DNA from: a virus
Length of the DNA stretch: 30,543 nucleotides
Virus record (IMG/VR): IMGVR_UViG_3300022693_000780
Location: 1-30,543 of that record
Reading direction: 5' to 3' (one strand)
The notes below the pieces were generated by a model. The model was not told the DNA's origin. It searched no databases and saw nothing but the letters and a program-made list of their open reading frames with translations. A program made the translations under genes and the position numbers. Shown here one piece after another: positions 1 through 30,543 of this stretch (positions within the stretch are counted from its first letter, which is position 1; each line of letters opens with the position of its first letter).

Positions 1-174
1 GTTCCATTCAAAACTGCCCCGAGCAACTTTAGAGGGGAACAATTTAATCAGGGTTATACCCGGTCGCGCTATCAAACTTCCTTGACCATTATTAAAGATG
101 TTCTGCACCACCCTTTTAGTTTTAGGAAGGGCATCAACACCTGTTAAGCCTGCAGGAAAGTCCAGTTTTGGCAT
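1..174 (-). CDS. P22 gp10-like tail stabilisation protein, partial
   Basis: This reading frame starts with ATG at 174 and stays open for 58 codons to the left edge, so only the N-terminus is present (MPKLDFPAGLTGVDALPKTK..., with SLIARPGI near residue 35). Its start overlaps the stop of the gp4-like gene by one base (TGATG). In P22 the gene after gp4 encodes gp10, the packaged-DNA stabilisation protein that extends the tail below gp4. The 'S-L-I-A-R-P-G-I' segment resembles the early '...R-x-x-P-G-I' segment of that family. The call rests mostly on gene order and is an inference; the short fragment alone would not identify it. Confidence 0.6.
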   Translation of the reverse strand, partial: MPKLDFPAGLTGVDALPKTKRVVQNIFNNGQGSLIARPGITLIKLFPSKVARGSFEWN

Positions 175-638
175 CAGCTGCTCCCTATCTCACGGTTATC
201 CTCACCACCATCATAGAAAACCTGTGGCTTGAATCCTCTTGTGTTCCCTGCTCCGCGAGGCAATGTGCTGGATACTTTTCGTTTTGGTCTATCAGGATTA
301 CCGATCCCATACTTACCGCGAATAAACTCAAAGTTGCGATTGGCATTAGCCTGTAATTGAGGGGATACGATATTTCCACCATTTGCATAGGGAGGCGCAA
401 GTTCAAGAGCCAGCATTTGCACAATCCCATTCCTTGCGTCTAAGGGTTCGCTGAGTTCATCACCAGCCACATCAATGGGAGTAATCTTCATATCAATGTC
501 CCATGTTTCCCATATAGCCAACATGGAATTAAGTTTACGGAGACCCTTTGCAAGATCAATTGCCTGGGCTTCTGTCTGTTCAGAATCCTGGCCTATTTCA
601 CCCAGAGCATCTTTGATTATCTCTATGCCAGTACTCAT
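174..638 (-). CDS. P22 gp4-like head-to-tail adaptor (tail accessory factor)
   Basis: A 154-aa protein starting MSTGIEIIKDALGEIG, with the alpha-helical pattern of P22 tail accessory factor gp4: an N-terminal helix of the type 'ALxxIG...A..GLRxLNxML..W', then 'ARNGIVQMLALELAPPY' and a C-terminal basic tail. In P22 gp4 docks under the portal ring after packaging, closes the head and receives the rest of the tail machine. The position right after the coat gene cluster and before a gp10-like gene supports this. The start ATG overlaps the stop of the preceding gene (TAATG), indicating coupled translation. The gp4 family also has peptidoglycan hydrolase activity in P22; I cannot judge from sequence whether that applies here. 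Confidence 0.8.
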   Translation of the reverse strand: MSTGIEIIKDALGEIGQDSEQTEAQAIDLAKGLRKLNSMLAIWETWDIDMKITPIDVAGDELSEPLDARNGIVQMLALELAPPYANGGNIVSPQLQANANRNFEFIRGKYGIGNPDRPKRKVSSTLPRGAGNTRGFKPQVFYDGGEDNREIGSS

Positions 639-1483
639 TAGATGTCACCGATTCCAAGGATTCTTGAACCTGAGAATAAATTACCGCGCCATTTGCCATC
701 AAAAAATGTCAGGTCTATACTTTCTCCAGCTTCAAAACGTCTTTGTGAATTTTGGGTAGTTCCTGAAAACCCAATAATAAGTGATTCATGCGTGAAAGGT
801 TGATTATCAGTTGGGCTTGTGTTTAAAACCCTCGGAACGCTATCCACATCCCCTCTCACCACAAAACCATCAACAATGGGGGATTGAATTATCCAATTGG
901 TGAAAAAATTCTCTCCATTCTGAACAGTGATACCGTTATCCTTTGTCATAAAAGTATGGTTGGTTCCATCTACAGGACTAGTGTCTAAAGTAATAACAAA
1001 ATTTTGATTTGCCAATGCAAAAATAGATCCTCCTGTCAAAAATACCGCACCCCCGGTCCATGTTGCATTGGGTATTGTTTCTGCAATTGCAATCGCATTA
1101 CCACCCGTACCAATTTCAAGAGCTTGCGCGGTTAGAGTAGTAGCAGTTGTAAAAGAAGTAACATTTGCTTGTTTTGTTGTGGGACCACCATATAATGCCC
1201 CTGCACCTGGACCCAAATCAATTGCTACTTTTAAATTGTTTATAGAATCTGCAACATTAGCTCCTATTAAAACTGCTCCATCTGTCTGAGTTAAGGTAGT
1301 TAAAAAAGTATAAGTTTTGCCACCTATAACTACAGTATTAGTATTGGCGGGTTGCCCCGTAAATGTTAATACCGAAGTTGCATTAACCCCTCCTCGCTTA
1401 TCCAAAACAAGTGTAAATCCAGACTGAAATTCAGTGAGAGTGACCGAATTCCCTAATTCAATAAACTGTTTAAATGTTGCCAT
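638..1483 (-). CDS. Beta-rich virion protein downstream of coat
   Basis: 281 aa, no signal peptide or membrane segment. Residues about 35-150 form a Gly/Thr/Ala-rich block (around VVIGGKTYTF, VLIGANVADSINNLKVAI, and GTGGNAIAIAET) of a kind I recognise from many phage structural proteins. It appears inserted into a shorter parent protein whose N-terminal 'SVTLTEFQSGFTLVLDKRGG' and C-terminal 'GWRGNLFSGSRILGIGDI'-like ends flank it. It sits between the coat gene and gp4, where P22-like phages keep head or adaptor genes, so a head decoration or head-completion role is likely but not shown. The start has an 'AAAGGAATAAATT' ribosome-binding leader. Function is inferred only from context. Confidence 0.6.
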   Translation of the reverse strand: MATFKQFIELGNSVTLTEFQSGFTLVLDKRGGVNATSVLTFTGQPANTNTVVIGGKTYTFLTTLTQTDGAVLIGANVADSINNLKVAIDLGPGAGALYGGPTTKQANVTSFTTATTLTAQALEIGTGGNAIAIAETIPNATWTGGAVFLTGGSIFALANQNFVITLDTSPVDGTNHTFMTKDNGITVQNGENFFTNWIIQSPIVDGFVVRGDVDSVPRVLNTSPTDNQPFTHESLIIGFSGTTQNSQRRFEAGESIDLTFFDGKWRGNLFSGSRILGIGDI

Positions 1484-1493
1484 AATTTATTCC

Positions 1494-1524
1494 TTTAAAA
1501 AGAAGGGGTGAGCGTCCCCACCCC
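1494..1524 (-). terminator. Hairpin terminator or attenuator after the coat gene
   Basis: On the minus strand GGGGTG (1524-1519) pairs with CACCCC (1510-1505) around an 8-nt loop and is followed by CTTCTTTTT. It lies in the 55-bp gap between the coat gene stop and the next start. A partial terminator here would give more coat than adaptor mRNA. Strength is unknown; the stem is only 6 bp. Confidence 0.55.
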
Positions 1525-1538
1525 ATCAATGTTTAACT

Positions 1539-2834
1539 TTAAGTTTGACTACCCAAAATGACACCAGCTTTCTGTGGAATCAGAATGTTTGGAGCCATCC
1601 AGATGGTTAGTCTGTACTTTGTATCCAGGGTAAGAATATCTGAACTCTTTAAGAGAATCACTTCTATACCTGAATCCGTAGTATCACGGAGAACAGCAAG
1701 TCCACTTTCTGCCATATCTATTCCGGACAAGCTACCATGGGTAATTTCCACGGCATCATTAACCCAGAAAATACTAGCCGCTTTCGTGACCGTATTAAGA
1801 AACACGATTGCTTTCCCATCGGCAGCACTGGTTGTGCAGTTGGCATATTCCTTTTCTTCCTGAGTACCACCGTCAAATGCGATAAGAGCCGGTGTGATTT
1901 CCAAAGTAGTAGTTCCAACACCAGCACCAGAAACGATTCTAATAACTCTGAAAGTTTGCAATTTGCCAGTAGATTGCTTGGTTTGCATATTCACACCAAA
2001 CACATCGGCAATCGTAAACGCATCTCCTATTTTAATCGTTCCCGTACCTGTTTCTACTTTAAATTCAAAAGAACGGTTATCAACAGGTTTGGCATTTACA
2101 GTTCCCTTGTCATTACCCAGAGGAATGTGCTTTTGTGCTGTATCAACGACATAAGAAGTACCTGCCGCCGCTACGATGTTCGGCAGGATATTGGTCTTAA
2201 AAGTATCAAAGCCGCCAATCATCGGCAACCTGGACCGTTCCAAAGCCGTTAGAGAAACACCAGTAGGTGGCGCACCTCTTCCCTGCAATTCATTGGCAAT
2301 TGCGTTACTGACAAACGGTTCCAGCATCATTGATCTTGGAGATGCAATGTCAACGCCACGTATCGACATTTCAGCCTCACACTGGTTGAGTTGTGCATAG
2401 CTTGTCAATGCAGCCGATTCCTTAATGAAAATAGCACCTTCATTAGCAATTTTCGTTGTTATCTTCCTGTCAACTTGTGAAGATAGTTCCCGAATAACAC
2501 CATCAAGTTTCCGTTTCCTGGATGAAGGATCATTCAAATCATTAGCATTCAATTTGAACGTGCTATTAATAAAGTCTGAAGGCGAAGCTAGATTTGAATT
2601 CAGAACAGAAGGAACAGAAAGCGCGGTAACATCAGTAAAAGCACTGATAGTCCTACCTTCTGAGGATGCAGAAATATCATCAATAGGTCGCCATACCGCA
2701 TTAGAAGATTGCTCACCTTCCATCTGAGGCATTTTGTACTTACCTACGAGCATTGCCGTCATGTTGTTATTGTTAAAGGTCTTGATCAAATCATTGAAAA
2801 AGACTTTTATACTTTTTGGTAAATTACTAGCCAT
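1539..2834 (-). CDS. P22-type major coat protein
   Basis: 431 aa, the same size as P22 gp5 (430 aa). The N-terminus (MASNLPKSIKVFFNDLIKTF), the 'IDDISASSEGRTISAFTDVT' region near residue 52 and 'DRKITTKIANEGAIFIKE' near residue 122 follow the P22 coat family. The middle (about 230-345) is beta-rich, with SFEFKVETGTGTIKIGDAFT and TTLEITPAL, where P22-type coats carry an insertion domain. It forms the icosahedral shell on the scaffold. It lies directly downstream of the scaffold gene, 16 bp apart, with an 'AAAGGAG' ribosome-binding site. A hairpin terminator follows. Confidence 0.85.
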   Translation of the reverse strand: MASNLPKSIKVFFNDLIKTFNNNNMTAMLVGKYKMPQMEGEQSSNAVWRPIDDISASSEGRTISAFTDVTALSVPSVLNSNLASPSDFINSTFKLNANDLNDPSSRKRKLDGVIRELSSQVDRKITTKIANEGAIFIKESAALTSYAQLNQCEAEMSIRGVDIASPRSMMLEPFVSNAIANELQGRGAPPTGVSLTALERSRLPMIGGFDTFKTNILPNIVAAAGTSYVVDTAQKHIPLGNDKGTVNAKPVDNRSFEFKVETGTGTIKIGDAFTIADVFGVNMQTKQSTGKLQTFRVIRIVSGAGVGTTTLEITPALIAFDGGTQEEKEYANCTTSAADGKAIVFLNTVTKAASIFWVNDAVEITHGSLSGIDMAESGLAVLRDTTDSGIEVILLKSSDILTLDTKYRLTIWMAPNILIPQKAGVILGSQT

Positions 2835-2850
2835 GATTGGCTCCTTTTAT

Positions 2851-3855
2851 TTATTCCCGCTTCAAAACTATTCCCTTCTTGTCGGCTTCTGCCTCAATCT
2901 TCCGGGCTAATGCAAAATCGTCTTTATCATAAGCATTATCCAGTTTTCTTTGTAGAGCAGATGAGCCACCAGTTAATGACGAACCTTCCAGATCATCATC
3001 AATGGCTGCTTTGTTACGGGGCTTATTTTTAATAATCACTGTTTTGTTTAATGCGCCAAGTTCCATCAAGGCAGCATCGGGATCTGTTTTAAACATGGTT
3101 ACAAGATCATGGAGTTCTTCAGGGTTTTTCCCCCATTTCGTAAACAGCAAATGAGCGTTATTACACCGTTTAATGATCTGGTCAGCTACCTTGTCCCCGG
3201 TGATCTGCCGGACAGCGGCTTCTCGATCCTCATAATCCTTGATGCCATATTTATCAACAAACGCATTCACACTTTCATAATGTTCATCTTTACGGGCCGC
3301 GACCTTCCGCATATCAGCGGCTATAGAGTCTGATTCTTTGGTTTGAGTTTGATTTTCAGCGAACCGTTCAGCTATTCGCGCATCAATTCTGGCGTTGTCA
3401 TAATCGAGTAATGCCGTTTTGTATTTATCATCTTCTTCAAAGAGATCAAACTCTTCAGGCTTGGGTCGCACAGGGGTTTTAGTTTCTGTGTTCCCATCCT
3501 GACTGTGTTTATCTGCAAACTCTTTTAATTTTAAAAGCTCTTGAAGTTCAGCCGCTTTTTCTTCAGCAAGATCAGCCCGTTGGGACTCTTCGGCACGTTT
3601 TTTGCCGAGTTCGTTAATTCGTTTGCTGAATGAGTTACGGCCCCTCTTCTTTTGCTTATCATCTTCACCAGCAATGCCTATCTCAATTTCCGCATCTTCA
3701 GGCTTGTCACCTTCAGACTCTTCAGACGAATCTGCGCTAGATTCATCGGTATCGGATTCCTCATCCTGGTCTAAATCTTCAACAACTTCTTCTGTCTCAG
3801 TTGAGGTTTCCTCAGTTTCGATTTCTTCGCTGGTTTCAATGGTTTCTTCGTTCAT
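2851..3855 (-). CDS. Scaffolding protein (P22 gp8-like by position and composition)
   Basis: 334 aa. The first ~65 residues are almost entirely Glu, Asp, Ser and Thr; this is followed by a basic patch (KQKKRGRNSFSKRINELGKKR) and a long helical coiled-coil-like region to the end, finishing with 'KKGIVLKRE'. This low-complexity acidic head and helical body is typical of phage scaffolds, which nucleate procapsid assembly by contacting the coat N-arm and are then released. Size (P22 gp8 is 303 aa) and position immediately before the coat gene agree. There is no protease-like motif, so a re-usable P22-like scaffold is more likely than a self-cleaving one. Confidence 0.8.
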   Translation of the reverse strand: MNEETIETSEEIETEETSTETEEVVEDLDQDEESDTDESSADSSEESEGDKPEDAEIEIGIAGEDDKQKKRGRNSFSKRINELGKKRAEESQRADLAEEKAAELQELLKLKEFADKHSQDGNTETKTPVRPKPEEFDLFEEDDKYKTALLDYDNARIDARIAERFAENQTQTKESDSIAADMRKVAARKDEHYESVNAFVDKYGIKDYEDREAAVRQITGDKVADQIIKRCNNAHLLFTKWGKNPEELHDLVTMFKTDPDAALMELGALNKTVIIKNKPRNKAAIDDDLEGSSLTGGSSALQRKLDNAYDKDDFALARKIEAEADKKGIVLKRE

Positions 3856-3925
3856 TAGTAAATCCTCGTATAAGATTATAGTGTGGCCTTATGGCCCTCC
3901 AGTTTTAAGCACTGGGAAGCTGGTA

Positions 3926-4159
3926 TTACTTATTGATAATTACTTCTTCTTCCACGATCACTTTTTCCTCAACAATAACTTCTGTTGGGATATCGGGTTT
4001 AAGTTCCGTTGTGTGGGCATACATGGTAGCTTTGCCCAATTTAACAGCTTGTGTTGAATAAAATCGAATCTGATCATCATTCCAAGTTCCTGATCCATAC
4101 ATTTTAGATGCTAACAATCCCTCCAAAGCCGATGCAATATATCCTTGTTCTTCCGTCAT
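3926..4159 (-). CDS. Small virion-region hypothetical protein
   Basis: 77 aa. The N-terminal half (MTEEQGYIASALEGLLASKM) looks helical; the C-terminal 20 residues are an alternating Val/Ile/Glu strand rich in repeats (EVIVEEKVIVEEEVIINK). It has an 'AAAGGAATTAATT' ribosome-binding leader and lies between the LamG-repeat gene and the scaffold gene. No family recognised. The position suggests a head accessory or decoration factor. The 70-bp gap downstream holds only weak short inverted repeats. Confidence 0.5.
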   Translation of the reverse strand: MTEEQGYIASALEGLLASKMYGSGTWNDDQIRFYSTQAVKLGKATMYAHTTELKPDIPTEVIVEEKVIVEEEVIINK

Positions 4160-4172
4160 AATTAATTCCTTT

Positions 4173-7100
4173 CTAAGTTATAATTGTCCAAGGTATTCCG
4201 TATCGAGCACCCAGATAAGTCCCTACTTGGTTTCTTTCTTCTGTAGTGAGCAACCGTTTGTAAAGTAAAACTTGTGATATCTTTCCTGAAAAAAAGTTTA
4301 TTCCTGCGCCCGATCCCAAAAAGGCTTGTATTGAACTGGCAAAAATTGAATTGGCAGGACTCGATACAGTTCCCATTGATAAACCGTTTTTAGTGAAATT
4401 CACCTCACTTGCCCCACTCAGCAGATAATGAATCTCAAGAATTACACTTTCAGAAGCTGCGATAGTTGCAGGCCCAATACTGGAAACATCATGGATACCA
4501 GCGGGAGTTCCTGAACTTTGAAACCGTTGTTTCCCGCCTGTATCAACCGACCAAACATAAGAATTAGTTTGGTTTTTGCTGAACATGGTGCGTAAGTCAA
4601 ATAATTCAGGCTGACAAACGATATACATGGTAAAGGAGCTTGAAATATCTAAATCCGCATTATCAGGGATGGTATATTCATCATTCACACCATCAAAATC
4701 CAAGGTGGGATGGCCGTTCAATCCGGTAGCTTCAAAGACTGCCCTGTTAGCGTCTGTTCCTTGGGATGCAACAAGCGGTGTTGAGGTTTGATCTGTCCAT
4801 GTAGACACCTTGTTCCCAACCAGAACAATTCCTACCGCAGCATCCAACCAGAAAGTTAAATCATTAATATCATCAGGTTTAAATAAAATCCCCGCCCACG
4901 GTATTGCATATCTCGTAGAAAGATAAGTGCCTACCTGGTTTCTTTCTTCTGTGGTTAATAATCTGTTGTAGATAATAAACTGGGATATCTCTCCGTGCCA
5001 AGGATTAATGCCCGGACCCCGCGCACCAATAAACAAATTCGCCGCATTGGAAAAAATACCGCCTAAAGTATTGACTTGGGCTGCTCCCAAAGCCACTCCA
5101 TTAGCTGTAAAATTAATAGTTCCTCCAACCTGATAATGGATTTCTAAAATTTGAAAGCCACCTATAGCATTGGGACTTGTATCCGTTTCTGCTCCTCCAC
5201 CATCATTAACAACCGTTTCCAGTCTGCTTAAAGTGCTAGCCCGGAATTCATAGCCATTTGTAATATTTCGAGAAAGCAATGTGAAGTTGTTCGCTCCACC
5301 TTGAAGCCTCGCAACCGTATAAAATGTAAAGTCAGTAGTTAAATCTAAAATGGAGCTTTGTGCTACTGGCATTTCCAAGAACTGAAACTGCATAGGTTGC
5401 CATACAAGTGCGCCTTGAGCCCCTAACGCATTCGGGTCAAATCCTATTGTTTTTGCGGGATCGTTTTGAACCGCTACAAAACCATTTCCACTTTGATCTT
5501 CCCACCTGCCAATGGGACCACCAAACGGGGTTGCACCAACACTAGCATCCAGCCAAAGAGCAAGACCCGTTAGATCAGTAGGCACGAATTCATTAGTTAT
5601 ATCTTGCCACTGCTGCCCATATCTATCTGCAAGATAATTGCCGATAACATTTCTTTCGGGGATCGACAATAAATTATCGTATAAGAGGATTTGGCTTATC
5701 TTTCCTTCCAGAAATACCGAATTAGTTAAGCCCCCTAGAATTAAATCAGCCGATGTGCTGTTTATATCTGCAAGAGTATTTAAAAAATTACCCAAAGATG
5801 CGCCTTTATTGGAGAATCTAACCCGGTTAGCTCCTCCTACCTCATAATTCACATCTAAAATTAAAGGGGTTGCTGCTGGAAGCCGACCGCCTGTGAAAGT
5901 TATCGGTCCCTCGCTATTTGAACTTGTAATTGTTTCTAAATTATTCTTATTCCCAATCAATACCCTGTAACCCGAGTCACCATTTTTGCTAAGAATAGTT
6001 GAATCAGGGAGTAAAAAATCCATTACTGCAAAAAAACTAAATGAACCTGTGAAATTAAGAGAACTGTCAGCAGGAGCAACAAGAGTCCTCCCCTGAATCA
6101 CCCTCGTGAATGCAGCGGCATCTTTACCTGCCAACCCCTGTCGCGTAAAAAAAGGTTGTTTAAAGCTATCATCCTGCGCTACATCATTACTTTGTGGCCC
6201 TTGATCGGCCCAAGCGGTTACTGTCAATCCTGGATGGGTAATTTCTTCATCAGCATCCAACCAAAGAACCAATCCGTCAAAATCAGTTGGGGCAAACGGT
6301 TTAATATCCGTCCAGGTAAAGCCATACCGACCAGCTAAATAGTTGCCTACAAAGTTTCTTTCATTAAGATTAAGAAGCCTTCTGTACAATAGAACCTGGG
6401 ATATCTCTCCTTCAAATGGAGAAGCGGTTCCATCCTTTGAACTGATAAATAATTTACTTGCATTTTGATTTACTGAAGTTCTGTTATTGCTTTTCAATTC
6501 TCCAAGAGGAACGCCGTTCTGAGTAAAACTAACGAGCCCATTTACCTGATAATGAACTTCAAGAATAATATCAGTGGAATCAGTGGGAGCCGTATCAGCA
6601 GTGGTAAGTTCCAGACTTATATTATCTTTAACCCCTACTACAATCCTTTCCCCATTGGAATCATCAAAGAAAATCTCATATCCATCATCACCACCCTTAG
6701 AGAATATGTACCGATCCGATGTTAAGGCAACACTCTTAAGTGCCATATAAAATGTGAAGTCACTCCCTAAATCAATAGAGGCAGCATCATCAATCTCCAT
6801 GTTTTCATCAGTTGCACTACTAAATTCAAGTGTAGGAAATCCATTGAAAGCCGTAGCCTTAAAAGCAGGTCGTTTACCAGCCGTTGGTTGGGCCGCATCG
6901 TTGCCATTACCACTCTGATCTACCCAAGCTGATACAGGGTCATCCTCATTATTTGGGCTTACTCCTCTCGCAGCATCTAACCATAGAACAAGATTCGGCA
7001 CATCAAGTGGAGTGTGTGTTATATCTGTCCAGGGAATGTTGTATCTGTTCCCCAGAAAAGCCCCGACCCGGTTTCTTTCCGTTTGGGTCAAGAGCCTGTC

Positions 7101-7832
7101 ATATATTAATACTTGGCCTATTTCTCCTGTGAAAAACTGAATATCACCACCACCCTGCCCAACAAAAAACGGATCTGCACCCCTTGTAATTGCAGCAACC
7201 GTACTGAATTGTGAAGCTCCAAGTTCAACACCGTTCAAGCTAAATGTGACAACTCCCCCAACCTTAATCTCCCATTGCAATTCCATAATGCTAGGCTGAT
7301 TTACGGTGGTAGTGGTGATGCTTGTTATATCTTTGCCAGCACCTACGCCTAGAATTGCCCTTCCTGCTCCATTGGAACTATATAAAAATCTGAAATCATT
7401 CGCACTCTTGCCGAACATGGTGGGGAAACCAGCAAAGCTTGTGCATTGGTTAACCACATAAGCCGTAAACGATCCGGTAAAATTTAGACCCGTTTGAGCC
7501 GCATCTGTGATTGACATATCATGTGCTAGAAGTGGATTTGCATTTGGAACAAAAGTTAAAGATGGATGACCATTAATCCCTGTTGGATTTAAAGCAGGCC
7601 GCTTGATTGTAGATCCTTGGACCACATCATTACCTTCTTTGCTACGATCAGCCCAGGTTGTAATGTCCCCACTGGAAGGAGTTAAACCAAATGAGGCATC
7701 CAACCATAAAACAAGATTATCTATATCGCTCGGCTGAAAATCTTCCTCTCCACCTACACCCTTTCCAAAGGCTTTACCAAAAGGCTTGCCGAAAGCAGGT
7801 TTATTAAATGGGATTAAGGCTGTTTTAACCAT
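4173..7832 (-). CDS. Giant virion protein with five tandem LamG-like domains
   Basis: 1219 aa, built from a short basic/Gly N-terminus (MVKTALIPFNKPAFGKPFGK) and five repeats of about 235 aa starting near residues 37, 277, 515, 750 and 985. Each repeat begins with a 'LVLWLDA' motif, then 'W.DQSGNGNDA.Q', 'FNGxPTLEF', a 'DFTFYM'-type strand, 'ILEIHYQVGG..FTxNGV.LG', and ends with 'GEISQVLLYxRLLTxxERNxVGxYLxxRYGIPW'. This is the concanavalin-A/LamG jelly-roll pattern, which commonly binds glycans. The repeats are clearly homologous but diverged. It overlaps the preceding stop (TAATG) and sits between portal and scaffold, where P22 has nothing. A head-fibre or surface-decoration role that helps the virion adhere to glycan is an inference; a tail adhesin is the alternative. 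Confidence 0.8.
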   Translation of the reverse strand: MVKTALIPFNKPAFGKPFGKAFGKGVGGEEDFQPSDIDNLVLWLDASFGLTPSSGDITTWADRSKEGNDVVQGSTIKRPALNPTGINGHPSLTFVPNANPLLAHDMSITDAAQTGLNFTGSFTAYVVNQCTSFAGFPTMFGKSANDFRFLYSSNGAGRAILGVGAGKDITSITTTTVNQPSIMELQWEIKVGGVVTFSLNGVELGASQFSTVAAITRGADPFFVGQGGGDIQFFTGEIGQVLIYDRLLTQTERNRVGAFLGNRYNIPWTDITHTPLDVPNLVLWLDAARGVSPNNEDDPVSAWVDQSGNGNDAAQPTAGKRPAFKATAFNGFPTLEFSSATDENMEIDDAASIDLGSDFTFYMALKSVALTSDRYIFSKGGDDGYEIFFDDSNGERIVVGVKDNISLELTTADTAPTDSTDIILEVHYQVNGLVSFTQNGVPLGELKSNNRTSVNQNASKLFISSKDGTASPFEGEISQVLLYRRLLNLNERNFVGNYLAGRYGFTWTDIKPFAPTDFDGLVLWLDADEEITHPGLTVTAWADQGPQSNDVAQDDSFKQPFFTRQGLAGKDAAAFTRVIQGRTLVAPADSSLNFTGSFSFFAVMDFLLPDSTILSKNGDSGYRVLIGNKNNLETITSSNSEGPITFTGGRLPAATPLILDVNYEVGGANRVRFSNKGASLGNFLNTLADINSTSADLILGGLTNSVFLEGKISQILLYDNLLSIPERNVIGNYLADRYGQQWQDITNEFVPTDLTGLALWLDASVGATPFGGPIGRWEDQSGNGFVAVQNDPAKTIGFDPNALGAQGALVWQPMQFQFLEMPVAQSSILDLTTDFTFYTVARLQGGANNFTLLSRNITNGYEFRASTLSRLETVVNDGGGAETDTSPNAIGGFQILEIHYQVGGTINFTANGVALGAAQVNTLGGIFSNAANLFIGARGPGINPWHGEISQFIIYNRLLTTEERNQVGTYLSTRYAIPWAGILFKPDDINDLTFWLDAAVGIVLVGNKVSTWTDQTSTPLVASQGTDANRAVFEATGLNGHPTLDFDGVNDEYTIPDNADLDISSSFTMYIVCQPELFDLRTMFSKNQTNSYVWSVDTGGKQRFQSSGTPAGIHDVSSIGPATIAASESVILEIHYLLSGASEVNFTKNGLSMGTVSSPANSIFASSIQAFLGSGAGINFFSGKISQVLLYKRLLTTEERNQVGTYLGARYGIPWTIIT

Positions 7833-8152
7833 TAGCAGTGCAGTCCTTGATTGAGAAAAATAGCTACAGGAGCGGCAGTTCCCGGCTTATCAATAACGAG
7901 CGTCATCGGGGTATTGATGGCTTCGCCTTTATTAGTGGGAGTTAATACAACTGCTGTCCCATCCTGAAACATGGCTTCCGCATTCGCCCCTGTGGTATCA
8001 GTAGCTACTTTCAATGGAATCGAATCACTGGATGTTAAACCCACTCCGAAAACGAAAGCTGGCAACATTACCTGAGTTATATTGATAATTGCTCTAGGGG
8101 CCGCAGCCGTAATAGATGCTACTAATTCTTGTGATCCTTGTGAAACTCCCAT
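7832..8152 (-). CDS. Small beta-rich head-region protein
   Basis: 106 aa, soluble. It starts MGVSQGSQELVASITAAAPRAIINITQ and continues with alternating hydrophobic strands (LPAFVFGVGLTSSDSIPLKV, TAVVLTPTNKGEAIN) ending in 'NQGLHC'. No family recognised with certainty. It lies between portal and the LamG-repeat gene with overlapping or near-touching junctions, so it is probably a virion component, perhaps the capsid anchor or decoration partner of the LamG protein. This role is inference from position only. Confidence 0.55.
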   Translation of the reverse strand: MGVSQGSQELVASITAAAPRAIINITQVMLPAFVFGVGLTSSDSIPLKVATDTTGANAEAMFQDGTAVVLTPTNKGEAINTPMTLVIDKPGTAAPVAIFLNQGLHC

Positions 8153-8163
8153 AATTTAATCCT

Positions 8164-10263
8164 CTAATTAAGTGGTAATCCTTCCACGTTCTGAAAGGTT
8201 TGCTCATTAATATCTGATTCGATCTTCCTTATTTCTGTTAGGGTCTTGGCGGTACCGAGTGGCAACTCCCTGAGAATCTTCTGCGTTTCTGCACCCTTCT
8301 TCTGTGCCGATGCCAGGTTGTCAGCCACCTTGGAAGTACGTTCTTCCGCTTCTGACTCAGCTTGTTTACCCATTGATTCCATAAGTTTCTGTTCTTCGCT
8401 TTGCTGGTTCTGTTGGGCTTGCAATACTTGTTGTTCTTCTTCAGGTGTTTCAGGTTTGATCATCCCCAGTGTGAGCATTCTGTCTCGGTTAAATTTCTTA
8501 ACTCCTTTACCAATGGCAGGCAATTTACTAAACAATTCAGCCACCAGATGAGGCAGGTAAGGTTGGAGCGCCTGGTTATCTTTGGAAATCTCAATCAAAT
8601 CCTTCAGCGTTTCAACATCGGCTTCCCGTTGCGTTTCAAACTGTGGCCCAACATCAGCATAGGCTCTGAACTTCTTATTCCTTAACGAACTGACTTCTGC
8701 AAGCTGGCCCAAGTCCTCATCAAACTTAGTTTCCACAAGTTTCTGCATGGACTCGGTACCATCCTCTTTAAGAAGCACCATTTCCTTGCGGTCGGCATAA
8801 ACATCAGTAGCAATGGACTGGTAAATCTCACCCAAATGCTCGATGCCATCAAAGATGTTCTCCATGATTGGCCTGGTCTTAATATTCTTGAGCTTCCTTT
8901 CCATCAGCTTGGCTTTGCCTGATTCCAGCTTATTCCTGCCCTCTACCGGCTCCTGTCCTGTCTTGTCGTGCATGAAAGCAGGAACAACTTGGAGTAGGGC
9001 TTGCATAGATGGTGACACGTTAGGAGCCTTTAGGAAACCCAGTGGCCCCTGGTGAACAATATTGCCATCCTTATCCCTCAATGCTTCCATTCGCACATAA
9101 GGGGCATTCGGTAAGTCCTCCCAATCGCTCTGGTATTCCGGCGTGATTTGTTTTGGGTCAACTATTGGGATATCGGTGGATTGCATAGCCGCATTCTCAG
9201 CCAGTTGAGATATCTGCATATTGAATAACCGTTGTGGGTCAATTAAATCCTGAACCAGACCGGACCACCACTCAACACCGTCTGTATATCCCCGGAAAGC
9301 ATAGAAAGGACAAATAGGTATCCACTTGCCGGCTATTGTTTTGGGTGCCTCAAGGAATTCCGCGCCACTGAACACAGCCTTCTTGATAATTCTGGGCCTC
9401 ATAATCCGTTCTTCAGAGAATCTAAGATTAGGATCATTCTTAATAGCTGACTTCTCTTCTTCATGCTCTTTCTCGGTGAACACTTCCTTCTTATTCGTTA
9501 CCGTATTGTCATAGATAAAGACTTTTTCGCGCCCTCTTAGCACTCCATACCGGGTGGCGATATAAACATTATTGGGGTTGGAAGTATCAAAGTTGAACTC
9601 TTTCCTATCCTGTGGACTAAATACCGAAACAGGATCACGACCAGGCCATCTACGCCTGAACTCATCCTCATTCAATTCAGTCAAGACGGTACAATGAATG
9701 GCATCCTTCTTATCTTTACGTTGCGCACCTTTATTGAAGAAGACAGAATTAAACCCATTGTAAATAGGGGAAAAGGTTATCCTTCTATTCTCATTCTGAT
9801 CATCTTCCTCATCTTCATGCTTGGTGCCAACCTTGATATAGGCCGGCCCAGAGATAGTCATTTCCTGTACTGCATTGTCCAGGGCTTCTTTACCTGAGAA
9901 CTGCCTGAAGTCTGTACGAAACAGGTTATTCAGCACCATAGAATCAGATTCAGTTGCGGCATCATCCGTAGGACGGTAATCAACGGCCACCCTGTTCTCC
10001 GACCATTCCCCAAGGAAGTCCCTAATTGCATCACTGACAAGGTTAAACTCCATTCTGACGCGGCCATCAAACTGATCTTCAAGAAAGTCTTCCCATTGCC
10101 CCCCTCGTACCAATACAAACCGCATGGCTACATTGGCCTGATCGCGCTGTTCTCCATTAATCGCGGCATCCTGCTGAAGATCAGTAATAAACTGGGAGTG
10201 CAACAGTCCCTCTTCAGGTGTCATTTTGGAACCATCTATCTTCTTGTCATCGTCTAGTGGCAT
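8164..10263 (-). CDS. P22-type portal protein
   Basis: 699 aa, close to P22 gp1 (725 aa). Recognisable family features are the N-terminal 'GQWEDFLEDQFDGRVRMEFN' block (residues about 55-75), 'VSDAIRDFLGEWSENRVAVDYRP', and the clip/stem region 'ICPFYAFRGYTDGVEWWSGLVQDLIDPQRLFN' around residue 325-355. The C-terminal 120 residues are Gln/Glu-rich and helical (LQAQQNQQSEEQKLMESMGK), matching the long barrel helix of P22 portals. Twelve copies form the DNA entry channel at one vertex, bind terminase during packaging and the gp4 ring afterwards. It lies directly after terL. Confidence 0.88.
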   Translation of the reverse strand: MPLDDDKKIDGSKMTPEEGLLHSQFITDLQQDAAINGEQRDQANVAMRFVLVRGGQWEDFLEDQFDGRVRMEFNLVSDAIRDFLGEWSENRVAVDYRPTDDAATESDSMVLNNLFRTDFRQFSGKEALDNAVQEMTISGPAYIKVGTKHEDEEDDQNENRRITFSPIYNGFNSVFFNKGAQRKDKKDAIHCTVLTELNEDEFRRRWPGRDPVSVFSPQDRKEFNFDTSNPNNVYIATRYGVLRGREKVFIYDNTVTNKKEVFTEKEHEEEKSAIKNDPNLRFSEERIMRPRIIKKAVFSGAEFLEAPKTIAGKWIPICPFYAFRGYTDGVEWWSGLVQDLIDPQRLFNMQISQLAENAAMQSTDIPIVDPKQITPEYQSDWEDLPNAPYVRMEALRDKDGNIVHQGPLGFLKAPNVSPSMQALLQVVPAFMHDKTGQEPVEGRNKLESGKAKLMERKLKNIKTRPIMENIFDGIEHLGEIYQSIATDVYADRKEMVLLKEDGTESMQKLVETKFDEDLGQLAEVSSLRNKKFRAYADVGPQFETQREADVETLKDLIEISKDNQALQPYLPHLVAELFSKLPAIGKGVKKFNRDRMLTLGMIKPETPEEEQQVLQAQQNQQSEEQKLMESMGKQAESEAEERTSKVADNLASAQKKGAETQKILRELPLGTAKTLTEIRKIESDINEQTFQNVEGLPLN

Positions 10264-10265
10264 AT

Positions 10266-11522
10266 TTAATAACCTTGAAAGCTATTTCTTTTTGGTCGGT
10301 GGACATAAACAGGAGGTTCTTCCTTCTTTTTCGTTAAAGAGGGAAACAGTTCAGTAAAGGCCCAGACCAACGCATCACAACTATCTGGTGAACCTTCACC
10401 CTCATACCCTGCGGCAGTCATTTTGCACATCTGGTCCTCTAATTCGTTAAACGTGCCAACATGGGAAACACGCCCGGTCTTATACAATGCGCTGATTGGC
10501 TCGGCTCGAACGTGCTTCCCTTTGGTGGCTCTTACTTCCCTGATTGGCAGACCAGGACGAATTGAATCGAGGGTATGCTTAACCATATCCCCGCCTTGGT
10601 TAATCTCAATCACGATACAGTCAGCGTCATACTCATCATAAGCGGCGATAACGCGAGTGGCCCACCGGTCCGGGGAACCTTTTAAAGACCAATCAGCCAG
10701 AACATAGCCACGCTGATCTGCACCAACACCAGCAATGATAATTCCATGCTTATCGCTAAACTCTTCATTGGATATAGCAGGGTCAACAGCCACCACAATC
10801 CTGCCCATTTCAGGGACTTCATGTCTTCTATGTTCATGGAGGGTCTGCCGATCCCAGATAGCACCAATAGCCATTGGCTCATAATCCCCTAGCCAGATAT
10901 GAGCGTATCTACCCGGATTATTCTTTAAATCAAAGAGTCGTTCTTCTTCCAATACGGCGGGGAACCAAGGATTATCTTCATAAGTGGTCTTGATAACTAT
11001 TGCATTCTTGGGTACTTCCAAGCCTCTAAATAGAGAATCAATCGGGTCGCTTGGGTTCCTGGGATTCCAACCAGCCCATATTTCTGAGTTTTCTTTTCTG
11101 ATTGTGGGGCGAAGGTATTCCAGTGAACGCCTGGAGGAAGTCTGCGCCTCCTCAATCCAAGCCACATCATTTCCTTCATGGCTTTTTATAGATTCTGCAG
11201 TATGGTCCTGCAAGCCTTGGAAAGTAATAACGCCACCGCCTGGTGTTTCAATGCTATCGTTCAGAACTCTGAATTCACTCATCAAACCAAACCGTTCAAT
11301 CTTGTCCTCAATCAAGCGTTTAGCTGATTCTTTCAGGGATTTCTGCACCTCCCGAACACAGACCATCCTGAAACCCGGTTGCATCAAGGCTCTTTCAATT
11401 CCCAGTTCACTAAAGAAGTGGGACTTCAAAGCACCTCGACCACCATAAATAGCCTTGTATCGGCTTGGTTCCAGCATGGGGCGTAAGACTTTAGCTGTCT
11501 GTATTTCGAGTGTTGTTGTCAT
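10266..11522 (-). CDS. terL: Terminase large subunit
   Basis: 418 aa from ATG 11522. The ATPase domain shows Walker A GGRGALKS (residues 27-34) and Walker B VAWIEEA (about 120-126) with the catalytic Glu; the motor coupling segment 'EIWAGWNPRNPSDPID' follows. The nuclease domain has the acidic triad pattern: VAVDPA (Asp 247), IVIEINQ (Glu 306) and SPDSCDAL (Asp 380/383). It pumps DNA into the prohead through the portal and cuts it. An upstream in-frame TTG at 11534 is possible, but ATG 11522 is preferred; neither has a strong ribosome-binding site and both lie inside the end of terS, so translation is probably coupled. Confidence 0.92.
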   Translation of the reverse strand: MTTTLEIQTAKVLRPMLEPSRYKAIYGGRGALKSHFFSELGIERALMQPGFRMVCVREVQKSLKESAKRLIEDKIERFGLMSEFRVLNDSIETPGGGVITFQGLQDHTAESIKSHEGNDVAWIEEAQTSSRRSLEYLRPTIRKENSEIWAGWNPRNPSDPIDSLFRGLEVPKNAIVIKTTYEDNPWFPAVLEEERLFDLKNNPGRYAHIWLGDYEPMAIGAIWDRQTLHEHRRHEVPEMGRIVVAVDPAISNEEFSDKHGIIIAGVGADQRGYVLADWSLKGSPDRWATRVIAAYDEYDADCIVIEINQGGDMVKHTLDSIRPGLPIREVRATKGKHVRAEPISALYKTGRVSHVGTFNELEDQMCKMTAAGYEGEGSPDSCDALVWAFTELFPSLTKKKEEPPVYVHRPKRNSFQGY

Positions 11523-11988
11523 TTGGTTCAACAATAGTCCGTTTAATTTCAGTTATCTTTAATTCGCCTGTATGTTCGTGTCGTTCCTTAAACATTCCCA
11601 AATTCTTTCCTGCTAGTTCAATTCCTTTAAACATTGGGCTGGCTTGAAAAGTATATTCTCCTATCTCCTTTCCTTCCTTATCCATCACTGGAGTGTGTTG
11701 CATGCAACGCTCGATACCTTCTTTCAAATTGGTTAAAACCCAGTCTTGGTCGATGTGACACCGTTTTGAGGATGCTTCCATTGCTTCCAAGATTGCCGCC
11801 GCCACTCCCGGCTTTTTCTTTAATACTGAACCCCTGTTATTTGCTACCTCATACGAACAGTCATAGACTTTCTGGTAGGCTTCGGTCGCATTTCGGCTGA
11901 TGGTGTATTCATCAACAAATGCTTGATGCCGGTCGGATAATTCTAAATAGGTTTCTGTATATTCTTCTTCTGTGGGTTCTTCTTCCAT
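11491..11988 (-). CDS. terS: Terminase small subunit
   Basis: 165 aa. An N-terminal helix-turn-helix region, 'LSDRHQAFVDEYTISRNATEAYQKVYD' (about 16-43), followed by 'ANNRGSVLKKKPGVAAAI', is typical of phage terminase small subunits that recognise the packaging site and stimulate TerL. The C-terminus is a helix plus a polar tail (EPNDNNTRNTDS). The gene overlaps terL by about 30 bp and its ATG overlaps the stop of the small basic gene upstream (TAATG). A packaging (pac) site often lies within or near this gene; I saw no diagnostic repeat. Confidence 0.85.
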   Translation of the reverse strand: MEEEPTEEEYTETYLELSDRHQAFVDEYTISRNATEAYQKVYDCSYEVANNRGSVLKKKPGVAAAILEAMEASSKRCHIDQDWVLTNLKEGIERCMQHTPVMDKEGKEIGEYTFQASPMFKGIELAGKNLGMFKERHEHTGELKITEIKRTIVEPNDNNTRNTDS

Positions 11989-12089
11989 TATTTCCTTTTC
12001 GGCTTCCTTGCTTTCCTGCGTGTTCCGTTCCTGGGTGGTTTCCTGGTTCCGTTGCTTACGTTATGAGAACTCTTTACATCTCTTGCCAT
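11988..12089 (-). CDS. Tiny basic protein upstream of terS
   Basis: A 33-codon frame (MARDVKSSHNVSNGTRKPPR, then an Arg/Lys-rich end). About half the residues are Lys, Arg or Asn. ATG 12089 has a good 'AAGGAG' site 6 nt upstream, and its stop TAA shares a base with the terS ATG. The strong ribosome-binding site and exact coupling argue that it is translated. It could bind DNA or RNA or simply be a coupling leader for terS. No family recognised. Confidence 0.6.
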   Translation of the reverse strand: MARDVKSSHNVSNGTRKPPRNGTRRKARKPKRK

Positions 12090-12099
12090 TTGAATCTCC

Positions 12100-12666
12100 T
12101 TATCCTAAGTGTGAAAAACTTCCCGTTGATTGGCTAATCGTAAATGCCTCACTTGTTTCAAAGAACTCATCCCCTCCTACATCCGTAACCGTTATCACCT
12201 GATCGCCGTTATATCCTGCGGCTCCCGCGGTAAACCCTGAAATAGTCACGGTCTGCCCAACACTCACAATCGTGCCACTAAAATTAAATCGTGCTATACC
12301 AGCCACATCCGGAGAATCTATAACCGAGCTGATAGGCGTAGAAATAGTCGTGAAAATCGTTTCAGTAACCTCAAACCGAATTGAACCGGCTTTAATCTGT
12401 CTTGCTTCTCCTGTACTGGCATTATTGAGATTGGCAAAAACATTCCAAAGCCCTACACTCAACAGGGCAGTGTCTGCTGAAGTCAAAAGGCCGGCCCATT
12501 GGAAAGAATTTTCAGGGTCAACCTCTAATTGGCGCACAATTGTGGCATCATCCTTAATATGCTGTTTCACATAAATGGTAGCAGTGAATCCCTCAATAGA
12601 TTCGCCATCACGGTCAAAAGTGATCGGTAAGCTACCCCCCTGTGCTATTGATTCAACTTTAGCCAC
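12100..12666 (-). CDS. Virion protein with a module shared with the 562-aa tail protein
   Basis: 188 aa if started at GTG 12666, which overlaps the stop of the preceding gene by 8 bp (GTGGCTAA) and has 'GGGGG' upstream. The open frame continues to 12795, but that extension is antiparallel in character to the neighbouring gene's frame and looks non-coding. The N-terminal part (ESIAQGGSLPITFDRDGESI, WAGLLTSADTALLSVGLW) is a beta-sandwich-like region. The C-terminal 60 residues, 'ARFNFSGTIVSVGQTVTISG' through 'FTISQSTGSFS', match a module in the protein at 13529-15217. Probably a tail or head accessory protein; exact role unknown. Confidence 0.65.
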   Translation of the reverse strand: MAKVESIAQGGSLPITFDRDGESIEGFTATIYVKQHIKDDATIVRQLEVDPENSFQWAGLLTSADTALLSVGLWNVFANLNNASTGEARQIKAGSIRFEVTETIFTTISTPISSVIDSPDVAGIARFNFSGTIVSVGQTVTISGFTAGAAGYNGDQVITVTDVGGDEFFETSEAFTISQSTGSFSHLG

Positions 12667-12892
12667 AAATACCCCCTGATCCACTGGTTTTCCTGCTTCC
12701 ACCACTTCCGCGCACGTTACCCACCCCACCAGTCGATGAAATCTTTGGCAGTTGTGCTGCCGCCTGAACAAGTGGAATATTAGCCGTTCCCTCAATAGGG
12801 TTTATCTCACCACTGGCAGGATTCCTACCCTCAACAGTGATATTCAAATCCCCGAATCCCCAATGAATTACCTCTAATTGCAGGCCGATCAT
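12659..12892 (-). CDS. Small virion-region hypothetical protein
   Basis: 77 aa, starting MIGLQLEVIHWGFGDLNITV. Its ATG overlaps the upstream stop (ATGA). The first 54 residues look like a folded domain with 'NPIEGTANIPLVQAAAQLPK'; the last 23 are Gly/Ser/Arg-rich (GGVGNVRGSGGSRKTSGSGG). The end overlaps the following gene in another frame for up to 137 bp if the longest downstream start is used, or 8 bp with GTG 12666. A ribosomal frameshift that joins the two is possible but not needed. No family recognised. Confidence 0.55.
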   Translation of the reverse strand: MIGLQLEVIHWGFGDLNITVEGRNPASGEINPIEGTANIPLVQAAAQLPKISSTGGVGNVRGSGGSRKTSGSGGICG

Positions 12893-13344
12893 ATATGCTC
12901 CGTGGTTCGTATAGTGTCGTTTACACTCAACCTGCTGCCCGATACGTCTTTATCTCTGATAATGGTGGACGTTCCTGCTTTCCGGGTGATGGATCTGGTT
13001 TTCGTCACTTCAAAGTCACCAAGCAGTAAGTCCATGATTGCTTCTGAATTGCCTTGACCCAGACTGAATTCCCGAGCCTGATCTTTCCATGAATCGCCAG
13101 ACTGATCCCTGAACAAAACAGAAACATTCTCGGCTGTCATTTCAAGCGCACTCAAATTCACCTTGACCCTCCCTTCATCAATAACTGTAGGAGTGGTGCC
13201 GAGATTCGTGTACGACCCAAAATCTTTACTGATTTGAACATCACCTTGCGCAATAACTGGCGCAGGATTAAACTTGCTCGGGTCTTGGAAATCAGTAAGG
13301 AAAACTCCAAACTCAAAAGCAATCCCTTTATGCGGTTCAGCCAT
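12889..13344 (-). CDS. Beta-rich structural protein
   Basis: 151 aa, starting MAEPHKGIAFEFGVFLTDFQ, with strand-rich segments (VDEGRVKVNLSALEMTAENVSVLF), and 'WKDQAREFSLG' near the middle. The spacing and the 'ALEMTAENVSVLFRDQSGDSW' segment resemble small phage tail or decoration proteins, but I cannot name a family. It is translationally coupled to its downstream neighbour (ATGA) and separated by 2 bp from the upstream 57-aa gene. Virion role is inferred from the operon. Confidence 0.6.
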   Translation of the reverse strand: MAEPHKGIAFEFGVFLTDFQDPSKFNPAPVIAQGDVQISKDFGSYTNLGTTPTVIDEGRVKVNLSALEMTAENVSVLFRDQSGDSWKDQAREFSLGQGNSEAIMDLLLGDFEVTKTRSITRKAGTSTIIRDKDVSGSRLSVNDTIRTTEHI

Positions 13345-13345
13345 A

Positions 13346-13519
13346 TCATTCTTTATTTTCTACTTTTTCATGCTGTTCAATAAAATCAGCCACCTCGTTA
13401 TACATCTTACGAGCCTCCTTAGACACAAATCCAGCTAGCCGAGCATTGCTATAAATGGCTTCAAACTTCTGGCTAATCGTGGCTTCTTTCACTTGTTTAA
13501 CTGTTCCGTTCTCACTCAT
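13346..13519 (-). CDS. 57-aa helical hypothetical protein
   Basis: Frame MSENGTVKQVKEATISQKFE... ending EKVENKE, with ATG 13519 preceded by 'AAGGAGAG' 3 nt upstream. It is charged and helical with no membrane segment. The stop (13346-13348) lies just before the next gene's ATG at 13344, so it belongs to the tail operon. It could be an assembly chaperone for a neighbouring fibre protein, since small helical proteins in such positions often are, but nothing in the sequence shows this. Confidence 0.6.
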   Translation of the reverse strand: MSENGTVKQVKEATISQKFEAIYSNARLAGFVSKEARKMYNEVADFIEQHEKVENKE

Positions 13520-13528
13520 AAACTCTCC

Positions 13529-15217
13529 TTAAAAAATCATTTGTATAAAAAAGTCGGTAATCGTAATGGCGTTTGTAGTTCCATCACCAGCGCCCACTAC
13601 CTGAATAGTGTCTCCAGGTACTACGCTGATCGGCCTGATTAAAGTGGCATTCACTTTTGTGGTTTTCACTTCCATGTCCAAATGTGCTTTGGTAGCAAAA
13701 TCTGGGATCGCTCCATTTTTAGAATCAGTAAATCTATAAAACTCTGTTGACCCTGATTTGACCACTGTGAGAGAAGCAATCATAGAACCCGTTACAGGCT
13801 TTATTCCGTCATATCTGAATACTCCATTCGTAACATCAATCAGCGTCCACCTTTCAGTAGAAGGATCTTCAACCACAGTGTTGAAATCCATTGCCTGATA
13901 GGTATCCACAGAAGCGATTGTAGTAGCACCAGCATTTTCATTCATGCCACCAAACGCAACATTCATAGAATCCTGCTGATCTCCATTATTATTTAAGTTT
14001 AATCTTTTGTCTTTTTGGGTAAGAGATCCGGTATCCCATGTTCCAACCGTTTCAGCAGTGGCGAAACCAACATTAATTTGGTAGGTATTAGTAAGAGCAT
14101 TGTAAATAGTAAAACCACCATCATATGCAATCGTTCCATTGATCAATAAAGCTTGACCATCACTTTGAGCGTGAGCTGTTGACGTTACCGTTACCGAATT
14201 GGAGAGATAAGAGCCCGTATCATCATTGGTAAAAGCAATAGGAGCATTTGTTGATTCTATATTCCCCTCAAAGAAACCAGCACCTGTTACTGTCACTAAT
14301 AAAGTTTGGTTATATGTGGCCTCTGGAGTGAAAGTTGAAGTGACAACTCTTTGGCCCACAAACACATCAGTCCCAGCGTGATTAAATCTGGCATAGTTTC
14401 CACCAGCAGGGATAGCCGTACCGCTTGAAACGGAAGTTATTGCCGTTGCACCTATCGAAGCATCAGCAAATGCAGTTATAGAACCTGTGTCACCACTTTC
14501 AAAATATGTTGAACCAGGAAATACAGGAGAGTTTTGAATATTGATTACAGAAGCTAAACCAATTACAGGCGAAATGAAAAAACCTGATTCCGCGCCAAAG
14601 TTAAATATAATTGCGTTTTGAATGGTCGCATTTATATTAACAGTGCCTATAATACGGGTAAGTGCCTGAGTACCAGTTCCATTTCCAATGGGTACGGGCA
14701 AATCCATTCTTATATCTGAAATATTTTTTATTGTCCAGCCATTAGGTGCCCCAAAAGCACTCCGATTGTTTGTTGTTGAAAAAAAATCTTCTGTTAACCC
14801 TATAGTGTCAAAGTCGTTAAAATCACATCTTTCAAATAAAGCTAAAGCTAAACCATCACCAGTTGCACCCCCCACTAAATTCATAAAGGTTGCTAGGCCA
14901 TTGGAGTTAGTGATAGAAATGTCACGCATTAAAATACTGTTTATTGGATCACCTGCATTTGATATAAATGTATCCGTTCCGGTATAAGTGATCCGGTTGC
15001 GCCTTTCATTGCGCCCTTTGAAACGTACTGAAGCACCAGCAGGGATTTCAAGGCGGTTTGCAGTTGAAAATGAAGCCTCTATAAAATAAAGTTTTCCATC
15101 TTCAAGTGTAATCACTCCACCACTTGCAATACCTAAACCACTTTCATCTTTAACATTGATGACTCCAGTTCCTTTGAGAAGAGGTAAACGATTAGTTGTA
15201 TTGGTATCAAATCCCAT
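13529..15217 (-). CDS. Tail-spike-like virion protein
   Basis: 562 aa. Residues about 40-215 show the short repeated strands of a beta-helix (GGVITLEDGKLYFIEASF, RITYTGTDTFISNAG, NSILMRDISITNSNG, ALFERCDFNDFDTIGL). This is followed by a module (around 'ARFNHAGTDVFVGQRVVTST' to 'TNDDTGSY') that is also found at the end of the protein at 12100-12666. The last 100 residues are a separate strand-rich domain ending 'ITDFFIQMIF'. The fold and position among late genes indicate a receptor-binding or spike protein. No catalytic motif for a glycan hydrolase could be picked out by eye. Confidence 0.7.
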   Translation of the reverse strand: MGFDTNTTNRLPLLKGTGVINVKDESGLGIASGGVITLEDGKLYFIEASFSTANRLEIPAGASVRFKGRNERRNRITYTGTDTFISNAGDPINSILMRDISITNSNGLATFMNLVGGATGDGLALALFERCDFNDFDTIGLTEDFFSTTNNRSAFGAPNGWTIKNISDIRMDLPVPIGNGTGTQALTRIIGTVNINATIQNAIIFNFGAESGFFISPVIGLASVINIQNSPVFPGSTYFESGDTGSITAFADASIGATAITSVSSGTAIPAGGNYARFNHAGTDVFVGQRVVTSTFTPEATYNQTLLVTVTGAGFFEGNIESTNAPIAFTNDDTGSYLSNSVTVTSTAHAQSDGQALLINGTIAYDGGFTIYNALTNTYQINVGFATAETVGTWDTGSLTQKDKRLNLNNNGDQQDSMNVAFGGMNENAGATTIASVDTYQAMDFNTVVEDPSTERWTLIDVTNGVFRYDGIKPVTGSMIASLTVVKSGSTEFYRFTDSKNGAIPDFATKAHLDMEVKTTKVNATLIRPISVVPGDTIQVVGAGDGTTNAITITDFFIQMIF

Positions 15218-17505
15218 CAGGCAGCCTCCACAAAACAGTTAGAACCATCTGCATAAATCTTGAAGTCATGGAAAGGAGTGTTCACAACAAGTTCCGTTGC
15301 CCCATCAATTGTTTGAGCACCTTCTGTTGCAATCGTGATTTTGTTTGCCCCGCTTACATTTCCACTCTCATCCTTAAATTTCCATTCCCTGGCTTCTGTT
15401 GCAGAGCCTTTGGCAATCTCAGCAGTAGGTATTGTGTAGGTACGGGAAGCGGTAATAGAGGTGGTTGCTATACGGTAATCTGTAGAGATAAGGGTGTAGT
15501 CAGCATCGGCAATATTAGTTTTCTTTGTTACGATGCCCCGCGTGAATACGATACGGCCATCATCACCATTCCAGGCCGTAATAGTTGCTCCAGTTTTATC
15601 GAAAATAGTTATTCCAAACTTGCCATCTATGTGGATTCTATTTTGTAAAACTGTTCCATCCGTTACATTAAGCTCTAACATTGGGTTAGGATTAACGGGT
15701 CTACCATCCCCGACAATCTCTGCTACTATCTGAGCATCCGTTGTACTGAGTCTGATTATTTTCTTAGATGAGCCAAGAGTATTTCTTAAGTCAAATATTG
15801 CATCCGTTCCCGTTGCTCCAGAAACTTCTACTTGCAGAGCAAGATTAGTATCAGAAAAAGTCTTTATGGAGCCAGTGCTCTTAATCCTTAACCTTTCAAG
15901 CAAAGCCGTGCTAGGCGAAGTATATAAAACTATTTCGCTAGGTGCGGTGGCCCTGGGTGCTAGGGTTAGATTCGTATCCGAATTGTTTACTATAATTTGT
16001 GCACAGTCCAAAGTCGTTTCAAAGGCTGTTGCGCTTTTGTTTCCAACTTCCATCCTTCTAGTCGCAGAATCTTCAAAAACAAGAAGAGATTCTGCGGTTG
16101 TTAATTTACTTTTTAAAGTAAAAGCAAGACTGTCGCCAAAAATAGGCCGTATAACTTGATTGATTAAGGTTAGGTCAGCTTCCTGAATTATTTTTCCAGT
16201 AGTGCTATCAAAAGTTACGATGGCATTGTCAGTAGCAGAACCTGGGCCAACCACATCACCTGTCCCGGCATTATCTAAAACGAATTGTCTAGTGGCTGCA
16301 TCTTGTGGGTTTACGGGGTCTGTTAGATTTCTAATGATACTTGTAAAAACATCAATGACCCCAGTTGGGGCAGCGAATATCAAATCGCCTGAAGTAGTTT
16401 CAAGAGTATTCCCACTCAATTGTAGATTACCTAAATTGAGCTTCGTTAATCCTGCGAGTTCACCAGAATCATTAAGAATTCCTAAAGAGTTTTGAATCAG
16501 TTTACCCGTAGCCAAATTAAAACGAGCTAAGGCATTGTCGGTTGAAGAACCTGGACCATCCACATCACCTCCTGGAGATATATCTATCCAAGAAGATCCA
16601 TCGAACCTTTGCAATTCATTGACAGTTAAATTATCTATCTGCAAGCCGGTAGCCGGCGAACCTATCGCATCTCTCTGAGTTGTAGTCATCCTCATTGGCA
16701 GAAAGCCAAGGGTGGTAGAAGTTAAATCCAGGAGAGAAGAAGCATCAGGAGAGCCACCTATACCAACAGCTTGTGTTGAAGTTTTAATCCTTAATGCTTC
16801 TATAAGAGAAGTGAGCCCAGCATTAGGAGTATAGAAAACAATATCACTTGCTGAATCAGATCTTGGTGCAAGTTCAAGATCAGCAAAATTCTTCCACCCG
16901 ATCTGCCCAAACGTGGCAGTTAAATCAATACCACTCGTACCAAGATCACCAAACTTGCCTACAGTTGTCACGCCGCCAGTGAGAATATTAAATAAATTAG
17001 GAGTTCCTCCTAAACCGGGTGCCTTCATAATCAAGGCATCACTAACACTGGATTCAATATTAACCCCAGAAACAGTGTTAATAATGGTGTCTGATAGTAA
17101 AGATAAATTCCCAACTTGTAGTTGAGTAAGGCCAATCAGAGCCCCCGCATCATCAAGGATAGCTAAAGAGTTTTGTATTAGTTTTCCAGTGGCAAGGTCG
17201 AAACGTGCCAGGGCATTGTCGGTGGCACTTGCAGGGCCAACAACATCCCCCACATTAAAAATATTGCTCAATTCAAGCCATACCGCAGGGCCGATTGACA
17301 TTAAAACAAATATACTTAACGGACTTGTTATTGCAACGGCTTTCCCAATATTCTCAGCAACCTGAAAGTCTGTGTCAGCATCCCGCGCCGCTATATCAGC
17401 GTAGAACGTACCGGCAGAATTAGGGTTGCCCAGAATGGAGTGAACATTCTTCCCCACTGAGAAGGGATGTGATTGCCCAAGGGTCTGATCGAAAGGAAGC
17501 GTCAT
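15217..17505 (-). CDS. Tail fibre-like protein with three TDNA repeats
   Basis: 762 aa. Three copies of the phage fibre motif 'GDVxGPxSxTDNAxxxFDxxTGKxIQ' start near residues 86, 313 and 416, separated by domains rich in 'LAPRSDSASDIVFYT'-type segments. A 'RMTTTQRDAIGSPATGLQI' plus 'LQRFDGSSW' block near 270-306 is common in tail fibres. The C-terminal ~100 residues (YTIPTAEIAKGSATEAREWK ... HDFKIYADGSNCFVEAA) form the usual fibre tip seen in many phages. Likely a trimeric host-recognition fibre. Start ATG overlaps the upstream stop (ATGA); it overlaps the downstream gene by one base. Confidence 0.78.
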   Translation of the reverse strand: MTLPFDQTLGQSHPFSVGKNVHSILGNPNSAGTFYADIAARDADTDFQVAENIGKAVAITSPLSIFVLMSIGPAVWLELSNIFNVGDVVGPASATDNALARFDLATGKLIQNSLAILDDAGALIGLTQLQVGNLSLLSDTIINTVSGVNIESSVSDALIMKAPGLGGTPNLFNILTGGVTTVGKFGDLGTSGIDLTATFGQIGWKNFADLELAPRSDSASDIVFYTPNAGLTSLIEALRIKTSTQAVGIGGSPDASSLLDLTSTTLGFLPMRMTTTQRDAIGSPATGLQIDNLTVNELQRFDGSSWIDISPGGDVDGPGSSTDNALARFNLATGKLIQNSLGILNDSGELAGLTKLNLGNLQLSGNTLETTSGDLIFAAPTGVIDVFTSIIRNLTDPVNPQDAATRQFVLDNAGTGDVVGPGSATDNAIVTFDSTTGKIIQEADLTLINQVIRPIFGDSLAFTLKSKLTTAESLLVFEDSATRRMEVGNKSATAFETTLDCAQIIVNNSDTNLTLAPRATAPSEIVLYTSPSTALLERLRIKSTGSIKTFSDTNLALQVEVSGATGTDAIFDLRNTLGSSKKIIRLSTTDAQIVAEIVGDGRPVNPNPMLELNVTDGTVLQNRIHIDGKFGITIFDKTGATITAWNGDDGRIVFTRGIVTKKTNIADADYTLISTDYRIATTSITASRTYTIPTAEIAKGSATEAREWKFKDESGNVSGANKITIATEGAQTIDGATELVVNTPFHDFKIYADGSNCFVEAA

Positions 17506-18353
17506 AAGAAGTTTCCTGCAAATACTGGTTTCAAATCCGCATTAACAATTTGGTGTAGATCAGCATTTACCATCCAATTGTCAGTAGTCCCTATCAGGGT
17601 TTTAAAATCGTGCAACATGAAATCAGTGAGTATGTTATTGCTTGCGTCCGTTTCCAGGCTCAAACTATTCACGCTGGTTAATTCAATCAAGTGCGTTAAG
17701 TTCTTGTGAAATCGAACAGTCAATCCGAAATCAATAAGGACGGTCTGGTTAGCGGGAAAAAACGAAGCAAGAAAGTTAAACTGGAAAATTAGAGGAGCAG
17801 AATTTGTCGGACCTGCATAAATGGAATATTGCACATCAGCCGTAGCCGCTAACGATCCTGTCTGGTGCGTAGCACTCTCTACCACCTCATCGGTAGTCGG
17901 GGCAATTTGTTGGCTAATGGTGGTGTTGATTATTTCTGAAACTGCAGGACCGGGAAAAACGGAAGAAGTTCTTTTAACGTCAACCACAGGGACTTCATGG
18001 AAAGCACTTCCAAAGTCATTAAAAGGAGTTTCAGGGATTAAAGAACTGGGTTTGTCATTCGGTTCAGCCGAATCAGTGGTACGAATAAAACGACCCGTTG
18101 CCGATGCAGTTAAAGCTGGGCCAATATTTACAGAATTTGAGCCTGTTGCAATTGCTGAATCGTTATAAGCACCACCAATACGTTTCGCCTGGACAGTTAC
18201 CGTATTTTTCCCATTGAGTGATTTAATTATAAATCGGAATCCTTCTTTTGTATCGCTATCCCCGTCTTCATTCGATTGAACAAATACCCGGTCGCGGGGA
18301 TTGCGGAATGATAAGTCTGGGCCACCTGACGGGGATTGAGTTTGAACAGTCAT
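17502..18353 (-). CDS. Virion-associated hypothetical protein
   Basis: 283 aa, starting MTVQTQSPSGGPDLSFRNPR. The N-terminal half is strand-rich and polar; the middle contains 'TTISQQIAPTTDEVVESATH', and residues 175-230 contain 'IFQFNFLASFFPANQTVLIDF'. It is flanked by the DUF1353 gene and the fibre gene with one- and four-base overlaps. No family recognised. A fibre attachment or tail protein is plausible from position. Confidence 0.55.
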   Translation of the reverse strand: MTVQTQSPSGGPDLSFRNPRDRVFVQSNEDGDSDTKEGFRFIIKSLNGKNTVTVQAKRIGGAYNDSAIATGSNSVNIGPALTASATGRFIRTTDSAEPNDKPSSLIPETPFNDFGSAFHEVPVVDVKRTSSVFPGPAVSEIINTTISQQIAPTTDEVVESATHQTGSLAATADVQYSIYAGPTNSAPLIFQFNFLASFFPANQTVLIDFGLTVRFHKNLTHLIELTSVNSLSLETDASNNILTDFMLHDFKTLIGTTDNWMVNADLHQIVNADLKPVFAGNFL

Positions 18354-18862
18354 TAGGCCACCTTCTTACGGAAAGAAACAAACCCTTTGGGCTGTATAGT
18401 GCAAAGCATGTGCCTTCCCCTATGTTCGTTCCAAGCCGTTGACCCAAACATTCTGAGTGATTTATAGGCAACTGCCGTAAAGAAGCTGGCACCCATGCAA
18501 ATCTTGTCAGCTAAGTCCTCAAACTTCTTATCTGCCTCTTTCTGGCTGTAGAATTCACGGATTACCCTGCGTTCCATACCGTCCAAGGATTCAATAGTCG
18601 AATAGGTGTAGAGGAATCGGTACTTGTAGACAAAGTCATGCAGTAGCCCCGCGATAAACAGATATCCCGTTGGGTTCAGGATATTCCAGAACAGTCTGGG
18701 GATACTGGCACCATCAAAGATGAAACCAGCGGGGATGATATAAGTGAAACCCCTCCCCAGAAAATCACAAGTCCAATCTTCCATCACTTCCCACCGTCTA
18801 CGTTCACCTCGTTTGCGAACCGGCAACGGCCTGAGTATAGGCATATCGTATTTAGTCAACAT
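18353..18862 (-). CDS. DUF1353 family phage protein
   Basis: 169 aa from ATG 18862. The family signature is clear: 'YIIPAGFIFDGASIPRLFW' (about 40-58), then 'AGLLHDFVYKY' with the conserved His-Asp, 'KEADKKFEDL' and 'VRxFGxxAW'-type end (SLRMFGSTAWNEHRGR). DUF1353 genes occur widely in phage late or lysis cassettes; biochemical role unknown. A longer frame reaches 18901, but it would overlap the M15 gene by 50 bp; ATG 18862 has 'AGGA' about 8 nt upstream and leaves an 11-bp overlap. Confidence 0.75.
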   Translation of the reverse strand: MLTKYDMPILRPLPVRKRGERRRWEVMEDWTCDFLGRGFTYIIPAGFIFDGASIPRLFWNILNPTGYLFIAGLLHDFVYKYRFLYTYSTIESLDGMERRVIREFYSQKEADKKFEDLADKICMGASFFTAVAYKSLRMFGSTAWNEHRGRHMLCTIQPKGFVSFRKKVA

Positions 18863-19244
18863 AAAGAATGTCCTGGTCCTTTGTCGGGTCGATATCAACA
18901 TGGATAAACAAACTTCTCACACCTACCCTACGAAACAGCCGGCAGAGAACAGGAAGGAGGGTCATTCTCTTATGGCTCTGAGTGCAAGAGATATCTACAG
19001 CATGACCGCTAAGGTGAGCAGAGAATACGTTCCCCCCTTCAGCCTCGTTATGCTTGGCGCATCGACAACCAGAAGTAATATTGATTGGATTGCCAATTTC
19101 ATCCCGGACTTGTTGAAGTCGATTGACCAGCAGTAGACTTATAGAATCCGATCCACACCCACACCGGCAAGCGAATTCATCACGGTAAAAATTATCGGAA
19201 AGTTTTTCTCGGGTAGGATTTGTGCCAGTCTCAGACAAAGACAA
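18852..19244 (-). CDS. M15-family D,D-endopeptidase (endolysin candidate)
   Basis: 130 aa. The M15 zinc-peptidase core is visible: 'NITSGCRCAKHNEAEGG' followed by 'SAHLSGHAVDI' (His 77, Asp 84 as zinc ligands, about residues 75-85) and 'FIHVDID' (His 115). Such phage enzymes cut peptidoglycan cross-links at lysis. The start is TTG at 19244, chosen because 'GAGGAG' lies 9 nt upstream and no ATG is available before the domain. It is the first gene after the candidate late promoter. No signal peptide, so a holin would be needed; none is adjacent, and the two-helix peptide at 23934-24104 is one distant candidate. Confidence 0.8.
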   Translation of the reverse strand: MSLSETGTNPTREKLSDNFYRDEFACRCGCGSDSISLLLVNRLQQVRDEIGNPINITSGCRCAKHNEAEGGNVFSAHLSGHAVDISCTQSHKRMTLLPVLCRLFRRVGVRSLFIHVDIDPTKDQDILYVD

Positions 19245-19292
19245 TATTTGTTACTCCTCGTTAGAAAGGATACAAAATGTTCTCTGTTATGA

Positions 19293-19321
19293 AATATAAG
19301 TCAAATAAACTGAGAATGCAA
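19293..19321 (-). promoter_or_regulatory. Candidate late promoter (minus strand)
   Basis: Minus-strand TTGCAT (19321-19316), 17-bp spacer, TATATT (19298-19293), about 50 bp upstream of the endopeptidase start. It matches the sigma70 pattern well and precedes an uninterrupted run of late genes. It lies between a palindrome at 19327-19341 and the gene. Confidence 0.55.
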
Positions 19322-19326
19322 CAATT

Positions 19327-19341
19327 ATTGTCACTGACAAT
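19327..19341. promoter_or_regulatory. 15-bp palindrome beside the late promoter
   Basis: ATTGTCA-C-TGACAAT is a perfect inverted repeat ending 6 bp upstream of the candidate -35 box, the usual place for an activator (or repressor) site. Related AT-rich repeats surround it: AACAATTATTGT occurs at 19320-19331 and again at 19375-19386, with a partial copy at 19338. Confidence 0.5.
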
Positions 19342-19362
19342 TATGGGTAAGGTGTATAGATA

Positions 19363-19378
19363 TGTTTCACGTGGAACA
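19363..19378. promoter_or_regulatory. parS site (chromosomal ParB-binding sequence)
   Basis: TGTTTCACGTGGAACA, read on the minus strand as TGTTCCACGTGAAACA, is an exact match to the bacterial parS consensus TGTTNCACGTGAAACA. ParB loads on such sites as a CTP-dependent clamp and slides outward for kilobases. No parA or parB gene is in this window. The site is 42 bp upstream of the candidate late -35 box, so a ParB clamp sliding from it would meet that promoter. That host ParB binds is an inference. Confidence 0.8.
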
Positions 19379-19403
19379 ATTATTGTTAGTTTTTAGGGCA
19401 AAC

Positions 19404-19443
19404 GGGGTTGGCAGACTCGTATTTGAGCCTAAAGGCCAACCCC
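19404..19443. other. 9-bp stem hairpin in the late control region
   Basis: GGGGTTGGC (19404-19412) pairs perfectly with GCCAACCCC (19435-19443) across a 22-nt loop. No T-run follows on either strand, so it is not a simple terminator. It could be a transcript processing or protein-binding structure at the end of the early transcript. Confidence 0.45.
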
Positions 19444-19486
19444 TACCATTGCATCTGCAGCGAACAACGGCTTGCCTATTTAGTCA

Positions 19487-19726
19487 CTAACTTGCTTTGT
19501 GCATTTCTGCGGTTTCTGTGTCGGCGTGCATGACGTTTAAAACATGAACACCAGAATCATCAGCATCAAAGATGTCTTGGAGAAGCTTCCTAATTCGTGT
19601 CTCGATGCTGAGCTTTTTCCACCGAGAAGGTGTATATCCTAAATGCTTCGCAGCCTGCTTTTCATCAGTCGATAGTTTTTTCTTCGTCTTGTAATTTGTT
19701 TTGATCAATACGCAATAAGATTCCAT
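19487..19726 (-). CDS. Hypothetical protein, last early gene
   Basis: 79 aa from ATG 19726, chosen over an upstream TTG (19765) because 'AAAGGA' lies 8 nt before the ATG. Sequence MESYCVLIKTNYKTKKKLST, then 'KQAAKHLGYTPSRWKKLSIETRIRKLL' and an acidic end. The middle has an HTH-like spacing (AAKHLGYTPSRWKKL) and basic residues, so DNA binding is possible; as the last gene before the late promoter it could be a late regulator. Both ideas are inference; no family is recognised. Confidence 0.55.
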   Translation of the reverse strand: MESYCVLIKTNYKTKKKLSTDEKQAAKHLGYTPSRWKKLSIETRIRKLLQDIFDADDSGVHVLNVMHADTETAEMHKAS

Positions 19727-19845
19727 TATTTCAATCCTTTCAAAGTGAAAGCTGAGAGGTTTCAAGGTGTTCGATATAACCTCCCCGGCCTCACGGTTAC
19801 GGGCCTCTCAACCATATTATTTATCGTGCCAAAATCATTGGGCGA

Positions 19846-19877
19846 TTAAAAATAGTTGGGCGGAAAGTTTTCGCCCA
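19846..19877 (-). terminator. Weak hairpin terminator in an early-gene gap
   Basis: Minus-strand TGGGCG (19877-19872) pairs with CGCCCA (19862-19857), 9-nt loop, followed by ACTATTTTTAA. It lies in the 166-bp gap between the genes at 19893 and 19726. The stem is short and the T-run interrupted, so leakage is expected. The rest of the gap shows a repeated TTGGGCG and nothing else clear. Confidence 0.35.
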
Positions 19878-19892
19878 GGTTTTCATGCAGTT

Positions 19893-20090
19893 TCATTCAT
19901 TCTCCTTATGCCATTGTTTCATTTGTTGTTTGTGCTTCTGCTCGAGGTCTTTCCTCATCCCCAGGCATTTAAGACAAGTGACATCCTTCCATCGGTATTT
20001 AGTAAGTTTGCCAGGGTCCGGTGAACAGAGGGAGGCTGAAATTTGGTGATATTGCCCCTGTTGGATCTTTATTTGTTTGCAGATGGTCAC
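19893..20090 (-). CDS. Small CxxC protein, paralogue of 23160-23327
   Basis: 65 aa. The core 'YRWKDVTCLKCLGMRKDLEQ' near residues 32-51 is the phage small-protein signature 'VTCxxCL', a probable half zinc-binding site, with an upstream Cys (SLCSPDP). The tail is a charged helix. ATG overlaps the upstream stop (ATGA). A related CxxC protein is at 23160-23327. Function unknown. Confidence 0.6.
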   Translation of the reverse strand: MTICKQIKIQQGQYHQISASLCSPDPGKLTKYRWKDVTCLKCLGMRKDLEQKHKQQMKQWHKENE

Positions 20091-20389
20091 TTCATAGCCT
20101 CGTACACAGCGTTGTAGAAGGCTTCGTAGCGGTCTTTGCCTGTTCCTTCGTGATCTTCATCCAAAGATGAAACATAACATTCATAACCATGCATTATTGG
20201 TTTAGGGTTTTGTAAGAGAAGGCTGTTATTCTCCACCGCATCCCACACCGCAAAGAAGCCGTCCGGGGAGTAGATGAACTGTTCAGGGTCAAACCATGAC
20301 ATTCTATGATCGCCTACGTACCAATTCCCATTATGACAGTGGTGATTAGCGACAGCACACATTTCTACAGCCATTTCTTGTTTGGTCAT
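20087..20389 (-). CDS. Hypothetical protein, early operon
   Basis: 100 aa, starting MTKQEMAVEMCAVANHHCHN. Contains 'WYVGDHRMSWFDPEQFIYSP' and ends 'DRYEAFYNAVYEAMK', the usual closing helix of small phage hypothetical proteins. Coupled by ATGA overlaps at both ends, so it is surely translated with its neighbours. No family or function can be named. Confidence 0.6.
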   Translation of the reverse strand: MTKQEMAVEMCAVANHHCHNGNWYVGDHRMSWFDPEQFIYSPDGFFAVWDAVENNSLLLQNPKPIMHGYECYVSSLDEDHEGTGKDRYEAFYNAVYEAMK

Positions 20390-20592
20390 TCCATTTCCTC
20401 GATTCGTTTTAACGCCGCATCTAACTGAAAATTGAGTTTGGCGTTTTCTTTGGCAATTTTAGCAATCACATGAGTGTCCCTATCCACCGTTGCTATGAGG
20501 CATATTATTTCATCAAAACTAAAAACTCCTGTAGATTCCCAATCCTTCTTTAGCTTCTCAAACTCTTCATCGGTCAATGGTTCGTTCATCAT
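20386..20592 (-). CDS. Small helical hypothetical protein
   Basis: 68 aa, MMNEPLTDEEFEKLKKDWES, ending in a Lys/Glu/Leu helix (AKIAKENAKLNFQLDAALKR). The leader is 'AAAAGGAGAG' directly before two ATG codons; the second gives better spacing. A coiled-coil or partner protein is likely; no family recognised. It follows the replication gene by 58 bp. Confidence 0.6.
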   Translation of the reverse strand: MMNEPLTDEEFEKLKKDWESTGVFSFDEIICLIATVDRDTHVIAKIAKENAKLNFQLDAALKRIEEME

Positions 20593-20650
20593 TCTCTCCT
20601 TTTATAGATTAACTAACATTTACAATCTTACAAAATCATCCCTCTATCAT

Positions 20651-21664
20651 TTAGGGCGGGGCAATACAGAAATCCACCAGCATACCGTTGCCAGATACTT
20701 CCTTCAAAAATAGCTCTATCATTTCTCGGTAGTTTTCAATCATCATCTTCCTAGTAATCTGATTCGAACAAGCAATAAGCAGGATACCACTCTCAAGGCT
20801 TATCGGGTATGAAGATTCAAACGATAAGTAGCTTTCAGCCGATACCTGAGACTTCACCATTTCAAGGCAATCAGACCATAGTTTTTCTAGGGCAGGGTCA
20901 GTGGGTTCTCGGGGATTAGGTGGATCCGGTGGCTCGCCGGGTTCAGGTGGTGGTGCTTCCTGGGGAATATAGTCCTGCCAATTGTTAAACCAGGTCGATC
21001 CGTTCTTCCAGTTCAGGTCTTTAAAGCCGTTGTGACGGTCATTACTCACTGATTGTTGATAGTTTTCTATGGCAAGATCATAGTTTTCAATATCTTCTGG
21101 CTTTTTGATACTAGCATTCCAGTGTTTCATTGCGGCCTTATGTCCGTCTTTCTTACCCGGATAGGTTTTCCATCGGTTTTCAAAGGCTTCCTGTTTTTCT
21201 TTTTCCCAAAGTGAATCCCCTTGTTTATTGTTTGAAGAAGAAGATGAAGACTGAAGACTGAAGACAGAAGAGTTGGAATTTGGTTGAACCAAATTTGAAC
21301 CACCCTTGAAATTTCGCTTGATTTGCCTATTTTCTGCTGATTTCTTCCCGGCTTGGCTCGATTTTTCCCGCCATTCGTCTTGTTTTTGGAGTTCTTTTTC
21401 TAGTCGAGGGTGAACGAGCCGGCGCGGGTCAGTAGCCATCGGAACGAAACAATCCATGACCTGAGAAGGCACCCCGTTTTCATTTGAATACCCAGGCAGG
21501 AGCCTTATAATTTTATCAGGATCAGCAGGGATTGAGCCTTGAATCCAGCAATTAGAAAGGAGGGTGATATAAACCCCGCGCTCCTCAAATGTCATGGAAA
21601 TGACGTTCTCATCGGACAGGAAATCGCCAGGGTAAAACTGGAATGCAGGGGATTTATTGTTCAT
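20651..21664 (-). CDS. Replication initiation protein: DUF1376 plus DnaA domain I-like end
   Basis: 337 aa. Residues 1-105 are a DUF1376 domain ('FQFYPGDFLSDENVISMTFE', 'ERGVYITLLSNCW'), a winged-helix-like fold of phage replication initiators. A Ser/Asn/Gly-rich linker (about 105-160) and a middle region 'RWKTYPGKKDGHKAAMKHW' follow. After a Pro-rich hinge, residues about 265-330 (LWSDCLEMVKSQVSAESYLSF, 'ILLIACSNQITRKMMIENYR') match DnaA domain I, which in DnaA contacts the DnaB helicase. So this protein likely binds the phage origin and loads host helicase. DNA-level repeats lie in the linker (see origin candidate). Confidence 0.75.
   Translation of the reverse strand: MNNKSPAFQFYPGDFLSDENVISMTFEERGVYITLLSNCWIQGSIPADPDKIIRLLPGYSNENGVPSQVMDCFVPMATDPRRLVHPRLEKELQKQDEWREKSSQAGKKSAENRQIKRNFKGGSNLVQPNSNSSVFSLQSSSSSSNNKQGDSLWEKEKQEAFENRWKTYPGKKDGHKAAMKHWNASIKKPEDIENYDLAIENYQQSVSNDRHNGFKDLNWKNGSTWFNNWQDYIPQEAPPPEPGEPPDPPNPREPTDPALEKLWSDCLEMVKSQVSAESYLSFESSYPISLESGILLIACSNQITRKMMIENYREMIELFLKEVSGNGMLVDFCIAPP
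21234..21302. repeat. Candidate replication origin: iteron-like repeats and a 19-bp palindrome
   Basis: Within the linker of the replication gene the plus strand has three tandem TGAAGAC units (about 21245-21266) preceded by GAA-rich DNA, then AATTTGGTT-G-AACCAAATT (21277-21295), and a direct repeat TTGAACCA (21284 and 21295). Lambda-type phages put iterons in the same relative place of the initiator gene. The Ser-rich coding may explain some of the tandem repeats. Confidence 0.45.
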
Positions 21665-22199
21665 AGAGATTTTCCTGAAAATTAGATTTGAGGCGATAAG
21701 TGCTCAAATCAACCTCTTTTATGTTTTCTCCTAATTCTTTTTTTAAAATATTAATTGGAACGATATGGCCCCATGTTTCGTTTGCTTGTGTATATTTCTT
21801 TTGGAGCACAAGAGGGTATTTTTTTAAGTTGCCATCCGTGAAAGACCATTCTTTTAATGCTTTTAAATTCATAAAATAAAATTTCCAAGAGTCGATAAAC
21901 CCATAAATTATTTTATCTGCCTGAGAATGGTCAAGCCATCCGCGTCTAAATAAATGTAAATTACTCCAAATCTCTAAAAATAAATTTCCCGTGGTTTTTG
22001 ATTCCACTTTCATTTCTATGCAAAATTGTGCGGCTTTTGGGGTCGTTATAATAAAATCTCCAAACACAATTTGCCATTCAGGTCTATCCGCTCTCCAAAT
22101 AATTTGCTGGATCTCATAACCCTGCAATTTAAAATAATTAATGACAACGGGAGAAGCTTGTTGTTCAATTTTGCTTGCAATCACAAAAGAATTACTCAT
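21654..22199 (-). CDS. PD-(D/E)XK nuclease-like protein coupled to the methyltransferase
   Basis: 181 aa. The segment 'VFGDFIITTPKAAQFCIEMK' (Asp 48, Glu 62, Lys 64) fits the D-x(13)-ExK spacing of PD-(D/E)XK nucleases, and is followed by 'TGNLFLEIWSN', 'GWLDHSQADKIIYGF', the usual strand and helix of that fold. Its ATG overlaps the stop of the MT-A70 gene (ATGA). It could be a recombination or packaging nuclease or act with the neighbouring methyltransferase. The fold call is by eye and unverified. Confidence 0.5.
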   Translation of the reverse strand: MSNSFVIASKIEQQASPVVINYFKLQGYEIQQIIWRADRPEWQIVFGDFIITTPKAAQFCIEMKVESKTTGNLFLEIWSNLHLFRRGWLDHSQADKIIYGFIDSWKFYFMNLKALKEWSFTDGNLKKYPLVLQKKYTQANETWGHIVPINILKKELGENIKEVDLSTYRLKSNFQENLYEQ

Positions 22200-23182
22200 A
22201 GAAGGATATCCTTATTAAAAAGGGTTTCCGCAATCTCATTACCCCACACAGTCCAATTGTGCGCCGTTTCTCGGGCAAACAATTCAAGATAAGGGCCAGG
22301 GCTCACCTTTTCAATAATCTCCCTAACTACGTGAGGCTTTTTGCTGTGCTGGGTACGTGGGACATTTATCCAACTCATTTGAGAGCGGTCTAAAAATGTC
22401 TGTTTGCCCCGAACTCCTAGCATTAAGATTTCATGTGAAACCCTCCAATAATTGCCAATCCCCATTTGAGGCTTTGTCCAAATATAAATCCCCTTATATT
22501 CAAATCCCCAGGCCTCTAAAATATCCCTGCAATCAAACAGAAAGGCATTTGTGGTCCAAATATGAAGGTGTGACTTCTCTTCAGCCAGTTCCTTTATAGG
22601 GAGATCTATAATTTCAGGAGTCGTAAGGGTGGGATAATGATTATCTGTTGCGGCGCGGGTTCCCTGATTTCCATATTTCCAAGGGGGGTCGGCATAAATT
22701 GCACCGAACTTTTCACCGCTTTCTAATAATTCCTGAAGGGTCTTAACAGCATCGGTTTTTTGAATGACTTCGGAGGCTCCGGAGCAATTAATCCTCAACC
22801 TTAATTCCTTAGTGGACAAACCCTCATTTTCCGCTATATCAAGAAACCTTTCTTGCAATTCAGGGTTTAATTTAGCTATCTCATAATGATGGCTCCATGA
22901 TAAAACCGGACGCCGGCGTCCGAATTCAATACTCTGACTGACTCGCTTCAGATGTCTTAAAACATCATATTCATAATCAGTGGCTTCGAGGGCTTGGCTA
23001 TACATTTCCCCAAATTTACGCTCACCAAAATTTAGCCAGTCCCCTACCCACCATTGGATTCTGTGATCTATTGCTTGCAGGCCAGCACCTATTTTTTCCC
23101 ATTGTTCATAGGAAATTCCTTCTGGTAAATGAAGGCCATCTTTTTTGAATATGTCGGTATCAAGATATAAGGCTGTTTTCAT
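22196..23182 (-). CDS. MT-A70 family adenine methyltransferase
   Basis: 328 aa from ATG 23182, which has 'AAAGGAAG' just upstream; a frame extending to 23224 would overlap the previous gene further. Residues about 1-135 are a helical N-terminal domain (DIFKKDGLHLPEGISYEQWE, EFGRRRPVLSWSHHYEIAKL). The MT-A70 domain follows with catalytic DPPW (165-168), 'NHYPTLTTPEI', 'SHEILMLGVRG', 'QHSKKP' and the SAM-binding 'PYLELFARE' near the end. These enzymes make N6-methyladenine in DNA; in phages they typically protect against host restriction or mark DNA for regulation. Confidence 0.85.
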   Translation of the reverse strand: MKTALYLDTDIFKKDGLHLPEGISYEQWEKIGAGLQAIDHRIQWWVGDWLNFGERKFGEMYSQALEATDYEYDVLRHLKRVSQSIEFGRRRPVLSWSHHYEIAKLNPELQERFLDIAENEGLSTKELRLRINCSGASEVIQKTDAVKTLQELLESGEKFGAIYADPPWKYGNQGTRAATDNHYPTLTTPEIIDLPIKELAEEKSHLHIWTTNAFLFDCRDILEAWGFEYKGIYIWTKPQMGIGNYWRVSHEILMLGVRGKQTFLDRSQMSWINVPRTQHSKKPHVVREIIEKVSPGPYLELFARETAHNWTVWGNEIAETLFNKDILL

Positions 23183-23327
23183 TTTCTTCCTTTTTCTCCA
23201 AACATTTCGGGCAAGTGGTATCATCCCATTTTTCAGTGGTCACAGTGGGATACTCAACGCCGCACTCAACCTCTGAAATCTGCATTTTCGCGGGTGGTTC
23301 GTCTAGTTTTTTATGGATCTTACGCAT
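23160..23327 (-). CDS. Small CxxC protein beside attP
   Basis: 55 aa from ATG 23327 (a 'GGGGACAGAAT' leader fits); a longer frame from TTG 23351 would run through the integrase arm repeats and is less likely. Sequence MRKIHKKLDEPPAKMQISEV, then 'KWDDTTCPKCLEKKEENENS'. The 'TCPKCL' with upstream Cys resembles the protein at 19893-20090, a probable half zinc site. It overlaps the methyltransferase start by 22 bp. Role unknown; Xis-like function is conceivable from its position next to attP but no HTH is seen. Confidence 0.55.
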   Translation of the reverse strand: MRKIHKKLDEPPAKMQISEVECGVEYPTVTTEKWDDTTCPKCLEKKEENENSLIS

Positions 23328-23330
23328 ATT

Positions 23331-23350
23331 CTGTCCCCACTTTGTCCACA
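23331..23350. repeat. Left arm-type repeat pair of attP
   Basis: CTGTCCCCAC (23331-23340) and TTTGTCCACA (23341-23350) are adjacent imperfect copies of the unit found twice on the other side of the core. Such paired short direct repeats are the usual arm sites for the integrase N-terminal domain. Confidence 0.55.
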
Positions 23351-23351
23351 A

Positions 23352-23375
23352 GAATAGCCTATAAAATAGGCATTC
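23352..23375. repeat. Hairpin within attP left arm
   Basis: GAAT-A-GCCTAT AAA ATAGGC-ATTC forms a 10-bp stem with one bulge, between the left arm repeats and the core. No T-run follows. It may bind an accessory factor or terminate weakly. Confidence 0.4.
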
Positions 23376-23409
23376 TCAAAAAGCTAAGTCGTTATATTTA
23401 AATGTTTTG

Positions 23410-23496
23410 ATTGATTTAACAGGAAGGATGGTGCCGATGGGGAGAGTCGAACCACCCCACCAGCACTACCTTGTAACTCCTTACTAAATCAATCGT
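23410..23496. other. attP core: tRNA 3' end with flanking inverted repeats
   Basis: Minus strand 23451-23429 reads as the end of a tRNA: T-loop TTCGACT, CTCCC, acceptor half CATCGGC, A, CCA. The T-stem partner (GGTGG) does not pair properly with CTCCC and no 5' half (GCCGATG) is present, so it is a fragment, not a tRNA gene. It restores a host tRNA (perhaps Leu or Thr type) on integration. GATTGATTTA at 23411-23420 and TAAATCAATC near 23484-23493 flank the core as a 10-bp inverted repeat. Confidence 0.65.
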
Positions 23497-23522
23497 TACA
23501 GCCATTTTGATAACGCTAAAAA

Positions 23523-23918
23523 CTACTTTGTCCACGCTTTGTCCACGCCAATCAATTCCGGGTTCTCGTAAATGTTGCCGATGATTTCCCAAGACTCATT
23601 TATTCCTGCCATCCCCATACCACCTTTATCATCTCTATGAAATCTCCAAGCCGCATCATTTGGATACCATTTAATCTCAAATAAGTATTTATGTGAATCA
23701 TGTTTAAGAACATCCCCCTCATAAATCTCTTTGCCGTTTTTATCTTTCAGCCCGGTGTATTGGACAACCACAACACGCTCTAAAGCCTCTTTTTTTGTAA
23801 TAAAATTCCAATTCATTCCATTTTTGAATGCAAAATCATAAATGCTTGTTTCGGTTCTTCCATCAATCAACCAAGACTTTTCCAATAAACCCCAAAATCT
23901 AAACTTAATCTCCCGCAT
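23523..23918 (-). CDS. YopX family phage protein
   Basis: 131 aa from the second ATG (23918), which leaves 7 nt after 'GAGGAGG'; the first ATG (23924) is one base from it. The family signature is complete: start 'MREIKFRFWG', 'VVVQYTGLKDKNGKEIYEGD' near 70-90, and 'SWEIIGNIYENPEL' near the end. YopX proteins are common in phage early regions and have no established biochemical role. The last codons overlap integrase arm repeats. Confidence 0.85.
   Translation of the reverse strand: MREIKFRFWGLLEKSWLIDGRTETSIYDFAFKNGMNWNFITKKEALERVVVVQYTGLKDKNGKEIYEGDVLKHDSHKYLFEIKWYPNDAAWRFHRDDKGGMGMAGINESWEIIGNIYENPELIGVDKAWTK
23527..23548. repeat. Right arm-type repeat pair of attP
   Basis: TTTGTCCACGC occurs twice in perfect tandem (23527-23537, 23538-23548). 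It overlaps the last codons of the YopX-family gene, giving its C-terminus 'VDKAWTK'. Together with 23331-23350 it brackets the tRNA-like core. Confidence 0.6.
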
Positions 23919-23933
23919 CCTCATACCTCCTCT

Positions 23934-24104
23934 TTATATAAATATTATGATCGCCGGTATAAAAAATAAGGCAGAGAAAAAAACCTTACCAGAATGGTAT
24001 TGAATGAATACTTCCCCGCAAAAAATTTCCATAAAAACCAGCGAAACCAAAGAACAAATAATGCCCACTGGAAGAGTCAATATATAGGTTGAAATATTCA
24101 TCAT
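23934..24104 (-). CDS. Two-helix membrane peptide coupled to integrase
   Basis: A 56-codon frame (MMNISTYILTLPVGIICSLV... ending FIPAIIIFI) with two hydrophobic segments, residues about 5-29 and 42-56, and a short polar link. ATG 24104 overlaps the integrase stop (ATGA) and has 'GGGAGGGGG' upstream. Two-helix peptides of this size can be holins or superinfection-exclusion proteins; neither is shown. Expression would follow that of integrase. Confidence 0.6.
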   Translation of the reverse strand: MMNISTYILTLPVGIICSLVSLVFMEIFCGEVFIQYHSGKVFFSALFFIPAIIIFI

Positions 24105-25093
24105 CGCCCCCTCCCAACACAGGCGAAAGCCTCTATTAATTGATCATCGTATGGCTTGATATATCCAGCCGTTAATTTCGATCCCGGAGCATGTGAAAGC
24201 ATTCTACCGATCAGCGTTTCACTGTAGCCATTTTTGCCCATATCCGAAGCTACGAACCGGCGCAGATACTTGGAGCCATAACCAGAGAAGCCAGCCTTTT
24301 TGAATGCCCTGATTATTTCCTTTGATACCTTGTCGTTTTCAATGCTAGGGAAAAGTAAAGCGTTGGGGTCCAGGTTGATAGGTAGGCTATTAAACTCCGC
24401 TTGAAGCTCTTTGCAGATAGAAATATGAATATCTATTTTGGTTTTCCCGCGCTTGCTATTGATCCATCCAGACTTAACCTCGAACTGCCTTAACCCGGTC
24501 ACATCGGAGATATCTAGGGCGGTGTATGCCATTACCCAATAGATAACAAGGTATCTAGCGGGAACTGAGAGGGCCGTTATTTTGATTTGATCAAAGGTCA
24601 GGGGGTGAAGTTCACCTTTTCGCTGGATATGCTCATATTGCGGCCGTGGCACTACAAAGGCTTTATCCACTGTCCGGAGCAGCATTTGAAAAACTATGAG
24701 TTCTTTGTCGATGGTATTGTGAACCGCTTGCAGTTTCCCCTGGTCATTCAACCCATAACGATACTCGATATATTCTGCAATCAAATCAATGTCCACATCA
24801 CGGGGACGGAACAGCCCAAAAAAAGGATAAAGGTGATTATCCAGAATCTCCTGGTTGCGCTGGATAATTTTCTTTTTTATTCTCAGGTTCTTGATTCGTT
24901 GTCGGATCGACTGAGGATGTATACCGTCTTTAAGGTCTTTCAGGATTTCTCCTAATTGTGCAGCGGCTTTCTTCTTTTCAAACTCGGTAGCATTTAATGG
25001 AACCTCAATAGACTCACCGTCCCATCTAAACTTAGACCAATAACGCCGTGGCCTTCCTTGCTTCCCTTTTTTCTTGGGCCTTAATCTCATCAT
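24101..25093 (-). CDS. int: Tyrosine recombinase (phage integrase), atypical active site
   Basis: 330 aa from ATG 25093, which has 'GGAGAG' 7 nt upstream and begins MMRLRPKKKGKQGRPRRYWS; a longer frame to 25162 has no ribosome-binding site. The basic N-terminus and 'LRIKKKIIQRNQEILDNHLY' are the arm- and core-binding parts. In the catalytic domain the Lys strand (RGKTKIDIHI), 'KYLRRFVAS' (Arg 278), 'MLSHAPGS' (His 301) and Tyr 311 (AGYIKP) are present, but the first catalytic Arg is Asp 194 (TALDISDV) and the box II His is Lys. It integrates the phage at the tRNA site next door. Confidence 0.85.
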   Translation of the reverse strand: MMRLRPKKKGKQGRPRRYWSKFRWDGESIEVPLNATEFEKKKAAAQLGEILKDLKDGIHPQSIRQRIKNLRIKKKIIQRNQEILDNHLYPFFGLFRPRDVDIDLIAEYIEYRYGLNDQGKLQAVHNTIDKELIVFQMLLRTVDKAFVVPRPQYEHIQRKGELHPLTFDQIKITALSVPARYLVIYWVMAYTALDISDVTGLRQFEVKSGWINSKRGKTKIDIHISICKELQAEFNSLPINLDPNALLFPSIENDKVSKEIIRAFKKAGFSGYGSKYLRRFVASDMGKNGYSETLIGRMLSHAPGSKLTAGYIKPYDDQLIEAFACVGRGR

Positions 25094-25164
25094 ATCGTTT
25101 CTCTCCATTGATTTATACTTGGAGAAATATAGCATGAGATTAGTGTTGGTTGCTTGAAGCATGA

Positions 25165-25404
25165 CTATTTATTGGATTCCGCTATCATGGCATCGGCAAC
25201 GACGTAAGCTCCCGCGGAAAGAAACTTCAGATCCTCACGGGATTTTTCAATGGTTGTATTGTCCCTTATTCCAACAATTAATCCCTGCATAGCCAATCCA
25301 GCCAGCCAATCGCGGCGTGTGATTCCTGCTATATCACCAGGGTGGGGAGGGTGACTTGCTTGTCTAGGATAAACTTGACCACCTGTATCTTTTTCTTCTG
25401 GCAT
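25165..25404 (-). CDS. Conserved phage hypothetical protein
   Basis: 79 aa with the well-known phage small-protein pattern 'GITRRDWLAGLAMQGL' (about 28-43) and 'AYVVADAMIAESNK' at the end. The N-terminus is Pro/His-rich and disordered. 'AGAAAGGAAATAATT' precedes ATG 25404. This family sits in early operons of many temperate phages near recombination genes; its role is unknown. Confidence 0.7.
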   Translation of the reverse strand: MPEEKDTGGQVYPRQASHPPHPGDIAGITRRDWLAGLAMQGLIVGIRDNTTIEKSREDLKFLSAGAYVVADAMIAESNK

Positions 25405-25429
25405 AATTATTTCCTTTCTCTATTTAAAG

Positions 25430-25616
25430 GTGAGCCAGGTCGGATTGGTTGCCGACCTGTTTGGAGGCTGTGGGTAGATGAAGCCCACGACAATTGACAG
25501 GTGCGCCTGTCCCGCTGGCTCGTTATTTGATGCGGATGCCCCTTGGGTGGGAGATTTTGCAAACTTCACCCAAGAGGATAGCCACTAGGCTACTTGGACT
25601 CGGTGCGATCCTGATA
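25430..25616. ncRNA. Candidate structured RNA, multi-stem
   Basis: This gene-free stretch is filled with perfect or near-perfect stems: closing stem GAGCCAG/CTGGCTC (25432-25438 with 25515-25521) around CAGGTCGG/CCGACCTG (25436-25459), GTGGG/CCCAC (25470-25488) and GACAGG/CCTGTC (25496-25511); then an 11-bp stem CCCCTTGGGTG/CACCCAAGAGG (25539-25577), and TAGCC/GGCTA near 25585-25598, and GGA-C-TCG/CGA-TCC near 25600-25616. The strand of the RNA is not certain; minus fits the operon. It is not a tRNA: no TTCRA T-loop. Function unknown. Confidence 0.5.
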
Positions 25617-25632
25617 GAAAACACCGCCGCTT

Positions 25633-25905
25633 TCATTTAAAGATTCTTTCAATTTGTGTGATTGCAGAACCATCTTTGATCTGTTCTCCAGTGTATAACA
25701 ATAATTTAATACCCATTTCAGTGGCAGAATTCCATTTCTCATAATCCTTGCCCATTGTTAAAGGGTTCCGGTTATGCCTTCCAGCGTTCCATCCACCACC
25801 CTGAACCTCTATTCCCCACCCATCCCGATAGAAGTCCAATAGCCACTTCCGATCAGGATGGAACTTGTACTGTCTCTGGAATTCAGGAATCCCAAAGGCT
25901 CTCAT
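25633..25905 (-). CDS. PD-(D/E)XK (VSR/DUF559-like) nuclease
   Basis: 90 aa from ATG 25905. Matches a phage nuclease family: 'YKFHPDRKWLLDFYRDGWGI' with Asp 24, 'EVQGGGWNAGRHNR' (Glu 33), 'DYEKWNSATEMGIKLLLYTG' and a closing helix. In phages such proteins are thought to act in recombination, with ERF upstream. Family members continue N-terminally with a helix, and the in-frame codons upstream (LEESLALQ before the Met) fit it; these would need a start at ATC 25938 behind 'GAGGTG', overlapping the previous gene. ATG 25905 has no ribosome-binding site. Confidence 0.75.
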   Translation of the reverse strand: MRAFGIPEFQRQYKFHPDRKWLLDFYRDGWGIEVQGGGWNAGRHNRNPLTMGKDYEKWNSATEMGIKLLLYTGEQIKDGSAITQIERIFK

Positions 25906-25925
25906 CTGAAGAGCAAGTGATTCTT

Positions 25926-26087
25926 CTAAGTGTGAGATACCGCACCTCTTTTATTTTCTTCAACGTATTCATCGTAAAGTTTTTCTATATCATCTTCATG
26001 CCAAACGTGCATACCGGGACACTCGTAGAAATCGCCGGCTAAATGCTCAAACTGCTGATCATCAATCCATTCTTCAAATGTAAGCAT
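25926..26087 (-). CDS. 53-aa acidic hypothetical protein
   Basis: Frame MLTFEEWIDDQQFEHLAGDF ... ending RGAVSHT, with 'AAGGAGGCGTG' upstream of ATG 26087, sharing one base with the ERF stop (TGATG). Acidic, with a Trp/His/Cys-containing centre (YECPGMHVWHEDD). No family recognised. It lies between ERF and the nuclease, so it may be a partner of one of them. Confidence 0.6.
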   Translation of the reverse strand: MLTFEEWIDDQQFEHLAGDFYECPGMHVWHEDDIEKLYDEYVEENKRGAVSHT

Positions 26088-26884
26088 CACGCCTCCTTAA
26101 TTGATTTTATTACCGCTTCATAATCTGAATTTAATATTTCTTCAATGCTATCAATCATAAATTCATCGAGGATTTGTTTTTGAGCTTCTGTCCCCATTTT
26201 TTTTGTAATAAACATTTTTTTGACCTGCATCTTTAATTCAGGGGATAAAGTGGTTCCGTCAGATATTTCAGTTCCATCAGGCAAAGGAATGTCTTGTTGT
26301 TTCTTTCCATTTGTCTTTAACTTTTCAATAGCTTTTTGATATTCTATTTCGGCGGCTTTCTGTCTTACTTCGTCCGTTTGCTTTTTATAGGCGGGATCAT
26401 TTTCTTCTAACTCTTTTTCGCCTGTTTCAATATGGAGTGTTTTTAAAATCGCATAACGTTGAGCATAGGAAATCGCTTTACCCGGTCCCTTGTCAGAGTC
26501 ATCACAGCCATAAGCCACCCAATCCTGTTCAAAAAAATCATCGGGTTCGTCAATATTTATCCATCGGAAAGTAACGTCCAAGCGTTCCCTATTGACTATT
26601 TGCTCTTTGCCGTAGTAGTCCACTTTTAAAGTTTCCGGCTTCATTTCCTTGAAGGTGGGAATAACATTTACTCCATGTTTAACTAGGAGGGGATGAACTA
26701 GGGAGGTCACATCATCGTGGCCTGTGACGGTGAACATCACTTCACCTTTTTTATTTTTAATGATCTTTTCTTTTTTAACGTATTCCCATTCAGCCATTAT
26801 CGCGTTTACACGCTGATGGATGTTTAGTTTCGTATCTCTCTTAAATACTTCCTTATCTTTCTCATCTTCTTTTTTCTTTTCCAT
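26087..26884 (-). CDS. erf: ERF family single-strand annealing protein
   Basis: 265 aa from ATG 26884 ('GGAGGG' 7 nt upstream); TTG 26890 is less likely. The ERF core runs from about residue 20 to 160, with 'NIHQRVNAIMAEWEYVKKE', 'VTSLVHPLLVKHGV', 'VTFRWINIDEP' and the signature 'DKGPGKAISYAQRYAILKTL'. ERF proteins (P22 Erf type) anneal complementary single strands and drive circularisation and repair of phage DNA. The C-terminal half is charged and helical, ending in an 'EEILNSDYEAVIKSIKEA' helix. A PD-(D/E)XK nuclease lies downstream. Confidence 0.9.
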   Translation of the reverse strand: MEKKKEDEKDKEVFKRDTKLNIHQRVNAIMAEWEYVKKEKIIKNKKGEVMFTVTGHDDVTSLVHPLLVKHGVNVIPTFKEMKPETLKVDYYGKEQIVNRERLDVTFRWINIDEPDDFFEQDWVAYGCDDSDKGPGKAISYAQRYAILKTLHIETGEKELEENDPAYKKQTDEVRQKAAEIEYQKAIEKLKTNGKKQQDIPLPDGTEISDGTTLSPELKMQVKKMFITKKMGTEAQKQILDEFMIDSIEEILNSDYEAVIKSIKEA

Positions 26885-26886
26885 TT

Positions 26887-26988
26887 TCAATCCCTCCAGA
26901 AATCAAATTTATGAATACCTAATAAATGAACGATTGCCCATGTAATGCAGGCTCCTCCTATCGTTCCTATAATTAATGCTTCAATCAT
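26887..26988 (-). CDS. 33-aa membrane peptide
   Basis: Frame MIEALIIGTIGGACITWAIV, then HLLGIHKFDFWRD. One hydrophobic helix (about 3-24) with a C-terminal charged tail. ATG 26988 has 'GGGAGGAGAAAG' upstream and overlaps the end of the preceding gene; its stop is 2 bp from the ERF start. Single-helix peptide; role unknown. Confidence 0.55.
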   Translation of the reverse strand: MIEALIIGTIGGACITWAIVHLLGIHKFDFWRD

Positions 26989-27235
26989 CTTTCTCCTCCC
27001 AATAGGCCAAACACCCATCATCAGGCCACCAACTACCTACACGCATTTCGCATTCACCGCGTTTTGGCACATCGTCAGTGTCTTTATTTATCCAATGCTT
27101 ACACTCCCTACAAATTCCGATAACATGGAGGTCTTTGCCCTCTAACTGATCGAGCTTTTCAACATACTTGCTGCCTGGGATATTTTTCGCCAGCCAGCCA
27201 TTCAAAAATCCACGGAAATAATGTTCTGCTTTCAT
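26981..27235 (-). CDS. Zinc-binding-type phage hypothetical protein
   Basis: 84 aa. 'GICRECKHWINKD' (about 41-53), then 'GECEMRVG' and 'DDGCLAYWE' give a C-x2-C...C...C pattern, a small zinc-binding fold common among phage early proteins. The N-terminus (MKAEHYFRGFLNGWLAKNIP) is helical. 2 bp from its upstream neighbour. Function unknown. Confidence 0.6.
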   Translation of the reverse strand: MKAEHYFRGFLNGWLAKNIPGSKYVEKLDQLEGKDLHVIGICRECKHWINKDTDDVPKRGECEMRVGSWWPDDGCLAYWEEKDD

Positions 27236-27237
27236 AT

Positions 27238-27501
27238 CTAACCACCCACCGCTACGCCGGGATTGCCTTCATCCGGTAGCATTTCATTTTCCTTTAAATC
27301 TGCTGCGCCCCTTTCGTTATCAATCTCTCCATAAATCCAGGCGATAGCCTCATCTGCCGAATTAACCAAGGAATGAAAACATTCAGTATCCCAATAAGGA
27401 TCGGCAATATTTATTGCGTCTTCCGGATCGGATTTTTGCAGTTCCATCATAAGGGTTGCTATGTTCGTTTTAACTTCAATTAATGCTTCGATTCTGTTCA
27501 T
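27238..27501 (-). CDS. First full gene of the early leftward operon
   Basis: 87 aa, MNRIEALIEVKTNIATLMME, with 'NIADPYWDTECFHSLVNSAD' and 'AIAWIYGEID' and a polar Gly-rich tail. ATG 27501 has 'GGAGG' 7 nt upstream. No family recognised. It is preceded by the leader region with the attenuator-like terminator. Confidence 0.6.
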   Translation of the reverse strand: MNRIEALIEVKTNIATLMMELQKSDPEDAINIADPYWDTECFHSLVNSADEAIAWIYGEIDNERGAADLKENEMLPDEGNPGVAVGG

Positions 27502-27504
27502 TGT

Positions 27505-27672
27505 TTAGCCTCCAGGCAAAATATGGGTTGACATATCCGTATAGATATGAGACAAAAAAAAGGCCACACGGCTGAGATTTCTGGAGAGAAATACCGTGTG
27601 GCCTTCATTTGAAGCTAGGGTGCTGGTTTCCCAACTCCTGTTGCTTTTTTTATTTGAATTAAATAATCTCAT
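27505..27672 (-). CDS. Possible 55-aa leader gene of the early operon
   Basis: Frame MRLFNSNKKSNRSWETSTLA ... ending STHILPGG, from ATG 27672 with a clean 'GGAGAG' 7 nt upstream, about 25 nt after the likely transcription start. Its stop falls between the Shine-Dalgarno and start of the next gene. A strong intrinsic terminator lies inside it, so it may act as a regulatory leader and not as a functional protein. The sequence is not like a known family. Confidence 0.4.
   Translation of the reverse strand: MRLFNSNKKSNRSWETSTLASNEGHTVFLSRNLSRVAFFLSHIYTDMSTHILPGG
27552..27605 (-). terminator. Strong intrinsic terminator or attenuator in the early leader
   Basis: Minus-strand AAGGCCACACGG (27605-27594) pairs with CCGTGTGGCCTT (27571-27560), followed by a run of eight T. 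The loop contains a second stem ATTTCT-CTCC-AGAAAT (27592-27577), so a CTCC tetraloop tops the structure. Transcripts from the promoter at 27702-27730 would stop here after about 145 nt unless read through. Confidence 0.75.
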
Positions 27673-27701
27673 TGAATTTCTCTCCGTAAAACTTAATCTT
27701 C

Positions 27702-27730
27702 AATATAAGCCGATTCGGATTGCCAGTCAA
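27702..27730 (-). promoter_or_regulatory. Leftward early promoter with operator-like palindrome
   Basis: Minus-strand TTGACT (27730-27725), 17-bp spacer, TATATT (27707-27702). The spacer carries CCGATTCGG (27710-27718), a 9-bp inverted repeat that is a good repressor operator candidate. Located opposite the repressor gene start, as in lambda-like control regions. Confidence 0.6.
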
Positions 27731-27777
27731 GCGAATTCAGCTTTTTAATTGAAAATAACTCATGGAGGATGAAAATA

Positions 27778-28230
27778 GTGGTTACTGGAGGCAGTATATC
27801 TAACAGAATCAAAGATTTGAGGGAAGAAATAGGGATGAATCAGAAGGAATTTGCAGAGATTTTAGGACATTTCAGCCCAGATCACCTAGCAAAGATGGAG
27901 CGCGGGGATATAAAGGAGCCTAAATATTCCCATTTAATAGCCATAGGCAAATATTGTGGCGTTTCGACCGATTACCTGCTCACAGGCAAGGAATTCCAGC
28001 ATTCTGGGACTGCTACCCATCAGAATACAAATATGCAAACCGTAGCCGCTAAGGAGGCCATAAACCACCTCAATAATTGTGCCAAATCAATCAAGAAACT
28101 GGATTCTACAGTCGTTCTCGGTATTCAGTATTTCGAGAATCAAATTAAGAAACTTGACCGCGATCCTGAGATTGAAAATGCACTCGGAATGGTAAGCACC
28201 CAATTGACGGAAAGGTTGGTGCATAATTGA
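27778..28230 (+). CDS. cI-like XRE-family repressor
   Basis: 150 aa from GTG 27778, which leaves 9 nt after 'GGAGG' (27764-27768); ATG 27769 abuts that site and is less likely, though it is the conventional choice. The HTH (about residues 8-65) is of XRE type: 'RIKDLREEIGMNQKEFAEIL', 'HLAKMERGDIKEPKYSHLIA', 'YCGVSTDYLLTG'. The C-terminal half is helical without a LexA-type protease, so it is probably not RecA-cleavable. It faces the leftward early promoter and likely keeps it off in lysogens. Confidence 0.75.
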   Translation: MVTGGSISNRIKDLREEIGMNQKEFAEILGHFSPDHLAKMERGDIKEPKYSHLIAIGKYCGVSTDYLLTGKEFQHSGTATHQNTNMQTVAAKEAINHLNNCAKSIKKLDSTVVLGIQYFENQIKKLDRDPEIENALGMVSTQLTERLVHN

Positions 28231-28460
28231 GGGAAGTGACTGATTTACTCAAGGAACAAAATAAATTGATGGCAGATCATAATAGCCTTATTGAGAAAAG
28301 CCTGGGTGAGTTCATGCGAATTTTAACACTTCAAGCGGCAGAGGCTAAAGTTAGCAATGCCAGAACCGCTATAATAGGCGATACCCTTCAAAAGATGCTG
28401 GAGGGTGTTTCTGATTTAGGAGTAGATTCTAAAAAACTACTGGATGAAATGACCCGATGA
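28227..28460 (+). CDS. Small helical protein in the repressor operon
   Basis: 77 aa from TTG 28227, overlapping the repressor stop by four bases (TTGA) with 'GGAAAGG' upstream; an ATG at 28269 is the alternative. Sequence 'REVTDLLKEQNKLMADHNSL', then 'LGEFMRILTLQAAEAKVSNA'; amphipathic helix pattern. No family recognised. Confidence 0.55.
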   Translation: MREVTDLLKEQNKLMADHNSLIEKSLGEFMRILTLQAAEAKVSNARTAIIGDTLQKMLEGVSDLGVDSKKLLDEMTR

Positions 28461-28729
28461 GTTATGTAAACGCTGAAAAATTGATTGATGAACTTGCAAG
28501 CGCACTCGCTATAATTGATCTAGACCCTTCCCAGGAAGGAACAACATCCAATATCATTGACAGGACAGCCCGATCCATTTTCATGCTTTTAATGTCTGTT
28601 GTAGAAAGCTGCAAAGAAGAATCCAGGGAGCGTTTTATCAAAGAGGATGTTAGAGAACTAAAAGAAAGACTATTAAGGTTGGAAGTTGAAGTGGCTCGAC
28701 TCCATAGAGAAAAAAGGTTAGGCAGATGA
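28457..28729 (+). CDS. Hypothetical protein with C-terminal coiled coil
   Basis: 90 aa, MSYVNAEKLIDELASALAII, then a Leu-heptad end 'VRELKERLLRLEVEVARLHR'. ATG overlaps the preceding stop (ATGA). Coiled coil suggests oligomerisation with itself or with its small neighbours. Function unknown. Confidence 0.55.
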   Translation: MSYVNAEKLIDELASALAIIDLDPSQEGTTSNIIDRTARSIFMLLMSVVESCKEESRERFIKEDVRELKERLLRLEVEVARLHREKRLGR

Positions 28730-28730
28730 T

Positions 28731-28865
28731 ATGAACCCCGAAGATTTTTATAATGCTAAACGCAAATCCCTGTTCTGGGTAGATATGATTTTCTATCTGA
28801 TCCTGTGTTTTTTTCTAGCATTAGGCGTGACTATTGTTTATTGGATTCTTAAATTGGCGAATTAA
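28731..28865 (+). CDS. 44-aa single-helix membrane peptide
   Basis: MNPEDFYNAKRKSLFWVDMI followed by a hydrophobic stretch (FYLILCFFLALGVTIVYWIL) and a short end. The N-terminus is short and polar. It lies between the coiled-coil gene and the LuxR-type gene and its stop overlaps the latter's ATG (TAATG). Possibly a membrane anchor or immunity peptide; unproven. Confidence 0.6.
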   Translation: MNPEDFYNAKRKSLFWVDMIFYLILCFFLALGVTIVYWILKLAN

Positions 28866-29089
28866 TGGCACCTCCTATACAGTTGCTTACTTCAGCGGAA
28901 GTGATTTTAACGGAACGCGAATTAGAGATTTATATTGGTTTAGGGGAAGGGAAAAGCCCCAAGGAGCTTGGCGCGGAATTGTTTATAAGTCCTAAAACTA
29001 TATCATCTCATAGATGTAATATTATGGAAAAGATGGGATTTAAAAATATTTACCAATTAATGCATCACGCAATAAAATCTAAGGAGTAA
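28865..29089 (+). CDS. Orphan LuxR-type HTH protein
   Basis: 74 aa that is little more than a GerE/LuxR DNA-binding domain: 'LTERELEIYIGLGEGKSPKE', 'LGAELFISPKTISSHRCNIM', 'EKMGFKNIYQLMHHAI'. There is no receiver or autoinducer domain. Stand-alone domains of this type can activate transcription. It precedes the peptide and collagen-like genes in the same direction, so they may be its targets. The target site is not known. Confidence 0.8.
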   Translation: MAPPIQLLTSAEVILTERELEIYIGLGEGKSPKELGAELFISPKTISSHRCNIMEKMGFKNIYQLMHHAIKSKE

Positions 29090-29090
29090 T

Positions 29091-29234
29091 ATGGAAATCA
29101 CAAGATTGGAAGTATTAGAACTTCTGGAACAATTTGCAAATGCCGAGAGATACGGGGTAATAACATTGCAGATCGAAAAGGGTAAAATTGTGTTCATGGA
29201 AGAAACCATAAAATACAAACCCAAAATAAAATAG
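29091..29234 (+). CDS. 47-aa hypothetical protein
   Basis: MEITRLEVLELLEQFANAER, then YGVITLQIEKGKIVFMEETI, ending KYKPKIK. ATG 29091 lies directly after the LuxR-type stop and has 'AAGGAG' 5 nt upstream. The fold looks like helix plus two strands. No family recognised. Confidence 0.55.
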   Translation: MEITRLEVLELLEQFANAERYGVITLQIEKGKIVFMEETIKYKPKIK

Positions 29235-29278
29235 TAGTAAAACATGTTTGACCTTAATAACAACAAAGAGGAGTAAAG

Positions 29279-29548
29279 ATGAAAAAATTAATTATTTTAA
29301 TAATTTCGTTGACTTTAGCTTTTGCCACTGTTGGTTGCCAAGGTGACGATGGAGAACCGGGTAAAAGTGGAATTGATGGCATTGTTGGTCCTAGTGGTCC
29401 CACTGGCAGTGATGGGTCACCTGGCAGTGATGGGTCACCTGGAAACACTGGCGGAATTGGGCCTCGTGGACACCAAGGGGAAACTGGAGAACTAGAAGCT
29501 TGTGGTGCTGATGAACATAGAGTAGCCGGAACTTGTGTACCTGTTTAA
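29279..29548 (+). CDS. Collagen-like lipoprotein
   Basis: 89 aa. Signal peptide II (MKKLIILIISLTLAFATVGC) with the lipidated Cys at 20. Seventeen G-x-y triplets follow (residues 22-72: GDDGEPGKSGIDGIVGPSGP...), then 'CGADEHRVAGTCVPV' with two further Cys that may bond. A membrane-anchored short collagen-like spacer exposed at the cell surface or in the periplasm. 'GAGGAG' precedes the ATG. Paired with the secreted collagen-like protein downstream, it may be its partner; this is inference. Confidence 0.75.
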   Translation: MKKLIILIISLTLAFATVGCQGDDGEPGKSGIDGIVGPSGPTGSDGSPGSDGSPGNTGGIGPRGHQGETGELEACGADEHRVAGTCVPV

Positions 29549-29569
29549 CTAACCAAGGAGATTTAAGAA

Positions 29570-30496
29570 ATGAAAAGAACTATATTAATTTATTCTTTGT
29601 TTATATTGTCATTTTTGGTCGTTGTACCACAAGCATTTGCTGCTCATTACCCTGCCATTAATTTTGCGAGCCAAGTGTCTTACAAAACCTCAGCTGAAGG
29701 AGAACCCCCTACATTTGTGGATGCTTTCGATATTAATGGGAGGTATCTCTTTTTAATTAAAAACAGTCAAAAGGTTATTCCAATAGTTAAACTTGGTGAG
29801 ACAGTTCTAACCATTCTTTATTCAGGGATGATAGCTGATTCCACCACTGATCAACAACAAGTCATTGTGCAGATGCCATCTCCGATTATCAGTGGAAGTT
29901 ATAATATTGAGGTAAACAATGGAGATCGCCTCGGAGGTTTTATTATCACACTAGGGATGGTTGGCCCGACAGGACCAATAGGACCATCAGGAGGAGAGAC
30001 AGGACCAACAGGAGAGACAGGAGCAGCAGGAGAGACAGGAGCAGCAGGAGAGACAGGAGCAGCAGGAACCAATGGCACAAATGGCACAAATGGAACTAAT
30101 GGAACTAATGGAAGTGATGGAAGTGATGGTGCTACTGGTGCCAATGGCACAAATGGAACTAATGGTGCTGACGGGTCAGACGGTGCTATCGGAGCAACAG
30201 GGCCAGCAGGCAATACAACCACAAAAGCCTTTGTAAACTTTAATGGCGCAGACACACCTGTCATAAGAGCGCAATCTGGTATTTCCACTATTACACGAGT
30301 GTCTGCAGGTGAATACACGATTACCTTTGCCAACTCGTTTGCTAATATTAACTATGTGATGACAGGGAATGCCAGTAATGGGATTGTGTTTATTAGAACA
30401 GTTAGAAGAGATAGTATTACTATTTACATTTTAGACACAGAAGGGCGATATGTTAACCCAATGCGGGTTATGCTGCAATTTATCAGCAATAATTAA
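29570..30496 (+). CDS. Secreted IPT-like/collagen/phage-fibre-domain protein
   Basis: 308 aa. Type I signal peptide (MKRTILIYSLFILSFLVVVP; cleavage likely after AFA, residue 24). Residues about 27-128 look like an IPT/TIG-type beta-sandwich (AFDINGRYLFLI, PIVKLGETVLTILYSG, GSYNIEVNNG). Residues 132-215 are collagen triplets (three, an interruption GGET, then 23, mainly GTN, GET, GAA, GSD). The C-terminal ~90 residues (KAFVNFNGADTPVIRAQSGI ... ISTITRVSAGEYTITFA) are the domain that ends many phage tail fibres. It is probably exported in the lysogen, unlike a tail fibre. Confidence 0.75.
   Translation: MKRTILIYSLFILSFLVVVPQAFAAHYPAINFASQVSYKTSAEGEPPTFVDAFDINGRYLFLIKNSQKVIPIVKLGETVLTILYSGMIADSTTDQQQVIVQMPSPIISGSYNIEVNNGDRLGGFIITLGMVGPTGPIGPSGGETGPTGETGAAGETGAAGETGAAGTNGTNGTNGTNGTNGSDGSDGATGANGTNGTNGADGSDGAIGATGPAGNTTTKAFVNFNGADTPVIRAQSGISTITRVSAGEYTITFANSFANINYVMTGNASNGIVFIRTVRRDSITIYILDTEGRYVNPMRVMLQFISNN
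29993..30190 (+). repeat. In-frame collagen tandem repeats
   Basis: Three copies of an 18-bp unit (GGAGAGACAGGAGCAGCA, about 30011-30064) and a run of 9-bp AATGGCACA/AATGGAACT-type units (about 30070-30115). All keep the reading frame, so length changes by slippage would vary collagen length without breaking the gene. Confidence 0.7.
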
Positions 30497-30543
30497 ATTA
30501 GTTGAATTGATTTTTAACAGGCAATAACGCCGAAAACAAAGAG

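Follow-up and report, generated by a model that had tools for sequence, protein, structure and literature searches.

What fills the 228-nt gap between a nuclease gene and a small open reading frame (ORF) in the early operon of a P22-type podovirus? The window analyzed here is the whole of a 30.5-kb virus record (30,543 nt), with P22-like portal, scaffold, coat and terminase genes as well as genes for an Erf-like annealing protein and a tyrosine integrase. The genes to the left of about 27.7 kb are carried on the minus strand, in the order Erf, a 54-aa ORF, a DUF559-like nuclease, the gap, a 79-aa ORF and the integrase. Phage homologues of the nuclease are annotated as DUF559 or very-short-patch-repair endonucleases. 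The best sigma-70-like site ahead of this operon (Table 1) is weak, as the hits of the promoter scan are no more than expected by chance.

The original prediction, made from the letters alone, placed a stem-dense candidate RNA between the nuclease and the 79-aa gene, and these two minus-strand genes do flank the gap. It also held that no ORF or tRNA explains the stretch. In agreement with this, ARAGORN finds no tRNA or tmRNA in the window, and the gap contains no convincing ORF. The statement that the remaining gaps measure just a few bases is incorrect, with gaps of about 111 nt (11988-12100), 242 nt (19244-19487) and 171 nt (23351-23523) in the same genome.

Structure and stability of the gap RNA

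The minus strand of the gap has a minimum free energy of -84.5 kcal/mol over 241 nt, compared to -64.1 ± 4.8 kcal/mol for shuffled sequences (z -4.28, 0/200 dinucleotide shuffles). The z score for the plus strand is only -2.04. The first domain of the RNA (D1), folded alone, has a z score of -4.78 (0/200 shuffles). When both strands were scanned in 764 windows of 120 nt, the gap was among the most stable stretches after GC correction. Eight helices of 4-11 bp are found, arranged in two multibranched domains (D1 and D2, Table 1), and the description as stem-dense is apt. The predicted limits, 25430-25616, miss the 5′ end of the RNA, as the match to the covariance model reaches 25630. The RNA strand, which had not been named, is the minus strand, co-directional with the leftward early operon.

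Table 1. Features of the gap RNA and its surroundings, in window coordinates.
Feature	Position	Strand	Evidence or remarks
Sigma-70-like site, best match before the leftward early operon	27702-27730	-	10/12 consensus match
Erf	26087-26890	-	Erf-like annealing protein
Upstream gene, DUF559-like nuclease	25633-25905	-	phrog_503; stop codon 2 nt before D1
Whole RNA	25432-25630	-	two multibranched domains, D1 and D2; ~200 nt
Domain D1, four-way junction, helices P1-P4	25532-25630	-	covariance-model matches R1 and R2; fold z score; three-sequence covariation
P1, 5′ strand GCGG, pairs with CCGC 25532-25535	25627-25630	-	paired in 3/3 sequences; one G-C/G-U change
P2, CGGUG 25622-25626 with CACCG 25601-25605, loop UUUUCUAUCAGGAUCG	25601-25626	-	two pairs changed on both sides
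J2/3, single strand AGUCCAA	25594-25600	-	alignment; identical in G006, AGGCCGA in L112
P3, hairpin GUAGCC-UAGU-GGCUAU	25578-25593	-	two pairs changed on both sides; 100% paired
P4, long hairpin CCUCUUGGGUG ... CACCCAAGGGG	25539-25577	-	11 bp in the window, 9 bp in the model; both sides changed in three pairs
Domain D2, P5 GAGCC/GGCUC (25517-25521 with 25432-25436) closing P6, P7 and P8	25432-25521	-	alifold
P6, hairpin GACAGG-CGCA-CCUGUC	25496-25511	-	inside a 31-nt stretch at the D2 start that is identical in L112
P7, hairpin GUGGG...CCCAC	25470-25488	-	folds; an unrelated hairpin takes its place in L112
P8, hairpin AGGUCGG-CAACCAAU-CCGACCU	25437-25458	-	both sides changed in one pair; one G-C/G-U change
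Downstream small ORF, 79 aa	25165-25404	-	phrog_2201; start codon 27 nt after D2
Tyrosine integrase	24101-25162	-	phrog_1

The strand preference is also seen in consensus folding of the aligned homologues (see below). The alifold z score is -8.1 on the RNA strand and -4.3 on the opposite strand for the alignment fitted to the model, and -5.1 and -2.9, respectively, for a plain MAFFT alignment with no structure fit. Several helices of the minus strand contain G-U pairs. In D1, a short pseudoknot (GGA/UCC) between the J2/3 strand and the P2 loop is conceivable, and covariation lends it no support.

Homologues and covariation

Relatives of the neighboring proteins led to other IMG/VR phages, six of which were then searched with the element at the DNA level. 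One of these, G006 (IMG/VR 3300024265_000111), matches the start of the element with an E value of 2.7e-12 and carries D1 only, downstream of a gene for an SbcC-like ATPase. A search with this ATPase reached L112 (IMG/VR 3300023223_000221), where D1 and D2 are both present in the same order. The structure of D1 was derived from the folds of the window and G006, with L112 left out of the building, and a covariance model made from these two copies of D1 only finds D1 of L112 with a score of 62 bits (E 2.9e-13 over 306 kb).

The three-sequence alignment of D1 contains 24 pairs, and all 72 pair cells are standard, with none broken. Covariation in relatives had been proposed as a check, next to an Rfam search, and helices P2, P3 and P4 do covary, with seven of the 24 pairs changed on both sides. 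This level is equaled in 1/500 shuffles, and structures slid along the alignment are 41-52% paired; the count of double changes leans towards the model, since the alignment was fitted to the model's structure. Chance structure without function would fit the observation that three other stretches of this genome (19384-19503, 23384-23503 and 27521-27663) are as structured as the gap in the folding scan, but the compensatory changes among the homologues make this explanation hardly credible. D1 is a conserved RNA structure, and we hold this with high confidence.

D2 is available from two sequences, the window and L112, in which P5, P6 and P8 are 100% paired. One pair is changed on both sides, which shuffles match or exceed in 242/500 cases, and P6 is invariant and so provides no test of covariation. 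In column-shuffled consensus folding of the two sequences, D2 has a z score of -5.96 (0/300). D2 is probably a conserved RNA structure as well, the candidate being firm for D1 and weaker for D2.

A small protein gene could be read in the same stretch instead. A 37-codon ATG frame overlaps the stop codon of the nuclease (ATGA), a similar frame follows the ATPase of G006, and the aligned frames look alike (MKAAVFSIRIAPSPSSLVAILLG.. and MINSAAVSLIRSPPSPRSLVASLL..). However, non-synonymous changes far exceed synonymous ones in every frame (for example, 14 and 2 between the window and G006), L112 has no ATG, and across the element the frames are interrupted by stops and a 1-nt indel. We regard a protein-coding function as very improbable.

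A search of the window against Rfam 15, including GOLLD, ROOL, riboswitches and ribozymes, gives no matches at the gathering threshold, and none is found for 25100-26000 at E values up to 5. BLASTN of the region against phages and plasmids gives no credible match. With no Rfam match, two homologues and covariation in D1, the original proposal of a new structured RNA is upheld. It is a real structured RNA family, previously uncatalogued, with three members for D1 and two for D2. It adds to the structured RNAs already known from phages and falls into none of the existing families.

At present this is a narrow family, as a pattern scan of IMG/VR with AGTCCAAGNNGCCTAGTGG and GKCCRARNAGCCTWGTGGC returns G006 and L112 as the sole real copies. 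In four other records (L098, L100, L116 and L118) the letters of the pattern are present and the fold is absent. L098, a phage-like record of 8.7 kb, lacks the D1 fold and contains the 19-nt core AGTCCAAGGAGCCTAGTGG at 2927-2945 (minus strand), probably by chance. Searches based on Erf, of nuclease-bearing genomes and of integrase-bearing genomes give no extra copies, and the three-sequence model matches none of 79 other loci, most of them taken from phages that carry a nuclease of the same family; the collections searched may omit records very near the window's own genome.

GOLLD and ROOL are structured non-coding RNAs of phages and prophages that are supported by covariation (PMC12286853), a description that also applies to the gap RNA. 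They are much larger, as had been noted, with about 659 nt for ROOL env-120 and often more than 800 nt for GOLLD, compared to about 200 nt here, and they are often near tRNA islands (PMC12286853). In contrast, the gap RNA is located between protein genes, in a window with no tRNA, and matches no Rfam model.

Constant location and exchange of neighboring genes

The location of the RNA is the same in all three phages. It starts 0-8 nt past the stop codon of the upstream gene, a spacing of 19-27 nt separates its end from the following start codon, and the integrase is encoded two genes downstream. The genes around it are different. The upstream gene is the nuclease in the window and the SbcC-like ATPase in L112 and G006, and the small downstream ORFs (79, 68 and 74 aa) share no family. 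The integrases differ in type as well, with 21-22% identity, and those of the window and L112 are about 21-24% identical. The structural genes of the window and L112 are close, with 69% identity for the portal and 85% for the small terminase. The RNA is kept at 76% DNA identity, and homology stops near its borders. This comparison of three phages indicates that the RNA is a unit that is kept while its neighbors are exchanged, always ahead of the pair of small ORF and integrase. Free replacement of the stretch between relatives, which would speak against a conserved RNA, is not observed; the flanking genes have been swapped and the RNA retained. Phage module boundaries can thus hold RNA cassettes as well as genes, and gene-centered annotation misses such intercistronic RNAs.

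Two further phages, G001 and G002, have integrases 83-86% identical to that of the window and carry neither D1 nor D2. At the same boundary, G001 has a different strong hairpin (z -2.96) and G002 a different small junction (z -2.14). As shrunken versions of D1, the short element of G002 (E 0.62) and the hairpin of G001 (E 2.6) are below threshold, and both are excluded from the family because G006 holds D1 plus a copy of the G002 element.

These phages also bear on whether the conserved unit is a DNA element, such as attP, an arm-site region for the integrase, an origin or a single-strand DNA fold. The integrase gene is near and the inverted repeats are long, as would be expected. However, G001 and G002 have this integrase without D1 and D2, whereas phages with another integrase have the RNA. 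In addition, the strand bias and the G-U pairs fit an RNA, and the shared segment that resembles a tRNA 3′ end is located at 23429, about 2 kb off and outside the RNA. A function at the DNA level is accordingly quite improbable.

The unit may also be a self-cleaving ribozyme or a small mobile structured element, its ends marked by the closing stem GCGG..CCGC. In G006, D1 is followed at a distance of one gene by a short junction element of another type, likewise with a GCGG..CCGC closing stem, and the same short element follows a homologous gene in G002. Against this, no Rfam family, ribozymes included, is matched, and the elements are found at corresponding gene boundaries rather than being scattered. 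We consider this explanation improbable.

Possible roles of the RNA

The RNA fits between the stop codon of one gene and the ribosome-binding site of the next, and other strong structures are found at this boundary in G001 and G002. For these reasons a role in cis is favored. The RNA would be transcribed leftward, within a polycistronic early mRNA, and would separate the upstream recombination genes from the cassette of small ORF and integrase. By setting the processing, stability or translation of the mRNA, it may allow the integrase cassette to be expressed unlike the rest of the early operon. We give a probability of roughly 0.45 to this reading, that the RNA is a cis-acting intercistronic element marking off the small-ORF/integrase cassette in the early transcript. 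Its constant place ahead of this cassette suggests an RNA layer in integrase expression. Against a role in cis are the lack of D2 in G006 and the small number of sequences known (three).

An intrinsic terminator is not indicated, as there is no terminator-like site on the minus strand in this region and the sequence after D2, ACCUUUAAAUAG, has no U-tract. In the ensemble, the start site is unpaired about half of the time (0.42-0.65), and consequently no expression platform is evident. With no U-tract and a start site that is not clearly hidden, a plain terminator or a switch that masks the start site is less likely than an element for processing, stability or protein binding. A switch between P1 and a pairing of its 3′ strand with D2 was also considered; CCGC can pair with GCGG of D2, at a low ensemble probability (0.11, 0.04).

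The RNA resembles riboswitches and protein-binding mRNA leaders in that a junction of several helices comes right before a ribosome-binding site, and a junction is found close to the start codon in the three phages. It differs from them in that no expression platform can be identified and the downstream gene is not the same. As the downstream genes are not homologous, there is no single conserved target. Single intercistronic hairpins are well known in phage operons, for example the RNase III sites of T7 and sib of lambda, the latter concerned with integrase expression and located downstream of int. The gap RNA shares with them the presence of stem-loops between genes of a polycistronic early transcript. 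Unlike them, it consists of covarying multi-way junctions and is located upstream of the integrase.

As the main rival explanation, the RNA may be a non-coding RNA derived from the early transcript that acts in trans, binding host or phage RNA or protein, for example in counter-defense or takeover, with the adjacency to the integrase reflecting the order of modules. This is tentative, yet it deserves serious consideration. In its favor, the RNA persists as a unit through the replacement of both flanking genes. There are two elaborate domains, and long stretches are unpaired or identical, with 31 identical nt where D2 begins. On the other hand, the minus strand has no promoter-like site just upstream and no terminator after the RNA, and the leader-like fit, a few nucleotides from the stop codon and the ribosome-binding site, is found in all three phages. 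Because there is no conserved target gene and the RNA is independent of its neighbors, a trans-acting RNA stays nearly as likely as one acting in cis. A more specific version is rather unlikely, namely that P22-like environmental phages carry, at their integrase boundary, a phage RNA of a new class with a length of about 100 nt (D1) or 200 nt (D1 and D2), which forms an independent RNA cassette, is retained through exchange of integrase, small ORF and upstream gene, and acts in trans on the host or on the decision between lysis and lysogeny.

Other structured regions in these phages

Several other gaps in the same phages are structured, which makes this phage group a good place to seek intercistronic RNAs. 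The segment TTCGACTCTCCCCATCGGCACCATCCTTCCTGTTAAAT (window 23429-23466, minus strand) resembles a tRNA 3′ end and is identical in three phages sharing the integrase of the window (83-86% identical). It is likely the attP core, separate from the RNA, and points to the host tRNA, the one with the 3′ end TTCGACTCTCCCCATCGGCACCA.

A junction-like element, GGCAAGCCGUU..AAUGG-UA-GGGGUUGG..CCAACCCC, is present at 19400-19480 (minus strand) of the window and at 3288-3430 of L002, and a similar one, AGGCAAGCCGUUU..AAACGG-UA-GGGGCUG..CAGCCCC, follows the nuclease of G001. Elements of this type have no credible match in Rfam and are possibly a second RNA family of these phages. The palindromes AACAATAATTGTT and TTGTCAGTGACAA, which are operator-like, are located at 19290-19400 of the window, in the gap that precedes the lysis and late genes.

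The head of the early operon (window 27500-27740, minus strand) has a promoter-like site, with a hairpin and then a strong terminator, GGCCACACGG..CCGUGUGGCC with eight T, no more than about 120 nt downstream. This arrangement suggests an antitermination leader.

The short junction elements of G002 and G006 (L086 3499-3562 and L089 1170-1227) are closed by GCGGA..UCCGC and overlap the stop codon of homologous small genes (MDKxExDFRIED..). Their closing stem shows a swap of G-C to C-G. Ahead of a small ORF, the DNA identity between phages is 71-75% in a stretch that is partly untranslated (window 20585-20661, L002 3418-3500 and L086 7780-7862). Finally, the nuclease of G006 is followed by a terminator (L003 3382-3462) with its stem topped by a three-way junction.

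Follow-up and report, generated by a model that had tools for sequence, protein, structure and literature searches.

In the leader of a temperate phage's putative lytic operon, the loop of a predicted intrinsic terminator carries an exact complement of the leader's own ribosome-binding site, and such an exact match of 10-11 nt was found in 4/4 related leaders even though the sequences themselves differ. We consider this comparative evidence (four phages, an exact complement in each, differing sequences) decisive for the observation itself, and the pairing of loop and site is, on comparative grounds, almost certainly a real control switch. That the leader is a translation-coupled attenuator which heads the lytic operon and is regulated by its own terminated product is a reading for and against which we see the balance as about equal. 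The comparison set consisted of the window (i.e., the whole virus record IMGVR_UViG_3300022693_000780, 30,543 bases, positions 1 to 30,543) and of three viral records (L002, L004 and L007; three samples), which were recovered via the 87-aa protein encoded just past the leader, giving four related sequences. The elements of the leader and its flanking genes in the window are as follows.

27769 to 28230, plus strand: Xre/CI-type repressor gene, divergent from the leader (matches to PHROG transcriptional repressors).
27730 to 27702, minus strand: predicted sigma-70-like promoter of the early/lytic operon, TTGACT-17-TATATT (10 of 12 consensus matches).
27685 to 27676, minus strand: ribosome-binding-site element GGAGAGAAAT, the target of the antisense loop (from the sequence).
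27672 to 27505, minus strand: leader frame of 55 codons (55 aa), with its ATG at 27672, spanning the terminator (open reading frame).
27646 to 27612, minus strand: middle hairpin H1 with a GAAA tetraloop, AAGC...GGGAAACC...GCTT (conserved in relatives).
27605 to 27554, minus strand: predicted intrinsic terminator with a 12-bp stem, a 22-nt apical region and eight T (folding, stem covariation).
27592 to 27583, minus strand: antisense loop ATTTCTCTCC, exact complement of 27676-27685 (from the sequence).
27592 to 27577, minus strand: inner 6-bp stem ATTTCT/AGAAAT, masking the antisense element in part (predicted fold).
27501 to 27238, minus strand: first operon gene past the leader, 87 aa, with no assigned function (open reading frame).

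The terminator stem is formed by AAGGCCACACGG and CCGTGTGGCCTT (27605-27594 with 27571-27560), the eight-T tract ends at 27554, and the apical region TATTTCTCTCCAGAAATCTCAG includes ATTTCTCTCC; unmasking of the antisense element has a predicted cost of approx. 4 kcal/mol. Folding predicts the terminator hairpin within the full leader (z = -4.1 and -5.1 in the two folds), together with H1, and none of 200 shuffled sequences folded as well as the leader. A preliminary description of this DNA had reported a 12-bp terminator with eight T inside a 55-codon frame, a hairpin that was thus recovered by folding of the full leader, as well as the 10-nt exact complement between loop (27592-27583) and site (27685-27676), which we verified; all of its coordinates for the minus-strand elements proved correct on re-check.

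Judging from the gene content downstream and from the divergent repressor gene, the leader is the opening segment of the lytic operon of a temperate phage. The minus-strand genes past the leader encode the 87-aa protein, an Erf-type annealing protein, an integrase, a replication or primosomal protein and an endolysin, and a P22-like head module (portal, scaffold, major head, terminase) is also located downstream on the same strand; from this layout, termination in the leader would be expected to silence the operon. Relatives of the 87-aa protein share 55-75% identity, and the protein matched neither a PHROG nor a Pfam family. Relatives of the repressor are present in L003, L004 and L007, and the -10 region of the promoter is retained in L002 and L004. 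The contig ends at L002:1 and L003:1, which come from one sample, flank the gap between promoter and repressor, and these two records are possibly two parts of one virus.

Other genes of the window include, on the repressor side, a 74-aa protein that consists of a LuxR-type helix-turn-helix alone (28865-29089, plus strand) and, likewise on this side, two small frames that begin with signal- or lipoprotein-like sequences and have collagen-like repeats and matches to tail-fibre PHROGs (29279-30496, plus strand), which may encode lysogenic-conversion or surface proteins; L007 has similar frames. A 342-aa protein encoded at 22196-23224 (minus strand) has an LmbU-like DNA-binding N-terminal part (under the NCBIfam cut-off) and a C-terminal part that resembles a DNA-methyltransferase.

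The site and loop elements are GGGAGAAAAG and CTTTTCTCCC in L002, TGCGAGAAAAG and CTTTTCTCGCA in L004, and TGCAGAGAGAG and CTCTCTCTGCA in L007, the match being exact in each. When the elements of the four leaders were aligned, 40/40 cells were paired, with changes on both sides in 7/10 pairs and with no one-sided changes, no broken pairs and no G-U pairs; in the control, partners shifted by 1-3 columns paired in 45-72.5% of cells. As the elements were placed in register by hand, from where they lie ahead of the start codon and within the loop, the covariation count leans on this placement, whereas the finding of an exact complement inside each sequence is independent of it. The terminator stem covaries among the relatives too. 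The layout is likewise retained, i.e., the site element lies 3-5 nt upstream of the start codon in all four leaders, the antisense element always lies at the 5' edge of the terminator loop and, in every genome, 93-94 nt downstream of the site, and the distance from the start codon to the U-tract (about 118 nt) is nearly fixed. Each 10-mer occurs in exactly two copies, in opposite orientations, per whole record in all four records, and the 10-mers of L002, L004 and L007 were not found in the records of other relatives searched. The three relatives were also checked for a terminator kept with its complementarity lost, which the preliminary description had named as evidence against its proposal, and each of them retained both. 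As exact matches are kept with changes on both sides in 4/4 leaders, we regard it as secure, at the level of sequence comparison, that the pairing between loop and start site is under selection and is kept by compensatory change.

Against unrelated DNA, a complement of at least 10 nt at random places of the same geometry had a probability of about 4e-4 per locus, and shuffling of the loop or the site of the window gave P values of 0.00025-0.0088 for the match. These random places were used since a scan of unrelated DNA for large-loop terminators yielded 17 hairpins, too few for a null distribution. No relatives were found among INPHARED phages, plasmids and GTDB genomes, and searches with the leader peptide and with the exact terminator sequence gave no matches; one weak candidate, L100 (a 43-residue match within a 758-aa frame, E = 7e-4; 395 genomes), was taken as chance.

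The middle hairpin H1 is also conserved, as GGGAAACC is invariant in all four leaders and 3/7 stem pairs show changes on both sides; since the codon frame through H1 differs in L007, H1 is kept as RNA, possibly as a pause or processing element. The DNA pattern of H1 had a single match in viral contigs (L010), which lies in coding sequence and is false, and 88 matches in genomes, with the leader architecture in 0/88; L078, a match to this pattern, consists of repetitive sequence and has no terminator.

Frame 0 stays open across the whole terminator, U-tract included, in 4/4 leaders and the remaining two frames are closed in 4/4. As the probability of an open frame by chance is about 0.3 per leader, this finding supports translation of the leader modestly. 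The register of the frame relative to the hairpin varies, with GCC TTT at the tract in the window and L007 and CCT TTT in L002 and L004, and the window and L002 are separated by compensating indels. The preliminary description had proposed translation-linked attenuation, and a frame that spans the terminator in 4/4 leaders is consistent with such attenuation. In L004 the leader frame runs in phase past the terminator into the 87-aa gene as one fused frame (L004:1277-1696, plus strand). An in-frame ATG was also observed within the antisense target in L004 (L004:1259-1277) and L007 (L007:3820-3835), and since this ATG sits inside the element, pairing in these two leaders would cover either start.

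Comparison of each loop with each site found longest exact complements of 10, 10, 11 and 11 nt for a loop and its own site and of 4-8 nt for cross pairs. Net pairing energies, which include the cost of opening both partners, were -6.3, -6.7, -8.5 and -12.2 kcal/mol for the own sites, the best in the row of each loop; most cross pairs were predicted at -3 kcal/mol or weaker, with the exception of possible cross-reaction between the window and L007 (predicted -5.2 and -6.5 kcal/mol). In these models, the specificity pattern is that expected of lock-and-key immunity types, and as a pattern among four sequences it cannot prove selection for divergence. Fast change of an otherwise strictly matched pair is what phage-specific immunity would select.

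The mechanism that we infer, from promoter and terminator activity and leader translation to the influence of translation on termination, action in trans and biological role, would begin with a transcript from the lytic promoter that exposes the ribosome-binding site first. A ribosome close behind RNA polymerase would occupy the 5' side of the terminator stem and so allow read-through into the operon, an effect inferred here and established for pyrBI; if no ribosome follows, transcription would stop at about 27554 and a leader RNA of approx. 140 nt would be released, with the antisense of the ribosome-binding site displayed in its loop. Once free, this RNA could pair in trans with new leaders, blocking their translation and favouring the terminator. 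Termination would be the default, with coupled translation giving partial read-through, and the scheme would provide a negative feedback that becomes stronger as phage genomes increase in number, and possibly immunity against phages sharing the 10-mer. Closely following ribosomes are known to prevent the formation of intrinsic terminator hairpins, as at pyrBI (PMC5021804, PMC4824070). In E. coli, ribosomes poorly repress terminators that lie less than about 100 nt into the coding region (PMC4824070), and the terminator stem begins 64-69 nt past the start codon in the four leaders. As the stem is this near to the start of the frame, read-through by coupling may be weak unless the polymerase pauses, for which H1 is a candidate. 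The divergent repressor may silence the promoter in the lysogen, which would limit immunity in trans.

The preliminary description had instead proposed a self-contained cis switch, in which the loop pairs with the site of its own molecule and thereby chooses between translation with read-through and termination. The layout makes the complementarity intramolecular and the pairs covary, as this proposal would have it, and low RNA levels, which favour cis over trans pairing, would act in the same direction. The difficulty is one of timing. Counted along the leader, the last position of the antisense element is 113 and that of the U-tract is 142, and approx. 14 nt of transcript are held within RNA polymerase, so that the loop would be free only about 15 nt ahead of release; as translation initiation takes 1-2 s (PMC4824070), a block of translation in cis would come too late for the same polymerase. 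A terminated leader from an earlier round would have time to act, pairing as the new site emerges. The complementarity and its compensatory changes are thus real, whereas self-contained action in cis is doubtful and we consider the cis switch unlikely.

We also considered that the loop may fold onto the ribosome-binding site after termination, so that the released leader is not translated. As no stop codon interrupts the frame before the U-tract ends in 4/4 leaders, a terminated leader would be a non-stop message, and such self-silencing would meet no timing problem; however, it leaves unexplained both the frame that spans the terminator and the fast change of the pair among close relatives, and we judge it rather improbable. 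Overall, trans action by terminated leaders, or a role after termination, fits these data better than a cis switch, and we favour the former.

An explanation at the level of DNA would be that the two elements are inverted operators for the repressor, or for another DNA-binding protein, with shared binding causing the covariation. The repressor gene adjoins the leader, and strict identity without G-U pairs would also be expected of DNA sites. However, the element is non-palindromic, each genome has exactly two copies with none by the promoter, and these copies always coincide with the site ahead of the start codon and with the terminator loop. Moreover, the recognition helices of L004 and L007 are closely similar (HQTKISQTEAG and HQTQISEVEAG) with different elements, and the elements of L002 and L004 are nearly identical; the L002 part of this comparison is indirect, as the L002 record lacks the repressor, which L003 from the same sample probably carries. 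The repressor-operator explanation is therefore disfavoured and, in our view, very improbable. There is hardly any likelihood that the terminated leader is instead an activating RNA that remodels the read-through leader and switches its translation on, as pairing covers the ribosome-binding site in 4/4 leaders and should inhibit; the precedent for such activation is the prophage RNA IsrK (PMC4825925). That the match arose by chance can be rejected with near certainty, as the shuffles, the random-place probability (about 4e-4 per locus) and covariation without a mismatch at four loci of differing sequence stand against it, even if a purine-rich site would match a pyrimidine-rich loop more often than average.

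No Rfam family reached its gathering threshold in the window, and a search of three leaders at E values up to 10 did not list the C4 antisense family. Matches to Atu_C4, a Rhizobiales family distinct from C4 of P1/P7 (24 bits, threshold 80), and to suhB (far under threshold) resemble generic terminator matches and were rejected. The statement in the preliminary description that the switch could not be matched to a named phage system was nevertheless too strong, as its logic resembles that of C4 of P1/P7, of the CI RNA of P4 and of IsrK of Gifsy-1. By analogy, the proposed logic resembles P1/P7 C4 and P4 CI RNA joined to a terminator-in-frame of the pyrBI type, and is identical to none of them.

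In P1/P7 (immI: c4, icd, ant), the antisense shares a transcript with its target, which is the ribosome-binding region of a short leading frame, the translation of this frame gates the downstream operon, and short complementary stretches set the immunity specificity; C4 lies upstream of its target, pairs through two short stretches and is released from a precursor by processing. C4 acts in trans to repress the synthesis of Ant (PMC8546580). As in P1/P7, the antisense described here shares a transcript with its target, a ribosome-binding site that precedes a small frame (4/4), but it is one contiguous stretch of 10-11 nt, located 93-94 nt downstream and carried by the terminator loop. Similarly, in P4 (seqA/CI/seqC) the antisense is encoded in the leader and paired with leader sequence; according to PMC4825925, this pairing prematurely terminates the lytic operon. 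In P4, however, two targets flank CI, which is made by processing of an untranslated transcript, whereas each record here has one target, with none on the other side of the antisense element, and an intrinsic terminator doubles as the antisense carrier. The IsrK RNA of Gifsy-1 is a terminated short RNA that acts in trans, via a small frame, on the read-through mRNA from the same promoter (PMC4825925). Short terminated and read-through RNAs from one promoter are also proposed here, but IsrK activates translation and belongs to a different locus, whereas pairing here should repress. As in E. coli pyrBI (pyrL), an intrinsic terminator lies within a leader frame, which here extends through the terminator in 4/4 leaders; the pyrBI attenuator senses UTP and is not known to carry a loop complementary to its ribosome-binding site.

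Tentatively, and at less than an even chance, the terminated leader may be a self-produced, trans-acting immunity and gene-dose RNA beside the CI-type repressor, with 10-11 nt of the terminator loop as key and the ribosome-binding site of the leader as lock, each phage type having its own pair. RNA-based phage immunity is known from a few enterobacterial elements (P1/P7, P4, N15). If this reading is true, the use of one hairpin both as terminator and as complement of the start site in the same leader would be a new arrangement, and the leader RNA of resident or co-infecting genomes would shut off the lytic operon in any phage that shares the key. This would represent a separate, compact design, in which one hairpin is both terminator and antisense and the lock-and-key pair differs among relatives, carried by phages that have P22-like head genes and fall outside the collection of annotated phages that was searched. 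Heteroimmunity set by RNA and the sensing of infection dose would then become testable on a leader of approx. 150 nt.

Follow-up and report, generated by a model that had tools for sequence, protein, structure and literature searches.

Lcl of Legionella is a collagen-like surface adhesin with a C-terminal binding domain. Among phage-encoded collagen-like proteins, EPclA-D are tail fibres of E. coli O157 prophages, and EPclA forms trimers (PMC3368898). Tail-type proteins may also act as surface adhesins, as do PblA and PblB of Streptococcus mitis phage SM1 (PMC7600539), and prophages contribute envelope proteins to their hosts such as lambda lom, which leads to adhesion, lambda bor, which leads to serum resistance (PMC5247750), and Ltp, a lipoprotein of a lysogeny module (PMC3952083). 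Both prophage-encoded envelope proteins and tail proteins that lysis releases to act at the cell surface are established. Here we add a conserved orthologue of a predicted exported protein (B) ending in a phage fibre-type tip, the cassette of exported proteins in which it lies, and the scarcity of signal peptides in the family of its tip. We put at about 55% the probability that B is a lysogenic-conversion (moron) protein, that is, an exported trimeric knob fibre altering the adhesion of the lysogen or the adsorption of phages.

The window, meaning the whole stretch of DNA analysed, is a linear virus record of 30,543 bases. Its minus strand encodes coat (PF11651, 1.7e-59), scaffold, portal, terminase, tail chaperone, replication protein, integrase and Erf, and on this gene complement it is a P22-like temperate phage. 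No tRNA genes were found in the window, and a scan of genomes with the portal returned no match. The plus strand carries a repressor-type gene followed by tightly packed small genes, and the row is closed by gene A and then gene B, oriented opposite to the structural genes (Table 1). The first-pass annotation had described A and B as adjacent repressor-side genes for a collagen-like lipoprotein and a secreted collagen protein; the reading frames, strand and coordinates are correct, and the lipobox of A, the signal peptide of B and the Pfam Collagen matches of both bear out the description.

Table 1. Features of the repressor-side gene row, in window coordinates
Feature	Position	Strand	Evidence
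Repressor-type HTH protein, first in the plus-strand row	27769..28230	+	PHROG transcriptional repressor/regulator families, best 8.1e-16; Pfam HTH_3 1.2e-11
Small LuxR-type (GerE) HTH protein, same row	28865..29089	+	Pfam GerE 4.2e-16
A: collagen-like lipoprotein, 89 aa	29279..29548	+	Sequence; Pfam Collagen; rule-based export signal
A: lipoprotein signal, ending at lipobox Cys20 (Gln at +2)	29279..29338	+	Direct sequence reading; rule-based call
A: about 17 Gly-X-Y triplets	29342..29494	+	Sequence; Pfam Collagen 4e-9
B: exported IPT-collagen-tip protein, 308 aa	29570..30496	+	Sequence; PHROG; Pfam; orthologue L241:2883-3755
B: type I signal peptide, predicted cleavage AFA↓AH	29570..29641	+	Sequence; rule-based call; 72% identical in L241
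B: IPT/TIG-like N-terminal domain	29642..29953	+	Pfam TIG 0.06; hhalign 1.8e-6 to exported bacterial IPT domains
B: Gly-X-Y collagen region, interrupted near its start	29954..30220	+	Pfam Collagen 1.1e-12
B: phage tail-fibre/tailspike type C-terminal tip	30221..30493	+	PHROG 11355 3.7e-8; own profiles; AF2 pLDDT 95.7; Pam1 Z 8.7

Gene A has a good Shine-Dalgarno sequence (AAGAGGAG), a lipobox reading ATVG↓C that predicts lipidation, a Pfam Collagen score of 36.5 bits (cut-off 27.2) and a short C-terminal tail with two Cys, and its product is probably sorted to the outer membrane. Collagen lipoproteins resembling A occur at seven loci in bacterial genomes. Gene B likewise has a good Shine-Dalgarno sequence (AAGGAG) and encodes, behind a signal peptide ending in VVPQAFA↓AH, a domain of about 100 residues (approximately 26-128), a Gly-X-Y stretch (approximately 129-217; Pfam Collagen 47.9 bits, cut-off 27.2) and a C-terminal domain of 91 residues (218-308).

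The tip is the best defined part of B. Profiles started from the B C-terminus gathered 155 ORFs in 91 loci sharing the core KAWVNFNGTGT.AIRAS.NVSSITDNGTGDYTVNFT, and the match nearly always ends approximately 45-60 residues before the C-terminus of the protein. In B, as in nearly all of the 155 ORFs, the domain stands at the C-terminus. B itself matches its own profile with E of about 1e-17 to 1e-20, and PHROG 11355, a tail-fibre family, covers residues 217-270. These matches place the tip firmly in a very common family of phage tail-fibre and tailspike tips, in agreement with the first-pass reading of the C-terminus as a phage-fibre domain. Annotated carriers include HMO-2011, where the tip lies in tail-fibre-type genes, and a Vibrio phage and the P22-like phage MW202867, where the genes are unnamed; matches in bacterial genomes (L174-L180) are tail-fibre-like genes without a signal peptide. 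As a single query the tip found no match in IMG/VR, and a sequence search of solved structures found no homologue.

An AlphaFold2 model of the tip from 49 sequences reached high confidence (Table 1) and superimposes with TM of approximately 0.9 on predicted phage proteins, several of them named tail fibre. Among solved structures the best matches are C-terminal parts of tailspikes, including that of PhiAB6 (Z 7.7) next to Pam1; the PhiAB6 spike is trimeric and its C-terminal domain is an independent beta-sandwich (PMC5314372). H-type lectins (Z of about 5-6; Helix agglutinins approximately 5.5) and R-pyocin fibres (Z of about 5) follow; the similarity to lectins is weak and, as one of fold, shows no function. 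Virus coats, lufaxin and BclA appeared among lower PDB fold matches and were set aside as common beta-sandwich arrangements.

The N-terminal domain required more context. The first-pass annotation had called it IPT-like, a call that is weak when B is taken alone, with 13.8 bits against the Pfam TIG gathering score of 20.9 (E = 0.06), and convincing once the orthologue and bacterial relatives are considered. Exported IPT-collagen proteins, in which a signal peptide and an IPT/TIG-like domain run straight into Gly-X-Y repeats, are encoded on bacterial contigs (L218, L234, L235 and L221), and Pfam TIG scores with several of their N-domains. The family of the B N-domain aligns with these N-domains by hhalign (Table 1), and the orthologue scores 23.9 bits and window B 13.5 bits, compared with 11.7 bits for the best of 2000 shuffles. 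The IPT profile was built from six checked sequences. Single-sequence searches were less informative: the N-domain as a query had no match in IMG/VR, phages or plasmids, the N-terminal part of B had none in approximately 700 bacterial genomes at E 0.001, and a query with whole B was unusable because unrelated collagen flooded the results. An AlphaFold2 model of the N-domain made without an alignment (pLDDT 40.6) was set aside. All exported bacterial IPT-collagen proteins found lack the phage tip. Given that bacterial genomes encode such proteins as well as collagen lipoproteins, the best reading of B is an exported IPT-collagen chassis of bacterial type that appears to have been fused to a phage tip. 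The two IPT-collagen genes of L218 (167-2061) are neighbours, paralleling other tandem exported collagen genes.

Export signals were called by reading the sequences and with a simple rule, rather than a trained predictor, that looks for a charged start, a hydrophobic core and a cleavage motif. By this rule only A and B carry a signal among the 44 ORFs of the window. Applied loosely to the 155 tip ORFs, a set that excludes the orthologue found later, the rule flags two, window B and an unconvincing case (L167), leaving B as the single convincing signal peptide; the first-pass remark that a fibre domain on an exported protein is unusual is borne out. Apart from B, six tip ORFs contain a collagen stretch, all without a signal peptide, and convincing signal peptides are present in 2 of 113 collagen ORFs of phage loci (L060 and L070), to which L090 adds two. 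The criterion for entering this sample was resemblance to B or to its tip and not possession of a signal peptide, but the sample is non-random. The L070 case (5977-6453) is a short collagen-like protein amid small non-structural phage genes. The L090 pair (5662-6735 and 8915-10075) are similar exported collagen-like proteins on a phage contig from the genome of an isolate, and each gene is preceded by one for a 242-residue exported-looking protein.

These observations bear on an alternative, that B is a virion tail fibre whose hydrophobic N-terminus only resembles a signal peptide, or which is exported and joins the particle once the cell has lysed. Where collagen and tip are fused but a signal peptide is lacking (at four loci: L003, L136, L140 and L163), the proteins are ordinary phage fibres, and elsewhere the tip is always seen as a virion domain. 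B differs from such fibres in its signal peptide, in an IPT-like N-domain resembling exported bacterial proteins, and in its location apart from the structural genes, on the plus strand at the repressor side, away from both the late genes and the fibre genes (13.5-19 kb). Its signal peptide is moreover classical and kept in the orthologue, whose neighbours are exported too. We regard a virion role as quite improbable.

The orthologue lies on a 14.7 kb contig (L241, from IMGVR_UViG_3300023223_001018) that starts inside a repressor 81% identical to that of the window. It has 290 residues, is 56% identical to B and retains the signal peptide, IPT domain, collagen region and tip, with identities of 64% in the tip, 72% in the signal peptide and 48% in the IPT domain. 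With dN of 0.35 and dS of 1.3, dN/dS is approximately 0.26, a value that is approximate because dS is high, and this ratio indicates that B is under purifying selection. B is thus found in two phages, both of them fragments, with the gene order from the repressor to B partly kept. The stand-alone LuxR-type (GerE) gene of the window has a homologue at the same place in L241.

Gene A is not present at the L241 locus, and the collagen pair of the first-pass annotation is not conserved. Directly before B, L241 instead carries a gene (1799-2662, plus strand) for a protein with a signal peptide that matches outer-membrane beta-barrel families (Surface_Ag_2 4.6e-13; OMP_b-brl 2.7e-10), so that A appears to be a replaceable neighbour of B. 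Directly after B is a gene (3825-4391, plus strand) for an exported protein of 188 residues without a family; the window ends before the corresponding position. A terminator-like site of 16 pairs stands immediately behind B. Beyond the cassette the genes are convergent on the minus strand, the first probably a fibre or spike, by position alone and without a family match, and they include a P22 gp7-like ejection protein. Two of these late genes match the left end of the window, at 76% (window 174-638) and, for the coat C-terminus, 78%. The cassette is thus bounded by the last genes of the repressor row and, from the opposite direction, by the end of the late operon.

The loci L083 and L085, from the same metagenome as L241, have a portal 69% identical and stop shortly ahead of the repressor, so they may represent a further part of the L241 phage. 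In the early region of this relative, L085:3160-3522 (minus strand) encodes an exported-looking protein of 120 residues.

The synteny of L241 largely refutes the notion that A and B belong to a host in which a prophage has integrated next to them, or are an assembly chimera or non-functional frames. The record is fragmentary and both genes do stand at its extreme end, but in L241 B has phage genes on both sides (repressor row and late genes) and its dN/dS argues against a decaying frame, making this reading hardly credible. It is improbable, too, that B is exported yet remains periplasmic, or serves lytic growth only, for example in lysis or envelope stress. Surface display of B would need a further route beyond Sec, of which none was identified, and the L241 cassette adjoins the end of the late operon. 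B is nevertheless oriented with the repressor and not with the late genes, a terminator follows it in L241, and an outward-binding tip would have no evident periplasmic use.

The preferred reading of B as a lysogenic-conversion protein draws on its location, since A and B in the window and B in L241 lie outside the structural modules and with repressor-side genes, as morons do. The L241 cassette, combining an exported fibre-type tip with an outer-membrane beta-barrel protein, has the pattern expected of lysogenic conversion. In the mechanism that we envisage, the prophage would express B from its repressor side, and the Sec signal peptide would direct export. Three chains would then join into a short fibre, held together by the knob at the C-terminus and by a triple helix of the Gly-X-Y repeats. 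The IPT domain would form the end that faces the cell or binds a partner. The knob, tailspike-type with H-type lectins as the nearest non-phage folds, would face outwards and bind glycan. The lysogen would thereby be altered in adhesion or in the adsorption of other phages. A, as the collagen lipoprotein of the same cassette, may help to display B or may act alone. We hold at slightly less than even odds the fuller proposal that a virion-type receptor-binding tip was fused to a bacterial IPT-collagen chassis, turned in this way into a dedicated Sec-exported host-surface lectin, and placed in a lysogeny cassette, through which the prophage controls adhesion or adsorbing phages.

Strict superinfection exclusion, in which A and/or B in the envelope stop related phages from adsorbing or their DNA from entering and have no role in adhesion, is an unlikely alternative. 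Ltp (PMC3952083) is a parallel for a phage-encoded lipoprotein located beside the repressor. In lysogens of P22 several exclusion functions are active, among them the change made to O-antigen by GtrABC (PMC10883804), and a tip of receptor-binding type could mask a glycan used by phages. Nothing specific to exclusion was found, however, and A is not conserved. Among the Pfam, PHROG and NCBIfam matches of A and B there is no described exclusion family (Ltp, SieA and others). Furthermore, the tip of B is unrelated to the fibre of this phage at 15217-17505, with which the first-pass annotation had suggested comparing it, and it does not recur in any other ORF of the window; a shared receptor is not indicated because the two differ. 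The lysogenic conversion originally suggested is supported in its export signals, the repressor-side row, the fibre-type tip and now a second phage; a fixed pair and an origin of the tip in the phage's own fibre are not supported.

Set against the described systems, B combines features otherwise found apart. Like B, EPclA-D are prophage-encoded with a collagen stalk and a C-terminal phage-fibre domain, but by their description they have PfN N-domains and are side-tail-fibre components, whereas B has a signal peptide, an IPT-like domain and a repressor-side cassette. The bacterial IPT-collagen proteins share the signal peptide, IPT/TIG-like domain and Gly-X-Y repeats of B and differ in lacking the phage tip and lying on bacterial contigs. 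Lcl is likewise collagen-like with a C-terminal binding domain, and is surface-exposed and used as a surface marker (PMC12239567), although the match of B to it is confined to the collagen stretch, at 45.7 bits compared with an NCBIfam cut-off of 500; the SclB score of B, 50.4 bits, similarly falls short of its cut-off of 325. PblA and PblB, compared by description, reach the surface by holin/lysin release and are also virion proteins, whereas B has a signal peptide of its own. The products of lom, bor, gtrABC/sieA and Ltp are prophage-expressed envelope proteins or surface changes leading to adhesion, serum resistance or exclusion; neither A nor B was seen to match any of their families, and the L241 neighbour of B resembles Lom solely as an outer-membrane beta-barrel. 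The C-terminal domains of the Pam1, PhiAB6 and LKA1 tailspikes and the H-type lectins share the fold of the B tip at 13-17% identity; the former sit on a virion spike and the latter on a free lectin, whereas the tip of B is on a predicted exported protein.

If correct, an exported surface protein with a virion fibre tip would directly connect the evolution of phage receptor-binding proteins with that of bacterial adhesins, and the surface of a lysogen may bear a fibre of viral style. B is small, making the specificity of the tip, adhesion of the lysogen and phage exclusion approachable on one protein in laboratory strains.

Two further features of the window concern its structural region. Between the portal-side and scaffold genes, a minus-strand gene (4173-7832) encodes a protein of 1219 residues with several tandem LamG/concanavalin-like repeats, perhaps a capsid decoration. 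At 10266-11988 (minus strand) the terminase small subunit is 85% identical to that of L083 and the large subunit only 29%, a contrast in identity that marks a mosaic breakpoint.
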